Part shown: one piece after another, positions 1-52,202 of the stretch
How the letters are laid out: every line of letters starts with the position of its first letter
Position numbering within the stretch: the stretch's first letter is position 1
Assembly: GCA_003221695.1 (NCBI GenBank)
Contig: QHSX01000066.1
Coordinates: 1 to 52,202 of the forward strand
Length of the DNA: 52,202 nt
From: Candidatus Rokuibacteriota bacterium
Lineage (GTDB): Bacteria > Methylomirabilota > Methylomirabilia > Rokubacteriales > CSP1-6
Reading direction: 5' to 3'
Program-made: the position numbers and the translations under genes
The notes under the pieces: generated by a model
Databases searched by the model: none
Told to the model about the DNA's origin: nothing
Seen by the model: the letters and a program-made list of their open reading frames with translations, nothing else

Positions 1-912
1 GGTCTCGCCCCCCGGCAGCGGGGCGAGATTGAAGTCGGGGAGCTGCGTGGTGGTGCACACGTCGAACCGCTTCACGTTGGGGCCCAGCGACGTGTAGAAG
101 ATCGTGCAGCCGTCGCTGGCGAGGTCGACCCACAACGACCCGCGCCGCTCGGCGGCGACCTGGTACGCGACCGACGGCCGGCCGGCCGCGATTTTCAGGA
201 TCTGACCGCTGCAGTCGGCCTGGCCGACGTACATGTTGCCGACGGCGTCGAAGGTGATCGCACCCGGATTGCAGTGGTACCCGGTGCCGACCGAGCCCTC
301 GGACACGCCGTGGACGTTGAATTTCTCCACGGTATTGCCGGTGGTGCAGTCCGGGTCCGCGCACCAGCGGGTGACGTACAGGTTGCCGGCGGCGTCGAAC
401 CTGATGCCCTCGGTGTTGCCCGGCACCGTGCCGGCGAGCTCCGCCTTGAGGGTGCCGTCGGGCCCCCGCCACTGCACGATCCCCTTCTCGAACGAGAGGA
501 ACAGGTCGCCGGCCGCAAAGGTCGCAGGCGGCGGGGGAGACGTGTTGGAGACCGTGATCGTAACCGGGTCAGAGACAAACAGGTCGCCGGCGGCATCTCG
601 CGCGACCGCCGTCAGGGTATGTGACCCGTTGCTCGTGGTGGTCGTGTCCCAGGGGACCGAGTACGGAGCCGCGGTGTCTTCCACGCCAAGGTCGGCCTCG
701 TCGAGCTTGAACTGGACCCCAGCGACCAAGGCGCCCGCGGGGCTTACGCTCGCGCTGACCGTGATCGTGGCGGCGACAGTGGACCCGGAAGTTGGAGACG
801 TAATCGTCACCACCAGGCTGCCCGGCAGGGGTTGGGCCAAAGCCTGAAGGGGTGAGACCCAGACCAGGCCAAACATCGCTACCCCAGCCGCCCCGCGAGT
901 AAGTTTATTCAT
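1..912 (-). CDS. Secreted Ig-like plus NHL/SMP-30-type beta-propeller protein (3' end beyond window)
   Basis: The gene starts at 912 and runs off the left edge, leaving 304 codons without a stop. Residues 1-26 form a signal peptide ending at ALA|Q, so the product is exported. Residues about 30-125 resemble a bacterial Ig-like domain (VTITSPTSGSTV start, GSHTLTAVARDAAG, then VTITVS). A proline-rich linker (SPPPP) follows. The rest has repeated strands such as GIRFDAAGNLYV and AITFDAVGNMYV, typical of NHL or SMP-30/gluconolactonase-like propellers, with several cysteines suited to an extracytoplasmic protein. A GGAG Shine-Dalgarno lies about 12 nt before the ATG. It is divergent from the FG-GAP protein at 1176. 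The ligand is unknown, and the C-terminus cannot be judged. Confidence 0.75.
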   Translation of the reverse strand, partial: MNKLTRGAAGVAMFGLVWVSPLQALAQPLPGSLVVTITSPTSGSTVAATITVSASVSPAGALVAGVQFKLDEADLGVEDTAAPYSVPWDTTTTSNGSHTLTAVARDAAGDLFVSDPVTITVSNTSPPPPATFAAGDLFLSFEKGIVQWRGPDGTLKAELAGTVPGNTEGIRFDAAGNLYVTRWCADPDCTTGNTVEKFNVHGVSEGSVGTGYHCNPGAITFDAVGNMYVGQADCSGQILKIAAGRPSVAYQVAAERRGSLWVDLASDGCTIFYTSLGPNVKRFDVCTTTQLPDFNLAPLPGGET

Positions 913-923
913 GGCGCTTCACT

Positions 924-939
924 CCTCTCACACGAGAGG
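924..939 (-). promoter_or_regulatory. Hairpin over the ribosome binding site of the left-edge gene
   Basis: On the minus strand CCTCTC-gtgt-GAGAGG forms a perfect 6-bp stem with a 4-nt loop. Its 3' arm overlaps the GAGAGGAG Shine-Dalgarno of the gene starting at 912, so folding could limit initiation. Seen directly; a regulatory role is inference. Confidence 0.35.
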
Positions 940-1175
940 ATAGGCATCCTCCGAGGCACGATCCCATCAGGTAAATCCTAAAATCTGGAAGGGAATTCCC
1001 CGGGCCAGAGGGCAGACGCCAGGACCGTAACCCTGGTCATCCTTCAGGTGATTCCACCCCTCGGATTCAGATGTTCACCCTATTTCCTGCCATCCTTAGC
1101 CTGACATACCTGTAGGGCGGAATCTGAGCCCCTACTGAATAGAAACCCGTTGGTAAAAATGGGTAAAGCCCCGGT

Positions 1176-3674
1176 ATGATCAGAAAGTCGGCGAGGCCAT
1201 GGCTGCTTATCGCAGCCACGTTATCTCTCTGGTCAACGTTCCGCCCGAGCCCCGCCCCGGCCCAGACGGTATCGTTTGTCCGGAGCGATATTGCAGCCGG
1301 CTTCGATCATCCTATCGCCGTCGCCGTGGGCGATTTCAATGCCGATGGGCTCCAAGATCTCGCGGTGGCCAACCATGACAGCAACACCGTCTCGGTGCTC
1401 CTCGGCGTCGGTAATGGGGACTTCCAGGAGGCACCACAGTCACCCATCGCTGTGGGCACGACTCCCGTGTGGATCGCCGTGGGCGACTTCAATGGCGACG
1501 GCAAGCCAGACCTGGCCGTAGCCAACGTCAATTCCGACACTGTCTCCGTGTTGCTGGGCAACGGCGATGGCACCTTCCAGGCGGCCCAGACCTTCGCTGT
1601 TGGCGACGGTCCTACCTCCGTGACCGCGGGCGACTTCAATCGTGATGGGGTCCAGGACCTCGCGACGGGCAACTGGTTTTCCGGCGACGTCTCGGTGCTC
1701 CTGGGGATCGGCAACAGGACCTTCGAGCAGCCCGCGAGCCTCCCGAGTGGCGTGAGCGTGATCTCCCCAGTCGTGGGCGACTTCGATGGCGATGGCAAGC
1801 TGGACCTGGCCGTGGCCAACTATAGTAACAACAATATCTCGGTGTTCTGGGGCAACGGCGATGGAACCTTCCAGCAACCGCCGCTGATCGTCCCTTCGGG
1901 GGGCGCTCTTCCTAACGGTGTGGTCGTGGGCGACTTCGACGGCGATCACAAGCTGGACTTGGCCGTGGCCAACTCTGGTAACCCCAACCTCATCCCTCCT
2001 GACCCGGGCAATGTCGCAGTCCTGTTGGGCAACGGCGACCGGACCTTCCAGGCGCCGCAGACCTACGCTGTTGGCCACACCCCTCTCACCGTGGCCGTGG
2101 GCGACTTCGACGGCGATCGGGTGCCCGACCTCGCGGTGGCCAACTTTGGCGACTCTGACCCCAAGGTTGGTGACCCCGGCAATGTCGCGGTCCTGCTGGG
2201 CAACGGCGACGGGACTTTCCAGGCGCCGCAGCCCTTCGCTGTGGGCACGAACCCTCAATTCGTCGCCGTCGGCGACTTCAATGGCGACCGGGTGGACGAC
2301 CTGGCGGTGGCCAACTTCGGCGACAAGACCGTCTCGGTGTTGCTGAACGCTACCGTCAAGGGGCCCACGATCACGACCCAGCCGGTGAGCCAGACGGTGA
2401 CGGCGGGCCAGCCGGCGACCTTCTCGGTGAGCGCCACCGGCACCGCGCCGCTGAGCTATCAGTGGCAGAAGGGCGTGACGCCCATCAGCGGGGCGACGGG
2501 GGCGAGCTACATCACGCCGCCGACGACGGGTGGAGACAACGGCGCGCTGTTCAGGGTCGTCGTCAGCAATGCGGCGGGCAGTGTGACCAGCACCGCGGCC
2601 ACGCTCACCGTCAACTCGCCGCCCACGATCACGACGCAGCCGGCGAGTCAGACGGTGACGGCGGGCCAGCCGGCGACCTTCTCGGTGAGCGCCACCGGCA
2701 CCGCCCCGCTGAGCTATCAGTGGCAGAAGGGCGTGACGCCGATCAGCGGGGCGACGGGGGCGAGCTACATTACGCCGCCCACGACGGGTGGAGACAACGG
2801 CGCGCTGTTCAGGGTGGTGGTCAGCAATGCGGCGGGCAGTGTGACCAGCACCGCGGCCACGCTCACCGTCAACTTGCCGCCCACGATCACGACGCAGCCG
2901 GCGAGTCAGACGGTGACGGCGGGCCAGCCGGCGACCTTCTCGGTGAGCGCCACCGGCACCGCGCCGCTGAGCTATCAGTGGCAGAAGGGCGTGACGCCCA
3001 TCAGCGGGGCGACGGGGGCGAGCTACATCACGCCGCCCACGACGGGTGGAGACAACGGCGCGCTGTTCAGGGTGGTGGTCAGCAATGCGGCGGGCAGCGT
3101 GACCAGCACCGCCGCCACGCTGACCGTGGTGCTCCCGACGCTCTCCTCGCTGAGCCTGAGCCCGTCGACCGTGACTGGCGGGAGTCCGTCGACCGGCACG
3201 GTGATGCTGAGCGCGCCGGCGCCCAGTGATGGTGTGGCCGTGTCTCTCTCGAGCAACAAGCCGAGCGTGGCCAGTGTTCCGTCCAGTGTGACGGTTCTGA
3301 GTGGAGCGAGGACCGCGACCTTCACGTTGAGCACCAACCCGGTAGGCACATCGACCTTGGTGACCATCTCAGCGTCCTATGGCACGGTGACCCTCACGGC
3401 CAACCTGACGGTCGCAGCGAGCTCTGGCGATGTGACAGCGCCCATTCTGTCGCTCCCCGGCAACATGGTTGTTACGGCCACCAGCCTGCTCGGGGCTATC
3501 GTGACCTTCAACGTCAGCGCGACTGACAACGTCGATCCCTCCCCGAGGGTGCGCTGCACGCCCCCCTCGGGGAGCATCTTCCGCATAGGGATCACGACCG
3601 TGACCTGCACGGCCACGGATGCTGCCGGCAATGTCAGGAGTGGCAGCTTTCTGGTAACCGTCGTGAGGCCGTGA
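1176..3674 (+). CDS. Secreted FG-GAP/VCBS propeller protein with three Ig repeats and a HYR domain
   Basis: An 832-aa exported protein with a signal peptide over residues 1-29 (PAPAQ|T). Residues about 35-395 hold seven FG-GAP/VCBS units of the form VGDFNGDGxxDLAVAN...VSVLLGNGDGTF. Seven blades would close an integrin-alpha-like propeller, and the DxDxDG loops are Ca2+-binding in this family. Residues 397-654 are three 86-aa Ig-like repeats beginning TITTQPxSQTVTAGQPATF. Residues about 655-745 form another Ig-like domain (TLSSLSLSPSTVTGG). Residues 750-832 match a HYR domain (ATDNVDPSP, GITTVTCTATDAAGN). It probably acts at the cell surface or in the matrix, perhaps in adhesion. No catalytic motif or sorting anchor is visible. 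The start is the ATG just before the signal peptide; its Shine-Dalgarno is weak. Confidence 0.85.
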   Translation: MIRKSARPWLLIAATLSLWSTFRPSPAPAQTVSFVRSDIAAGFDHPIAVAVGDFNADGLQDLAVANHDSNTVSVLLGVGNGDFQEAPQSPIAVGTTPVWIAVGDFNGDGKPDLAVANVNSDTVSVLLGNGDGTFQAAQTFAVGDGPTSVTAGDFNRDGVQDLATGNWFSGDVSVLLGIGNRTFEQPASLPSGVSVISPVVGDFDGDGKLDLAVANYSNNNISVFWGNGDGTFQQPPLIVPSGGALPNGVVVGDFDGDHKLDLAVANSGNPNLIPPDPGNVAVLLGNGDRTFQAPQTYAVGHTPLTVAVGDFDGDRVPDLAVANFGDSDPKVGDPGNVAVLLGNGDGTFQAPQPFAVGTNPQFVAVGDFNGDRVDDLAVANFGDKTVSVLLNATVKGPTITTQPVSQTVTAGQPATFSVSATGTAPLSYQWQKGVTPISGATGASYITPPTTGGDNGALFRVVVSNAAGSVTSTAATLTVNSPPTITTQPASQTVTAGQPATFSVSATGTAPLSYQWQKGVTPISGATGASYITPPTTGGDNGALFRVVVSNAAGSVTSTAATLTVNLPPTITTQPASQTVTAGQPATFSVSATGTAPLSYQWQKGVTPISGATGASYITPPTTGGDNGALFRVVVSNAAGSVTSTAATLTVVLPTLSSLSLSPSTVTGGSPSTGTVMLSAPAPSDGVAVSLSSNKPSVASVPSSVTVLSGARTATFTLSTNPVGTSTLVTISASYGTVTLTANLTVAASSGDVTAPILSLPGNMVVTATSLLGAIVTFNVSATDNVDPSPRVRCTPPSGSIFRIGITTVTCTATDAAGNVRSGSFLVTVVRP
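2364..3137 (+). repeat. Three tandem 258-bp repeats encoding Ig-like domains
   Basis: Units at 2364-2621, 2622-2879 and 2880-3137 are exactly 258 bp (86 codons) and differ at only a small number of positions, mostly synonymous. The near identity at DNA level points to recent duplication or gene conversion within the 832-aa surface protein. Confidence 0.9.
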
Positions 3675-3769
3675 GCGCCGCGCCAGCGACCGACGCGCCT
3701 GATCTCAGCGTCGTCGAACCTCCGCGGCGTATCGGGCGGCGGTGAAAGCGGCAATCCCTCCCGCGAGAC

Positions 3770-4360
3770 CTATTCGGCGAAAGCGGCAGGGCACGTCGAT
3801 GTATCGGTACTGAAGGACCCCGAGGTTGACGGGTTCGGCTTATGCAGCTGAATGTTGCCGCCCCCGTTGCGGCGACCTCCGATCGTGACGTCCGGATCGG
3901 GGAAGGTCGTATAGAGGAGGGTGTCGCCATGGCTCAGCTGGATAGAGAACACGTTGCTTGTCCCCGGTTCGCCCGAGTCCATGGCCCTCACGACCCAGTC
4001 CACGTCACCGAACCGGTTCGTCCGGGCCGTGCCGCAAATGAAACGGGTCCCGGTCGGCTGGTGGTCCATGCCCGCGCCCTCGGAATCGAAGAAGTACGCT
4101 GTGATGCGGGTCCACTGCACCTGCAGCCCTTCGCCACGGTCGGTGTACTGGAGATGACCCCAGGTCGGTGACCCGCCCTTGCATCCGCCAGCGACGCCGA
4201 AGTTCGCCTTGGCGCCGCTGGGGCGGATGATATAACCGCCGCCAGTCAGGAAGTCGCACGTGGACTGGGCGCTCGCCGGGCCGCCCGCGAGCACCAACGT
4301 TGCCACCCCAACGAGTGAAGCGACTCCCAACAGGGAAGTGAGGGAGGTGACTTTACGCAT
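3770..4360 (-). CDS. Secreted post-COAP-1-like domain protein
   Basis: A 196-aa exported protein. The ATG at 4360 precedes a clear signal peptide (MRKVTSLTSLLG, cleavage near ASA|QS). The mature part starts with CDFLTGGGYI, continues with KANFGVAGG, a glycine-rich core, DSGEPGTSNVFSIQLSHGD and NGGGNIQLHKP. This order is the signature of the domain called post-COAP-1, usually seen after choice-of-anchor P regions. No enzyme motif is visible; extracellular or surface placement is inferred. The start sits one nucleotide after the upstream stop (TGA-g-ATG), so it is translationally coupled to the gene at 4362-5036. An in-frame upstream start near 4465 is rejected because it lies inside that gene and before the signal peptide. 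Confidence 0.75.
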   Translation of the reverse strand: MRKVTSLTSLLGVASLVGVATLVLAGGPASAQSTCDFLTGGGYIIRPSGAKANFGVAGGCKGGSPTWGHLQYTDRGEGLQVQWTRITAYFFDSEGAGMDHQPTGTRFICGTARTNRFGDVDWVVRAMDSGEPGTSNVFSIQLSHGDTLLYTTFPDPDVTIGGRRNGGGNIQLHKPNPSTSGSFSTDTSTCPAAFAE

Positions 4361-4361
4361 C

Positions 4362-5036
4362 TCAGTAAGAAGCCTGCACGGCCTTGGCTTCCCCGCCGCT
4401 GGAGCCCGCTGTCGCCGACGCGACCACCACGTCGGCAACGCCGGAGATAATCGCGTGAAGCGCATTGACGATGGTGGCGCCGTCCGAGGAAATTTGCTGC
4501 TCGTTGATGACCATGATGCCGCCGGGAACCTCGATCGTCTGGTTCGGGTCCCCGGTCACCAGGACGGGCACGCCATTAATCGAGAGATTGTCGATGTTGG
4601 AGGTGCCGACGCCCGCGTCGCCGAACACCGCCAGGGCCCGCGCCATGACGAAATCGGCACCGATGTTGATCCCGGCCACGTTCAGGTCGAGGGCAGCCAG
4701 CGAGGCTTCAGAGGCGACCTGATCTGGCCAGCCGATCGTCACCGCATGAAGAACCTCTCCCCTCAGCAGGGACGGGATGTCGCCGGCCAGCTCCGACGCC
4801 TGCAGGGCGTCACTCGTCCCTCCGACGAGCGTGCCAGTGCCCGCCAGCACCGTCGTCGTTCCGAGAACAGTGCCGACGAGGTCAGGCGTACCTGTCGCCG
4901 GATCGGCCGGCGGTGTCGTGACCGTGTCGACAAGGCCTGTGAGCTGAGCTGCGCCCGCTATCGGCCAGGCTAGAAGAACCGCCCCCAGCGCGGCGACTGC
5001 CATCAGCCCTGAGCCACGAGAACCTGCCTGACGCAT
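4362..5036 (-). CDS. Choice-of-anchor P family-like secreted protein
   Basis: A 224-aa exported protein. The start at 5036 is preceded by GGAGGT five nucleotides upstream, which decides it over an in-frame ATG at 5084. The signal peptide ends near AGAAQ. The mature part has features I associate with choice-of-anchor P proteins: LSINGVPVLVTGDPNQTIEV, then MVINEQ and VNALHAIISGVADVVVASA near the C-terminus. No catalytic residues or classical sorting signal are seen. It is the first gene of a two-gene operon with the post-COAP-1-like protein, so the two domains, usually joined in one chain, are supplied as separate exported partners. Family assignment comes from memory of the motif; function is unknown. 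Confidence 0.7.
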   Translation of the reverse strand: MRQAGSRGSGLMAVAALGAVLLAWPIAGAAQLTGLVDTVTTPPADPATGTPDLVGTVLGTTTVLAGTGTLVGGTSDALQASELAGDIPSLLRGEVLHAVTIGWPDQVASEASLAALDLNVAGINIGADFVMARALAVFGDAGVGTSNIDNLSINGVPVLVTGDPNQTIEVPGGIMVINEQQISSDGATIVNALHAIISGVADVVVASATAGSSGGEAKAVQASY

Positions 5037-5308
5037 ACCGACCTCCGTTCGGTTGGTGAGAGCGGCTGCCTTCAGCTGCAACATACGGGCGTGGGCGCAA
5101 GGGACAATCGGGGGAATCCCGAAGTTTCTTCGCGGAATATAACGGGGGATCTACGGCGGGAAATCACGTAGGGCTTCGCAGTGGTGAGCGAACAGCATAC
5201 GGTGACCCCAGTCCTACACTGCCCCGGCATTTCCGGAACTTGAGCGTCATGGCGCCAGGCGGCCGAACGGCTTGTGGAAGGAGAAGCGCGAGGCGTAACG
5301 TTCCGGTG

Positions 5309-6685
5309 ATGAGCGCGCCGACGGCAGACGTCGTGATCTGCGGCGCGGGGATCGCCGGGATCGCCGCCGCGTACCACCTCGCCGTGCGGCGCGACGTGAC
5401 CGACGTCGTCCTGGTGGACGATCGCCCGCCGCTCTCCCTCACCAGCGACAAGTCCACCGAGTGTTACCGCAACTGGTGGCCCGGCCCCGGCGACGACATG
5501 GTCGCGCTGATGAACCGGTCCATCGACCTCCTCGAGGAGCTCGCGCGTGAGAGCGGTAACGCCTTCCGGATGAGTCGACGCGGCTACCTCTTCGTCACCG
5601 CCGACGCCGAGCGTGTCCCGAGGTTCGTTCGGGCGGCCGAGGAGGCGGTGGCGCGCGGCGTCGGCCCGGCCCGGATGCACGGGAGCCCCGGAAGCGACTA
5701 CCGCCCCGCGCCCACGGACGGTTTCGAGGGCCAGCCGACGGGCACGGACGTCATCACGGATCGCACGCTCCTTCGCCGGCACTTCCCCTACCTCGCGGAG
5801 GACACGGTCGCCGTGCTGCACGCGCGGAGGTGCGGGTGGTTCAGCGGCCAGCAGCTCGGCATGTACCTGCTCGAGCGCGCCCGCGAGAAGGGGGTGCGGC
5901 TCGTCGAGGGGCGCGTGGAGCGCGTGGAGATAGCAGGCGGGCGCGTGCGTGGCGTCACGGTAGAGACGCGCGGCGGCGCGCGCACGTTCTCGACCCCGCG
6001 CTTCGTGAACGCGGCGGGCCCTTTCGTCCAGCGGGTGAGCCGGCTCCTTGGCGTCGAGCTCGCGGTGTTCTGCGAGCGTCACGCCAAGGTCGCCTTCAAC
6101 GACGTGCTCCACGTGGTGCCGCGCGAGGCGCCCATGATGATCTGGAGCGATCCCGTGCGGCTCCCGTGGTCGGTTGAGGAGAGAGAAGAGCTGGCGCGGT
6201 CGTCCGCCCATGCCCGGCTCCTCGAAGAATTTCCGGCGGGCGTGCACGGCCGGCCCGAGGGCGCGGGCGAGAGCCCCGTGGTGCTGCTGATCTGGACGTA
6301 CGACGTCGAGCCGGTCGAGCCGACGTTTCCGCTCGAATTCGATCCTGCGTACGGGGAGATCGTCCTGCGTGGGATGTCGCGGATGATCCCCGGGCTCGCT
6401 GCGTACCTCCCACGACTGCCGCGGCACGTCGTGGACGGCGGTTACTACACGAAGACGCGTGAGAACCGCGTCCTCGCGGGCCCGTTGCCAGTCGAGGGGG
6501 CGTACGTGCTCGGAGCGCTCTCGGGTTACGGACTCATGGCGTCGAACGGCGCGGCCGAGCTCCTGGCCGACTACATCGCGGGGTGCCCGTTGCCGCGCTA
6601 TGCCCCGGCGTTCCGCCTCGACCGCTACGACGATCCTGCGTACCGCGCGCTGTTCGCACGGTGGGGCGACTCCGGCCAGCTCTGA
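5309..6685 (+). CDS. FAD-dependent oxidoreductase, DAO (glycine/sarcosine oxidase-like) family
   Basis: A 458-aa cytoplasmic flavoenzyme. The FAD-binding Rossmann motif GAGIAG lies at residues 12-17 of DVVICGAGIAG, directly after the ATG at 5309. That argues against an in-frame TTG at 5240. A second family feature is the C-terminal GPLPVEGAYVLGALSGYG block, which closes the FAD site in DAO-fold amine oxidases. The substrate is not determined. It converges on the PhnE gene with 12 bp between stops and sits beside a phosphonate importer and phosphonoacetate hydrolase. FAD amine oxidases are reported in some aminophosphonate pathways, so oxidation of an (N-methyl)aminophosphonate is a reasonable inference. 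Dimethylglycine- or sarcosine-like substrates remain possible. Confidence 0.8.
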   Translation: MSAPTADVVICGAGIAGIAAAYHLAVRRDVTDVVLVDDRPPLSLTSDKSTECYRNWWPGPGDDMVALMNRSIDLLEELARESGNAFRMSRRGYLFVTADAERVPRFVRAAEEAVARGVGPARMHGSPGSDYRPAPTDGFEGQPTGTDVITDRTLLRRHFPYLAEDTVAVLHARRCGWFSGQQLGMYLLERAREKGVRLVEGRVERVEIAGGRVRGVTVETRGGARTFSTPRFVNAAGPFVQRVSRLLGVELAVFCERHAKVAFNDVLHVVPREAPMMIWSDPVRLPWSVEEREELARSSAHARLLEEFPAGVHGRPEGAGESPVVLLIWTYDVEPVEPTFPLEFDPAYGEIVLRGMSRMIPGLAAYLPRLPRHVVDGGYYTKTRENRVLAGPLPVEGAYVLGALSGYGLMASNGAAELLADYIAGCPLPRYAPAFRLDRYDDPAYRALFARWGDSGQL

Positions 6686-6697
6686 CCGTTCACGATC

Positions 6698-7438
6698 TCA
6701 GACGAGCCGGTCGCGCAGTCGCGAGCTGATCCCGTCCACGACCATGACCATCGCGACGGTCACGAGGAGGACGGTCGAGGCGGCGGGGTAGTCGATCATC
6801 CGGAGATAGGTCTGGAGATAGAAGCCGATGCCGCCCGCACCGACGAAGCCGAGCACGGTCGCCGCGCGGATGTTGGTCTCGAGGCGGTAGAGGACGTAGG
6901 AGAGAAAGAGCGGGAGCACCTGCGGCAGGACGCCGTACCTTACTATTTGCAGGCGCGTGGCGCCCGTCGCCCTGACCGCGTCCACCGGGCCGGGCTCGAT
7001 GCCCTCGATCGCCTCTGAGTAGAGCTTGGCGAGCGAGGTCGTCGTATAGGCGATGACGGCGAGGACGCCGGGAAAGGGCCCGAGCCCGACCGCCGCCACG
7101 AAGACGAGCGCGTAGACCAGCGTGTCGACGCTCCGAAAGAAATTCAGCCACACGCGGGCCGGGTAGAACACCGCACCGGGCGCGATGTTCCGCGCCGAGA
7201 GGAACCCGAGCGGGAGGGCCAGGGCCGCGGCCACCGCCGTCCCGAGCAGCGCGATCTCCACCGTCGTGAGGGCGGCGGCCAGGGCCGCTGGCAGAACGCG
7301 CGGATCGGGCGGAATCGTGCGCCGCACGAAGTCGAGGATCCACGGGAGCCCCTGGACCAGGCGCACGGGGTCCGCGCCCGTGTCCCAGAGGAGCCACGCG
7401 AAGACCACCAGGCCGACGAACGCGGCGGCGCGCCTCAA
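6698..7438 (-). CDS. phnE: Phosphonate-type ABC transporter permease (PhnE-like)
   Basis: A 246-aa inner-membrane permease with about six hydrophobic segments. It carries the binding-protein-dependent permease EAA-type loop (DAVRATGATRLQIVRYGVLP) that docks to the ATPase, and the PhnE-like stretch NIRAATVLGFVGAGGIG. The likely start is TTG at 7438, overlapping the PhnC stop by 4 nt and preceded by GGAGGCGGG. No ATG is available near the natural N-terminus. It is last in a minus-strand phnD-phnC-phnE operon. Family knowledge gives phosphonate, phosphite or phosphate-ester uptake; exact specificity cannot be read from sequence. Confidence 0.85.
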   Translation of the reverse strand: MRRAAAFVGLVVFAWLLWDTGADPVRLVQGLPWILDFVRRTIPPDPRVLPAALAAALTTVEIALLGTAVAAALALPLGFLSARNIAPGAVFYPARVWLNFFRSVDTLVYALVFVAAVGLGPFPGVLAVIAYTTTSLAKLYSEAIEGIEPGPVDAVRATGATRLQIVRYGVLPQVLPLFLSYVLYRLETNIRAATVLGFVGAGGIGFYLQTYLRMIDYPAASTVLLVTVAMVMVVDGISSRLRDRLV

Positions 7439-8190
7439 CCCGCCTCCCCGTCGCCGTAGATCGCGTCGATGACTGCGGGCGTGAGGGCCTGGGGCGGGCC
7501 GTCGAAGGCGATCCGCCCCCGGCGGAATCCGATGATGCGCGTGGCGTAGGCGAGCGCGGTCTCGAGCTGGTGCTGGCTGACGACGAGCGTCAGCCCGCGC
7601 TCCGCGTTGATGGCCTTGAGGATATCCATGATGCTGGACGTGAGCTGCGGGTCGAGGCTCGCCGTCGGCTCGTCGGCCAGGATGACCGCCGGCGCCTGGG
7701 CGAGGGCGCGCGCGATGGCGACGCGCTGCTGCTCGCCCCCCGACAGCGTGTCCGCTCGACGGTCGGCGAGGTGAGCGAGCCCCACCTGTGCGAGGCACTC
7801 GAGCGCGAGCTTCCGTTCGCTCGCCGGGAAGTGGCCGACGAGGCTCGGGAGGGAAGGGACGTAACCGAGCCGTCCCGCGAGGACGTTGTCGAGCACCGAC
7901 GCGCGGCGGACGAGGTTGAACTGCTGGAAGATCATCCCGATCTGGCGGCGGATGTGGCGCAGCTCGGTGGCGCTCGCACCGGTCACGACGCGGCCGGCGA
8001 CACGGACGACACCCGCCGTTGGCTCGATCAGCCGGTTGATCGAGCGCAGAAACGTCGTCTTGCCCGCCCCGCTCCGGCCGAGGACGACGACGAACTCGCC
8101 CGCGTGGACGGTGAGATCGATCCCATGGAGGGCGATCGTGTCGGGCGGAAGCACGACGGAGAGCCCCGCGACCTCGATCATCAATTCCAT
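7435..8190 (-). CDS. phnC: Phosphonate-type ABC transporter ATP-binding protein (PhnC-like)
   Basis: A 251-aa ATPase that powers import. Walker A GRSGAGKTT is at residues 38-46, the Q-loop is QQFNLVR, the ABC signature is LSGGEQQR, Walker B is VILADEPT, and the switch histidine is in SQHQLE. QQFNLVRRxSVLDNVL is characteristic of the PhnC subgroup. The start is ATG at 8190, 17 nt after the PhnD stop; an in-frame ATG three codons later is an alternative. It overlaps the phnE start. It works with the adjacent PhnE membrane domain and the PhnD receptor. Confidence 0.88.
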   Translation of the reverse strand: MELMIEVAGLSVVLPPDTIALHGIDLTVHAGEFVVVLGRSGAGKTTFLRSINRLIEPTAGVVRVAGRVVTGASATELRHIRRQIGMIFQQFNLVRRASVLDNVLAGRLGYVPSLPSLVGHFPASERKLALECLAQVGLAHLADRRADTLSGGEQQRVAIARALAQAPAVILADEPTASLDPQLTSSIMDILKAINAERGLTLVVSQHQLETALAYATRIIGFRRGRIAFDGPPQALTPAVIDAIYGDGEAG

Positions 8191-8207
8191 CTGGCGGCAG
8201 GCGCGGC

Positions 8208-9092
8208 TCAGCGGGGGCGGACGCCGAGCAGGTCCATCGCCGCTCGCACGGGATCGTAGTCATGGTCGTCGGCCGGCGCGAACCCGTCGATTTCGTAGAG
8301 CCGCTTGAGCAGGGCCGCGTAGGCGGGGCCGCGGATCTGGAGAAGGGCGGCACGGACCCGGGCCACCATCGCCGGATCGAGGCCGACGCGCGCCGCGATT
8401 CCCGCTTCGGGGATCGGTGGCGTCTCCGCCACCCAGGTGATCCGCTCGCGCTCCGCGGGGTCGGTGAGGTACTGCTCGCGCGCCAGGTCGAACGACGCGA
8501 TCGCGTCCACGTGACCGTTCAGCAGCGCGCGCATCGACGCGTCATGGGCGCCGGAGAAGACCACCTCGCGGAAGAAGGTCTTCGGATCCCGGTTCCGAAC
8601 GAGCCCCCGCTGGACCAGGAGCACCATCGGGTAGATGTAGCCCGAGGAGCTGGCCGGATCCACGAATGCAATCGTCTTCCCCCGGAGGTCTTCGAGCCGC
8701 GAGAGACCGGAGTCGCGGCGCACGAAGACGCGCGACGTGAAGGCGCTCTTCCCGTGCCACAGGTTGCGCGCGACGATCGTGGCCTTGGCCTCGCGGTTGG
8801 CGAGGACGTACCCGACGGGGTGCACGAAGGCGAGGTCCGCGGTCCGGTTGCGCAGCGCCTCGATGACCGCGGCGTAGTCCGACGCGACCGTCACCCTCAC
8901 TGACGCGCCGACGAGCGTGCCGACCGCCCGGCCGAACTCCGTGCCGGCCGCGAGCAGATCGGTCGGTTTCTGGGACGGCGTGAGCACCAGATGGAGCGCG
9001 GTGTCGGCCGCCCGCGTCGCCGGCGCGAGGGCCACAACACCGAGCGCCAGCAGCCCGACACAGAGGATCCCGGCCCGCTCCTGGCGCGTCAT
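8208..9092 (-). CDS. phnD: Phosphate/phosphite/phosphonate ABC transporter substrate-binding protein (PhnD-like)
   Basis: A 294-aa periplasmic receptor. The start at 9092 (MTRQERAG) is chosen because a signal peptide follows at once, ending near TRA|AD. The in-frame extension to 9185 would place 31 non-signal residues in front. Mature hallmarks of the PhnD family are LTPSQKPTDL, DLAFVHPVGYVLA, LRGKTIAFVDPASSSGYIYP and FFREVVFSGAHDASMRALLNGHVDA. It delivers substrate to PhnCE. The start is 19 bp from the divergently transcribed phosphonoacetate hydrolase gene, so both promoters must lie within or very close to the coding regions. Ligand could be a phosphonate or phosphite; context favours a phosphonate. 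Confidence 0.87.
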   Translation of the reverse strand: MTRQERAGILCVGLLALGVVALAPATRAADTALHLVLTPSQKPTDLLAAGTEFGRAVGTLVGASVRVTVASDYAAVIEALRNRTADLAFVHPVGYVLANREAKATIVARNLWHGKSAFTSRVFVRRDSGLSRLEDLRGKTIAFVDPASSSGYIYPMVLLVQRGLVRNRDPKTFFREVVFSGAHDASMRALLNGHVDAIASFDLAREQYLTDPAERERITWVAETPPIPEAGIAARVGLDPAMVARVRAALLQIRGPAYAALLKRLYEIDGFAPADDHDYDPVRAAMDLLGVRPR

Positions 9093-9111
9093 CGTGTAGT
9101 AGGATACCTCG

Positions 9112-10365
9112 ATGGCACGCGTGGGCGTCGAGTTGAACGGCGTGCGATATCGGTGGCCGTCGCGCCCGATCGTCGTGGTGTGCATCGACGGCGGGGATCC
9201 GGCCTACGTCGCGCAGGGCGTGCGGGATGGCATCGTTCCGAACGTCGCGCGGTTCATGAAGGCCGGCTTCGCCGCGGTCGCCGACGGCGACGTTCCGAGC
9301 TTCACGTGCCCGAACAACATGTCGATCGCGACGGGCAGCCCCCCGGCGGTTCACGGCATCTCGGGCAACTTCTACCTCGATCGAGAGACGGGCGCGGCGG
9401 TGGTGATGACGGGCCCCGAGCTCCTGCGCTCGCGCACCATCCTGGCGGAGTTCTCGCGTCACGGCGCCACGGTCGTCTCGATCACCGCCAAGGACAAGCT
9501 CCGGAAGCAGCTCGGCAAGGACATGGATCTCGCGGGCGGCAGCGTCAACTTCTCCTCGGAGTGCGCCGACCAGTGCACCCTCGCGGAGCACGGCATCGAG
9601 AACGTGCTCGAGCTCGTCGGCATGGAGCTGCCCGACATGTATTCGCCCGAGCTGTCGCTCTTCGTGCTCGAGGCGGGGATCCGATTGCTGGAGCGGCGTG
9701 GGCCGGACCTTCTCTACCTCTCACTGACCGACTACATCCAGCACAAGTACGCGCCGGGCGAGCCCGAGGCCGACCGTTACTATCGGAACCTGGACGCGTG
9801 CTTCGGGCGGCTCGACGCCCTCGGCGCCGTCGTCGCGCTCACGGCGGACCACGGGATGAACGACAAGTCCAACCCGGACGGCTCGCCGCGGGTCATCTGG
9901 CTCCAGGACGTTCTCGACGCGCGGTTCGGCGAGGGCGCGTGCACCGTCGTCTGCCCGATCACCGACCGATTCGTCGCCCATCACGGCGCCCTCGGCGGCT
10001 TCGTCCGTGTCTACCGCCACGGAAGCCTCGATCCCGCCGACGTCATGAAGGTCGCCGCGGCCATCCCGGGCATCGAGGCCGTGTGTGACCGGGCGACGAC
10101 CGCGCGGCAGTTCAATCTTCCGTTCGACCGCGAGGGTGACGTCGCGGTCATCAGCACCGCGGACACCTGCATCGGCGCATCCGAGAAGGACCACGACCTG
10201 TCCGGCCTCCGCGGCCATCGCCTGCGGACGCACGGTGGCCTCTCCGAGGCGAAGGTGCCGTTCATTTTGAACCGGCCGCTCCGTGCCGAGTACGCCGCCC
10301 GGGCCGTGACCGGGCCGCTCCGGAGCTCGCAGATCTTCGACTTCGCGATCAACGGCGTCGAGTGA
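9112..10365 (+). CDS. phnA: Phosphonoacetate hydrolase (alkaline phosphatase superfamily)
   Basis: A 417-aa enzyme of the alkaline phosphatase superfamily resembling phosphonoacetate hydrolase PhnA, which cleaves the C-P bond of phosphonoacetate to acetate and phosphate. Visible metal and nucleophile motifs are CIDGGDP (Asp26), SFTCPNN with Thr65 as the expected nucleophile, SLTDYIQHKY (Asp and His ligands), TADHGMNDK (Asp-His pair), and a C-terminal HGGLSEAKVPF histidine. The N-terminal sequence (RPIVVVCIDGGDPAYV) is typical of PhnA and unlike general phosphodiesterases. The start at 9112 has AGGA upstream. It is divergent from phnDCE, suggesting an uptake-plus-hydrolysis unit. No PhnW transaminase or PhnY dehydrogenase gene is in the window. 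Confidence 0.88.
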   Translation: MARVGVELNGVRYRWPSRPIVVVCIDGGDPAYVAQGVRDGIVPNVARFMKAGFAAVADGDVPSFTCPNNMSIATGSPPAVHGISGNFYLDRETGAAVVMTGPELLRSRTILAEFSRHGATVVSITAKDKLRKQLGKDMDLAGGSVNFSSECADQCTLAEHGIENVLELVGMELPDMYSPELSLFVLEAGIRLLERRGPDLLYLSLTDYIQHKYAPGEPEADRYYRNLDACFGRLDALGAVVALTADHGMNDKSNPDGSPRVIWLQDVLDARFGEGACTVVCPITDRFVAHHGALGGFVRVYRHGSLDPADVMKVAAAIPGIEAVCDRATTARQFNLPFDREGDVAVISTADTCIGASEKDHDLSGLRGHRLRTHGGLSEAKVPFILNRPLRAEYAARAVTGPLRSSQIFDFAINGVE

Positions 10366-10553
10366 TGTGACGGGTCGGCCAGGGCGTCAGCGCCTCATCT
10401 CTCGCTCACTCCCGTGCCGGAGAGGCGTCCGGCCCTCCGCGAAAGCGATTCTCAGGTGTCTTCCCTACGCCGCCCCCCTGATCTACCTGATACTGCGCGT
10501 CCGCCGTCGAGACTAGGCTGAGCCATGGTTGCGGTGGGCTCTGGGAGGAGAGG

Positions 10554-10805
10554 ATGAACAGGCTCACCCTCGAAGAGCGTCGTCGAGTCTACCTGGCCCA
10601 GCAGCGGGTTCGTGAGGCGACGCTGGTCCGACTCCGGTCCGACACCGGCGAGGTCCTCGCCCCGGGATCGGACCTGCGAAGGCTCGCGTGGATCGCCGTG
10701 GCGGGGACGATTGCTGTCCTCCTGGGCGGTGGGCTCCTCGCGGCGCCGACGCTGGAGTTCGACCCGCTGGGTTCGCTCGTGGGGATCCTGCTGCCCAGGC
10801 TGTAA
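10554..10805 (+). CDS. Small single-pass membrane protein
   Basis: An 83-aa protein of unknown function. The ATG follows a strong Shine-Dalgarno (GGGAGGAGAGG). Residues 1-43 are charged and helical (RLTLEERRRVYLAQQRVREA), and residues about 44-66 form one membrane helix (AWIAVAGTIAVLLGGGLLAA), leaving a short tail. The next gene, a DksA/TraR-type protein, begins 22 nt downstream, so the two are probably co-transcribed. The 188-nt region upstream holds no gene. No family recognised. Confidence 0.65.
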   Translation: MNRLTLEERRRVYLAQQRVREATLVRLRSDTGEVLAPGSDLRRLAWIAVAGTIAVLLGGGLLAAPTLEFDPLGSLVGILLPRL

Positions 10806-10827
10806 CGCCGGAACGAGGTGAGACGCT

Positions 10828-11271
10828 GTGAAGAGGACAGGCTCGCTCGATCATCGGACCGTGAAGGAGTTCGAGGCCCTTCTCCTGGAGCGGCGCGCGA
10901 TGCTCCTGGCGTCCGTCCGCGCGAGGATGGCTGAGCGTCGGACGAGCGAGCCCCGCTGGAGCCCGGAGGATGCCACCAACGCGGTCGAGTCGCTCGGCAA
11001 CGACTTCGAGGTGGCAATGCTCGACCGCGAGAGCCGCGAGGCGGCGCAGATCACCGCCGCGCTCGAGCGTCTGGCGCGGGACGAGTACGGGATCTGCCGG
11101 GACTGCGGCGCGGTCATCGGGCTCGGGCGGCTCAAGGCGCTGCCCTTCGCCCAGCGCTGCACCGGGTGTCAGGCGCGCGTGGAGGCGGGCGAGCCCGGCG
11201 TCGAGAGCGAATGGCGCCGGCCGGCCCTCACCGCGAGGCGTTCCGGAGGAGCTCCTCTGCGAGCCGCTTGA
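10828..11271 (+). CDS. TraR/DksA-type C4 zinc-finger protein
   Basis: A 147-aa cytoplasmic protein. The N-terminal coiled-coil-like half (EFEALLLERRAMLLASVRARM ... ITAALERLARDEYG) is followed by a C4 zinc finger with Cys90, Cys93, Cys111 and Cys114 (CRDCG ... CTGC), as in DksA/TraR proteins that bind the RNA polymerase secondary channel. The acidic pair at the coiled-coil tip of true DksA is not clearly present, so effects on rRNA transcription cannot be assumed. The start is GTG at 10828 with GAGGTG upstream. The C-terminal 30 residues extend beyond the usual family end and overlap the convergent YqeY gene by 44 nt. Confidence 0.8.
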   Translation: MKRTGSLDHRTVKEFEALLLERRAMLLASVRARMAERRTSEPRWSPEDATNAVESLGNDFEVAMLDRESREAAQITAALERLARDEYGICRDCGAVIGLGRLKALPFAQRCTGCQARVEAGEPGVESEWRRPALTARRSGGAPLRAA

Positions 11272-11701
11272 CGTCGCCGGCCTCGACCTGCCCCTTGTGC
11301 GTCTTCATGATGTCGCCCACCAGGCGGCCGACCTGCTTCGCATCGGTGATGGCGAGCGCGGCGATGCGCTCGCGGACGAGCGCGCGTAGCGCCGTCTCGT
11401 CGAGCCCACGGGGGAGGTAGCGTTCGCAGAATTCCACCTCGAAGCGGAGCTGGGCGATCTGGGCCCGACCGCGCTCGCCCGCCTTCTCGAACTCGGGGAT
11501 CGCCTTCTGGAGCTGCTTCCGGTAGGCCCCGATGACGTCACGGACGAGGGCGTCGTCCACCTCGCCGGCGAAACCCTTCGCGGTACGACGCTCCTGGAGC
11601 CGGGTCTTCAGCATCCGCACCACGTCGGCGGTCCGCGTGTCCCGTTCCTTGATCGCCTGCCGGAGCCGTTCGTCGAGCTCTTGCTCGAGTCCCATCGCCA
11701 T
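11228..11701 (-). CDS. yqeY: GatB/YqeY domain protein
   Basis: A 157-aa protein of the YqeY family, related to the tail domain of the amidotransferase subunit GatB. It is thought to bind tRNA or support transamidation, but its cellular role is not settled. Motifs seen include VVRMLKTRLQERR, YLPRGLDETALRALV and the C-terminal KQVGRLVGDIMKTHKGQVEAGDVKR, cited in parts only. The chosen ATG at 11701 overlaps the MmgE/PrpD stop by one base (TGATG); GTG 11704 and ATG 11695 are alternatives. It is last in the minus-strand hydantoinase operon, though its job is likely unrelated. Its 3' end overlaps the convergent DksA-like gene. Confidence 0.85.
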   Translation of the reverse strand: MAMGLEQELDERLRQAIKERDTRTADVVRMLKTRLQERRTAKGFAGEVDDALVRDVIGAYRKQLQKAIPEFEKAGERGRAQIAQLRFEVEFCERYLPRGLDETALRALVRERIAALAITDAKQVGRLVGDIMKTHKGQVEAGDVKRLAEELLRNASR

Positions 11702-13062
11702 CACGCGGGCGCGAAGAGGGCGGTCAGCTCGCGGACGTTCTTCAGCGTCTCGACGGCGTGCACGGCGTCGACCACGCGGCGCGCCCGCGTGGCACCGAGC
11801 GCGGGCGAGACGAGCTCGAGGAACTTCGCCACGAGCTCCTCGGGCCCGACGGGGTTCTCGGCGTCTCCGCGGGGCACGGTCGTCGTTTCCTCGAGGATGC
11901 GTCCGTCGCGCAGCGCGACCTTGACTTGCGCCGTGGGGTAGTCGGTGCGGCGTGGGGACATCTTGGGCTCGGTGAGAACCTCGATCCGGCGCGCGAGCTC
12001 GCGGATCCGTGGATCGGCGAGCGCGGGGAGCTCGAAGGCCGCGACGTCAGCCCGACCGAGGACCAGCGCCGCGGCCACGGCGTACGGAACGGAGAACTTG
12101 GCCGCGAGCGTGGTCGCGGGCTCCGGATCCGCCATCCGGGAGGCGAACGGGATCGTGGTGACCCTGAGGCGCACGACGTCGCCGGCCTCGAAGGCGTGGG
12201 CGCGACGGAGCGCCAGCACGGCGTCGAGGGCGAAGTGGTTGAACCGACAGCACGCGTGGAGCTTGAAGTAGTTCTGCTCGATGCGGTAGCGCTCGCCACG
12301 CCCCAGCGCGTCGAGGCCGGCGACGGCCAGCGCCCCGTCGAACCGATCGCCCAGGACGGTGGCGTAGACATCGGACGGCGCGTCGCGCAGGCCCGTGAAG
12401 CCGCACCGCTGGAGCTCGACCGCGAGGATTCCCTGGAGCCCCGAGCGGCCGGGATAGAGGTTGCGGATCGTGGCGCCTTCGAGGGCGGGCGTCCAGGAGT
12501 TCGCCGGGCTCATGGACGCCGCGAGGTTGATCACCTCGCGGATCGTCTGCGGCGGGGCGTCGGCGAGCCGGGCGACCGCGACGGCCGTGGCGATCGACCC
12601 CCACGTGCCGTGGGAGTGGACGTTCGCGCGCGGCGTCGTCGCACCGCCGACGCGCGAGCCGATCTCGTACCCTGCGACGAGGCTCTCGAGCAGACGCCGC
12701 CCGTCGAGCGCCTGCTCTTCCGCGACGGCGAGGGCGCCGGGGATGACGTGGATCGCGGGATGGCCGCCGCCGAGGCGATTGCCCTCGTCCACCTCCAGGG
12801 CGACGCCGGCGGTGGCATTCACGAGCGCCGCCCAGCCGGCGTCCGCCTTCGCACCGTGACCGAGGAGCGTGGCGACGCCCTGGGGCGCGCGCGCGGCGGC
12901 GAGCCGCGCGAGGCGTCCGTTCTCGGGGAGCGTGCTCCCGGCGGCGATCGCGCCGAGCGTGTCGAGCAGCACTCGCTTCGCGGCCTCGACGGTCGTGGAC
13001 GGCAGCGTGTCGACAGAGGCCTCGGCTGCGACGTGGGCGAGCCGGTCGAGGTAGTCGGTCAC
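11701..13062 (-). CDS. MmgE/PrpD family protein
   Basis: A 453-aa protein of the MmgE/PrpD family, whose members include 2-methylcitrate dehydratase and cis-aconitate decarboxylase. The N-terminal all-helical domain shows VEAAKRVLLDTLGAIAAGS and the conserved GHGAKADAGWAALVNATAGVALEVDEG region, here GGGHPAIHVIPGALAVAE. The C-terminal domain contains FKLHACCRFNHFALDAVL. The start is GTG at 13062, 10 nt after the hydantoinase stop. It lies between hydantoinase and YqeY genes in a four-gene operon. No methylcitrate synthase or PrpB is nearby, so a propionate role is not supported; a dehydratase or isomerase step on a dicarboxylate is only a guess. Confidence 0.83.
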   Translation of the reverse strand: MTDYLDRLAHVAAEASVDTLPSTTVEAAKRVLLDTLGAIAAGSTLPENGRLARLAAARAPQGVATLLGHGAKADAGWAALVNATAGVALEVDEGNRLGGGHPAIHVIPGALAVAEEQALDGRRLLESLVAGYEIGSRVGGATTPRANVHSHGTWGSIATAVAVARLADAPPQTIREVINLAASMSPANSWTPALEGATIRNLYPGRSGLQGILAVELQRCGFTGLRDAPSDVYATVLGDRFDGALAVAGLDALGRGERYRIEQNYFKLHACCRFNHFALDAVLALRRAHAFEAGDVVRLRVTTIPFASRMADPEPATTLAAKFSVPYAVAAALVLGRADVAAFELPALADPRIRELARRIEVLTEPKMSPRRTDYPTAQVKVALRDGRILEETTTVPRGDAENPVGPEELVAKFLELVSPALGATRARRVVDAVHAVETLKNVRELTALFAPA

Positions 13063-13072
13063 CGGCGAGCCG

Positions 13073-14482
13073 TCAGCGGGCCGCGCCGCCGAGCGGCGGC
13101 CGCGGACCCTCGCACGCGAGGTACCGGCCGTAGCCCGGCTTCTGCTCGAGCTCGCCCGTCGGGGTGAGCATCACCTGGCCGCGCACCAGCGTCATCCACG
13201 CCCGGCCGCGCACCTGCCAGCCCTCGTAGGGCGTGAAGCCGGCGATTCCGAGGTGGTGCGACTTCTGGATCGTCCACGCAGGATCCGGGTCCCAGATCGT
13301 GAGATCGGCGTCGGCGCCCGGCCGGATCACGCCCTTCTTCGGGTAGAGGCCGAAGATGCGCGCCGGGTTCTCCGCGAGCACGCGCGCGAGCCACGTGATG
13401 GGGAGTCCGCGCTTGACGACGCCCTCGCTGTACGTGAGCGGCACGAGCGTTTCGAGCGAGGGCGCGCCGAAGGGAATCGGCTTGCCCTCGGGATCGACGA
13501 AGATGTTCTTCCTCCCCGGCTCCTTCACCGCGGGGACGCGCGGCGCGTGATCGCTCGCCACGGTGGCGATGTAGCCCCCCGCCGAGCCCTCCCAGAGCGC
13601 CGCCCGGTCCGGGCCGTCCGCCGGCCTGAGCGGCGGGCCGATCTTCGCGAAAGGGCCCCAGCGCTCCATCTCCGTGTCGGTGAGGAGGAGGTACTGCGGA
13701 CAGGTCTCCGTCCACACCTTCTGGCCCTCGGCCTGGGCGCGCTTGATGCGCTCGAGGCCGACCCTGGTCGAGAGGTGCACGACGTAGGCGGGGCAGCCGG
13801 TGAGCCGCGCGATGAGGACGGCCCGGTTGATGGCCTCCTCCTCGGTCCAGTCGGGACAGGTCGGCGGGAAGTCGGTCGGCGCCGTGCGTCCCTCGGCGAT
13901 CGCCTTGTCCTCGAGGTAGCAGAGCACGTCGCCGTTCTCGCAGTGGAGCTGGCAGATTCCGCCGAGGGCGGCGAGGCGCTCCATCGTCTTGGCGATGAAC
14001 TCGTCCGAGACCATGCGCTTGCCCCGCTTCTTGTAGGTCATGAAGAGCTTGAACGACGTGACGCCGAGGCGAAAGGCCTCGGAGATGCCGTCGAGGATGC
14101 GGGGCTCGTGGTCCAGGATGAAGTGGAAGCCGAAGTCGAGCACGGAGCGCGCCTCGGCCTCTTCACGGAGCCGCGCGAAGGCCGTCGGCAGCGCCTCGCC
14201 CTCTTCGGCGACGACGAACGGCACGAGCGTGGTCAGCCCCGTCCGCGCCGCCGCGATCGGCGCCGTCGTCCAGTCGTCGTACTCGGGGCCGACGTGGAGG
14301 TGGCAGTCGATGAGGCCGGGCAGCACGTACTTGCCCGCGGCGTCGATGACGCGCGCGGCCGGCGGCAGGAGCGACTCGGGCCCGATCGCGACGATCCTGT
14401 CGCCCTTGATCGCGACGGCCGACTCGAAGACGTCCGAGCCGGTGACGACCCGGCCACCGCGGACGAGAACGTCGACGGTCAT
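13073..14482 (-). CDS. Dihydropyrimidinase/hydantoinase-type amidohydrolase
   Basis: A 469-aa metal-dependent cyclic amidohydrolase that opens hydantoin or dihydropyrimidine rings to N-carbamoyl amino acids. The TIM-barrel motifs are DCHLHVG with His61 and His63, the carbamylated lysine in SFKLFMTYK (Lys145), LHCENGD, VVHLST and SDHAP, together giving a complete binuclear metal site. The terminal beta-sandwich segments are also present (LVRGGRVVTG at the start, PGADADLTIWDPD near the end). ATG at 14482 is the only reasonable start. Upstream in the same operon is an N-carbamoyl-D-amino-acid hydrolase-like nitrilase, which would complete a ring-opening and decarbamoylation route. Confidence 0.87.
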   Translation of the reverse strand: MTVDVLVRGGRVVTGSDVFESAVAIKGDRIVAIGPESLLPPAARVIDAAGKYVLPGLIDCHLHVGPEYDDWTTAPIAAARTGLTTLVPFVVAEEGEALPTAFARLREEAEARSVLDFGFHFILDHEPRILDGISEAFRLGVTSFKLFMTYKKRGKRMVSDEFIAKTMERLAALGGICQLHCENGDVLCYLEDKAIAEGRTAPTDFPPTCPDWTEEEAINRAVLIARLTGCPAYVVHLSTRVGLERIKRAQAEGQKVWTETCPQYLLLTDTEMERWGPFAKIGPPLRPADGPDRAALWEGSAGGYIATVASDHAPRVPAVKEPGRKNIFVDPEGKPIPFGAPSLETLVPLTYSEGVVKRGLPITWLARVLAENPARIFGLYPKKGVIRPGADADLTIWDPDPAWTIQKSHHLGIAGFTPYEGWQVRGRAWMTLVRGQVMLTPTGELEQKPGYGRYLACEGPRPPLGGAAR

Positions 14483-14567
14483 TGGAGCGAGTGCCGCGGG
14501 GCCGCAGCACTCCGTGGGTGGCGTGCCGTGGGCACGGCGTGGCTCTGTCCGGCCAAGACCCGTCGCC

Positions 14568-15452
14568 TCATCGGTACGGCTCCCGTTCGGTCACCGGCTG
14601 GAGCAGGCGCCCGTAGTGCTGAGGCTGGCGCCGGCCGAGGAAGTTCCAGCGCTTCCTGACGGGGAGCATCTGCTCGAGGTCGATCCGCGCCACCACCAGC
14701 TCGTCGCCGCTCGTCGCGGCGCGGGCGAGCACCTGGCCGAGCGGGTTGATGATGGAGCTCCCGGCGATCAGCTCCACGCCGTCCTCGACGCCTGCCTTGG
14801 CGACGCCGACCACGAAGCAGAGGTTCGCGTACGCGCCCGATCTGAGACAGAGCTCGTTGAGGTCGAGCGCCAGCGGCGAGGTCGGCGTGTTGTAGCCGAC
14901 GAGAATGATCTGGGCGCCCTGGAGCGCGAGCGCGCGATAACTCTCTGGATACCGGCGATCCTGGCAGATCGCGATCCCGATCTTGGCACCGGCGGCGTCG
15001 AAGACCCGGTAGCCCGTGTCGCCGTGGGCGAAGTAGTAGGGCTCGAAGACCTGGGCGAAGCCGTCCGGGGTCTTCGTGCCGGGCAGGTGGATCTTGCGGA
15101 ACGTCCCGCAGAGGCGGCCGTCCCGGTCGGTCAGGAGCGCCGTGTTGAAGTACTTTCCCCCGGCCTTCTCGCAGAAGCCCACGTGCACCGCGATCCGCGC
15201 CTCGGCCGCGCGCGAGAGAAGCGGCTCGAGCGCCTTGGGCGGCACCTCGGTCTCGAAGAATTGATCGAAGTCGGGGCGGATCTTCTTGGGGAAGTACGTC
15301 GTGAGCGCCATCTCGGGATAGGCGATCAGCTCGACGCCCTCCCGCGCCGCCTCGGTCAGCAGGCCCAGCATTCGCTCGACGATTTCCTCACGGCTCGTGC
15401 CCTCGTTGTTGGGGCCGAGCTGCGCGGCGGCGACCTTGAGATAGCGTGGCAT
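14568..15452 (-). CDS. N-carbamoyl-D-amino-acid hydrolase-like nitrilase-family amidohydrolase
   Basis: A 294-aa carbon-nitrogen hydrolase. The Glu-Lys-Cys triad is complete: Glu47 in YPEMALTTYF, Lys120 in FRKIHLPG and Cys163 in ICQDRRYPE. These positions and the DRRYPESYR context match N-carbamoyl-D-amino-acid amidohydrolases, which release a D-amino acid, ammonia and CO2. Beta-ureidopropionase is the alternative. The ATG at 15452 has GGAGGAG nine nucleotides upstream. It is first in the operon with hydantoinase 85 nt downstream, supporting a hydantoin or pyrimidine salvage pathway. Confidence 0.86.
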   Translation of the reverse strand: MPRYLKVAAAQLGPNNEGTSREEIVERMLGLLTEAAREGVELIAYPEMALTTYFPKKIRPDFDQFFETEVPPKALEPLLSRAAEARIAVHVGFCEKAGGKYFNTALLTDRDGRLCGTFRKIHLPGTKTPDGFAQVFEPYYFAHGDTGYRVFDAAGAKIGIAICQDRRYPESYRALALQGAQIILVGYNTPTSPLALDLNELCLRSGAYANLCFVVGVAKAGVEDGVELIAGSSIINPLGQVLARAATSGDELVVARIDLEQMLPVRKRWNFLGRRQPQHYGRLLQPVTEREPYR

Positions 15453-15576
15453 CGCGATTCTCCTCCTCGCTCGGGCTCGCGTGGGCTGTCACCCTCGCTG
15501 ATACCGCATTCGCCGGCGGTCGGCAAGCGCGCCGGACGTTGACCCGGGCATCGTCGGGCGATACCATCGGGCGCAA

Positions 15577-16155
15577 ATGGAGACGCTGCCGTTTCAGAGG
15601 CGGCGCTGGACCCGAAAGGAATACGATCGCCTCGGAGAGCTGGGCATCTTCCGGCCCGGAGAGCCCGTCGAGCTGATCGCCAGCCAGCTGATCGTCAGCG
15701 AGCCGAAGGGGAGTCCCCACGCGACGGCGGTCGGTCTCACGGCGGACGCGTTGCGCGTCGCCTTCGGCGCGGGTTGGACTGTGCGCGTCCAGGATCCCGT
15801 CGCGCTGGACGAGGAATCGGAGCCGGAGCCTGACGTGGTGGTCGTGTCCGGCGATCGCCGTGACTACCGCGACGCCCACCCATCTCACGCCGCCGTGCTT
15901 GTCGAGGTGGCCGATTCGAGCTTGGCGTTCGATCGCGAGGAGAAGGCGAGCCTCTACGCGCGCGCCGGTGTGCTCGATTACTGGATCGTCAATCTCGTCG
16001 ACCGCGCCCTCGAGGTCCACCGCGAGCCCGTCCCCGATGCATCGGTGCCACTTGGCTGGCGATACGCCGCTGTCGACGTTCTCTCGCCGGGGACCACGGT
16101 CTCCCCGCTGGCTCGCCCCAAGGCCCGCATCGCCGTCGCCGATCTTCTTCCGTAG
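15577..16155 (+). CDS. Uma2 family (DUF820) endonuclease-like protein
   Basis: A 192-aa protein of the Uma2 family, a PD-(D/E)XK nuclease-fold group abundant in cyanobacteria and other large-genome bacteria. Visible features are the N-terminal RRWTRKEYDRLGELGIFRP, the central SEPEPDVVVVSGDR (acidic motif), the VLVEVADSSL motif that supplies the E-x-x segment, and KASLYARAGVLDYWIV near the C-terminus. The product is probably cytoplasmic; its biological role is unsettled. It is monocistronic here, with no antitoxin or transposase next to it. Confidence 0.85.
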   Translation: METLPFQRRRWTRKEYDRLGELGIFRPGEPVELIASQLIVSEPKGSPHATAVGLTADALRVAFGAGWTVRVQDPVALDEESEPEPDVVVVSGDRRDYRDAHPSHAAVLVEVADSSLAFDREEKASLYARAGVLDYWIVNLVDRALEVHREPVPDASVPLGWRYAAVDVLSPGTTVSPLARPKARIAVADLLP

Positions 16156-16180
16156 CGTTCTTCGCCATCGACGGCGGTCC

Positions 16181-17344
16181 TCACCGGAGCAGCGCGCGGG
16201 CGATCACCATGCGGTGCACCTCGGAGGGACCCTCGCCGATCCGACGCACGCGCGCCTCGCGGTACCAGCGCTCCAGCGGGAACTCCTTGGCCACCCCGTA
16301 GCCGCCGTGAATCTGGACGGCGCCGTCGATGACGCGGCCGAGCACCTCGCTCGAATAGACCTTGGCGATCGAGGCCTCGACGCGCGCGTCCTCGCCGCGG
16401 TCGGCCTTCCACGCGCCGTCCCAGATGAGCCACCGCGCCGCGCGCAGCTCGACCTCGGCGTCGGCGAGCATCCACTGGATCGCCTGGCGCTGGCTCAGGG
16501 GGACGCCGAACGTCGAGCGCTGCTTGGCATGGGCGATCGCCATGCGGTGCGCGGCCGCTGCGACGCCGAGGTTGCACGCGGAGTAGGGGAAGCGGAGGCG
16601 CGTGAGGAGGTCGAGGCAGAGCGACAGACCACGCCCCTCCTGCCCCACGAGGTTCTCGGCGGGTACCGTGCAGTCCTCGAGCACGACCTCGTTCGGAATC
16701 GCGACGGTGCGAATCGTCCGGATCGGGCGCGCGGTGAAGCCAGGCGTCCCCCGCTCGATGATGAAGCAGGAGATCCCCTCGCGGCCCTTCGCGCGATCGG
16801 TGCGCACGAAGACGACGCCCCACTCCGCCTCGTGGGCGTGGGAGATGAACATCTTGGTCCCGTTGAGGACCCAGTGGTCACCGCGCTTCTCGCCCCGGCT
16901 CTGGATCGCGCCGGCCGGATCGGAGCCGCCGCTCGGCTCGGTGATCGCGAAGAAGGTGTGATACCCCTCGCGCAGCGCCGGCACGGCGTAGCGCTCGATC
17001 TGGTCCGTCGTGCCGCCCCAGATCACGGGCGGCGGGTTGCGCCCGAAGACGCCGCACCCGGGGTTGTAGAGGCCCATGCGGTGCTGCGACATCTCCTCGA
17101 GGAGCACGCACATGGCGAAGGTGCCGAGACCGCCGCCCCCGTACTCCTCGGGCGCGCCGAGACACCAGAGGCCAGCCGCCTTGGTCTTGGCCGCGAGCCG
17201 GCGGTGGTCCGCCTCGGGCAGCTCGGCCGCGTCGGGATCGATGCGCTGCTCGACGGGAATGATCTCGTCGCGGACGAAGCGCCGCACCTCGGCCCGGAGG
17301 GCCACGAGCTCGTCGGGGAGCCTGTAGCCGTCGAACACCGTCAT
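16181..17344 (-). CDS. Acyl-CoA dehydrogenase family protein
   Basis: A 387-aa flavoprotein expected to oxidise an acyl-CoA to the enoyl-CoA. Family blocks seen in order are FVRDEIIPVEQ, LGAPEEYGGGGLG, FFAITEPSGGSDPAG (FAD contact), VLNGTKMFISHA, CSCFII-like GISCFIIERGTPGF, LRFPYSACNLGVA, RSTFGVPLSQRQAIQ and the C-terminal QIHGGYGVAKEFPLERWYR, quoted in parts. The start is ATG at 17344 (MTVFDGYRLP); longer readings to 17815 run through the divergent RNA-binding protein gene and are rejected. Substrate chain length cannot be predicted, and no other beta-oxidation gene is adjacent. Confidence 0.87.
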   Translation of the reverse strand: MTVFDGYRLPDELVALRAEVRRFVRDEIIPVEQRIDPDAAELPEADHRRLAAKTKAAGLWCLGAPEEYGGGGLGTFAMCVLLEEMSQHRMGLYNPGCGVFGRNPPPVIWGGTTDQIERYAVPALREGYHTFFAITEPSGGSDPAGAIQSRGEKRGDHWVLNGTKMFISHAHEAEWGVVFVRTDRAKGREGISCFIIERGTPGFTARPIRTIRTVAIPNEVVLEDCTVPAENLVGQEGRGLSLCLDLLTRLRFPYSACNLGVAAAAHRMAIAHAKQRSTFGVPLSQRQAIQWMLADAEVELRAARWLIWDGAWKADRGEDARVEASIAKVYSSEVLGRVIDGAVQIHGGYGVAKEFPLERWYREARVRRIGEGPSEVHRMVIARALLR

Positions 17345-17388
17345 CGCGGTGGCTCCATGGGCGCAGGATGCCCGAGCGGCTTCCGGTG

Positions 17389-17430
17389 TACAATCCCTCT
17401 GTCTGGCGCGCCGGCTCAGACGAGAGCCGG
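17389..17430 (+). promoter_or_regulatory. Candidate promoter -10 and leader hairpin of RRM gene
   Basis: TGTACAAT at 17387-17394 resembles an extended -10 (TACAAT), with no convincing -35. A 6-bp perfect hairpin CCGGCT/AGCCGG lies at 17411-17430, leaving an untranslated leader of over 100 nt before the RRM protein start at 17514. Long leaders are common for cold-shock RNA-binding protein genes. The role is inference. Confidence 0.3.
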
Positions 17431-17513
17431 AGCTCACCAGCCCGCGTCTCCGGCGCTTCTTCCGCGATCTGGGACGTGCCGACTCTGCGGAAGACGTGGC
17501 AAGGAGACGCGCC

Positions 17514-17828
17514 ATGGCACAGAAGCTCTTCATCGGCGGCCTCCCGTTCTCCGTGACCAGTGAGCGTCTGCGTGAGGTCTTCGCCGCCGCCGGCACCGTC
17601 GAGTCCGCAACGGTCGTGACCGACAGCGGGACCGGGCGGTCACGTGGCTTCGGCTTCGTCGAGATGGCGACGCCGGAGGAGGCGCAGGAAGCCGTGTCGC
17701 GCTTCAACGGGCGCGATCTCGACGGGCGCCAGATCAAGGTCGAGCTCGCCAAGTCTCCGGACCGGAGCGGTAGCGGCGGGCGCCGTGAGGGGCCCAGCCG
17801 CGGACGGCCCCGCACCTCGCGCTGGTAG
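17514..17828 (+). CDS. RRM-domain RNA-binding protein (cold-inducible Rbp type)
   Basis: A 104-aa single RRM protein with RNP2 LFIGGL (residues 5-10), RNP1 RGFGFVEM (residues 44-51) and an Arg/Gly/Ser-rich tail. It should bind single-stranded RNA in the cytoplasm, as the bacterial and cyanobacterial Rbp proteins do. The ATG at 17514 is preceded by AAGGAG. A second gene of exactly the same length and design is at 36997-37311, and the two proteins are about 70% identical by eye. It is divergent from acyl-CoA dehydrogenase and convergent with the PatB-like gene. Confidence 0.9.
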   Translation: MAQKLFIGGLPFSVTSERLREVFAAAGTVESATVVTDSGTGRSRGFGFVEMATPEEAQEAVSRFNGRDLDGRQIKVELAKSPDRSGSGGRREGPSRGRPRTSRW

Positions 17829-17881
17829 CCGGAGCCCAGAACCTACCTCGACGTTCAGACTCGGTCGCGCGAGGTCGTCGG

Positions 17882-19039
17882 TCAGCGGAGCGCCGCGCGC
17901 ATGCGGTCCAGACCCTCCGTCAGGATCGCGCGGGGACACCCGAAGTTGAGCCGCACGAAGCCGGGGCCGCCGCGCCCGAAGGTGGTCCCGTCGTTCAGCG
18001 CCACGCGTGCCGTCTCGAGGAAGAAGGTGAACGGATCGCCATCGGGGATCGCGGCGTCGCGGCAGTCGAGCCAGGCGAGGTAGGTCGCCTCGGGCGGGGC
18101 CACCGCGACCCCGGGGAGGTGGCGCCGCACGTAGTCGACGAGGAAATCGCGGTTGGCCTCGAGGTAATTGATGAGCGCCTCGAGCCACGGCCCGCCGTCA
18201 CGGTAGGCCGCGAGCGCGGCCGTGTAGCCCAGAATGTTCACGCCGTACGCCATGTCCCCCCTCGCCGTCGCGAAGCGCTCGCGGAGCGCCGCGTTCGGGA
18301 TGACGGCGAGCCCGAGCTTGAGCCCGGCGAGGTTCCAGGTCTTGCTCGGCGCCATGAGTGTGATTGTCCGCTCGGCGATCGCGGGATCGAGCGAGGCGAT
18401 CGGAACGTGGCGGTGCGGGGGGAAGACGAGGTCCGAATGGATCTCATCCGCGACGATCGCGAGCCCCCGGGTAAGGCAGAGCTCCGCCAGGCGCTGGAGC
18501 TCCTCGCGGCGCCACACGCGCCCCACCGGATTGTGCGGGTTGCAGAGCAAGAGGACGCGCGTCCGTGGGGTGAGCGCGTGCTCGAGCGCCTCGAAGTCGA
18601 TGTCGTAGCGCCCGCCCGCGGACCACGCCAGGTCGGCTGCGTCCAGCGTGATCCCGACGTTCCCCGGTACGCGGAGCAGCGGCGGATAGAGGGGGACCTT
18701 CAGGAGCACGCCGTCCCCCGGCGTGGTGACCGCCCGACAGGCCACGTTGAAGCCCGGGATGACGCCGGGGATCAGCACCACCGCGTCGGGCTCGACGCGC
18801 CAGCCGTAGAGCTTCTGAAGGCGGTCGGCGAAGAGAGCGTGGAGCGGAGACGGCTCGAGGTTGTACCCGTAGCCGAAGACGCCGTGCTCGACGCGCTCGC
18901 GCAGGGCGCGGACCACTGGCTCGGGCGACGCGAAGTCCATGTCGGCGACCCAGAGCGGGATCACGCCCTCACCGTACTTCCGCCACTTGAAGCTCTCCGT
19001 GTGCCGCCGCTCGATCACCCGATCAAAGTCGAAGCTCAT
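17882..19039 (-). CDS. MalY/PatB-type PLP-dependent aminotransferase or C-S lyase
   Basis: A 385-aa fold-type I PLP enzyme. The N-terminal FDRVIERRHTESFKWRKYG and PLWVADMDFASPEPV are diagnostic of the MalY/PatB group (cystathionine beta-lyase activity, sometimes regulatory). Other motifs are LLCNPHNPVGRVW, the Asp-containing IVADEIHSDLVF and the PLP lysine in APSKTWNLAGLK. The likely reaction is beta-elimination on cystathionine or cysteine conjugates, giving thiol, pyruvate and ammonia. ATG at 19039 is followed directly by family sequence. It is divergent from the PanE-like gene with a 42-bp gap. Confidence 0.85.
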   Translation of the reverse strand: MSFDFDRVIERRHTESFKWRKYGEGVIPLWVADMDFASPEPVVRALRERVEHGVFGYGYNLEPSPLHALFADRLQKLYGWRVEPDAVVLIPGVIPGFNVACRAVTTPGDGVLLKVPLYPPLLRVPGNVGITLDAADLAWSAGGRYDIDFEALEHALTPRTRVLLLCNPHNPVGRVWRREELQRLAELCLTRGLAIVADEIHSDLVFPPHRHVPIASLDPAIAERTITLMAPSKTWNLAGLKLGLAVIPNAALRERFATARGDMAYGVNILGYTAALAAYRDGGPWLEALINYLEANRDFLVDYVRRHLPGVAVAPPEATYLAWLDCRDAAIPDGDPFTFFLETARVALNDGTTFGRGGPGFVRLNFGCPRAILTEGLDRMRAALR

Positions 19040-19081
19040 GGCGCTTCACGTTATCATGCTCGCTCAGAAGGGGGGCGTGAC

Positions 19082-20116
19082 ATGCGAATCGGGATCGTCG
19101 GAGCGGGCGCGATCGGGAGCGTGGTGGGCGGGCTGCTCACGAACGCGGGGCACGACGTGACGCTGATCGACCAGTGGCCGGAACACGTCGAGGCGATGCG
19201 GAGGCACGGGCTCCGGCTCTCCGGGACGTGCGGCGAGCACGTCGTCAAGGTCACGGCGCGCCACCTCCACGAGGCGCAGGCGATCGAGGAGCCGTTCGAC
19301 GCGGTGTTCGTGGCGGTGAAGTCGTACGACACGGAGTGGGCGACGGCGCTCGCGGTGCGGCATCTGCGGGAGCCGGGCGGGGTCGTGGTGGACTTTCAGA
19401 ACGGGCTCAACGACGAGCGGGTGGCGGCGATCGCGGGGCGGGCGCGGACGCTCGGCTGCGTGATCACGATCGGGGCGGGCCTGTACGAGCCCGGCCACGC
19501 GACGCGCACCGACACGGGGAAGGTCGGCTTCAAGGTCGGCGAGCTGGACGGGCAGGAGACCGCGCGGGCGCGCGAGCTCGCGCGCATCCTGAACGACGTC
19601 GCGCCCGCGCACGTCACGACGAACCTCTGGGGCGAGCGCTGGTCGAAGCTCGCCGTCAACTGTATGGCGAACCCGCTCGCCGGCCTGTCGGGGTTGGGGT
19701 CGGCGGAGGTGCGGAGCGAGCCGGTCCCGCGCCGCCTCGCGATCGCGATCGCCGCCGAGGTCGTCAGGGTCGGCCGCGCGTCGGGCTACGAGATCGAGCC
19801 GATCTACGGGATCGCCGCCCAACGGTTCGTCGACGCAATGGAGGGGCGCGGCCTCGCCGACGTCGAGCGCGACATGGCGGCGGGCGCGCGCCACCTCTCG
19901 GGCGGCCGGCCCTCGCTCCTTCAGGATGTGCTCCGCGGGCGGCGGACGGAGATCGACTACCTCAACGGGTACGTCTCGACCGCGGGCCGTCGCGTCGGCG
20001 TCCCCACGCCCGTCAACGACGCGGTGGTCAAGGCGATCCGCGACCACGGCGTCGGCCGGCTCAAGCCCGACCCGAAGCACCTCGAGGCGCTCGCGCGGAT
20101 CCTGCCGGGCCCATGA
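19082..20116 (+). CDS. Ketopantoate reductase-family (ApbA/PanE) protein
   Basis: A 344-aa NADPH-dependent reductase. The N-terminal nucleotide-binding motif GAGAIG is at residues 7-12. The family lysine is in VAVKSYDTE, and LWGERWSKLAVNCMANPLAGL carries the second catalytic region. The C-terminal GRRTEIDYLNGYV and GVPTPVND complete the family pattern. Ketopantoate reduction for pantothenate is the textbook role, but many paralogues act on other 2-oxo acids and no other pan gene is near. Start ATG 19082 has a GGGGGG Shine-Dalgarno. Its stop overlaps the next start (ATGA). Confidence 0.85.
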   Translation: MRIGIVGAGAIGSVVGGLLTNAGHDVTLIDQWPEHVEAMRRHGLRLSGTCGEHVVKVTARHLHEAQAIEEPFDAVFVAVKSYDTEWATALAVRHLREPGGVVVDFQNGLNDERVAAIAGRARTLGCVITIGAGLYEPGHATRTDTGKVGFKVGELDGQETARARELARILNDVAPAHVTTNLWGERWSKLAVNCMANPLAGLSGLGSAEVRSEPVPRRLAIAIAAEVVRVGRASGYEIEPIYGIAAQRFVDAMEGRGLADVERDMAAGARHLSGGRPSLLQDVLRGRRTEIDYLNGYVSTAGRRVGVPTPVNDAVVKAIRDHGVGRLKPDPKHLEALARILPGP

Positions 20117-20604
20117 CGGTCGACGAGTACCACCACCTGTCACGCGAGGCGCGGCTGGCGCGCCTCGCACGGACGGCGGGCGAGCTCGTCGCCGCGATTG
20201 CCGGCCGGGGGGACGACGTGCTCTCGCGGCGCCCGGACGCGACCAGCTGGGCCGCGAAGGAAGTCCTCTGCCACCTGCGCGACAACGAGGAGTCGTTCCT
20301 CGACCGCCTGCGCATGATTGTGACGATGGACGAGCCGCACTTTCCCCGGTCGAACCCGAACCGCTGGGCGGAGGAGCGTCAGTATCTCGGGAACGACGCG
20401 ACCGAAGCGCTCGACGCGTTCGGGCGGCGCCGCGAGGAGACGCTCGCCCTCCTCGGATCGCTCGCGCCGCGCGCGTGGGAACAGGGCGGCGTCCATCTCG
20501 ACGCGCGCGGCCGGCGGACCATCGACGAGTTCGTGAGCGTGATCGCCTGGCACGACGACAACCACCTGGACCAGCTCCGGCGCGCGCTCGAGGGGCGCCC
20601 CTAG
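20113..20604 (+). CDS. DinB-fold (damage-inducible YfiT/DinB superfamily) protein
   Basis: A 163-aa four-helix-bundle protein of the DinB/YfiT superfamily, not the Pol IV DinB. The three metal-binding histidines are placed as usual: one in VLCHLRDNEESF and two in AWHDDNHLDQL. Members are metal-dependent thiol S-transferases or hydrolases, with substrates mostly unknown. ATGA overlap with the PanE-like gene implies translational coupling. No specific substrate can be assigned. Confidence 0.8.
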   Translation: MTVDEYHHLSREARLARLARTAGELVAAIAGRGDDVLSRRPDATSWAAKEVLCHLRDNEESFLDRLRMIVTMDEPHFPRSNPNRWAEERQYLGNDATEALDAFGRRREETLALLGSLAPRAWEQGGVHLDARGRRTIDEFVSVIAWHDDNHLDQLRRALEGRP

Positions 20605-20672
20605 CGACGTTCTTGCCTGCGCCGCATGGTATCGTTCGGCGAGGTCGGCTGTTCCCCGAGAGGAGCGATGCG

Positions 20673-22304
20673 ATGGCACGGATGACCGGTGGCGAGGCGC
20701 TCGTGAAGCAGCTCTACCGGGAAGGCGTACGGGTGGTGTTCGGCCTGCCCGGTGTCCAGCTCTACGGCGTGGTGGCCGCGCTCCGGGACGAGCCCGGGAT
20801 CCGCTTCGTGGTCACCCGCCACGAGCAGGCGACGAGCTACATGGCCGACGGCTATGCCCGCGCCGGCGCGACCTTCGGCACCGCGCTCGTCGTGCCGGGG
20901 CCCGGGCTCCTCAACGCGTCCGCCGGCCTCAGCACGGCCTACGCCGCGTCCTCACCGGTGCTGATGCTCGCGGGCCAGATCCCGAAGGCCCAGCTCGGGA
21001 AGAACATCGGCGTGCTCCACGAGGTCAACGATCAGCTCGACGCGATCGCGCCGGTCACGAAATGGCGCCGGCGCGTGCTCGAGGTCGCCGACGTCGCGCG
21101 TGCCGCCCACGAGGCGGTCGAGCAGCTCCGGACGGGGCGGCCGCGCCCGGTCCACCTCGAGATGCCGCCCGACACGATGGAGAGCGAGGACGAGGTGGAG
21201 CTCGTCGACCCGAGCCGTGCCGAGCGGCCCGCGGCGCCGGGTTCCGACACCGACCGTGCGGCGGGAATGCTCCTCGCGGCCGAGCGTCCCGTGATCTACG
21301 CGGGCGGTGGCGTCCACCTCTCCGGCTGCCACGACGTGCTCGCCGCCGTGGCCGAGTACCTCCAGGCGGGCGTCGTCCAGTCGGCCGAGGGCAAGGGCGC
21401 GGTCGGCGACGCGAGCGACCTCTCGCTCGGCGCGGCGCTCTGGCGAGAGAGCGCCCTCCGGCGCCACTTCGAGGCGGCCGACGTGATCCTCGTCGTCGGC
21501 AGCCGCCTGGCCCTCGCCGCCCCGAGGCCCGAGCAGCAGGTGATCCAGGTCGACGTGGACGCCGGGGAGATCGGGAAGAACCACGCGAAGACCTTCGGGC
21601 TCGTGGGCGACGCCCGCGCGACGCTGGGCGAGCTCCTGGAGCGGCTCCGCGCGAGCGCGCCGCCGCGAGGTTCGCGCAAGGCCGAGCGGGAGGCGCTGCG
21701 CGCCGAGATCGCGGCGAGCATGACCCTGGAGCCGAACGCGTCGATCCTCACGTCGCTGCGTGCGGGTACGCCGGAGGACGCGATCGTCGTCGCGGGCATG
21801 ACCCAGATCGGCTATTACTCGCGCCCGTTCTGGCCCGTGTACCAGCCGCGGACCTACCTCACGTCGTCCTACTCGGGGAACCTCGGCTACGAGTACCCGA
21901 CCGCGCTCGGCGCCAAAGTCGCGTGCCCCAAGCGGCCCGTGGTGGCGATCTGCGGGGACGGCGGCTTCCTCTACAACGCGCAGGAGCTGGCGACGGCGGT
22001 GCTCCACCGGATCAGCATCGTCGCCGTCGTCTTCAACGACAACGCCTACGGCAACGTCGCGCGCGACCTGGACGAGGCCTGGGGCGGGAGCTACGCGGCC
22101 GCGCTCTCTAACCCGGACTTCATGAAGCTCGCCGACGCGTACGGCGTGGTCGGCATGCGCGCCACCGACCCGACGGACGTGGGGGCGCTCGTCCGGGACG
22201 CGATCCAGCTCGATCGCCCGGTGCTGATCGAGGTGCCCGTCGCGCGGATGGCCCGCCCGCCCTTCTTCGCGCCCCTGCGCGCGCCGGCGAAGTACACGCG
22301 CTGA
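20673..22304 (+). CDS. Thiamine diphosphate-requiring enzyme, acetolactate synthase-like
   Basis: A 543-aa TPP enzyme of the AHAS/benzoylformate decarboxylase/oxalyl-CoA decarboxylase superfamily. The N-terminal Pyr domain has catalytic Glu51 in TRHEQATSYMADGYAR. The middle domain has the nucleotide-like fold seen in RPVIYAGGGV and ILVVGSRLA. The C-terminal PP domain has the GDGGF...FNDN TPP/Mg motif (GDGGFLYNAQELATAV, FNDNAYGN). Start ATG 20673 has GAGAGGAG upstream. No ilvN regulatory subunit is adjacent, so a biosynthetic AHAS role is unlikely; a decarboxylase or carboligase of unknown substrate is the best call. It forms a loose cluster with the reductase and DinB-fold genes upstream. Confidence 0.85.
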   Translation: MARMTGGEALVKQLYREGVRVVFGLPGVQLYGVVAALRDEPGIRFVVTRHEQATSYMADGYARAGATFGTALVVPGPGLLNASAGLSTAYAASSPVLMLAGQIPKAQLGKNIGVLHEVNDQLDAIAPVTKWRRRVLEVADVARAAHEAVEQLRTGRPRPVHLEMPPDTMESEDEVELVDPSRAERPAAPGSDTDRAAGMLLAAERPVIYAGGGVHLSGCHDVLAAVAEYLQAGVVQSAEGKGAVGDASDLSLGAALWRESALRRHFEAADVILVVGSRLALAAPRPEQQVIQVDVDAGEIGKNHAKTFGLVGDARATLGELLERLRASAPPRGSRKAEREALRAEIAASMTLEPNASILTSLRAGTPEDAIVVAGMTQIGYYSRPFWPVYQPRTYLTSSYSGNLGYEYPTALGAKVACPKRPVVAICGDGGFLYNAQELATAVLHRISIVAVVFNDNAYGNVARDLDEAWGGSYAAALSNPDFMKLADAYGVVGMRATDPTDVGALVRDAIQLDRPVLIEVPVARMARPPFFAPLRAPAKYTR

Positions 22305-22323
22305 GCCTCTCGCGGCAGGCGCG

Positions 22324-22527
22324 TCAGCGCTGGCGCGGGACGCTTCGGTGGTACTGACGGCCGCAGTACGTACAGCGGAACCAGCCCCGGACCGCGCGGC
22401 GCACCAGGCGCCGGCAGTGCGGGCAGCGCTGCAGGACGCGGCCGAAGTACCAGTAGACGCCCAGGGCGACCACGCCGAGCGCGGCGAGCGCCCACGGCGA
22501 CGTCAGGAACGACGCGAGGAACGCCAT
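22324..22527 (-). CDS. Small membrane protein with C4 zinc ribbon
   Basis: A 67-aa protein. Residues about 8-27 form one membrane helix (SPWALAALGVVALGVYWYF), followed by a cytoplasmic or exposed zinc ribbon with CPHC and CTYC spaced 16 residues apart. The start is ATG at 22527, chosen because the longer frame lacks family sense and runs across the divergent NRAMP-like gene start. No family name is assigned. It is convergent with the TPP enzyme and divergent from the transporter, 31 bp apart. Confidence 0.65.
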   Translation of the reverse strand: MAFLASFLTSPWALAALGVVALGVYWYFGRVLQRCPHCRRLVRRAVRGWFRCTYCGRQYHRSVPRQR

Positions 22528-22558
22528 TGGAGCCGAGCGCGATCGTACCACGCGCGGG

Positions 22559-23869
22559 ATGGCGCATAATGGGACCGTCTTCATGATCGAGACCGAGGAG
22601 ACCGAGCGACACAGCCACAACCCACTCGTCCGCTACTTCAAGCTGCTGGGCCCGGGCCTCGTCACCGGCGCATCGGACGACGACCCGAGCGGGATCACGA
22701 CGTACTCGATCGCGGGCGCCTCTCTCGGCTACAGCATGCTCTGGACGGCGCTCGCCACCTTCCCGCTGATGGCCGCGGTCCAGCTCATCTGCGCGCGAAT
22801 AGGCCTCGTGACCGGCCGCGGCCTGGCGGGCGCGTTGCGCCACCACTACCCGCGTCCGTTCCTCTACGCCGCGTGCCTCGTGCTCCTCGTCGCCAACGTC
22901 TTCAACATCGCCGCCGACCTGGCCGGCATGGCGGAGTCCGCGGCGATGCTGACCGGCGCCCCAACGCACGTGTTCGTACCGCTCTTCGGCGTCGGCATCA
23001 TGCTCGTCACCGTGTACACGAGCTACGCGACCTTCGCGAAGTGCCTCAAGTGGATGACCGCCGTGCTCGTCTCCTACGTCGTGGCGGCCTTCATCGCCCG
23101 GCCCGACTGGCGGGCCGTGCTCGGCGCCACCGTGGTGCCGGAGATCCGCTGGGACCCCTTGTACGTCGGGACGCTCGTCGGAGTGCTCGGGACGACGATC
23201 TCTCCCTACCTCTTTTTCTGGCAGGCCTCGCAGGAGGTCGAAGAGGAGAAAGCGCGCGGCAAGCGGACGTCGGCGCAGCGGCGCGGCGCGACGCCACACG
23301 AACTCTCCGACGCCAGGCTCGACGTCAACACGGGCATGCTCTTCTCGAACGTGGTGATGTACTTCATCATTCTCGCGACGGCCAGCACCCTCAACCGCGC
23401 GGGCACGACGGAGATCGAAACGGCGCGCGAGGCCGCCGAGGCGCTCAGGCCGCTCGCCGGCGAGACCGCCTACCTCCTCTTCGGGCTCGGGCTGATCGGT
23501 ACGGGGCTCCTCGCGGTGCCGGTCCTGGCGGGCTCGGCATCGTTCGCCGTCGCGGAGGTCTTTGGCTGGCGGTCGGGGCTGGACCTCTCGCCCCGGCGCG
23601 GCCGCCGGTTCTACCTCGTCTTCGCGGGCGCGATCGTGGGCGGCATGCTGCTCGACGCGTTCAGGATGAACCCGATCCGGATGCTCTTCTTGTCTGCGGT
23701 CCTCAACGGCCTCCTCGCGCCGCCGCTCCTGCTGCTCGTCATGCTCGTGAGCAACGATGCCAGGATCATGGGCGAGCACACGAACGGCGTCTGGCTGAAC
23801 GTTCTGGGATGGGCGGCGACGACCGTCATGGCGGCCGCCGCGACGGCGTTGTTCCTCACGTCGGCATGA
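22559..23869 (+). CDS. NRAMP-like divalent cation transporter with altered metal-binding motifs
   Basis: A 436-aa integral membrane protein of the NRAMP superfamily with about 11 hydrophobic helices. The TM1 metal motif, DPGN in canonical Mn/Fe transporters, reads DDDPSG at residues 40-45. The TM6 motif (usually MPHN) reads TTISPYLFF at about residues 212-220, with no methionine. Such changes occur in NRAMP-related groups that carry other ions, including Mg-transporting relatives, so Mn/Fe specificity should not be assumed. The start at 22559 is uncertain; an in-frame ATG at 22583 is equally good. The stop overlaps the DUF420 gene (ATGA). Confidence 0.85.
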   Translation: MAHNGTVFMIETEETERHSHNPLVRYFKLLGPGLVTGASDDDPSGITTYSIAGASLGYSMLWTALATFPLMAAVQLICARIGLVTGRGLAGALRHHYPRPFLYAACLVLLVANVFNIAADLAGMAESAAMLTGAPTHVFVPLFGVGIMLVTVYTSYATFAKCLKWMTAVLVSYVVAAFIARPDWRAVLGATVVPEIRWDPLYVGTLVGVLGTTISPYLFFWQASQEVEEEKARGKRTSAQRRGATPHELSDARLDVNTGMLFSNVVMYFIILATASTLNRAGTTEIETAREAAEALRPLAGETAYLLFGLGLIGTGLLAVPVLAGSASFAVAEVFGWRSGLDLSPRRGRRFYLVFAGAIVGGMLLDAFRMNPIRMLFLSAVLNGLLAPPLLLLVMLVSNDARIMGEHTNGVWLNVLGWAATTVMAAAATALFLTSA

Positions 23870-24384
23870 AGGACCGCGCCGCCTTGTGGCTCATCGGCGC
23901 GATCTCGGTGGGGGTCGTCCTCCTGGTCGCGTTCCTCCTGCTCGGGCACCGACGGGACGCAGCGATCGCGCCCACGGTCGCCGCGCTGCCGCTCCTCAAC
24001 GCGTGCCTCAACGCCACGAGCGCGGCACTGCTCACGGCGGGCTACCTCTTTATTCGTGACAAGCGCGTGGCCGCGCACCGGGCGTGCATGGTCTCCGCTC
24101 TCGTGGCGTCAAGCCTCTTTCTCGTCTCTTACGTGACCTATCACGCCCTCGCGGGCTCGCGGCCGTTCGGCGGGCAGGGCTGGGTCCGGCGCGTCTACTT
24201 CCTCCTCCTGGTCTCGCACGTCGTCCTGGCCGCGGCCATCGTGCCACTCGCGCTGACCACGGTCTACCGGGCGCTCAGCGGCAACTTCGCGCGGCACGTG
24301 AGGATCGCCCGCTGGACGCTCCCCCTCTGGCTCTACGTCTCCGTAACGGGGGTGCTCGTCTACTGGATGCTGTACCACCACTGA
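23866..24384 (+). CDS. DUF420 family membrane protein
   Basis: A 172-aa protein with five predicted membrane segments. The DUF420 pattern is clear: LPLLNACLNATSAALLTAGY, HRACMVSALVASSLFLVSY, TYHALAGSRPFGGQG, FLLLVSHVVLA and the C-terminal RWTLPLWLYVSVTGVLVYWML, quoted in parts. Conserved histidines at the membrane surface suggest metal or haem contact; relatives are linked to cytochrome oxidase assembly, but no oxidase gene is here. It is coupled to the NRAMP-like gene by an ATGA overlap, and its stop is 2 nt before a strong hairpin. Confidence 0.83.
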   Translation: MKDRAALWLIGAISVGVVLLVAFLLLGHRRDAAIAPTVAALPLLNACLNATSAALLTAGYLFIRDKRVAAHRACMVSALVASSLFLVSYVTYHALAGSRPFGGQGWVRRVYFLLLVSHVVLAAAIVPLALTTVYRALSGNFARHVRIARWTLPLWLYVSVTGVLVYWMLYHH

Positions 24385-24386
24385 TG

Positions 24387-24418
24387 TTGAGGGGGGACCC
24401 GCGACGGTCCCCCCTCAA
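24387..24418 (+). terminator. Strong 13-bp hairpin after DUF420
   Basis: A perfect inverted repeat, 13 bp per arm (24387-24399 and 24406-24418) with a 6-nt loop, begins two bases after the DUF420 stop. It lacks a T-run, so it may end transcription with a factor or protect the 3' end. The 3' arm recurs in the three repeats that follow. Confidence 0.6.
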
Positions 24419-24610
24419 GCTCCCCTGTTCGCGCCTCGAGCGAGCGTGAGGCTCGCTCGCTTCGGCGGCCGACCCGCGACGGTCCCCCCTCAAGCTCCCC
24501 TGTCCGCGCCTCGAGCGAGCGTGAGGCTCGCTCGCTTCGGCGGCCGACCCGCGACGGTCCCCCCTCAAGCTCCCCTGTTCGCGCCTCGAGCGAGCGTGAG
24601 GCTCGCTCGC
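24396..24610. repeat. Three direct 75-bp repeats with internal hairpins
   Basis: Units begin at 24396, 24471 and 24546 with exact 75-bp spacing and very few differences; the third is cut after about 65 bp. Each unit contains a 9-bp stem CGAGCGAGC/GCTCGCTCG with a 5-nt loop, and the GGTCCCCCCTCAAG arm of the upstream terminator. The 337-nt stretch 24385-24721 has no gene; it holds these repeats and two further hairpins. There are no spacers, so it is not a CRISPR array. Confidence 0.85.
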
Positions 24611-24647
24611 GTCCGCGGTCCACCTGCCCCTAGGACCTGCGGTTCGA

Positions 24648-24666
24648 GCGGCGGCTTTGCCGCCGC
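24648..24666. other. 8-bp GC hairpin with TTT loop
   Basis: GCGGCGGC-ttt-GCCGCCGC is a perfect stem-loop between the 75-bp repeats and the PhzF terminator. No gene context decides its role. Confidence 0.4.
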
Positions 24667-24688
24667 AATCGAGTCCTGGGGGAGGTCT

Positions 24689-24715
24689 CGGAGGGGGCCG
24701 TCGAGGCCCCCTCCG
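24689..24715 (-). terminator. 11-bp hairpin after PhzF
   Basis: CGGAGGGGGCC-gtcga-GGCCCCCTCCG is a perfect inverted repeat starting 7 bases past the PhzF-like stop. It has no T-run on the minus strand, but its placement fits a bidirectional or factor-assisted terminator between two converging units. Confidence 0.55.
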
Positions 24716-24721
24716 ATTAAT

Positions 24722-25507
24722 CTACAGCAGGTCGGCGCGCAGCACCGTGACGGCCTGGCCGCCGAGCTTGACCCGGTCGCCCACGACGCGGACGCGGACG
24801 ACACCGCCGCGGGCGGAGGCCTGGTAGGCGAGGAGCTCAGACTTCCCGAGCCGTGCGCTCCAGAACGGGCCGAGCGCGCAGTGGGACGAGCCCGTCACGG
24901 GATCCTCCGCGATCCCCGAGCCCGGCGCGAAGAATCGCGAGGCGAAGTCGTAGGGGTCCGACGCGCGGCTCGTGACGATCACGCCGCGCACCGGGAGCTT
25001 CGCGAGCGCGGCGTGGTCCGGCGTGAGACCCCGCACGGTCTCCTCGGAGTCGAGCTCGACGAGATAGTCGAACTGGTTCCGGCCGACGTACTTGGGCGCC
25101 GTGCCGAGGGCCTCGGCGAGGCCGGCGGGCGCCGGTGTCGGCGCCTCGGACTTCGCGGGAAAGTCGAGCTCGATCCAGGCGCCGCGCCGGTCGGCGGTGA
25201 GGAGGCCGCTCTTCGTGTGGAACCGCGCCTGGCGGTCGCGCGGGAGGTCGCTATCCTCCCACAGCACGTGGGCGCTCGCGAGGGTCGCGTGGCCGCAGAG
25301 CGCCACCTCGACCGTGGGCGTGAACCAGCGAAGGCTCCACCCGTCGGGCGCGCCGTGGAGGAAGGCCGTCTCGGACAGGTTCATCTCCCGCGCGACGTCC
25401 TGCATCCACCGCTCGTCGCGCGGCGCGGGCAAGACGCAGACGGCCGCGGGGTTCCCCCGGAACGGCGTGTCGGTAAACGCGTCGACGTGGACGACGCGGA
25501 GCCCCAC
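24722..25507 (-). CDS. PhzF family isomerase/epimerase-like protein
   Basis: A 261-aa protein of the PhzF family, whose fold resembles diaminopimelate epimerase. N-terminal VVHVDAFTDTPFRGNPAAV contains the family GNPAAV, followed by LSETAFLHG with the catalytic-type Glu, VALCGHATLASAH, and C-terminal GSGIAEDPVTGSSHCALGP. All are PhzF landmarks. The best start is GTG 25507; no ATG lies near the conserved N-terminus, and upstream readings have no similarity. True phenazine synthesis is not implied, as no phz genes are near; most members are isomerases of unknown substrate. Confidence 0.85.
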   Translation of the reverse strand: MGLRVVHVDAFTDTPFRGNPAAVCVLPAPRDERWMQDVAREMNLSETAFLHGAPDGWSLRWFTPTVEVALCGHATLASAHVLWEDSDLPRDRQARFHTKSGLLTADRRGAWIELDFPAKSEAPTPAPAGLAEALGTAPKYVGRNQFDYLVELDSEETVRGLTPDHAALAKLPVRGVIVTSRASDPYDFASRFFAPGSGIAEDPVTGSSHCALGPFWSARLGKSELLAYQASARGGVVRVRVVGDRVKLGGQAVTVLRADLL

Positions 25508-25616
25508 GGGGGATGAGTGTACTCCGTCTTGCTCCGGGGTTCTCCTTCGTCTACGCTCACGTCGACGAGCAGAGACCGTCCGACCCCATCGTCCGAGCCG
25601 GTCACGGGAGACAGTC

Positions 25617-26687
25617 ATGGAGCAGAAGCTCGACAAGCAGCGGATCCAGGAGTTCGCGCGGAAGCTGTTTGGGTTCTACACGAGTGGCGTGCTGACCCTG
25701 ATGGTGGACGTCGGCTACAAGACGGGGCTGTTCGAGGCTGCCGCGAAGGGCCCGGGCACGAGCGAGGCCATCGCCGCCAGGGCGGGCCTCGACGAGCGCT
25801 ACGTCCGCGAGTGGCTCTGCGCCCTCGCCGCGGGCGGTGTCTTCGAGTACGATGCCGCTCTGCGGGCGTTTTCTTTGCCACCGGAACACGCCGTCTGCCT
25901 CACGGGAACATCGAGCCGGAACCTCGCCGCCGGCAGCCAGGGCCTGCCGATGCTCGCGGCGCGACTTCCTCGAATCGTCGAGTGCTTTCGGAACGGCGGC
26001 GGCGTCCCGTACTCGGAGTACCGGCCGGATTTCACCGACTTCATGGACGCCTCCTGGCGTCTCCTGTACGACGGGCTGCTGATCAAGGGCTTCCTGCCGA
26101 CCGCCAAGGGACTGCCCGAGCGGCTCGAGCGGGGGATCCGCGTGGCCGACCTCGGGTGCGGGACCGGCCACGCGATCAACCTGATGGCCCGGCACTATCC
26201 CCATTCGACCTTCGTCGGCTACGACCTCGGCGAAGACGCCGTCGCGCGGGCGCGGGCCGAGGCGGACCAGATGGGGCTGCCGAACGCGCGCTTCGAGGTT
26301 CTCGACGTCGCCCGGCTGCCCGCCGAGCCGAAGTTCGATCTGATCACGTCCTTCGACGCGATCCACGACCAGCGCGACCCTGCGACGGTGCTCCGGCGCG
26401 CCGCGGGCGCTCTCGCACCCGATGGCGTCTACCTCATGATCGAGCCCAGGGCGTCGAGCAACCTCGAGGACAACATCGGCCGCCCCTTCACGCCGTACCT
26501 GTACGGGGTGAGCGTGCTGCACTGCATGACCGTGTCGCTCGCCGAGGGAGGCGCAGGGCTGGGCACCGCGTGGGGCGTGGAGACGGCGCGACGCATGCTC
26601 GACGCGGCGGGCTTCAAGTCCGTCGAGGTGGTGGACGCGCCGGGCCCCCAGAACAGCATCTTCGTCTGCCGGCTCGAGGTGCGGTAG
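25617..26687 (+). CDS. Class I SAM-dependent methyltransferase with N-terminal winged helix
   Basis: A 356-aa protein. Residues about 20-100 form a winged-helix/dimerisation-like region (LDERYVREWLCALAAGGVF), and the Rossmann core begins with VADLGCGTGHA at about residue 175, then VGYDLGEDAV and FDLITSFDAIHD. This layout resembles Rv2258c-type and O-methyltransferase-like enzymes acting on small molecules. The start is ATG 25617 with GGGAG upstream. It heads a plus-strand group with a FIST protein and a second methyltransferase. Substrate unknown. Confidence 0.83.
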   Translation: MEQKLDKQRIQEFARKLFGFYTSGVLTLMVDVGYKTGLFEAAAKGPGTSEAIAARAGLDERYVREWLCALAAGGVFEYDAALRAFSLPPEHAVCLTGTSSRNLAAGSQGLPMLAARLPRIVECFRNGGGVPYSEYRPDFTDFMDASWRLLYDGLLIKGFLPTAKGLPERLERGIRVADLGCGTGHAINLMARHYPHSTFVGYDLGEDAVARARAEADQMGLPNARFEVLDVARLPAEPKFDLITSFDAIHDQRDPATVLRRAAGALAPDGVYLMIEPRASSNLEDNIGRPFTPYLYGVSVLHCMTVSLAEGGAGLGTAWGVETARRMLDAAGFKSVEVVDAPGPQNSIFVCRLEVR

Positions 26688-26698
26688 GGCCCGCACCC

Positions 26699-27856
26699 GT
26701 GATCGCCGCTGGCTCGGGCCTCGCCGTCGGTGGCGCGCCGGACGACGCCGCCCTCGACGCGTCGCTCGACGCGCTCGCTGCGAGCGGCGTGGAGCGCGCG
26801 GACGTGGCGCTCGTGTTCGTGTCGAGCGACTGCGGACCGCGCGCCCACGAGCTGCTGCACGCCGTCCGTCGCACGACGGGCGCGCCCGTCGTCCTGGGCT
26901 GCAGCGGCGCGGGCGTCCTGACGGAGCGCCGCGAGGTGGAGAGGGGACCCGCGGTGGCCGTCCTCGTGGTGACGGACGAGCGGCTCGTGGTGACACCCTT
27001 TCTCCTCGCGGCTCAGGGGCCCGGGACAGGCGAACAGGTGGCGCAGCGGGTCGGGCAGACGGTCGCCGAAGGCGGATGCCTGGTCGTCCTCCCCGACGCG
27101 GTCGGGCTGGACCCTGGGGCGCTCCTCGACGGACTCCACGAGGCGCTCGGCTTCGTCCCCGTCGTCGGCGCGGTCGCCGCGGGCGAGCCGACGTTCGAGC
27201 TCTACGCGACCGAAGCCGTGCGGGGGGCGCTCGCCGGCGTCGCCTTCTCGGGCCTCGCGCCGATGATCGGTGTCGCGCAGGGCTGTATGCCGATCGGTGA
27301 GCCGTACGTCGTGACACGCGCCGACGGGAACGCCATCGAGCAGATCGCGGGCCGGCCCGCTCTCGAGGTCCTGGGCGACGCGATCCGGGCGCTGCCGCGA
27401 GGGGAGGAGCGGATTCGACGCGCCGGGGTCTTCGCGGGCCTCGCGATGGATCCGGCGAAATCGCCGCTCGAGCGTGGCGACTTCCTCGTGCGCAACCTCG
27501 TCGGGCTCGAGCAGGCGAGCGGAGCGGTCGTCGTCGCCGAGCGCGTGCGAGTGGGGCAGACCGTCCAGTTCCAGATCCGCGACGCCGAGGCGTCGCGCGA
27601 GGACCTCACCGCGACGCTCGAGACGCTGGCGCGGCGCCTCGGCGGCCGCCGCCCCGCGTTTGGCGCTTACTTCGACTGCGCGGGGCGCGGGCAGGGGCTC
27701 TTCGGCGTCGCCGACCACGACGTGACGCTGATCCGGAAGCACCTCGGCGAGTTTCCGCTCGTCGGGTTCTTCGGCAACGGCGAGTTCGCGCCCGTCGGCC
27801 GCCGGAACTTCTTTCACAACTACACGGGCGCCCTCGTCGTGTTCCCGGCGACCTGA
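26699..27856 (+). CDS. FIST N- and C-domain signal/ligand-sensing protein
   Basis: A 385-aa protein with the FIST N domain (residues about 20-215; ADVALVFVSSDCG, VVLGCSGAGVLT, FVPVVGAVAAGEP) and the FIST C domain (about 215-365; LEVLGDAIRALP, FLVRNLVGLEQASGAVVV, GAYFDCAGRGQGLFG). FIST proteins are thought to bind small ligands such as amino acids, and are often fused or linked to signalling proteins. This one stands alone. The start is GTG at 26699, 11 nt after the methyltransferase stop. A missing output domain suggests it acts through a partner. Confidence 0.83.
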   Translation: MIAAGSGLAVGGAPDDAALDASLDALAASGVERADVALVFVSSDCGPRAHELLHAVRRTTGAPVVLGCSGAGVLTERREVERGPAVAVLVVTDERLVVTPFLLAAQGPGTGEQVAQRVGQTVAEGGCLVVLPDAVGLDPGALLDGLHEALGFVPVVGAVAAGEPTFELYATEAVRGALAGVAFSGLAPMIGVAQGCMPIGEPYVVTRADGNAIEQIAGRPALEVLGDAIRALPRGEERIRRAGVFAGLAMDPAKSPLERGDFLVRNLVGLEQASGAVVVAERVRVGQTVQFQIRDAEASREDLTATLETLARRLGGRRPAFGAYFDCAGRGQGLFGVADHDVTLIRKHLGEFPLVGFFGNGEFAPVGRRNFFHNYTGALVVFPAT

Positions 27857-27859
27857 CCG

Positions 27860-28447
27860 ATGCGCGGCCTCGAGCAGATCCCCTGGCTCTACGATCCGGT
27901 CTGCGCGCTGTACGAGCTGCTGGGGCTCGACCGGTGGCGACGGTGGCTCGTCGCGGGCGCACGTGGGCTCGCGCTCGACGTGGGGTGCGGGACCGGGCGG
28001 AACCTGCCCCTCTACCGCGAGGGCGTTCGGGTCGTCGGGCTCGATCCCGCGTGGGCCTCGCTCCAACGCGCACGGCGGCGCGTGCCCCACATCGCGCTGG
28101 TCCAGGGGAGCGCGGAAGCGCTCCCGTTCAGCGACGCCACGTTCGACACGGTGGTGAGCGGCCTCACCTTCTGCAGCGTCCCGGACGCGCGGCGCGGGCT
28201 CGCCGAGGTCCGCCGTGTCCTCCGTCCGGACGGCCAGCTCCGCATGCTCGAGCACGTGCGCTCGATCACGCCGTGGAAGGCCCGGGTGCAGGACAAGATC
28301 GAGCGGTTCTGGGTCTGGCTCTCCGGCGGCTGCCACCCGAACCGCGACACCGAGCGCGCCGTCGAGGCGTCGGGGTTCGTCATCGAAGCGGACGGACAAC
28401 GGGCCAAGGGTGACATGCGCCGCTTCTCGGCGCGTCCGGCGGGCTAG
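27860..28447 (+). CDS. Class I SAM-dependent methyltransferase (UbiE/BioC-like)
   Basis: A 195-aa methyltransferase. SAM motif I is ALDVGCGTGRN (about residues 38-48), motif II VVGLDPAWASL, motif III LPFSDATFDTVVSGLTFCSVPD, then LRPDGQLRMLEHVRS. The short length and LEHVRS motif match the small methyltransferases often called UbiE/COQ5-like or methyltransferase-11. It is 3 nt from the FIST gene. Its TAG stop falls on a CTAG palindrome that also provides the stop of the converging HyfG-like gene, giving a 4-bp overlap. Confidence 0.84.
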   Translation: MRGLEQIPWLYDPVCALYELLGLDRWRRWLVAGARGLALDVGCGTGRNLPLYREGVRVVGLDPAWASLQRARRRVPHIALVQGSAEALPFSDATFDTVVSGLTFCSVPDARRGLAEVRRVLRPDGQLRMLEHVRSITPWKARVQDKIERFWVWLSGGCHPNRDTERAVEASGFVIEADGQRAKGDMRRFSARPAG

Positions 28448-30024
28448 AGATCGTTCCCTGAGTAGGAGAGGTTGAAGGACTTGTTGCAGAGCGGGAAGTC
28501 GGGGACGATGTTCTTCAGCACCGCGTACTCGAGCGCCGCCCAGTTCCTGAACGACGGGTCCACCACCTTGACCCGCGCGAGCTTCGCCGGCGTCTCGGCG
28601 GACACCCAGTGCCAGAGGGGTCCGCGCCATGCCTCCACGAGACCGAACGCATGGCCGCCCACGCTGAGGGGCGGGAGCGGCGCGCGCGTCGCCCCGTCGG
28701 GTGTGGCCGCCGCCGCGGCGCGGATGAGCCGCGCCGACTCGCGCACCTCGTCCACGCGCACCATCGTCCGCGCCCACACGTCGCCAGCCTCGTAGAGGGC
28801 CGCGCGCACCTCGAGCTCGCCGTAGGCGGCGAAGGGCGCGTCGCGCCGGAGGTCGGCGTCGATCCCACTCGCCCGTCCGACGAGCCCCACGACTTGCATC
28901 TCCCGCGCGGTGTGCGTAAAGAGCCGCCCGGTGCCCTGCAGCCGCTCGAGCACCATCGTGCTGTCCAGGCAGAGCTGCGCGACCTCGAGGAACTCGCCGA
29001 CGAGCGCCTCGACGGTCGTCGCCAGTGGGGCGAGCGGGGCGCGCTCGACCGGGCCCGTCACGCCGCCCGGCACGACCGCGCCGCGGAGCAGCCGGTGACC
29101 GGCGACCCGCTCGTTCAGCCGGAGCAGTTCCTCGCGGATCCTGAAACAGTGGGCGTGGCCGAAGGCAAAGCCCGTGTCGTTGACGATCATGCCGACGTCG
29201 GCGACGTGGTTGTAGAGGCGCTCGAGCTCGAGGAGGACGACGCGCAGCCATCGGGCGCGCGCCGGCACGTCGCCGCCGGCGAGTGCCTCGAGCGCCTGGC
29301 AGTGGGCTAGCGCGTGACCGACGCTCGTGTCGCCCGAGATGCGCTCGGCGAGCGCCGGGGTCCGATCGAGCGGCAGCGTCGCGAAGAGCTTTTCGGTGCC
29401 CTTGTGGGCGAAGCCGAGCCGCGTCTCGAGGTTCACGATCGTCTCGCCCTGGACGCTGAACCGGAAGTGGCCGGGCTCGATGATCCCGGCGTGCACCGGT
29501 CCGACCGTGATCTCGAAGATGCCTTCGCCCTCGACGCGGCGGAAGGGGAAGGGCTGGCCCTCGTCCCTGAAGTCACCGCGCGGCGTCGCGTCCCGCCGCA
29601 ACGGATGATACCCCGCGGGCCAGAACTGGTGGAGGGCGAGCCGGCGCAAGTCCGGGTGCCCGACCGGCACGAGGCCGACCATGTCGTGGATCTCGCGCTC
29701 GAACCGACTCGCCGCGAACGACCGCGTGGCGAGGGAGGGGAACCGCGCGTCCTCGGGCGCGACGGAGACGAGCACGGCAGCGCGCGGCGCGAGCGTGACG
29801 GGCGCGAAGGCATAGACGAGCGTGAAGTCGCCCGAGCTCGCGCGCGTGTCCGCCGCGGCGAGGAACTGGCAGGTCGCGCCGAGCTGCGCGAGCCGGTCCG
29901 CCAGCGCGGGAATCTCGCGGGCCGCCACACGGCACTCGAGCGCGTCGGCGGCGCGCGCCGTCACGCCGGTCGCCCCCGACTCGACGACGGCCCGCGTGAG
30001 CGCGTCGAGGGGAACCCGCGTCAT
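28444..30024 (-). CDS. HyfG/HycE-like large subunit lacking [NiFe] cysteines (Ehr-type)
   Basis: A 526-aa fusion of NuoC-like (residues about 60-165; FEREIHDMVGLVPVGHPD) and NuoD-like domains (about 170-526). The CxxC motifs that bind [NiFe] are absent: the N-terminal site reads AERISGDTSV (about residue 227) in place of the hydrogenase RxCGxC, and the C-terminal site reads DFPLCNKSF with one cysteine instead of DPCxxC. The chain therefore cannot be a hydrogenase catalytic subunit. This matches energy-converting hydrogenase-related (Ehr) complexes described as intermediates between complex I and group 4 hydrogenases. It likely couples an unknown redox or ion process to the membrane arm. Last gene of the operon; starts one base past the HyfF stop. 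Confidence 0.87.
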   Translation of the reverse strand: MTRVPLDALTRAVVESGATGVTARAADALECRVAAREIPALADRLAQLGATCQFLAAADTRASSGDFTLVYAFAPVTLAPRAAVLVSVAPEDARFPSLATRSFAASRFEREIHDMVGLVPVGHPDLRRLALHQFWPAGYHPLRRDATPRGDFRDEGQPFPFRRVEGEGIFEITVGPVHAGIIEPGHFRFSVQGETIVNLETRLGFAHKGTEKLFATLPLDRTPALAERISGDTSVGHALAHCQALEALAGGDVPARARWLRVVLLELERLYNHVADVGMIVNDTGFAFGHAHCFRIREELLRLNERVAGHRLLRGAVVPGGVTGPVERAPLAPLATTVEALVGEFLEVAQLCLDSTMVLERLQGTGRLFTHTAREMQVVGLVGRASGIDADLRRDAPFAAYGELEVRAALYEAGDVWARTMVRVDEVRESARLIRAAAAATPDGATRAPLPPLSVGGHAFGLVEAWRGPLWHWVSAETPAKLARVKVVDPSFRNWAALEYAVLKNIVPDFPLCNKSFNLSYSGNDL

Positions 30025-30025
30025 C

Positions 30026-31447
30026 TCAGCCGGCCACCACGGCCGCGATCCGGTCGAGTGCCCGGGCGAGACCGGGGGGCCACGCGAGCCCCGTGAGCAG
30101 GAGCAGCAGGAGCGCGACGACCACGGGGACCGCCGGCCACGCCCCCCGTGACGCGTGCACGGGAGGCCGCGCCGGGACGCCGTGGAGCATCGTCTGCGTC
30201 GTCCGCAGCAGCCCCGCGAACGCCAGGACGAGGAGGACCAGGCCGACCGCCGCGACGCCGACCCGGCCCTCGCGGAAGCCCGCGCCGAAGATCATCACCT
30301 CGCTCGTGAAGAGCCCGAAGGGCGGCAGGCCCATGAGCGCGAGCATCGCGGCGAGGAACGCGCCACCCGTGCGCGGCAGGGGCCCCAGCAGCCCACGCAC
30401 CGCGAGGACCTCGGCGGAGTCGTAGGCGGCGCGGATCCGCCCGGCCAGGAGGAACAGCGCCGACTTTGCGAGCGCGTGATTGGCGAGGTGCAGGAGCGCG
30501 CCGGTCACGCCCCACGCGCCCCCGAAGCCCAGGCCGAGACAGGCGATGCCGATGTGCTCGACGCTCGAGTAGGCGAGCATCCGCTTGAAGTTCTGCGAGG
30601 TCCACAGGAACAGGGCCGCGACCGCCATCGAGGCGACGCCCAGCACCAGGAGGATCCGCCGCGCGAACGCCGGCCCCGCCGCGAGGTCCACGACCGGCTT
30701 GAAGCGCAGGAGCGCGTAGACGCCGACCGCGAGGAGGACGCCCGACATGAGCGCGCTGACGGGCGCCGGCGCCTCGCTGTGCGCATCGGGGAGCCAGGTG
30801 TGCATGGGCACGAGCCCCGCCTTGGTGCCGTAGCCCACCACGAGGAAGACGAACGCCAGCTCCATGACCCGTGGCGGGAGCCTCGGCGCGACCCGGAGGA
30901 GCGTCGTCCACCGGAGCGCGTCGACCTCGTCGCTGAAGAGCTGGATGTCGGCGAAGTAGACGAGGACCGTCCCGAGGAACGCGATCGCGATGCCGACCGA
31001 GCAGATCAGGAGGTACTTGTACGCGGCCTCGAGGGAGGCGCGCGTACCCTCGAAGTTCACGAGGAAGACCGAGGCGAGGGTCGTGCCCTCGATCGCGACC
31101 CACATGAGCCCGACGTCGTCGGTGGTCACCGCAAGGAGCATCGTGAACACGAACAGGTGGAAGAGCGGGTAGAAGCGCCCCGAGGCGTAGCGCGGCGCCT
31201 CCGTCGCAGCGAGCCCGTCCACCAGACCGATGAGCATGATCATCCACGCCGACAGCGCGTCGGCGCGCAGGAAGCCGTCGAGCGCGGTCAGGACGCCGTC
31301 CATGTGGACCGCCAGGGCGACCGCCAGCGCCGCCGCGAGGGTGAGCGCCGCGGTGACCGCGTGCACGGCCGTCGCCAGGCCGCCGCGCCACCGCGCCAGC
31401 AGGAGCGCGCCCGCCAGGGGAACCGCGAGCACGACGAGGAGCATCAT
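30026..31447 (-). CDS. HyfF-like proton-conducting membrane subunit (NuoM/N type)
   Basis: A 473-aa integral membrane subunit with about 13-14 helices of the antiporter-like proton-conducting family. MWVAIEGTTLASVFLVNFEG carries the conserved TM5 glutamate, and KAGLVPMHTWLPDAHSEAPAPVSALMSG is the invariant TM7-8 region, cited in parts. FSSVEHIG-type text reads LAYSSVEHIGIACLG. The chain should move ions together with HyfB. The start is ATG 31447, overlapping the HyfE stop by four bases; a second ATG follows at once. The 720-codon open frame extending upstream to 32188 is read-through of other genes. Confidence 0.88.
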   Translation of the reverse strand: MMLLVVLAVPLAGALLLARWRGGLATAVHAVTAALTLAAALAVALAVHMDGVLTALDGFLRADALSAWMIMLIGLVDGLAATEAPRYASGRFYPLFHLFVFTMLLAVTTDDVGLMWVAIEGTTLASVFLVNFEGTRASLEAAYKYLLICSVGIAIAFLGTVLVYFADIQLFSDEVDALRWTTLLRVAPRLPPRVMELAFVFLVVGYGTKAGLVPMHTWLPDAHSEAPAPVSALMSGVLLAVGVYALLRFKPVVDLAAGPAFARRILLVLGVASMAVAALFLWTSQNFKRMLAYSSVEHIGIACLGLGFGGAWGVTGALLHLANHALAKSALFLLAGRIRAAYDSAEVLAVRGLLGPLPRTGGAFLAAMLALMGLPPFGLFTSEVMIFGAGFREGRVGVAAVGLVLLVLAFAGLLRTTQTMLHGVPARPPVHASRGAWPAVPVVVALLLLLLTGLAWPPGLARALDRIAAVVAG

Positions 31448-32085
31448 CCGCGCAGCTCCCGGAGCCGCGCCTCCTCGGTCGAGGCGTGCTCGCGGCGAAC
31501 CTGCGCGACGACGCCCTCCATGATCAGCACGACGACGAGGACGTCGAGGAAGACGCCCGCCTCGACGATGGACGGCAGGCCGTAGGTCGCCAGGATCGCG
31601 AGGGCGAAGATGCCGTTCTCGAAGACGAGGAAGCCCAGGATGTGGCCGAACGCGTCGCGGCCGGTCACGCAGAGGTAAAGGCCGATGAGCGCCATGGCGA
31701 AGGCGAGCGGGATTCCGCCCTCCGTCGGCAACTCGGTCGCCCTGTTGACGGGCAGCATGATCACGTACGCGGCCACGACCAGGACGCCCGCGACGAGGAG
31801 CGCGATGCCGGACGAGTGGCCGGGGGCGATCGGGCGCACCGGCGCGCCGGCGCCGATGCGCCAGAGCACGCGCGGGATCACCCACGCCTTGACAACCAGG
31901 AAGACGGCGCCGACCCCGAGGAGTGCCCACTTGCCCGCGAGGACGCCAATGGCGGTGGCGAGCACGGCGAGCAGCGCGGACTGGACCGCGAAGAGCCGAA
32001 GCCGGGCCGGCCAGCTCTGGCGCCAGACGAGGAGCAGCGTCGCGGTCAGACCCAGGAACGCAAGGAGATTCGCGGTGGCCGTCAT
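31444..32085 (-). CDS. HyfE-like membrane subunit (hydrogenase-4 component E, NuoK-type)
   Basis: A 213-aa membrane protein with about six or seven helices. FAMALIGLYLCVTGRDAFGHILGFLVFENGIFALAI contains the HyfE/NuoK glutamate motif (FENGIF), quoted in two parts here. The charged tail (VRREHASTEEARLRELRG) is cytoplasmic. ATGA overlap with the HyfC stop. It is part of the ion-translocating membrane arm. Confidence 0.85.
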   Translation of the reverse strand: MTATANLLAFLGLTATLLLVWRQSWPARLRLFAVQSALLAVLATAIGVLAGKWALLGVGAVFLVVKAWVIPRVLWRIGAGAPVRPIAPGHSSGIALLVAGVLVVAAYVIMLPVNRATELPTEGGIPLAFAMALIGLYLCVTGRDAFGHILGFLVFENGIFALAILATYGLPSIVEAGVFLDVLVVVLIMEGVVAQVRREHASTEEARLRELRG

Positions 32086-33026
32086 GGAACGAGGAACACC
32101 GCGGTGACGGAGAGGAGGGCGAGAGCGAACGAGCCTGCGAGGAGCTCCGGCACGCGGAAGAGCCGGAGCTTGGCGACGGTCGTTTCAAGGACCGCGAGGG
32201 CGGCGGCGAGCACGGCCAGCTTGCCGGCGAGCGCCAGGAGCCCGAGCAGGAGGGGCACCGGCTCGGCGAGGCTCGTCACGCCCCAGGGGAAGAAGAGGTT
32301 GGCGAGGAGGGTCATGAAGACGAACAGCCGCATCGCCGACGCCCATTCGACCAGGGCCAGGTACCGTCCCGAGTACTCGAGCACCATCGCCTCGTGAATC
32401 ATCGTCAGCTCGAGGTGCGTGGCCGGGTTGTCCACCGGGAGCCGTCCGGTCTCGGCCAGCATGACGATGAAGAACGCGACGAACGCGAGGAGGTGCGCCG
32501 GGTTCGCCGCGAGCAGCGGCTCGCGCGCGAGGCGCTCGACGACGTCGCCAAGGTTGATCGTCTCCGCGCGGAGTGCGAGGGCGAAGACGGCAAGGATGAT
32601 CGTCGGCTCGGCGAGCGCGGCGATCGCCACCTCACGGCTCGAGCCCATGCCGCCGAAGGCGCTGCCCGAGTCGAGCCCGGCGAGCGCCAGGAAGAAGGTC
32701 CCGAGCATGAACAGGTACATGAGGAGGATGATGTTGCCCGCGAACCCGAGCGCCGGCCGTGCCACGAGGATCGGGACGACGAGGGCCGTCACCAGCATCG
32801 TCGCGACCAGGACGTAGGGCGTCGCGCGGAAGACCCACGAGGTCGTCGTCGAGACGACCGGCTCCTTGCCGAGGAGCTTCCGGAGATCGGCGTAGGGTTG
32901 CCACGGGCTCGGGCCGCGGCGGCCGGCGAGCCGCGCCTTGAGCGTGCGCACGACGCCGACGAGCAGAGGCGCGCCCGCACCAGCGACCAGCACCTGGCCG
33001 AGGGCGATCAGGAGCGTGGCGATCAT
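32082..33026 (-). CDS. HyfC/HycD-like membrane subunit (NuoH-type)
   Basis: A 314-aa membrane protein with eight helices, equivalent to complex I NuoH and the hydrogenase anchor HycD/HyfC that links the peripheral and membrane arms. RRGPSPWQPYADLRKLLGKEP and LPVDNPATHLELTMIHEAMVLEYSG are the two diagnostic loops. The conserved acidic residues of the E-channel (AETGRLPVDNP) are present. The true start is ATG 33026, overlapping the HyfB stop by ATGA; the longer frame to 33347 lies inside HyfB. Confidence 0.88.
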   Translation of the reverse strand: MIATLLIALGQVLVAGAGAPLLVGVVRTLKARLAGRRGPSPWQPYADLRKLLGKEPVVSTTTSWVFRATPYVLVATMLVTALVVPILVARPALGFAGNIILLMYLFMLGTFFLALAGLDSGSAFGGMGSSREVAIAALAEPTIILAVFALALRAETINLGDVVERLAREPLLAANPAHLLAFVAFFIVMLAETGRLPVDNPATHLELTMIHEAMVLEYSGRYLALVEWASAMRLFVFMTLLANLFFPWGVTSLAEPVPLLLGLLALAGKLAVLAAALAVLETTVAKLRLFRVPELLAGSFALALLSVTAVFLVP

Positions 33027-34933
33027 GCGAGCGCCAGCAAGAGGAGGAGCGCCGCGAAAATGTAGGCGAGGTAGACGTTGGCGCTGCCCGACTGGATCGC
33101 CCGCGCCCGGTGAGCGACGGAGCGCAGCGCGTCGAGGGCCGGCCGATAGAGCCAGTCGTCGAAGATCGAGCGCGTCGGGTTCGCGTACTCGATGCGCTGG
33201 ACAAAGTAACGCGCCCCCGGGTGGAACGTGATGTCCAGGCGCTTCTCGGGGCGGTAGAAGAAGCCGAAGACGCGCCGGAACGGGTCGGCGAAGGCGGTCG
33301 CAGTGCACTCCATCCGCGGGGTCTGCAACATACGCCCGCATCCCCACGTCTCGTAACGCCGCTGGCCCCGCGCCGCCCCCGCCAGGCGGAGGGCGATCAG
33401 CGGCAGCGCGAGGGCCGCCCCGAGCGCCACGGCGATCGCGAGCGTCGAGAGCGTCGCGAAGCCGCCTGAGACGCCGAGCGTGAGCCAGTCGCCGACGGCC
33501 ACCGGCGCGCGGTCGCCGGTCAGGGCGCCCGCGACGGTGACGAGCGCGGGGACGACCAGCGTCGCCCCCAGGCCCAGCGCGACGCAGACCACCGCGAGCG
33601 CGACCATCGCCGCGCGCATCGCGGGCGGCGCCTCGTGCGCGCGCGCGGCGGCGTCACCGCGGGGGAGCGCCAGGAACGTGATCCCGAACGCCTTGACGAA
33701 ACACGCCATCGCGAGACCGCTCGTCAGTGCGAGACCCGCGACCCCGAGCGCGAAGACGAGGTTGAGCATGGGCTGGGCGATGCGGGTATTTTGGAGTAAG
33801 GCCACGAAGGTGAGCCACTCGCTGACGAATCCGTTGAGCGGCGGCAGCGCGGCGATCGCGGCCGAGCCCACCAGGAAGCACGCGGCCGTCCAGGGCATCC
33901 GCTTGATGAGCCCGCCCATCGCCTCCATGTTGCGCGTGCCCGTCGCGTGCACGACGGCGCCCGCACCGAGGAAGAGGAGCGCCTTGAACGTGGCGTGGTT
34001 GAGCGTGTGGTAGAGCGCGGCCGCGAGCGCCAGGAGGGCGAGCCCCTCGAGCCCGGCGCCGTGATAGAGCATGCCCGCGCCCACGCCGATCAGAATGATC
34101 CCGACGTTCTCGATCGAAGAGAACGCGAGAAGCTTCTTGAGGTCGTTGTCCACGAGCGCGTAGAGCACGCCGATCACAGACGACACGGTGCCGGCGAGCA
34201 GCACCGCCACGCCCCACCACGCGGGGCCGGCGCCGAGCCAGTCGAGGCCCGCGCGGAGGAGCCCGTAGACACCCAGCTTGATCATGACGCCGGACATCAG
34301 CGCCGAGACGTGGCTGGGCGCCGCCGGATGGGCGAGCGGGAGCCACACGTGGAGCGGGATCACGCCCGCCTTGCCGGCGAAGCCCGCCGCCAGGAGGACG
34401 AACACGACGCCGCGCGCTCCGGCGCCGAGCCCGGGCGCCGCCGCCCGCCAGTCGGCGAAGCGGAGGCTCCCGGTCCACGCGCCCATGAGCAGCATGCCGG
34501 CGAGCAGGCACGCGAGCCCGGCGTGGGTCATGACGGCGTACACCCAGGCCGCGCGCACCGACGCGCGCTCCTCGGGCTCGTGGAGGACCAGGAAGTAGGA
34601 GGCGAGCGACATCAGCTCCCACGCGATCACGAACGTCATCGTGTTCGCCGCGAGCGGCACGACGCACATGGACGCGACGAACACGGGATAGGCGAGCGCA
34701 CCGCGCGCTGAGCGTTCCGCGGACCCGGCGGCGTAGAAGGACGCGGGGAGGGCCACGCCGCCGACGAGTACCAGGAAGAGCCCGGCGAGGGGATCGAGCG
34801 TCAGCTCGAGGCCGCCGAGCGGCACGAGCCAGTCGACGACGACGGTCCAGGCGCTGCCCGCGACCCCGCCGAGCCCGAGGACGAGCGCGACGAGCCCGAT
34901 CGCTGCCGCGGCGAGGGCGCCGGCTGCCGCCAT
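33023..34933 (-). CDS. HyfB-like proton-conducting membrane subunit (NuoL/MrpA type)
   Basis: A 636-aa membrane protein with around 16 helices. FVIAWELMSLASYFLVLHE gives the TM5 glutamate, and KAGVIPLHVWLPLAHPAAPSHVSALMSGVM gives the TM7-8 lysine/histidine region (quoted in parts). LLAFSSIENVGIILIG and HTLNHATFKALLFLGAG follow. It is the larger antiporter-like subunit, with a C-terminal extension ending near DITFHPGARYFVQR. The start is ATG at 34933, overlapping the NuoB-like stop by one base. Together with HyfF it gives two antiporter-type channels. Confidence 0.88.
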   Translation of the reverse strand: MAAAGALAAAAIGLVALVLGLGGVAGSAWTVVVDWLVPLGGLELTLDPLAGLFLVLVGGVALPASFYAAGSAERSARGALAYPVFVASMCVVPLAANTMTFVIAWELMSLASYFLVLHEPEERASVRAAWVYAVMTHAGLACLLAGMLLMGAWTGSLRFADWRAAAPGLGAGARGVVFVLLAAGFAGKAGVIPLHVWLPLAHPAAPSHVSALMSGVMIKLGVYGLLRAGLDWLGAGPAWWGVAVLLAGTVSSVIGVLYALVDNDLKKLLAFSSIENVGIILIGVGAGMLYHGAGLEGLALLALAAALYHTLNHATFKALLFLGAGAVVHATGTRNMEAMGGLIKRMPWTAACFLVGSAAIAALPPLNGFVSEWLTFVALLQNTRIAQPMLNLVFALGVAGLALTSGLAMACFVKAFGITFLALPRGDAAARAHEAPPAMRAAMVALAVVCVALGLGATLVVPALVTVAGALTGDRAPVAVGDWLTLGVSGGFATLSTLAIAVALGAALALPLIALRLAGAARGQRRYETWGCGRMLQTPRMECTATAFADPFRRVFGFFYRPEKRLDITFHPGARYFVQRIEYANPTRSIFDDWLYRPALDALRSVAHRARAIQSGSANVYLAYIFAALLLLLALA

Positions 34934-35442
34934 CAACGCCGGCGGCCGATCACATCAAGGAGCGCCGCGAGGATCGCCGCAGGCGAGGGCGGGCAGCCCG
35001 GAACGACGGCGTCCACGGGGACGACCGCGTCCGCGCCCCCGACGACCGCGTAGGACCCGCGGAAGATCCCGCCGTCGCGGCCGCAGTCGCCGACGGCGAT
35101 CACGAGCTTCGGGTCGGGCGTCGCCTCCCACGTCCGGCGCAGCGCCTCGGCCATGTTCCGCGTCACGGGCCCCGTGACGAGCAGGCAGTCGGCGTGGCGC
35201 GGCGAGGCGACGAAGGAGAGGCCAAAGCGCTCGAGGTCGTAGTGCGGTCCCGTCAGGCCGGCGATCTCGAGCTCACAGCCGTTGCACGAGCCGGCGTCCA
35301 CCTGGCGGATCGCCAGCGACCGGCCGAAGCGGCGCTGAATCTCCCCGGCCAGGCGCGCGCCGAGGCGTTCGACGTCGGACCGGCCCGGGGGCGGCTCGGT
35401 GACGATGCCGGTCCGGAGGGCGATGCGGAGCTGGCGGCGCAC
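34933..35442 (-). CDS. NuoB/HycG-like iron-sulfur subunit
   Basis: A 169-aa soluble subunit of the NuoB/HycG family. The four cluster-binding cysteines are kept: Cys53 and Cys56 (SCNGCELEI, the CxxC spacing of hydrogenase small subunits and not the CC of complex I), Cys120 (GDCGRDGG) and Cys150 (PGCPPSP). FVASPRHADCLLVTGPVTRNM is the family core. So the proximal [4Fe-4S] cluster is retained although the partner large subunit has lost its metal site. The start is GTG 35442, three bases after the ArsR stop, so regulator and complex share one transcript. Confidence 0.88.
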   Translation of the reverse strand: MRRQLRIALRTGIVTEPPPGRSDVERLGARLAGEIQRRFGRSLAIRQVDAGSCNGCELEIAGLTGPHYDLERFGLSFVASPRHADCLLVTGPVTRNMAEALRRTWEATPDPKLVIAVGDCGRDGGIFRGSYAVVGGADAVVPVDAVVPGCPPSPAAILAALLDVIGRRR

Positions 35443-35445
35443 CGG

Positions 35446-35808
35446 TCAGCGCCGCCCGGGCCGGCGCGCCTCGCGGCGGAGCGCGCGCAGCATCGTCTGG
35501 GTGCCGATGAGCTGGTTGTTGAAGATCCGCCGGGCGACGTCGAGCAGCTCGCCCACCGCCTCGTCGCGGATCGCGTAGCGGACCGCCGTGCCCTCCCGGC
35601 TGGCGACGACGACGTTCTTGGCGCGCAGGACCGCGAGCTGCTGTGACACCGTCGACTGGTCGAGGTCGAGGGCCGCCTGCAGCTCTCGCACGCCGCGCTC
35701 GTGGCCGCGAAGGAGCTCGAGGATCCGGATGCGGATGGGATGCGCGAGGGCCTTGAAGAACTCGGCCTTGAAGGACTGCAGCTCCGTGGTCGTCGCCGCC
35801 ACGCCCAC
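35446..35808 (-). CDS. ArsR-family winged-helix transcriptional regulator
   Basis: A 120-aa ArsR/SmtB-type repressor: FFKALAHPIRIRILELLRG, ERGVRELQAALDLDQSTVSQQLAVLRAKNVV (recognition helix; quoted in parts) and SREGTAVRYAIRD (wing). It has no cysteine, so it is not a thiol- or arsenite-sensing member. It leads the Ehr operon. I start it at GTG 35808 because an upstream ATG at 35826 lies inside the promoter described below, and the residues MIYKIF before this point are not family-like. That leaves an almost leaderless message; the ATG remains possible if the promoter is elsewhere. Confidence 0.83.
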   Translation of the reverse strand: MGVAATTTELQSFKAEFFKALAHPIRIRILELLRGHERGVRELQAALDLDQSTVSQQLAVLRAKNVVVASREGTAVRYAIRDEAVGELLDVARRIFNNQLIGTQTMLRALRREARRPGRR

Positions 35809-35816
35809 AAAGATTT

Positions 35817-35845
35817 TGTATATCATAATATTACTATATAGTCAA
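35817..35845 (-). promoter_or_regulatory. Promoter of the arsR-Ehr operon
   Basis: On the minus strand TTGACT (35845-35840), 17 nt spacing, then TATACA (35822-35817) makes a good sigma-70-type promoter, in an unusually AT-rich island in this GC-rich DNA. Predicted transcript start is near 35810, just before the GTG start. Confidence 0.6.
35819..35840. promoter_or_regulatory. Near-palindromic 22-bp operator, likely ArsR site
   Basis: TATATCATAATATTACTATA (first 20 of 22 bases) is its own reverse complement except for two base pairs near the arms. The palindrome covers the spacer between the -35 and -10 boxes and overlaps both, as for autorepression by an ArsR dimer. Confidence 0.6.
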
Positions 35846-36937
35846 TCCTGGGTCGCCGCCATCGCCGAGCAGCGCGCGGTACACCGCGGCGGTGCGCGTC
35901 ATGGCCGCGTCGAGCGTGAGCCGCGCGGCGACCGTCGCCTGGCCCGCACGCGCCATCGTGCGCGCCCGCGCCGGATCGCGGAGGATCTCGAGCACCGCGC
36001 CGGCGAGCGCGTGCGCGTCGTCGGGCGGGACGAGCCGCCCCGTCTCGCCGTCGCGGAGGAGCTCCGGGCTTCCCCCCACGGTCGTGGCGACGACGGGCGT
36101 CCCGACCGCGAGCGCCTGCGGGATGACCTGCGACGTCGCTTCCGAGCGGATCGAGGGGAGCACGAGAACGTCCAGGGCGGCCATCACCTCGGGGATATCG
36201 CGACGGAACCCCGTCATCATCACGCGCTCCGCGAGGCCCAGGGCCGTCACGCGCCGACGGACGTCTTCGTAGCCGACGCCGTCGCCCACGATCACGAACC
36301 GCGCGCGCGGCGCCACGGCCAGGATCTGCCGCGCCGCCTCGAGGAAGACGTTGTGGCCCTTGGAGCCGCGGATGTTGGCGACGAGACCGACCAGGGGCTC
36401 TCCGGCGCCGAGCCGCAGCTCGCCGCGCACGGCGGCGCCCGAGACGGCGGGGTGGAACCGCGTGGTGTCGACGCCGGGCGGGATCGCGACGACGCGCTCG
36501 GGCGGGATCCCGGCCGCCACGACGAGCGCGCGCACGGCCTCACCGCTCGTGACGATGCGGTCGGCGAGGCGGTAGACGAGCGCGCTCCGGATCGCGATCG
36601 ACACGTGGCGGCTCCGCACGACGGGGAGGCCGAGGGACCGGGCGGCCAGCGCGCCGAGCCAGCTGTCCGTCGAGCTGTGGGTGTGGACGAGACTCACGGC
36701 GCGCGCCCGCATGAGGCGGCGGAGCGCCCAGAGGGCTCCGAGGTCGACGACGCCGCGCATCCGCACGGCGACCGCGTCCACCTCCGCGGCGCGCGCCTCG
36801 GCCAGGAGGCCACTCCCAGGCTGGCACGCGACGAGCGCCCCCCAGCCGTGGTTCCGGAGCCAGCGCGTTTCGGCGAGGATCCTGAGCTCCTGGCCGCCGA
36901 GCCCGAGCGACGCCTCGGTGTGGAGGATCGTCGGCAT
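35834..36937 (-). CDS. Glycosyltransferase family 4-type protein
   Basis: A 367-aa GT-B glycosyltransferase. The N-terminal domain starts HTEASLGLGGQELRILAE (acceptor side), with VHTHSSTDSWLGALAA. The C-terminal donor domain has PPGVDTTRF, GLVANIRGSKGHNVFLEAA and LPSIRSEATSQVIPQALAVGTPVVAT, with the E-x7-E-type signature. It should transfer a sugar from an NDP donor to a lipid or polysaccharide, at the cytoplasmic face of the membrane. Donor and acceptor cannot be predicted. Its last codons (GLTI and TAG) lie inside the promoter of the arsR operon. Confidence 0.85.
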   Translation of the reverse strand: MPTILHTEASLGLGGQELRILAETRWLRNHGWGALVACQPGSGLLAEARAAEVDAVAVRMRGVVDLGALWALRRLMRARAVSLVHTHSSTDSWLGALAARSLGLPVVRSRHVSIAIRSALVYRLADRIVTSGEAVRALVVAAGIPPERVVAIPPGVDTTRFHPAVSGAAVRGELRLGAGEPLVGLVANIRGSKGHNVFLEAARQILAVAPRARFVIVGDGVGYEDVRRRVTALGLAERVMMTGFRRDIPEVMAALDVLVLPSIRSEATSQVIPQALAVGTPVVATTVGGSPELLRDGETGRLVPPDDAHALAGAVLEILRDPARARTMARAGQATVAARLTLDAAMTRTAAVYRALLGDGGDPGLTI

Positions 36938-36996
36938 GGCGACAGACTACCGCCGCCGGTGTTCGCAGGAGAAAGGACGGGTGAGGGCGGGCGTCG

Positions 36997-37311
36997 CTAC
37001 CAGCGGCCGCCGCGGGAGCCGCCGCGACCACCGCCGGTACCACGGCGCTCGCCGCCGCCGCTGCCCGGGGATTTGGCCTTCTCGACTAGGATCGTGCGGC
37101 CGTCGAGGTTCGTGCCGTTCAGGCGGCTGATGGCCTGCTCGGCCTCCTCGGGGGTCGCCATCTCGACGAATCCGAAGCCACGCGATCGGCCGGTCTCCCG
37201 ATCCGTCACGACGCTCGCGGATTCGACGGTGCCGGCCCCGGCGAAGGCCTCACGCAGGCGCTCAGTGGAGGTCGAAAACGAAAGGCCGCCGACGAAGAGT
37301 TTGACTGCCAT
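36997..37311 (-). CDS. RRM-domain RNA-binding protein, second copy
   Basis: A 104-aa RRM protein with RNP2 LFVGGL (5-10), RNP1 RGFGFVEM (44-51) and a Gly/Arg-rich tail (GGGERRGTGGGRGGSRGG). Same length and spacing as the copy at 17514-17828. The ATG at 37311 has GGAG upstream. Its upstream region carries an extended -10-like TGTATACT at 37389-37382. Likely RNA chaperone or regulator. Confidence 0.9.
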   Translation of the reverse strand: MAVKLFVGGLSFSTSTERLREAFAGAGTVESASVVTDRETGRSRGFGFVEMATPEEAEQAISRLNGTNLDGRTILVEKAKSPGSGGGERRGTGGGRGGSRGGRW

Positions 37312-37381
37312 CCGAACGGCTCCATTCTGGGCAGGACGGTTCACAGCGAACCGATGACTGCATCCGAATCCGACGCTCCGG

Positions 37382-37389
37382 AGTATACA
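37382..37389. promoter_or_regulatory. Back-to-back -10-like boxes between the rbp and DedA genes
   Basis: AGTATACA reads TGTATACT on the minus strand (toward the RRM gene) and TATACA on the plus strand (toward DedA). One element could serve both divergent genes. No good -35 box is visible on either side. Confidence 0.3.
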
Positions 37390-37431
37390 CTGTCCGAAGC
37401 GTAGACGAGTCGGATCTTGCCGAGGTGCGGT

Positions 37432-38022
37432 GTGATCGCGAGCGTCATCGAGCAGCTACGGTACGTCGGGCTCTTCCTCATCCTCTTCGCCGCCGGGCTC
37501 GGCCTGCCGGTGCCCGAGGAAGTCCCGATCGTCGCGGCCGGCATCCTCTCGCATACGGGGGTCTTCCGCTGGTGGCTCGCGCTCCCCGTGATCCTCGCCG
37601 GGGTGCTCGCGGGCGACGCGGTCCTCTACTGGGTCGGCCATCACTGGGGCGAGCGCGTGCTGGACTGGTGCGCGGTCCGGCGGGTGCTGAGCCGGAAGCG
37701 CGAGGCGCAGCTCCTCACGGCGTACCGCGACCATGGCGCGAAAATTCTCTTGACCGCGCGCCACGTGGTGGGGCTGCGAGCGGCGGCCTTCCTCACGGCG
37801 GGCATCGCCCGCGTACCGTTCTGGAGGTTCCTCGCGCTCGACGCGGCGGCCGCTGGGGTCGGCGTCCCGGTGAGCTTCGGGCTGGCTTACCTCTTCGCGG
37901 ACCAGGTCTACGAGGTGCTGCGCGACGTCCACCGCCTCGAGCGCTGGCTCGCGCTCCTCGGCGTTGCCGCCGTCGCGGCGTGGCTCGTGGTCGGCGCCTA
38001 TCACAGGAGCCGGCGACCGTAG
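37432..38022 (+). CDS. DedA/SNARE-associated family membrane protein
   Basis: A 196-aa membrane protein of the DedA superfamily, whose members act in membrane homeostasis, undecaprenyl-phosphate or lipid recycling. The pattern includes GLPVPEEVPIVAAGIL, the re-entrant loop GVLAGDAVLYWVGHHWGERVL, and ARHVVGLRAAAFLTAG (the DedA arginine motif). About five helices. The start is GTG 37432 with GAGGTG six bases before; a TTG at 37417 is rejected. It is followed by the histidine kinase gene 25 nt downstream and may be co-transcribed. Confidence 0.83.
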   Translation: MIASVIEQLRYVGLFLILFAAGLGLPVPEEVPIVAAGILSHTGVFRWWLALPVILAGVLAGDAVLYWVGHHWGERVLDWCAVRRVLSRKREAQLLTAYRDHGAKILLTARHVVGLRAAAFLTAGIARVPFWRFLALDAAAAGVGVPVSFGLAYLFADQVYEVLRDVHRLERWLALLGVAAVAAWLVVGAYHRSRRP

Positions 38023-38047
38023 TGCTATAGTCGGCGTGGGGGACCCC

Positions 38048-39338
38048 GTGGCATCGAACGAGCGGAAGCCGTGGCACGCGATCTTCCGGCTGCTCGAGCG
38101 CGACGAGCGCGTCTTCGCCGTGCTCCTCGCCGTCGTGATGGTGGGCGGCCTCGCCACCCTCGGCCTCGTGCCCCTGCGGCCCCGGCATCGGATCGATCTG
38201 TACTGGCTGGTCTTCTGGTTCGCGGCCTACAAGGTGGGCATCTTCGCGCTCGTGACGGTCAACCCGCGCGCGACGCGCGCGATCTTCGTGGGCGCCCTGG
38301 CGATCGACCTCCTGCTGATCTTCGCGCTCCTCTCGCTCACGGGCGGGGGTGACAGCCTCTTTTACCTCCTCTTCTTCCCGCTGGTGGCGGTCAATGCCTA
38401 CTACTTCGGCCCGTGGATGGGTCTCGGCGCGTCGGTGCTCGGCGCCGCGCTGTACGCGCTGTCGGCCTGGCTCGTGCCCCCCTGGGTGGGCTGGACACCG
38501 CCCGTGATTCTCGCGGCGCTCGTCGGCCTCCCCGCGGTCACGCTCGGCCTTGTCGCCGAGCGCGAGCGGCGGGCGCGCAATGAGGTGGAGCGGCTGAACG
38601 CGGAGCTCACGGGGACGCTCTCTCGCCTTCAGACGGCCCAGCAGGAGCTGCTCGTCGCCGAGCGGATGGCGACCGTCGGACGCCTGTCACTCAAGGTGGC
38701 GCACGAGGTCCGTAATCCGATCAGCGCGATCGAGCTCAACGCCGAGATGCTCAATGACATCGTGCGCGGTCGCCCGGACCGGGACATGGAGGAGGCGGCG
38801 GGCCTGGTCACCGCGATCCGTGACCAGGTCAACGCGCTCGACGCGCTCACGGAGGAGTACCTGGCGTTCGCGCGGTTCCCGCGCCCCCACTTCGAGGAGG
38901 AGTCGGTGAACCATCTCGTGCAGGAGCTGGCCGACTTCGTCCGCCCGGTCGCCACCCGCCAGGGGCTCACGGTCTCGGTCGCGATCGACCCGAACGTGCC
39001 GATGATGGAGATCGACCGCGGCCTCCTGCGCCAGGCCGCGCTGAACCTCGTGAAGAACGGGCTCGAGGCGCTGTCGAGCGGTGGCGAGCTGACGATCGCG
39101 AGCCGCTTCGACGGCGAGACGGTCGAGATCTCCGTGTCCGACTCCGGCGGCGGCATTCCGAGCGACGTCGCGCCGCGGCTCTTCGAGCAGTTCTTCACCA
39201 CGAAGCCGCAGGGCACCGGCCTCGGCCTCCCGATCGCGCGCCAGATCACGGAGGAGCACGGCGGCGAGATCCGGTGGGCGAACCGCCCGGGCCGAGGCGC
39301 GGTCTTCACGATCCGGCTGCCGATCAAGAGGCCCGTGA

Positions 39339-39346
<8 letters not shown>
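38048..39346 (+). CDS. Membrane sensor histidine kinase
   Basis: A 432-aa two-component kinase. Six predicted membrane helices fill residues about 20-175, with almost no periplasmic loop, so it probably senses a membrane-linked or internal signal. A coiled-coil (ERERRARNEVERLNAELTG) leads to the H-box GRLSLKVAHEVRNPISAIEL (phospho-His in VAHEVRNP). The ATPase domain shows N-box LVKNGLEAL, G1 DSGGGIP and G2 GTGLGLPIARQ. The GTG start at 38048 has GGGGGA upstream. It overlaps the sigma-54 response regulator gene by eight bases, so the two form a pair of NtrB-NtrC type. Confidence 0.86.
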
Positions 39347-40721
<1,375 letters not shown>

Positions 40722-40760
40722 GATCGGGCCCTAGGCAACTCGATTTCAGAGCGTTCCCTC

Positions 40761-41942
40761 GTGAAGGCGCTCGTCCTCACCCGCGAGTACCCCCCACACG
40801 TCTACGGTGGCGCGGGCGTCGTCGTCGACCAGCTGACGCAGGCCCTCGGGCGCCGCATGGCCGTCGAGGTCCGGTGCTTTGGCGCGCGCCCGCCCGACGC
40901 GGGCGCACACGGCGTCACGGTTCGCGGGTACGCGGCGTGGGAGCGCCTCGGCGGGGGCCCGGACGGGCCGCGCTTCGCCCCGGCGCTCGAGACGCTCTCG
41001 ATCGCGCTCGCGATGGCCCGTGATCCCGTGGACGCCGACGTCGCTCACGCCCACACCTGGTACGCCGACATGGCGGGGCTCTGGATTCGGACGCTCTACC
41101 GGATCCCGCTCGTCGTCACGCTCCACAGCCTGGAGCCGCTCCGGCCCTGGAAGGCCGATCAGCTCGGCACCGGGTACCTCCTGTCGACCTGGATCGAGCA
41201 GACGGCCGTCGAGGCGGCCGACCGCGTGATCGCGGTCTCCGGGAAGATGCGGGAGGACATCCTCGCCCATTTCCGCGTGGACTCGGCGAAGGTGGTCGTC
41301 ATCCACAACGGGATCGACCCCGAGGTGTTCAGGCCCACAGCGGAGCGCGACGCGCTCGAACGGTTCGGCGTCCGGACACCCTACGTCCTGTTCGTCGGGC
41401 GCGTGACCGACCAGAAGGGGATCTTCCACCTCTTGGAGGCCGCGAAGCTGCTCCCCGCGGGCGTGCAGGTCGTCCTCTGCGCGTCGGCGCCCGACACGCC
41501 CGAGATCGAGGCGCGGCTCGCGCGCGCGGTCCCGGATCACCCGAACGTCGTCTGGATCAATGCGATGGTCCCGCGCGATGTCGTGATCCAGCTCATGAGC
41601 CACGCCGCCGTGTTCGCGTGCCCGTCGGTCTACGAGCCCTTCGGATTGATCAATCTCGAATCGATGGCGTGCGAGACGCCCGTGGTGGCCTCCGCGGTCG
41701 GCGGCATCCTCGAGGTGGTCGTGGACGGCGAGACCGGGCTCCTGGTGGAGCCCGCGCGCCCCGACGCGCTCGCCTCCGCGCTCACGCGCGTGCTCGAAAA
41801 CCCGGCGCTGGGCCGGTCCATGGGGCGCGCGGGGCGCCGCCGTGTCGAGGAGCGCTTCAGCTGGGCTCACGTGGCCGAGCGGACCGAGCAAGTCTACGCC
41901 GAGGCAGCCGCCGAGTTCAGGCGTGCCTCGGCGGGCGACTAG
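40761..41942 (+). CDS. Glycogen synthase-like GT4/GT5 glycosyltransferase
   Basis: A 393-aa GT-B enzyme with the acceptor-side MKALVLTREYPPHVYGGAGV, HAHTWYADMAGLW and VVTLHSLEPLRPWK, and the donor-side VVIHNGIDPEVF, YVLFVGRVTDQKG and CPSVYEPFGLINLESMACETPVVA, quoted in parts. The pattern is that of the actinobacterial-type glycogen synthase/glucosyltransferase GlgA or GlgM. GTG 40761 is the start; the Shine-Dalgarno is weak. Alpha-glucan synthesis is likely; no other glg gene is adjacent. Confidence 0.84.
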   Translation: MKALVLTREYPPHVYGGAGVVVDQLTQALGRRMAVEVRCFGARPPDAGAHGVTVRGYAAWERLGGGPDGPRFAPALETLSIALAMARDPVDADVAHAHTWYADMAGLWIRTLYRIPLVVTLHSLEPLRPWKADQLGTGYLLSTWIEQTAVEAADRVIAVSGKMREDILAHFRVDSAKVVVIHNGIDPEVFRPTAERDALERFGVRTPYVLFVGRVTDQKGIFHLLEAAKLLPAGVQVVLCASAPDTPEIEARLARAVPDHPNVVWINAMVPRDVVIQLMSHAAVFACPSVYEPFGLINLESMACETPVVASAVGGILEVVVDGETGLLVEPARPDALASALTRVLENPALGRSMGRAGRRRVEERFSWAHVAERTEQVYAEAAAEFRRASAGD

Positions 41943-41947
41943 CCCTC

Positions 41948-42769
41948 GTGTCGGGCTCGATCCTCGCCGGCGTGCGCGGTTTCGTCTTCGACCTGGACGG
42001 CTGCGTCTGGAACGGCAGTGCCCTGAACCCCGGGGCGCGCGAGGCGCTGGCCGCCCTCCACGGCGCGGGTCGCGGTCTCGCGTTCCTCACCAACAACTCG
42101 CGCGCGACCGCGGAGGACGTCCGCCGCCGCCTCCGGACGCTCGGTGTCACGTGCGCCGAGCACACGCTGACGCCGCTCGAGATCATCGGCGAGGTGATCG
42201 CACGGCGGTTCGGGCGCTCGCGCGTGCTCGTCATCGGCGCCCCCGAGCTCGGCGACGCGATCGCGCGCGCGGGCCACGAGATCGTCGAGACGAAGGACTA
42301 CCGGCGCGCCACCGTCGTCGTCGTCGGCAACGACTTCGATCTGACGTACGAGCGGCTGACCGCGGCCGCACGCGCCGCGGCGGCCGGCGCCCCGCTCGTC
42401 ACCCCGAACGTGGACCCGCGATTGCCGCTCGAGGGCGGCGAGTTCCTGCCCGGGTGCGGCGCACTCGTCGAGGCGGTGGCGGTCGCCGCCGGGGTGCGGC
42501 CGTTCGTCGTGGGGAAGCCGGAGCCCCCACTCTTCCGGATCGCGCTCGAACGCCTCGGGCTCGAGCCGGCGGCGACGGCGATGGTCGGCGACAGCATCGC
42601 GTCAGACATCCAGGGCGCCCGGCGACTCGGGATGCGCACCGTCCTCTACACCCCCGACGGCACGGCCTCCGCCCCCGAGGCCGACCTGGTCGTGCGCTCG
42701 TTCGCCGAGCTCGTGCGCGCGGCCGGCGTCGCCTGGACCCCTCCGATGACCGCGCCACGGCCGGAGTGA
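41948..42769 (+). CDS. HAD-IIA family hydrolase (NagD/4-nitrophenylphosphatase-like)
   Basis: A 273-aa phosphatase. Motif I FDLDGCVWNG (Asp nucleophile and acid/base), motif II FLTNNSRATAEDV, motif III lysine in VVGKPEPPLF and motif IV VGDSIASDIQGA. The C2 cap between motifs II and III is that of the NagD group. It dephosphorylates a sugar or nucleotide phosphate, perhaps linked to the upstream glucan gene (5 nt gap). The GTG start at 41948 is preferred; longer frames overlap that gene. Confidence 0.87.
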   Translation: MSGSILAGVRGFVFDLDGCVWNGSALNPGAREALAALHGAGRGLAFLTNNSRATAEDVRRRLRTLGVTCAEHTLTPLEIIGEVIARRFGRSRVLVIGAPELGDAIARAGHEIVETKDYRRATVVVVGNDFDLTYERLTAAARAAAAGAPLVTPNVDPRLPLEGGEFLPGCGALVEAVAVAAGVRPFVVGKPEPPLFRIALERLGLEPAATAMVGDSIASDIQGARRLGMRTVLYTPDGTASAPEADLVVRSFAELVRAAGVAWTPPMTAPRPE

Positions 42770-42786
42770 TACTCTAGCGTTCGACC

Positions 42787-43245
42787 ATGTTCGACATCGG
42801 GCTCCAGGAGATGCTCGTCATCGGGGTCATCGCGCTCCTCGTCTTCGGGCCCTCGAAGCTCCCGGAGCTCGGACGGATGGTCGGCCGTGCGATGCGCGAG
42901 TTCCGCCGCGCGAGCGACGAGTTCCGCCAGACCGTCGAGACGAACCTGAACCTGAACGACGTCGATCCGGTCGGCGCGCTCTCGAGCGTGCCGACGGTCG
43001 ACACCGCGCCGCCCGCGGCAACGACCATGCCGTCCGCCGCCGCGGACGCGCCGGCCGCCACGGCCACGGCCGCGCCCGCCGAGCCCTTCTGCGCGCAGCG
43101 CAGCTCGCGCCTCTTCCACCGGACCGACTGTACGTGGACCACGCGGATCCCCGAGGCCGAGCGCCTGTACTTCAAGCACGTCGTCGACGCGCGCGAGCAG
43201 GGGTACGTGACGTGTCCGGTGTGCGAGCCGTGGGAGCCCGCCTGA
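42787..43245 (+). CDS. TatA/TatB-like protein with C-terminal Ada-like metal-binding tail
   Basis: A 152-aa protein. Residues 1-55 are a TatA/B unit: short N-terminus, one membrane helix ([16 protein letters not shown]), hinge [14 protein letters not shown] and amphipathic helix. A Pro/Ala-rich linker follows (residues about 68-98). Residues about 99-150 contain [30 protein letters not shown] and CPVC, the pattern of the four-Cys zinc site found in Ada and many metal-binding tails. The fusion is unusual. The Tat part should build the translocation pore; the tail may bind Zn2+ or a cofactor. It lacks TatC nearby. Confidence 0.8.
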
Positions 43246-43260
43246 GAGCCTCTCTTTTTT
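43244..43260 (+). terminator. Weak intrinsic terminator before lexA
   Basis: GAGAGCCTCTC with a six-T run begins at the TatA/B stop. The stem is short (4-5 bp), but position and T-tract fit an intrinsic terminator separating tat from lexA. Confidence 0.45.
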
Positions 43261-43262
43261 CC

Positions 43263-43292
43263 TGGACACGCTCAACACCCGTTGAGTATTAT
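43263..43292 (+). promoter_or_regulatory. lexA promoter
   Basis: TGGACA (43263-43268), 18 nt, TATTAT (43287-43292): each hexamer differs from the sigma-70 consensus by one base. The predicted start is about 7 nt later, leaving a short leader before ATG 43314. Confidence 0.6.
43271..43286. promoter_or_regulatory. Candidate LexA operator CTCAAC-N4-GTTGAG
   Basis: CTCAACacccGTTGAG is a perfect 6-bp inverted repeat filling the spacer between the lexA -35 and -10 boxes, the classic place for an autorepressor. The half-site differs from the well-known GAAC-N4-GTTC and E. coli CTGT-N8-ACAG types. Confidence 0.6.
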
Positions 43293-43313
43293 GGCGGTCA
43301 CGGGAACCGCCAC

Positions 43314-43955
43314 ATGCGAGATCTGACGGCGCGACAACGGGAGGTCCTGGGGTTCATCCAGAACTTCACCTTCCGACACGGTGTGCCGCCGACGGTGCGC
43401 GAGATCGGCAACCGGTTCAAGGTCACGCCCCGCGCCGCGTTCGACCACCTCCGGGCGCTCGAGCGCAAGGGCGCGCTCCAGCGACGACCCAGCGCGGGAC
43501 GCACCTCCCGGGCGCTCACCCCCACGGCCCCCCTCGGCACACGCCAGTTCAGGCCGGTGCCGATCCTGGGTCGCATCGCCGCGGGCTCGCCGAATCTGGC
43601 GACCGAAAACGTCGAGGGGGAGCTGCCCGTGGCCCCGTCCGCGCTCGCCGGCCACGGCGAGGACGTGTTCGCGCTACGCGTCCGGGGCGAGAGCATGATC
43701 GAGGCGCACATCTGTCACGGCGACCTCGTCCTGGTGCGGCGCCAGGACTCGGCGCAGCCCAACGACATCGTCGTCGCTCTCCTCGAGTCCGACGCCGGCG
43801 GCGACGCCGAGGCGACGGTGAAGCGCTACCTCCGCGACGGCGCCCGCGTCGTGCTCAAGCCCGAGAATCGGACGATGAGACCCATCGTGGTCGACCCGCG
43901 CGAGCGGCACGTCCAGATTCTCGGCAAGGTCATCGGACTGCTACGCGGCTTCTGA
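43314..43955 (+). CDS. lexA: LexA repressor, SOS regulator
   Basis: A 213-aa repressor-protease. The winged-helix N-terminal domain has LTARQREVLGFIQNF, GVPPTVREIGNRFKV and AAFDHLRALERKGAL. The latent peptidase has the cleavage bond Ala90-Gly91 in RIAAGSPNL, nucleophile Ser127 (RGESMIEAHI) and general base Lys170 (TVKRYLRDG). On DNA damage RecA filaments trigger self-cleavage and derepression. The ATG at 43314 follows a small GGCGGT/ACCGCC hairpin in the leader that may mask initiation. The stretch to the next ORF is 21 nt. Confidence 0.92.
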   Translation: MRDLTARQREVLGFIQNFTFRHGVPPTVREIGNRFKVTPRAAFDHLRALERKGALQRRPSAGRTSRALTPTAPLGTRQFRPVPILGRIAAGSPNLATENVEGELPVAPSALAGHGEDVFALRVRGESMIEAHICHGDLVLVRRQDSAQPNDIVVALLESDAGGDAEATVKRYLRDGARVVLKPENRTMRPIVVDPRERHVQILGKVIGLLRGF

Positions 43956-43976
43956 GGAGTCGGAAAGGAAGGTCGT

Positions 43977-44186
43977 ATGGCTACCCGGGCGCTCACCTAC
44001 ACGCTGGTCCATCGCCGGGGCTCGCGCGCCTTTTTTTTGGCGCGTTCTACTCAACACATGGAGAGATGCGGTGCCGCCGAGGGTGGCCTACCCCAGGCGC
44101 GCCTCGCCCGCGAACTGGCCCGCGCGGCCCTGGCGCTGGCCGCGGTCATCGGATGGGGCGCCGTCGCTCTGCTCCTGGCGGGATGA
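43977..44186 (+). CDS. Small membrane protein downstream of lexA (uncertain)
   Basis: A possible 69-aa protein 21 nt after lexA, with a strong AAGGAAGG Shine-Dalgarno four bases before the ATG. The N-terminal half is Arg-rich and without similarity; the C-terminal residues about 47-69 make one membrane helix (LALAAVIGWGAVALLLAG). A second in-frame ATG at 44058 coincides with a CTCAAC-N4-GGAGAG sequence resembling the lexA operator. It overlaps the converging HD-GYP gene by 41 nt. Small membrane proteins next to lexA in other bacteria (such as SidA and YneA) stop division during SOS, which is only an analogy here. Confidence 0.4.
   Translation: MATRALTYTLVHRRGSRAFFLARSTQHMERCGAAEGGLPQARLARELARAALALAAVIGWGAVALLLAG
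44025..44044 (+). other. CGCGCC/GGCGCG hairpin with an eight-T loop
   Basis: CGCGCC-tttttttt-GGCGCG sits within the small ORF after lexA. Eight T in a row in this GC-rich DNA is unusual. The loop, not the tail, is T-rich, so it is not a standard terminator. Confidence 0.35.
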
Positions 44187-46062
44187 CGCGCGTGGCCGTG
44201 CGCCTGTACACCTTGGCCTCGATGAAGAGGTCGAGCAGCGCGGCGTCGATGCGGCCGGCGCGGCGCTCCTCGTTCAGGATGTCGAGCGCCGTGGTCGGCG
44301 GCACGGCATTCTTGTACGGGCGGTCGCCCGACGTGAGGGCGTCGTAGATGTCGGCGATCGTCATGATCTTCGACTGCACGGGGATCTCGTCCGCCTTCAT
44401 CCCGTACGGATAGCCCGAGCCGTCGAGCTTCTCGTGGTGCGAGCGCGCGATTTCGGGGATGCGGCGGAACTCCTTCGTCCACGGGATCTGGGCGAGGAAC
44501 TGGTAGGTGTGGACGACGTGGGACTGGATCTGCCGCACCTCGTCCGGCGTGAGGCTCCCCCTGGGGATGGCGAGGATCGACGCCTCCTCCGGCGTGATCA
44601 GCGTCCGGCCGCCGCCAAGGTCGTCCTCGAGGCTCCGTCGCGCGAGCCGCTCGATCTCCTCGACGAAGTCCCGCGGCAGGATCGCCGGCTCGTTCGCCAG
44701 CACGATGCGCGCGAGGCTCGCGTCGAGGTCGGTCAGAGAGGCGCGGAGCTCTGCGTCGAGAGTCCGGGTGTGCTCGCGGTAGCGCCGCTTGCCTTTCTCC
44801 AGGAGGTACTCGATCTTCCTCCTCGCGTACCTGAGCTCGAGGCCCCGCTTGACCAGCTCGGCTCGCTGGCGGATGCGGTCGAGCTCCGCGGGGTGGAGCT
44901 TCTTCGCCTTCACGAGCACCTGCTCGCGCACGCCGACCTTGCCGAAGTCGTGCAGGAGCGCGGCGTAGCGGAGCTCCATCAGCTCGTCAGTCGTGAAGCG
45001 GAGGGGGGCGTAGGGCCCGGTCGTCACGAGATCCACGGCCTCCGCGAGCGCCACCGTGAGGTTCGCGACCCTGAAGGAGTGGCCCGAGGTGGTGGGGTCG
45101 CGCGACTCGATCGCGGTCACCGAGGCCTGCACGAAGCCCTCGAAGAGCTGACGAACCGCCTCGTAGAGCCGGCTGTTCGCGATCGCCACCGCGGCCTGCG
45201 ACGCGAGCGAACCGGCGAGCTTCTCGTGGCGCGCGCTGAACGGCTTGACCAGCCGCTCGATCTCCTCCCGCGTCTCGAGGCGTCGGGCGACGTCCGGCTT
45301 GCAGTTGATGAGCTGGAAGACGCCGATGGTCTCGCCCTGCGGCGTGCGCATCGGCACGACGAGGGTCGACTTGGTCCGATAGCCCGTCTGCTCGTCGAAC
45401 GCGCGGTTGATGCGGTACGGCGCGCCCGACGGCGGCGCGTACGCGTCCTCGAGGTTCACGATCTTTCCGGCGAGCGCGACGTGGCCCGCCACGCTGTCGT
45501 TCGTGAGGGGTAGCGTAGTCGCGCGGAACGGGATCTCCACCGAATCGTTCTGTGCGAGCGCAAAGCGGAGGTGGCGCGTGCCGTCGGCCGCCTCGTCCAC
45601 GAGATAGAGCGAGCCGGCGTCGCTGTTCGTGATCTCGCGCGCCTTGGTGAGGATCGTCTCGAGGAGCTCGCGGGGGTTCCGCTCGGCGGAGAGCCGGATG
45701 CCGATCGCGTTCAGCTCGGAGAGCTCGCGGTCGAGGCGCGCGACCTCGGCCTCGGCCTCGAGATCGGCGAAGGCGTTGCGCACGGCGCTGGCGACCACGG
45801 CACGCGCCGCGCCCTCGGGCACGAGCGCGTACCATGCGGCGGAGTCGGGGCCCGGGGCGGCGGGATCGACGAGCGCCACCAGGCGGACGTGGCGCCCGAC
45901 CTGGAGGATGTCGCGCGAATCGGGCACGATCAAGAGTACGGTCGGGACCACCTCGGCCACGCGATCGGCGGACAGCGTCCCCACGTCGTACTCGTCGGCG
46001 AGGAGGTGGGCGGCCGCCGCCGCCGCGCGCGAGCTCGTGTCGTAGAGGACGCGGCGATGCAT
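44146..46062 (-). CDS. GAF and HD-GYP domain cyclic-di-GMP phosphodiesterase-like protein
   Basis: A 638-aa signalling protein. Residues 1-110 resemble a degenerate receiver region (VPTVLLIVPDSRD); about 125-310 is a GAF domain (AGSLYLVDEAADG, STLVVPMRTPQG). The HD-GYP domain follows with LLHDFGKVGV, HHEKLDGSGYP and IADIYDALTSGDRPYK, all the catalytic residues for c-di-GMP hydrolysis. Between HD and GYP lies an extra segment of about 100 residues of charged helix (LELRYARRKIEYLLEKGK onward). The start is ATG at 46062, divergent from the ligase gene. Confidence 0.87.
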   Translation of the reverse strand: MHRRVLYDTSSRAAAAAAHLLADEYDVGTLSADRVAEVVPTVLLIVPDSRDILQVGRHVRLVALVDPAAPGPDSAAWYALVPEGAARAVVASAVRNAFADLEAEAEVARLDRELSELNAIGIRLSAERNPRELLETILTKAREITNSDAGSLYLVDEAADGTRHLRFALAQNDSVEIPFRATTLPLTNDSVAGHVALAGKIVNLEDAYAPPSGAPYRINRAFDEQTGYRTKSTLVVPMRTPQGETIGVFQLINCKPDVARRLETREEIERLVKPFSARHEKLAGSLASQAAVAIANSRLYEAVRQLFEGFVQASVTAIESRDPTTSGHSFRVANLTVALAEAVDLVTTGPYAPLRFTTDELMELRYAALLHDFGKVGVREQVLVKAKKLHPAELDRIRQRAELVKRGLELRYARRKIEYLLEKGKRRYREHTRTLDAELRASLTDLDASLARIVLANEPAILPRDFVEEIERLARRSLEDDLGGGRTLITPEEASILAIPRGSLTPDEVRQIQSHVVHTYQFLAQIPWTKEFRRIPEIARSHHEKLDGSGYPYGMKADEIPVQSKIMTIADIYDALTSGDRPYKNAVPPTTALDILNEERRAGRIDAALLDLFIEAKVYRRTATRVIPPGAERRRPIR

Positions 46063-46127
46063 GAGTCAGCCTAGGGTGGGCGCTCGATCGAAGTCAAGGA
46101 TGGGCGGCGGCCCGTACAATCGACGCC

Positions 46128-47687
46128 ATGGCCGACTTCCGGCACCTCGTGAGCCTCTGCCTCGAGCTCGAGCGGACTCCGGCACGGCTCGAGAAGCTCC
46201 GCCTGGTCGCCGGGTTCCTCCGGGCGCTGCCGGCCGAGGACGTGGCGACCGCCGTCCTGTTCCTGACGGGCCGGGCGTTCCCCCCAGCCGATCCACGGGC
46301 GCTCGGGATCCGCTGGCTGCCGTCCGCCGACGAGCCGACCGCCGGGCCCCCCCTCAGCTTCGCCGACGTCGCTGCCGCGTTCGCCGCGATCGCCGAGACC
46401 CAGGGGCAGGGCGCTCGCCAGTCCAAAGAGCGTCTCGTGGGACAACTCCTGGCCCGCGCGTCCCAGGCCGAGCGTGAGATCCTCGCGCGGGTCGTCAGCG
46501 GCGAGATGCGGACGGGCGTCTCCGACGGCCTCGTGCTGGAGGCGATCGCTCAGGTCGCCGCGGCGCCCGTCGGCGCGGTGAGACGCGCCGCCCTGCGGCT
46601 CGGCGACCTCTCGACCGTCGCCGGCCTCGGCGTGACCGGCGGCGCGGCCGCGCTCGCGGCGGCAACCGCCCGGCCCGGCGTCCCGCTCCTGCCGATGCTC
46701 GCCGAGATCGCCGCCGACGTGGACGAGGCGCTCGCCGCCCACCGGGGCCGCTCGGCGCTGGAGTTCAAGTACGACGGCGCGCGGATCCAGCTCCACCGGG
46801 ACGGCGACGGGGTGGCGGTCTGGACGCGGCGCCTCTCCGACGTCACGCGAAGCCTCCCCGACGTGGTCGCGATCGCGCGCCGCGACCTCGGTCACGCGCC
46901 CTTCATCCTCGACGGCGAGGTGCTGGCGCTCGATCCCGCGGGCCGGCCGCTTCCGTTCCAGGAGCTGATGCGGCGCTTCCGCCGCGTCCACGGTGTGGAT
47001 GCGCTGGTCCGAGAGATGCCGCTGGCGCTCTACTTCTTCGACTGCCTGATGGTCGACGGCCGCTCGCTGATCGACGAGCCGTACGAGCGGCGCTGGGAGG
47101 CGCTCGCCGGGGTCACCGGCGGGCGCCACCTTGCCGAGCGCGTCGTCGTCGCCGACGTCGAGGCGGGGCGCGCGTTCTTCGCGCGGGCGCTCGAGGCCGG
47201 GCACGAGGGGGTGATGGCGAAGGACCTCGAGAGCCCCTACGAGCCCGGCGGCCGCGGCAAGCGCTGGCTCAAGCTGAAGGCTGTGGAGACGCTCGACTGC
47301 GTCATCGTGGCCGCGGACCGGGGCTCGGGGAGACGTCGGGGCTGGCTCTCGAACTATCACTTGGCCGTGCGCGACGGCGACGCGTTCGCGGACGTCGGCA
47401 AGACCTTCAAGGGGCTCACCGACGCTCAGTTCGCCGAGATGACCTCGCGGCTCTGGGGGCTCGCGACGGCGGACGACGGCTACACCGTACGCGTCCGGCC
47501 CGAGGTCGTCGTCGAGGTCGCGTACAACGAGATCCAGAAGAGTCCGACGTATCGCTCGGGGCTCGCGCTCCGCTTCGCCCGCATCACGAAGATCCGCGAC
47601 GACAAGGGCCCGACCCAGACGACGACGCTCGCCGAGCTCTCGACGCTCTACGAGAGCCAGTTCGCGACCAAGGGACGGGCAGTGTAG
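46128..47687 (+). CDS. ATP-dependent DNA ligase (LigB-type)
   Basis: A 519-aa ligase. The N-terminal DNA-binding domain occupies residues 1-200 (GEMRTGVSDGLVLEAIA). Adenylation motif I is FKYDGARIQ, with Lys214 as the AMP site; motif III is LALYFFDCLMVDG, motif IV HEGVMAKDLESPY, motif V KRWLKLKAV. The OB-fold domain ends with YRSGLALRFARITKIRDDK. It seals nicks in DNA, likely in repair alongside the NAD-dependent LigA that a bacterium should also carry. It is followed 11 nt later by a KaiC-like ATPase gene. Confidence 0.88.
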   Translation: MADFRHLVSLCLELERTPARLEKLRLVAGFLRALPAEDVATAVLFLTGRAFPPADPRALGIRWLPSADEPTAGPPLSFADVAAAFAAIAETQGQGARQSKERLVGQLLARASQAEREILARVVSGEMRTGVSDGLVLEAIAQVAAAPVGAVRRAALRLGDLSTVAGLGVTGGAAALAAATARPGVPLLPMLAEIAADVDEALAAHRGRSALEFKYDGARIQLHRDGDGVAVWTRRLSDVTRSLPDVVAIARRDLGHAPFILDGEVLALDPAGRPLPFQELMRRFRRVHGVDALVREMPLALYFFDCLMVDGRSLIDEPYERRWEALAGVTGGRHLAERVVVADVEAGRAFFARALEAGHEGVMAKDLESPYEPGGRGKRWLKLKAVETLDCVIVAADRGSGRRRGWLSNYHLAVRDGDAFADVGKTFKGLTDAQFAEMTSRLWGLATADDGYTVRVRPEVVVEVAYNEIQKSPTYRSGLALRFARITKIRDDKGPTQTTTLAELSTLYESQFATKGRAV

Positions 47688-47698
47688 AATCTCCGCGC

Positions 47699-48586
47699 GT
47701 GACCGAACGCGTCTCCACCGGACTCCCGAAGCTCGACGCGATGCTCGGCGGCGGCCTGCTGCCCGGCACGCTGGCGGTCGTCTACGGCGCGACGGGCATC
47801 GGCAAGACCCACCTGGGCCTCACGTTCGCCGATCACGGCCGCGTCGCCGACGGCGCGCGCGGCGTCGTGCTCGACATGAATGGGCGCGGCGACTCGCAGC
47901 AGCACGACGCCTACGCCGCACGCCTCTTCGGCTGGACCCTCGCGACCTGGCGCCACGCCGTCACGCCGATGAGCGACCCGTACCCGCCCGCCGCCGAGAT
48001 GCAGGCGTTCTACTCGAACGCGCTCCCGTGGGTCGGGCGCGTCCGCGACTTCCAGGTGGCGACGCCCGACGGTGGCGCCGAGTTCGACTGGAACTGGAAG
48101 GCGATGTACAACCGCGCCCTCTACACGGTCCGGCCGTTCATGTATTTCCACTTCGCCGCCGGGACGCGGCGCGTGGTGGTCGACGGCGTCGAGCCGATGG
48201 ACACGCCGGCGGACTCGATCCAGTTCTTCATGTTCGACGAGCTCTACCGGAAGACGATCCACCGCGACGCCGAGACGCTCGGGATGGAGATCTGCATGCC
48301 GGTGTGGAAGCACCGGGCGTTCATCGACGCCCACGGCTACGACCACGCGCGGATCACGACGCTGCTCCTCGTCACCACCGAGGAGACGCGTCTCGAGGAT
48401 CTGCTCGCGCGGAAGGTGGCCACGGGGGACATCGGCGCGACCGCGAACACGATCCTCGCGCTCGGCAGCGAGCGGGTCGGCAACCGACTCGCCCGGATGC
48501 TGTGCGTGGTCAAGCATCGCGGGAGCCCCATGTCCGACGAGATCGTGGAGTTCCGGATCACCGAAGGCGGCGTCACGCTCGGCTGA
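47699..48586 (+). CDS. RecA/KaiC-like ATPase of unknown role
   Basis: A 295-aa RecA-fold ATPase of the KaiC/GvpD/RAD55 type: STGLPKLDAMLGGGLLPGTLAVVYGATGIGKTH gives the start and Walker A (GATGIGKTH), quoted in parts; VVVDGVEPMD is the Walker B-like strand. C-terminal VKHRGSPMSDEIVEFRITEGG is typical of KaiC-like ATPases. There is only one ATPase domain, no circadian or gas-vesicle gene. The start is GTG 47699. It lies between ligase and tRNA nucleotidyltransferase genes in one direction with 11- and 22-nt gaps, which hints at DNA or RNA repair, unproven. Confidence 0.75.
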   Translation: MTERVSTGLPKLDAMLGGGLLPGTLAVVYGATGIGKTHLGLTFADHGRVADGARGVVLDMNGRGDSQQHDAYAARLFGWTLATWRHAVTPMSDPYPPAAEMQAFYSNALPWVGRVRDFQVATPDGGAEFDWNWKAMYNRALYTVRPFMYFHFAAGTRRVVVDGVEPMDTPADSIQFFMFDELYRKTIHRDAETLGMEICMPVWKHRAFIDAHGYDHARITTLLLVTTEETRLEDLLARKVATGDIGATANTILALGSERVGNRLARMLCVVKHRGSPMSDEIVEFRITEGGVTLG

Positions 48587-48608
48587 CGCGGGCGCGCCAG
48601 GGTCTCCC

Positions 48609-50054
48609 ATGCCCGTCTTCCGCCTCGAGCGCCTGACGCGCGCCGAGGTCGCGGTCCTGCGCGCGGTCGCCGCCCTCGCGGGCCGACACGGCGCGGCCGT
48701 GCTCGTGGGCGGGACGGTGCGCGACGCGTGGCTCGGGCGCCGGCCGGGGGCCGGGGTCGACCTCGACATCGCGGTCCCCGCGGGAGCCCTCGATCTTTCA
48801 CGGCGCGTGGCGACGCGGCTCGGCGGCGCCTTCGTCCCCCTCGACCCCGAGCGCGGAACGGGGCGCGTCGTCGTCGCGGGTGTCCGGCTCGACGTGACCG
48901 ATTTTCGCGGCCCGTCGCTCGCGGCGGACCTCGCGGCCCGCGACTTCACCGTCAACGCCCTCGCCGTTCCGCTGCGCGAGCTGGCGACACACGGCGCCGC
49001 GCCGATCGTCGATCCCACCGGGGGCCTCGCCGATCTCCGCGCGCGCCGCCTGCGCGCGCCGGCCTCCCGCGTGCTCGCCGACGACCCCCTGCGCGCGCTC
49101 CGCGGCGTGCGTCTGGAGGCGGCGCTCGGCTTCCGGCTGACGCGTGGGACGGTCGCGGCGATCCGGGCCGTCGCGCCAGCGCTCCCCGCCGTCGCCGCCG
49201 AACGCGTGCGGGACGAGGTGCTGGCGGTGCTGGGACTTCCCGCCGCGGCGCGCGCGTTCCGGCGCATGGACGCGCTCGGGCTCCTCGGCGTGCTCGTGCC
49301 CGAGGTGGAGGCGATGCGCGCGACGGCCCAACCCGCGCCGCACCGCTTCCCCGTCCTCGAGCACTCGCTGCGCGCCTTGGCCGCGGCCGACCGCGTGCTC
49401 GCGCGTCTCGCCGCGCTGGTGCCGTTCGGCGAGGAGCTCCGCGCGCACATGGACGAGCCGCTCGGCGGTGGCGTCACGCGCGGCCAGGTGCTCAAGCTCG
49501 GCGCGCTCCTCCACGACGTGGCCAAGCCCGAGACGCGGCGCCTGGTCCAGGGTCGCGTGAGGTTCTTCGACCACGACGTGGTCGGCGCCGAGCGCGCCCG
49601 CGCGATCGGCCGACGGTTGCGCCTGCCCGAGCGGGCGCTCGGGGTGCTCGAGCGCCTCGTGCGCCACCACCTGCGTCCGATGCACCTTGGCGCCTCGGGG
49701 CGGCTGACGAACCGCGCGCGCTCCCGCTTCTATCGCGACCTGCGCGAGGACACGCAGGACCTGCTGCTGCTCGCGCTGGCCGACGCGGCCGCGGTGACCG
49801 GCACCTCGCCGTGGAGTGTCTGGCGGCGCGCGCTGCTGATCCGCGACCTCCTCGGCGGCTGGCAAGAGCTGCAGGCGATCGAGGCGGCGCCGCCGCTCCT
49901 CCGGGGCGAGGACGTCATGCACCGGCTCGGCCTCGCCCCCGGTCCCGCCGTCGGCCGGGCGCTCGCGCGGGTGCGAGAGGCCCAGGCGCTCGGACGGCTG
50001 AAGACACGCGACGAGGCGCTCGCCTACCTTGACTCGCTGTCGGCGGACCCCTAG
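48609..50054 (+). CDS. CCA-adding enzyme/poly(A) polymerase family nucleotidyltransferase with HD domain
   Basis: A 481-aa class II nucleotidyltransferase. The head domain has LVGGTVRDAWLGRRPG and the DxD metal motif VDLDIAV, then ARDFTVNALAV and DDPLRALRGVRLEA. An HD domain (LLHDVAKPETRR, LVRHHLRPM) lies at residues about 300-370, as in CCA enzymes or their A-adding partners. It should add CCA or part of it to tRNA 3' ends, or repair them. The start is ATG 48609. A hairpin follows 6 nt past the stop. Confidence 0.87.
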   Translation: MPVFRLERLTRAEVAVLRAVAALAGRHGAAVLVGGTVRDAWLGRRPGAGVDLDIAVPAGALDLSRRVATRLGGAFVPLDPERGTGRVVVAGVRLDVTDFRGPSLAADLAARDFTVNALAVPLRELATHGAAPIVDPTGGLADLRARRLRAPASRVLADDPLRALRGVRLEAALGFRLTRGTVAAIRAVAPALPAVAAERVRDEVLAVLGLPAAARAFRRMDALGLLGVLVPEVEAMRATAQPAPHRFPVLEHSLRALAAADRVLARLAALVPFGEELRAHMDEPLGGGVTRGQVLKLGALLHDVAKPETRRLVQGRVRFFDHDVVGAERARAIGRRLRLPERALGVLERLVRHHLRPMHLGASGRLTNRARSRFYRDLREDTQDLLLLALADAAAVTGTSPWSVWRRALLIRDLLGGWQELQAIEAAPPLLRGEDVMHRLGLAPGPAVGRALARVREAQALGRLKTRDEALAYLDSLSADP

Positions 50055-50059
50055 ATTAT

Positions 50060-50085
50060 CGGAAACTCGACCGCTGGAGTTTCCG
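50060..50085 (+). terminator. 9-bp hairpin after the CCA-enzyme gene
   Basis: CGGAAACTC-N8-GAGTTTCCG is a perfect stem starting 6 bases after the stop at 50054. No T-run follows. It may be a terminator, or part of the leader of the solute-binding protein gene. Confidence 0.45.
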
Positions 50086-50094
50086 GAACTCGAC

Positions 50095-50108
50095 GGAGAT
50101 CGATCTCC
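50095..50108. promoter_or_regulatory. Perfect 14-bp palindrome upstream of solute-binding protein
   Basis: GGAGATCGATCTCC is a perfect palindrome, 23 bp before the ATG at 50131, in the leader of the ABC solute-binding protein gene. It could bind a dimeric regulator or hold the ribosome site in a stem. Confidence 0.4.
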
Positions 50109-50130
50109 CTCGATACCGAGGAGGCGCGCA

Positions 50131-51684
50131 ATGACCCTCCGCCGAACCCTCGTGGCTCTGGCCCTCACCCTGCTCGTCCCGCTCGGAGCGGCCGCCGCTC
50201 CCGCGGGCAAGGTCGTCATCGCCCAGGGCGTGGACCCGACGACGCTCGACATGATGAACCAGTCGGAGACACCCGCGTCGAACCTGGGGCGCCACATCTT
50301 CGACATGCTCTACGAGCGAGACCCGGGCCTCAAGGTCGTTCCGGCGCTCGCGGCCGAGATGCCGAAGCTCGTGGCGCCGACGACGTGGGAGGTCAAGCTC
50401 CGGAGAGGCGTGAAGTTCCACAACGGGGAGGATTTCGACGCCGAGTCGGCGAAGTGGAGCCTCGAGCGCCTGGCGGGCGGGCAGGGGAAGCTCCGGGGCG
50501 CGACCTTCTTCGCGCCGATCGACCGCGTCGAGATCGTGGACCCGTATACGATCCGCGTGCACACCAAGAAGCCGTGGCCGACGTTCACCAAGGTGATGAC
50601 GTTCGTGCAGGGCAGCATGTATCCGCCGAAGGCGTATCGGGACAAGGAGACGACGTTCATCTCGAAGAACCCGATCGGCACGGGGCCCTACAAGTTCGTC
50701 CGGTGGTCGAAGGACGAGGAGATCGTCCTCGAGGCGAACGAACGGTACTGGCGGGGCGCGCCAAACATCAAGACGATCGTCTTTCGGCCGATCCCCGACG
50801 ACGCCGTGCGCGTGGCGGCGCTTCAGAACGGGGAGATCGACCTGGCGGTGAACATCCCGCCGCACCTGGCCGCTATCATCGACAAGCACCCGAAGCTCTT
50901 CCTCTCGACGGCGCCGTCGATCCGCACCATCCAGCTCATGTTCTACGCGCACCAGATGGATGCCCAGCACAAGCCGGTCGGGCCGTACGATGGGCCCACC
51001 GCGGACAAGCGCGTCCGCCAGGCCATCGCCTACGCCATCGATGCTGACGAGATCATCAAGGGGGTGCTCGACGGTCGGGGCGTGCGCGTGGCCACGATGC
51101 TCCCGTCCATGCACTTCGGCTATGACCCGTCGCTCAGGCCGATCAAGCACGACCTCGACAAGGCGAAGAAGCTCCTCGCCGAAGCCGGGTTTGCCGTCGG
51201 TCTCGAGGTCACGCTGCACGGCCCGCGCGGCCGCTACGTGCGCGACGCCGAGGTGGCCGAGGCGGTGGCCGGTCAGCTCACGAAGGCCGGGATCCGGACG
51301 ACCCTCCGCACCTACGACTTCGTGACCTACCTGAACAACATGGTCTACGTCCACAAGGCCGGACCGATCTGGCTGATCGGCTGGGGCGTGGGGACGACCG
51401 ACGCCGAGAATGTGTACGTGCCGCTGTTCAAGTCGCCCGGCATCTTCGTGAACTGGCACAACGAGGAGTTCAACCGTATGGTCGACGAGGCCCAGGCGAT
51501 CATGGACGACAAGAAGCGCCTTGAGCAGTACCACCGGATCAACCGCCTCTGGGTCGAGGAGATGCCGGCGGTGCCGCTCTACCAGCAGCTCGACCTCTAC
51601 GGGGTAAGCAAGCGGGTCAACTGGAGGGCTCGCAGCGACGAGGTCATCCAGGCGTTCAGCATGTCGCTCAGGGAGTCGCAGTAG
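50131..51684 (+). CDS. ABC transporter substrate-binding protein, family 5 (peptide/nickel type)
   Basis: A 517-aa periplasmic binding protein. Signal peptide residues 1-22 (LALTLLVPLGAAAAPAG). The family 5 pattern includes EMPKLVAPTTWEVKLRRGVKFHNGEDF, GTGPYKFVRWSKDEEIVLEANERYWRG and RVRQAIAYAIDADEIIKGVL, quoted in parts. Ligands in this family are oligopeptides, nickel or glycosides; the exact one is unknown. The ATG at 50131 is preceded by GAGGAGG; the earlier frame to 50029 has no signal-like start. No permease or ATPase genes follow before the tRNA, so it is an orphan within the window. Confidence 0.87.
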   Translation: MTLRRTLVALALTLLVPLGAAAAPAGKVVIAQGVDPTTLDMMNQSETPASNLGRHIFDMLYERDPGLKVVPALAAEMPKLVAPTTWEVKLRRGVKFHNGEDFDAESAKWSLERLAGGQGKLRGATFFAPIDRVEIVDPYTIRVHTKKPWPTFTKVMTFVQGSMYPPKAYRDKETTFISKNPIGTGPYKFVRWSKDEEIVLEANERYWRGAPNIKTIVFRPIPDDAVRVAALQNGEIDLAVNIPPHLAAIIDKHPKLFLSTAPSIRTIQLMFYAHQMDAQHKPVGPYDGPTADKRVRQAIAYAIDADEIIKGVLDGRGVRVATMLPSMHFGYDPSLRPIKHDLDKAKKLLAEAGFAVGLEVTLHGPRGRYVRDAEVAEAVAGQLTKAGIRTTLRTYDFVTYLNNMVYVHKAGPIWLIGWGVGTTDAENVYVPLFKSPGIFVNWHNEEFNRMVDEAQAIMDDKKRLEQYHRINRLWVEEMPAVPLYQQLDLYGVSKRVNWRARSDEVIQAFSMSLRESQ

Positions 51685-51722
51685 CGTCGCCGCTCTACGA
51701 TGCGTAGTATAGGAGGCGCCGG

Positions 51723-51797
51723 GCGGCCGTAATTCAGTGGCAGAATGCCAGCTTCCCAAGCTGGACGTCGCCGGTTCGAATCCGGTCGGCCGCTCCA
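51723..51797 (+). tRNA. tRNA-Gly (anticodon CCC)
   Basis: A 75-nt tRNA with encoded CCA. Acceptor GCGGCCG pairs with CGGCCGC; the D-stem is ATTC/GAAT, the anticodon stem CCAGC/GCTGG with loop TTCCCAA (CCC at 51755-51757), and the T-stem GCCGG/CCGGT with loop TTCGAAT. The discriminator is T. All arms fold without gaps. Confidence 0.95.
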
Positions 51798-51805
51798 ACC
51801 TCTCA

Positions 51806-51835
51806 GGGGGTTACGGGAAATCGCCCGTAGCCCCC
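51806..51835 (+). terminator. Terminator hairpin after tRNA-Gly
   Basis: GGGGG-t-TACGGG pairs with CCCGTA-g-CCCCC across a 6-nt loop, 9 bases after the tRNA. A T-rich tract (with TTTTT) follows within 20 bases. Confidence 0.6.
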
Positions 51836-51842
51836 TTCGAGT

Positions 51843-51864
51843 TTCTGACATTTTTCTGACATTT
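51843..51864. repeat. Tandem 11-bp direct repeat after tRNA-Gly
   Basis: TTCTGACATTT occurs twice in direct contact (51843-51853, 51854-51864) just past the tRNA terminator. It could be a recombination scar or a binding site; nothing else decides. Confidence 0.6.
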
Positions 51865-51910
51865 CGGCGTCGAATCTCGCCGCGGTCCTGGCCCGAGCTC
51901 TCTCTGCCGT

Positions 51911-52202
51911 CTACCTGGGTGGGCGGTAATCGCGGCGGTCGAGACAGCCGTCGTACATCACGCGGTTGATCGGGAGCCAATCGGTCCTGTTGATGCCACG
52001 CCGGTTTCGAGTGGTGGGGCTGAGGGGATACGCAGAGGCAACCTTGATCCACCGGCTCCGTTCCTGCGCGATGACCCTGATCTCGTCTGCGACTTCTGAG
52101 AAGTCCTGGTCCTGGCTCAGGATCACGGCCGCGTCGTACTCGCCACGGTGTGCCATGCGGATGACATCCAGCGCCATCCGGATGTCGACACCCTTTTCTT
52201 CG
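51911..52202 (-). CDS. NYN-domain (DUF88/LabA-like) protein, N-terminus beyond window
   Basis: The C-terminal 96 residues of a PIN-like NYN-domain protein, ending at 51911. KGVDIRMALDVIRMA and ILSQDQDFSEVADEI give the acidic residues that bind metal in NYN ribonuclease-like proteins. The start is outside the window. Lying next to a tRNA, it may belong to an accessory region; NYN genes are often found in defence or RNA-processing contexts, which cannot be tested here. Confidence 0.8.
   Translation of the reverse strand, partial: EEKGVDIRMALDVIRMAHRGEYDAAVILSQDQDFSEVADEIRVIAQERSRWIKVASAYPLSPTTRNRRGINRTDWLPINRVMYDGCLDRRDYRPPR

Follow-up and report, generated by a model that had tools for sequence, protein, structure and literature searches.

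In Mycobacterium tuberculosis the locus Rv0081-Rv0087/88 is taken here to open with a cysteine-free ArsR gene followed by NuoB-like and Hyf/Hyc-like genes, and to encode the predicted formate hydrogenlyase-like complex. Classical ArsR/SmtB metal sites are formed by Cys residues or by alpha-5 His ligands, the latter in sites of the CzrA kind, and the operators of CzrA, SmtB and NmtR are AT-rich inverted repeats lying over the promoter. According to a published report (He 2011, as described in the available part of PMC6177252), Rv0081 represses its own promoter, where it binds to an inverted repeat. In the same part of that paper a 59-bp piece of the Rv0081 upstream region served as the positive binding control, and Rv0081 alone did not bind the 22-bp palindrome of Rv3334, at which it is a proposed activator. 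Rv0081 has been called a hub with a broad regulatory role (excerpt of PMC4757040), and the ArsR cluster that holds it is described as largely uncharacterised and linked to hypoxia (excerpt of PMC10509353). For the Ehr complexes, experiments are said to be needed (excerpt of PMC6349859).

The window, which is the whole stretch of 52,202 nucleotides analysed here, carries an arrangement like that of the mycobacterial locus, with a cysteine-free ArsR gene standing first before NuoB-like and Hyf/Hyc-like genes. Judged by sequence comparison, this arsR, the first gene of an Ehr operon, very probably encodes an autorepressor dedicated to that operon, acting through an operator in its own promoter.

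Gene content and layout of the operon

The coordinates of the features are collected in Table 1. The original prediction placed a cysteine-free ArsR gene 3 nt from the NuoB-like gene, which was borne out, the arsR frame ending at 35446 and the nuoB-like gene starting at 35442. The six genes after arsR adjoin or overlap one another in the list of open reading frames of the minus strand, and the first long frame beyond the nuoCD-like gene (27860-28447) lies on the opposite strand; we therefore infer that arsR and the six complex genes form a seven-gene single operon. The arsR-first operon of nuoB-like and hyf-like genes was also found in relatives recorded as Deltaproteobacteria, Acidobacteria and Chloroflexi, a comparison that establishes the gene order.

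Profile searches (Pfam and NCBIfam, with several of the NCBIfam matches below the curated cut-offs) identified group-4-hydrogenase-like subunits together with antiporter-like membrane subunits. The translated large subunit is without the CxxC pairs of the NiFe site, reading RISGDTSVGH and ending in a C-terminus with one Cys at what we take to be the positions of the Ni-Fe ligand cysteine motifs, and the complex was therefore classed as Ehr. Upstream of arsR, the 3' end of the glycosyltransferase gene (its final codons and the TAG) falls within the -35 element and the candidate operator; the operator was also kept at three loci (L008, L009 and L010) where no glycosyltransferase was found upstream. 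Elsewhere in the window, at 24275-24623, frames with a head-to-tail protein repeat in two to three copies probably reflect a short tandem DNA repeat.

Table 1. Positions of the genes and of the predicted regulatory elements in the window
Feature	Coordinates	Strand	Remarks
nuoCD/hycE-like large subunit	28444..30024	minus	last gene; PF00346 and PF00329
hyfF-like antiporter subunit	30026..31453	minus	PF00361; NF005044 E 3.2e-122, below cut-off
hyfE-like subunit	31444..32085	minus	NF008556 E 6.6e-16, below cut-off
hyfC/nuoH-like subunit	32082..33035, start not fixed	minus	PF00146 E 3.9e-45
hyfB-like antiporter subunit	33023..34936	minus	PF00361; NF005086 (hydrogenase 4 subunit B) 646 bits against a cut-off of 667, slightly below
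nuoB-like subunit	34933..35442	minus	first structural gene; PF01058 E 1.4e-32
arsR	35446..35808	minus	proposed autorepressor of the ArsR/SmtB family, without cysteine; 120 aa if started at GTG 35808
AT-rich island	35807..35845		flanking 100-nt profile windows mostly 65-82% GC
-10-like element TATACA	35817..35822	minus	TG one base upstream; final consensus T missing
Candidate operator	35819..35840		near-palindrome, 9/11 pairs; conserved core 35820-35839 = ATATNNNRATATYNNNATAT
Glycosyltransferase, upstream of arsR	35834..36937	minus	PF13692, PF00534; TAG stop 35836-35834
-35 element TTGACT	35840..35845	minus	read from the sequence

Predicted promoter and start codon of arsR

Read 5' to 3' on the minus strand, the predicted promoter consists of TTGACT (35845-35840), 17 nt and TATACA (35822-35817), followed after 8 nt by GTG (35808). 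The letters and spacing of the TTGACT-N17-TATACA promoter were thus as had been proposed; however, TATACA is without the last T, and a strict promoter scan detected no promoter. A TG one base upstream, as present here, turns a -10 element into an extended -10. The sharp AT-rich island that had been proposed around this promoter was recovered, as the lowest-GC 33-mers of the 52-kb window (5/33) all begin at 35807-35814.

The ATG at 35826, given as the start of arsR in the list of open reading frames, was rejected because it lies upstream of the -10 and would be unusable from this promoter. GTG 35808 is the likely start codon on sequence grounds: a start-codon candidate occupies the same place (-27 from Leu10) in 10 of 21 Rokubacteria-type loci, and the remaining loci have one within about four codons of it. 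The 8 nt between the -10 and the GTG would leave little or no leader, and since no ribosome-binding site is visible in the sequence before GTG 35808 and the transcription start is expected 1-3 nt upstream of the GTG, the arsR mRNA is probably leaderless. TTGA stands at the same place relative to the conserved site in 17 of 31 distinct family loci, is 1-2 bases off in 5 and is absent there in 9. At three Ehr loci (L049, L051 and L056) the candidate operator runs into the arsR ATG (..ATATG), so that the putative repressor site and the start codon share bases.

Conservation of the candidate operator in the family

The 22-mer at 35819-35840 had been predicted to span the spacer and both promoter boxes. 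In addition to the spacer it includes the final -35 base and bases one to four of the -10, and neither box is covered whole. Of 5000 base shuffles made from the 46-nt island, 77 reached a pairing of 9/11, so the palindrome in this single sequence is barely beyond chance and would not convince alone. A whole-genome pattern search of the 4.6-Mb genome to which the window belongs returned the arsR operator as the only ATATNNNRATATYNNNATAT site at <=1 mismatch.

What decides the case for an operator, at the level of sequence, is conservation in the family rather than the lone palindrome. A search for ArsR in 60 relatives gave best matches that were 65-96% identical in the same family and 48-51% identical in one group of class members, some of the 60 having distant matches alone. 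The regions upstream of the related arsR genes carry the same 20-mer, ATAT-NNN-RATATY-NNN-ATAT, which is often immediately preceded by TTGACT. At E<=1e-25, arsR was found in 35 of 57 family genomes (37 places), and comparison of coordinates in the 57 genomes gave 27 sites matching ATATNNNRATATYNNNATAT at <=1 mismatch, 26 of which lie just upstream of this arsR, and 3 sites for the reversed-pattern control; since the pattern was derived from sequences preceding arsR in many of the genomes, finding it at arsR is in part built into the search, while its absence elsewhere is not. The sole family site away from arsR was in a genome (G072) where no such arsR was found, and 11 of the 37 family arsR loci were without a site at <=1 mismatch. 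Conservation of the palindrome beside orthologous arsR genes, the test that had been proposed beforehand, was passed on these counts.

For a shuffle test, 61 Ehr-linked upstream regions were reduced to 47 distinct ones by removal of 14 duplicates, 31 of the 47 being from the family, and the best match in each was compared with those in 300 dinucleotide shuffles of the 44-nt island. None of the 300 shuffles was as good in 17 of the family loci, 0.3-3.7% were as good in 12, and 19-34% in two (L014 and L016); outside the family, L052, L061, L071 and L108 were at chance (14-41%). The 31 distinct family loci comprised 12 exact matches, 9 with one mismatch, 6 with two and 4 with three or four. An argument from covariation was dropped, as the observed pairing in the 27 of these 31 loci with <=2 mismatches equalled the expectation from independent columns: the three inner positions of each half-site pair at chance, and facing positions are conserved without covarying.

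Outside the family, conservation as assessed by whole-genome pattern search is weak, with 6 of 19 sites in 24 non-family genomes lying at a matched ArsR (one of them a distant match, in G050) and 3 sites for the control. Probes for ArsR, SulP, carbonic anhydrase, PEP carboxykinase and Ehr found nothing near five sites (two in G044 and one each in G042, G072 and G055) drawn from the 14 that were not at a matched ArsR, two of the stretches probed ending at contig ends. A second site in the class-level relative G044, ATATAAGAATATTTGCAGAT (G044:C8:74036-74055, position 4037 of L141), is flanked by sequence that is almost the same as that around the arsR operator of L029 and lies upstream of a 189-aa lipoprotein-like frame; it is a possible extra member of the regulon. 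The nearest relative, G001, holds two arsR copies (on C185 and on C19, the latter L003) that are 96% and 94% identical to that of the window, each with an exact operator, which would be explained by a duplication or by an assembly of mixed strains.

Sites at Ehr and SulP loci

Further relatives were drawn from a scan of named genomes, and the best 80 of 561 confirmed candidates (L032-L111) were analysed; many of these are close kin, and the 80 are not independent. Among these best 80 of 561, tblastn searches found Ehr genes within 8.5 kb of arsR in 35, a SulP transporter in 39 and both in none. Three loci with a partial Ehr set (L032, L053 and L069) bring the Ehr total to 38, and 3 of the 80 have neither. 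The identity of SulP was confirmed by Pfam in the five cases checked (PF00916 with STAS).

Over the 1,205,376 bp around the best 80 of 561 relatives, 69 of 71 sites at <=1 mismatch, with overlapping sites counted separately, fell in the 350 nt that precede an arsR, a sulP or a first Ehr gene. The reversed pattern gave 1 site in the same 1,205,376 bp and none at arsR, sulP or the first Ehr gene. Counted by locus among the best 80 of 561, a site at <=1 mismatch was at the expected place in 56 of 80 (35/39 SulP, 20/38 Ehr and 1/3 others). Ehr loci without a site at the expected place numbered 18 of 38 at <=1 mismatch and 9 of 38 at <=2; at the latter threshold, 29/38 had a site and the reversed pattern itself scored in 5/38, and because this control is unclean the main counts use one mismatch.

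In 21 SulP loci of the best 80 of 561, mostly from Paenibacillus and Cohnella, 28-52 nt separate the site from the sulP match that follows it, and 19 of the 21 are without a site at arsR. The sulP gene is upstream of arsR in two of these 21 (L088 and L104) and in L107, where the site is 92 nt before sulP, and it is divergent in L054, L081, L086 and L093, with the site 68-88 nt before it. In L055 the site is about 330 nt before the first matched nuoB codons of an Ehr operon whose far end faces a convergent arsR. When the ATATNNNRATATYNNNATAT pattern was written, no sulP promoter had yet been examined. Comparison thus establishes the site at the promoter of the target, and the putative operator is seen to move with the target gene, be it Ehr or SulP.

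L055 and L107 both come from JAAXUL01, one Chloroflexales MAG, which holds two ArsR paralogues of the subfamily, one beside Ehr and one beside SulP, with the operator at one mismatch before each target. A DabA-like partner was suspected in acidobacterial Ehr loci, but the lone gene scanned, in L061, was a second antiporter-type subunit: at L061:10522-14609, consecutive 684- and 681-aa frames lie at the hyfB match, and the second is an antiporter-type PF00361 protein.

Actinobacterial and plasmid relatives

Actinobacterial relatives have a different palindrome upstream of arsR, TTGCNAANNTNNGCAA. Within 183 kb (13 loci), all 13 exact TTGCNAANNTNNGCAA sites are upstream of arsR or sulP, 4 of them at sulP, and the reversed pattern gave none, the pattern itself having been derived from arsR-upstream sequences; allowing one mismatch gave 19 sites, 15 of them at arsR or sulP. 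In the same 183 kb, the 300 nt preceding carbonic anhydrase or PEP carboxykinase contained no exact site. The PEP carboxykinase gene is downstream of arsR on the same strand.

Sixteen plasmid loci, not all actinobacterial, were taken from 34 matches: SulP was found in 10, carbonic anhydrase in 4, PEP carboxykinase in 5, Ehr in 1 (Allomeiothermus) and none of these in 3. A 297-aa protein without a Pfam match follows arsR at L119:7407-8300 and has matches in L114, L115, L121, L123 and L129; it precedes PEP carboxykinase in five of these six actinobacterial plasmid loci.

The ArsR regulator

Membership of the ArsR/SmtB family is established by profile comparison (NF033788, 83.1 bits with a cut-off of 55; PF01022, 40.5 bits with a cut-off of 22). 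The closest solved structure is that of Rv0081 (6jmi; E 2.2e-20, the next being 8.5e-11), and the two proteins are 48-49% identical over the printed stretch of the alignment. The signal had been predicted not to be sensed through thiols, which agrees with the protein: it has no cysteine, nor do 109 of 111 distinct relatives in the region from Leu10 on, and the missing cysteines exclude thiol-based sensing. The translation has no histidine after residue 36 and therefore cannot form a CzrA-like alpha-5 metal site from histidines, so that neither the Cys nor the alpha-5 His ligands of a classical metal site are present, which leaves room for a metal site of different composition. Near-invariant residues include K14, F17, F18, H23, P24, R26, S55, L58, L61, R62 and Y78.

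On a poorly resolved tree of 112 rows and 111 columns, the Ehr/SulP labels need 8 changes, at least 5 of them forced by starred branches. In the labelling, L114 and L121 (carbonic anhydrase but without a match to SulP) were entered as SulP, Rv0081 was presumed to be Ehr and 6 rows were left unlabelled. Rv0081 groups on this tree, many forks of which are unresolved, with relatives from Actinobacteria that are associated with SulP or carbonic anhydrase.

Proposed mechanism and what the site is

In the mechanism proposed for the autorepressor, a cysteine-free ArsR dimer would bind the AT-rich operator of 20-22 bp, which fills the space between the -35 and -10 and extends over them, and would bar RNA polymerase from the single promoter serving arsR and all six complex genes. 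When the signal is present the dimer would release the DNA, and a leaderless or near-leaderless mRNA would be made. As arsR is the first gene, the level of repressor would rise together with the complex, and the response would thereby be limited.

The conserved AT-rich stretch might instead be a sigma-factor promoter and nothing else, its symmetry arising from ATAT runs; the TTGA and TATA parts do coincide with the -35 and -10, the half-sites do not covary and the lone palindrome is a 77-in-5000 event. However, the central ATAT of the spacer is conserved and no sigma contact is known to require it, and outside the family the same 20-mer, in a pattern without TTGA, precedes sulP or Ehr genes. 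Together with the 19 SulP loci (best 80 of 561) that have the site at sulP and none at arsR, and with the actinobacterial loci, where a different palindrome is found at arsR and sulP alike, this makes a promoter without an operator very unlikely. That the site is the operator of another Ehr/SulP regulator, arsR being a co-transported passenger, is most unlikely: 26 of the 27 family sites are at this arsR, the actinobacterial palindrome changes at arsR and sulP together, as expected if ArsR reads both, and Rv0081 is reported to bind its own promoter (available part of PMC6177252). Such a second regulator would nevertheless accommodate some Bacillota Ehr operons (L058, L075 and L106) that have arsR last and a site, with two mismatches, solely before the first gene, and the binding of ArsR at the site is itself predicted from sequence comparison.

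Candidate signals

For the proposed autorepressor, the SulP neighbours, some of them with carbonic anhydrase or PEP carboxykinase, suggest inorganic carbon or a linked pH/ion balance, and inorganic carbon is our guess at the leading candidate signal. The wider proposal, that the members of this widespread ArsR subfamily without cysteine are repressors responsive to inorganic carbon (CO2/HCO3-) and guard SulP or Ehr via one 20-bp operator design, is tentative and on the whole doubtful. It draws on the 38 Ehr and 39 SulP neighbours (best 80 of 561), on the at least five forced label switches on the tree, and on carbonic anhydrase in 4/16 and PEP carboxykinase in 5/16 plasmid loci. Independent evidence is slight: in M. 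tuberculosis, Rv0081 is among 21 genes induced by 5% vs 0.5% CO2 at both pH values, by 2.75- and 1.71-fold (Table 1 in the available part of PMC11895460). Against this, Rv0082-Rv0087 are absent from that CO2-induced table in the same available part, DosR or others could be the cause of the Rv0081 response, SulP may carry sulfate, and exact actinobacterial sites are absent from the 300 nt before carbonic anhydrase or PEP carboxykinase. If the proposal is true, SulP and Ehr would offer the cell two different routes for coping with one stress, and Ehr would belong to an inorganic-carbon or linked pH/ion response instead of being a hydrogen or formate enzyme.

Repression could proceed as proposed with a different input. 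A low-oxygen or redox cue, as proposed for Rv0081, is unlikely; Rv0081 is induced in early hypoxia and belongs to the DosR regulon (available part of PMC6177252), but this induction can stem from DosR instead of Rv0081, the present protein has no cysteine and no known cofactor site, and neighbours such as SulP and carbonic anhydrase do not suggest oxygen. Distinctly unlikely is a metal ion, as in the classical ArsR/SmtB sensors, given the absence of cysteine and of histidine after residue 36, neighbourhoods that are Ehr or SulP in 77/80 (best 80 of 561, metal transporters not being among the genes searched) and the assignment of Rv0081 to a cluster of ArsR proteins without an obvious metal-sensing role (excerpt of PMC10509353). 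It would agree with the NCBIfam name (metalloregulator ArsR/SmtB), with the P-type ATPase genes annotated as cation- or copper-translocating near the plasmid relatives L118 and L127, and with the available part of PMC6177252, which leaves the metal response undecided.

Comparison with known systems

The M. tuberculosis locus has the same arrangement and reported autorepression, so the kind of system is already known. As far as the literature searched shows, the alternation of Ehr and SulP and the operator common to both targets are new: among the matches listed, from open-licence literature and few subscription journals, there was no ArsR-SulP, ArsR-Ehr or ArsR-inorganic-carbon link besides the mycobacterial locus. 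An operator that follows its target from Ehr to SulP would give a handle on the inducer of Rv0081-type regulators and on the job of Ehr: it brings together a repressor, the defined DNA site that it would read and the two alternative kinds of target gene, and signals could be screened with a sulP-promoter reporter in soil bacteria, Paenibacillus among them. The SulP-side relatives offer a clue to the ArsR signal, and the operator can serve as a search pattern for further members of the Ehr/SulP regulons.

Unlike Rv0081, which is described as a hub (excerpt of PMC4757040), the regulator of the present genome has a single operator at <=1 mismatch; the actinobacterial relatives carry a different palindrome, in a set of compared sequences that did not include the site of Rv0081 itself. 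The complex is like the Ehr complexes (excerpt of PMC6349859) in its group-4-hydrogenase-like set with two antiporter-like subunits and a large subunit without Ni-Fe ligand cysteines, but the descriptions in that excerpt concern the enzyme, whereas the present finding concerns the regulator. With the ArsR/SmtB autorepressors CzrA, SmtB and NmtR the regulator shares a small winged-helix family and an AT-rich operator predicted over the -35 and -10; unlike them, it has neither a cysteine nor a histidine after residue 36, its gene precedes those of an energy complex, and its relatives are found beside an anion transporter as well.
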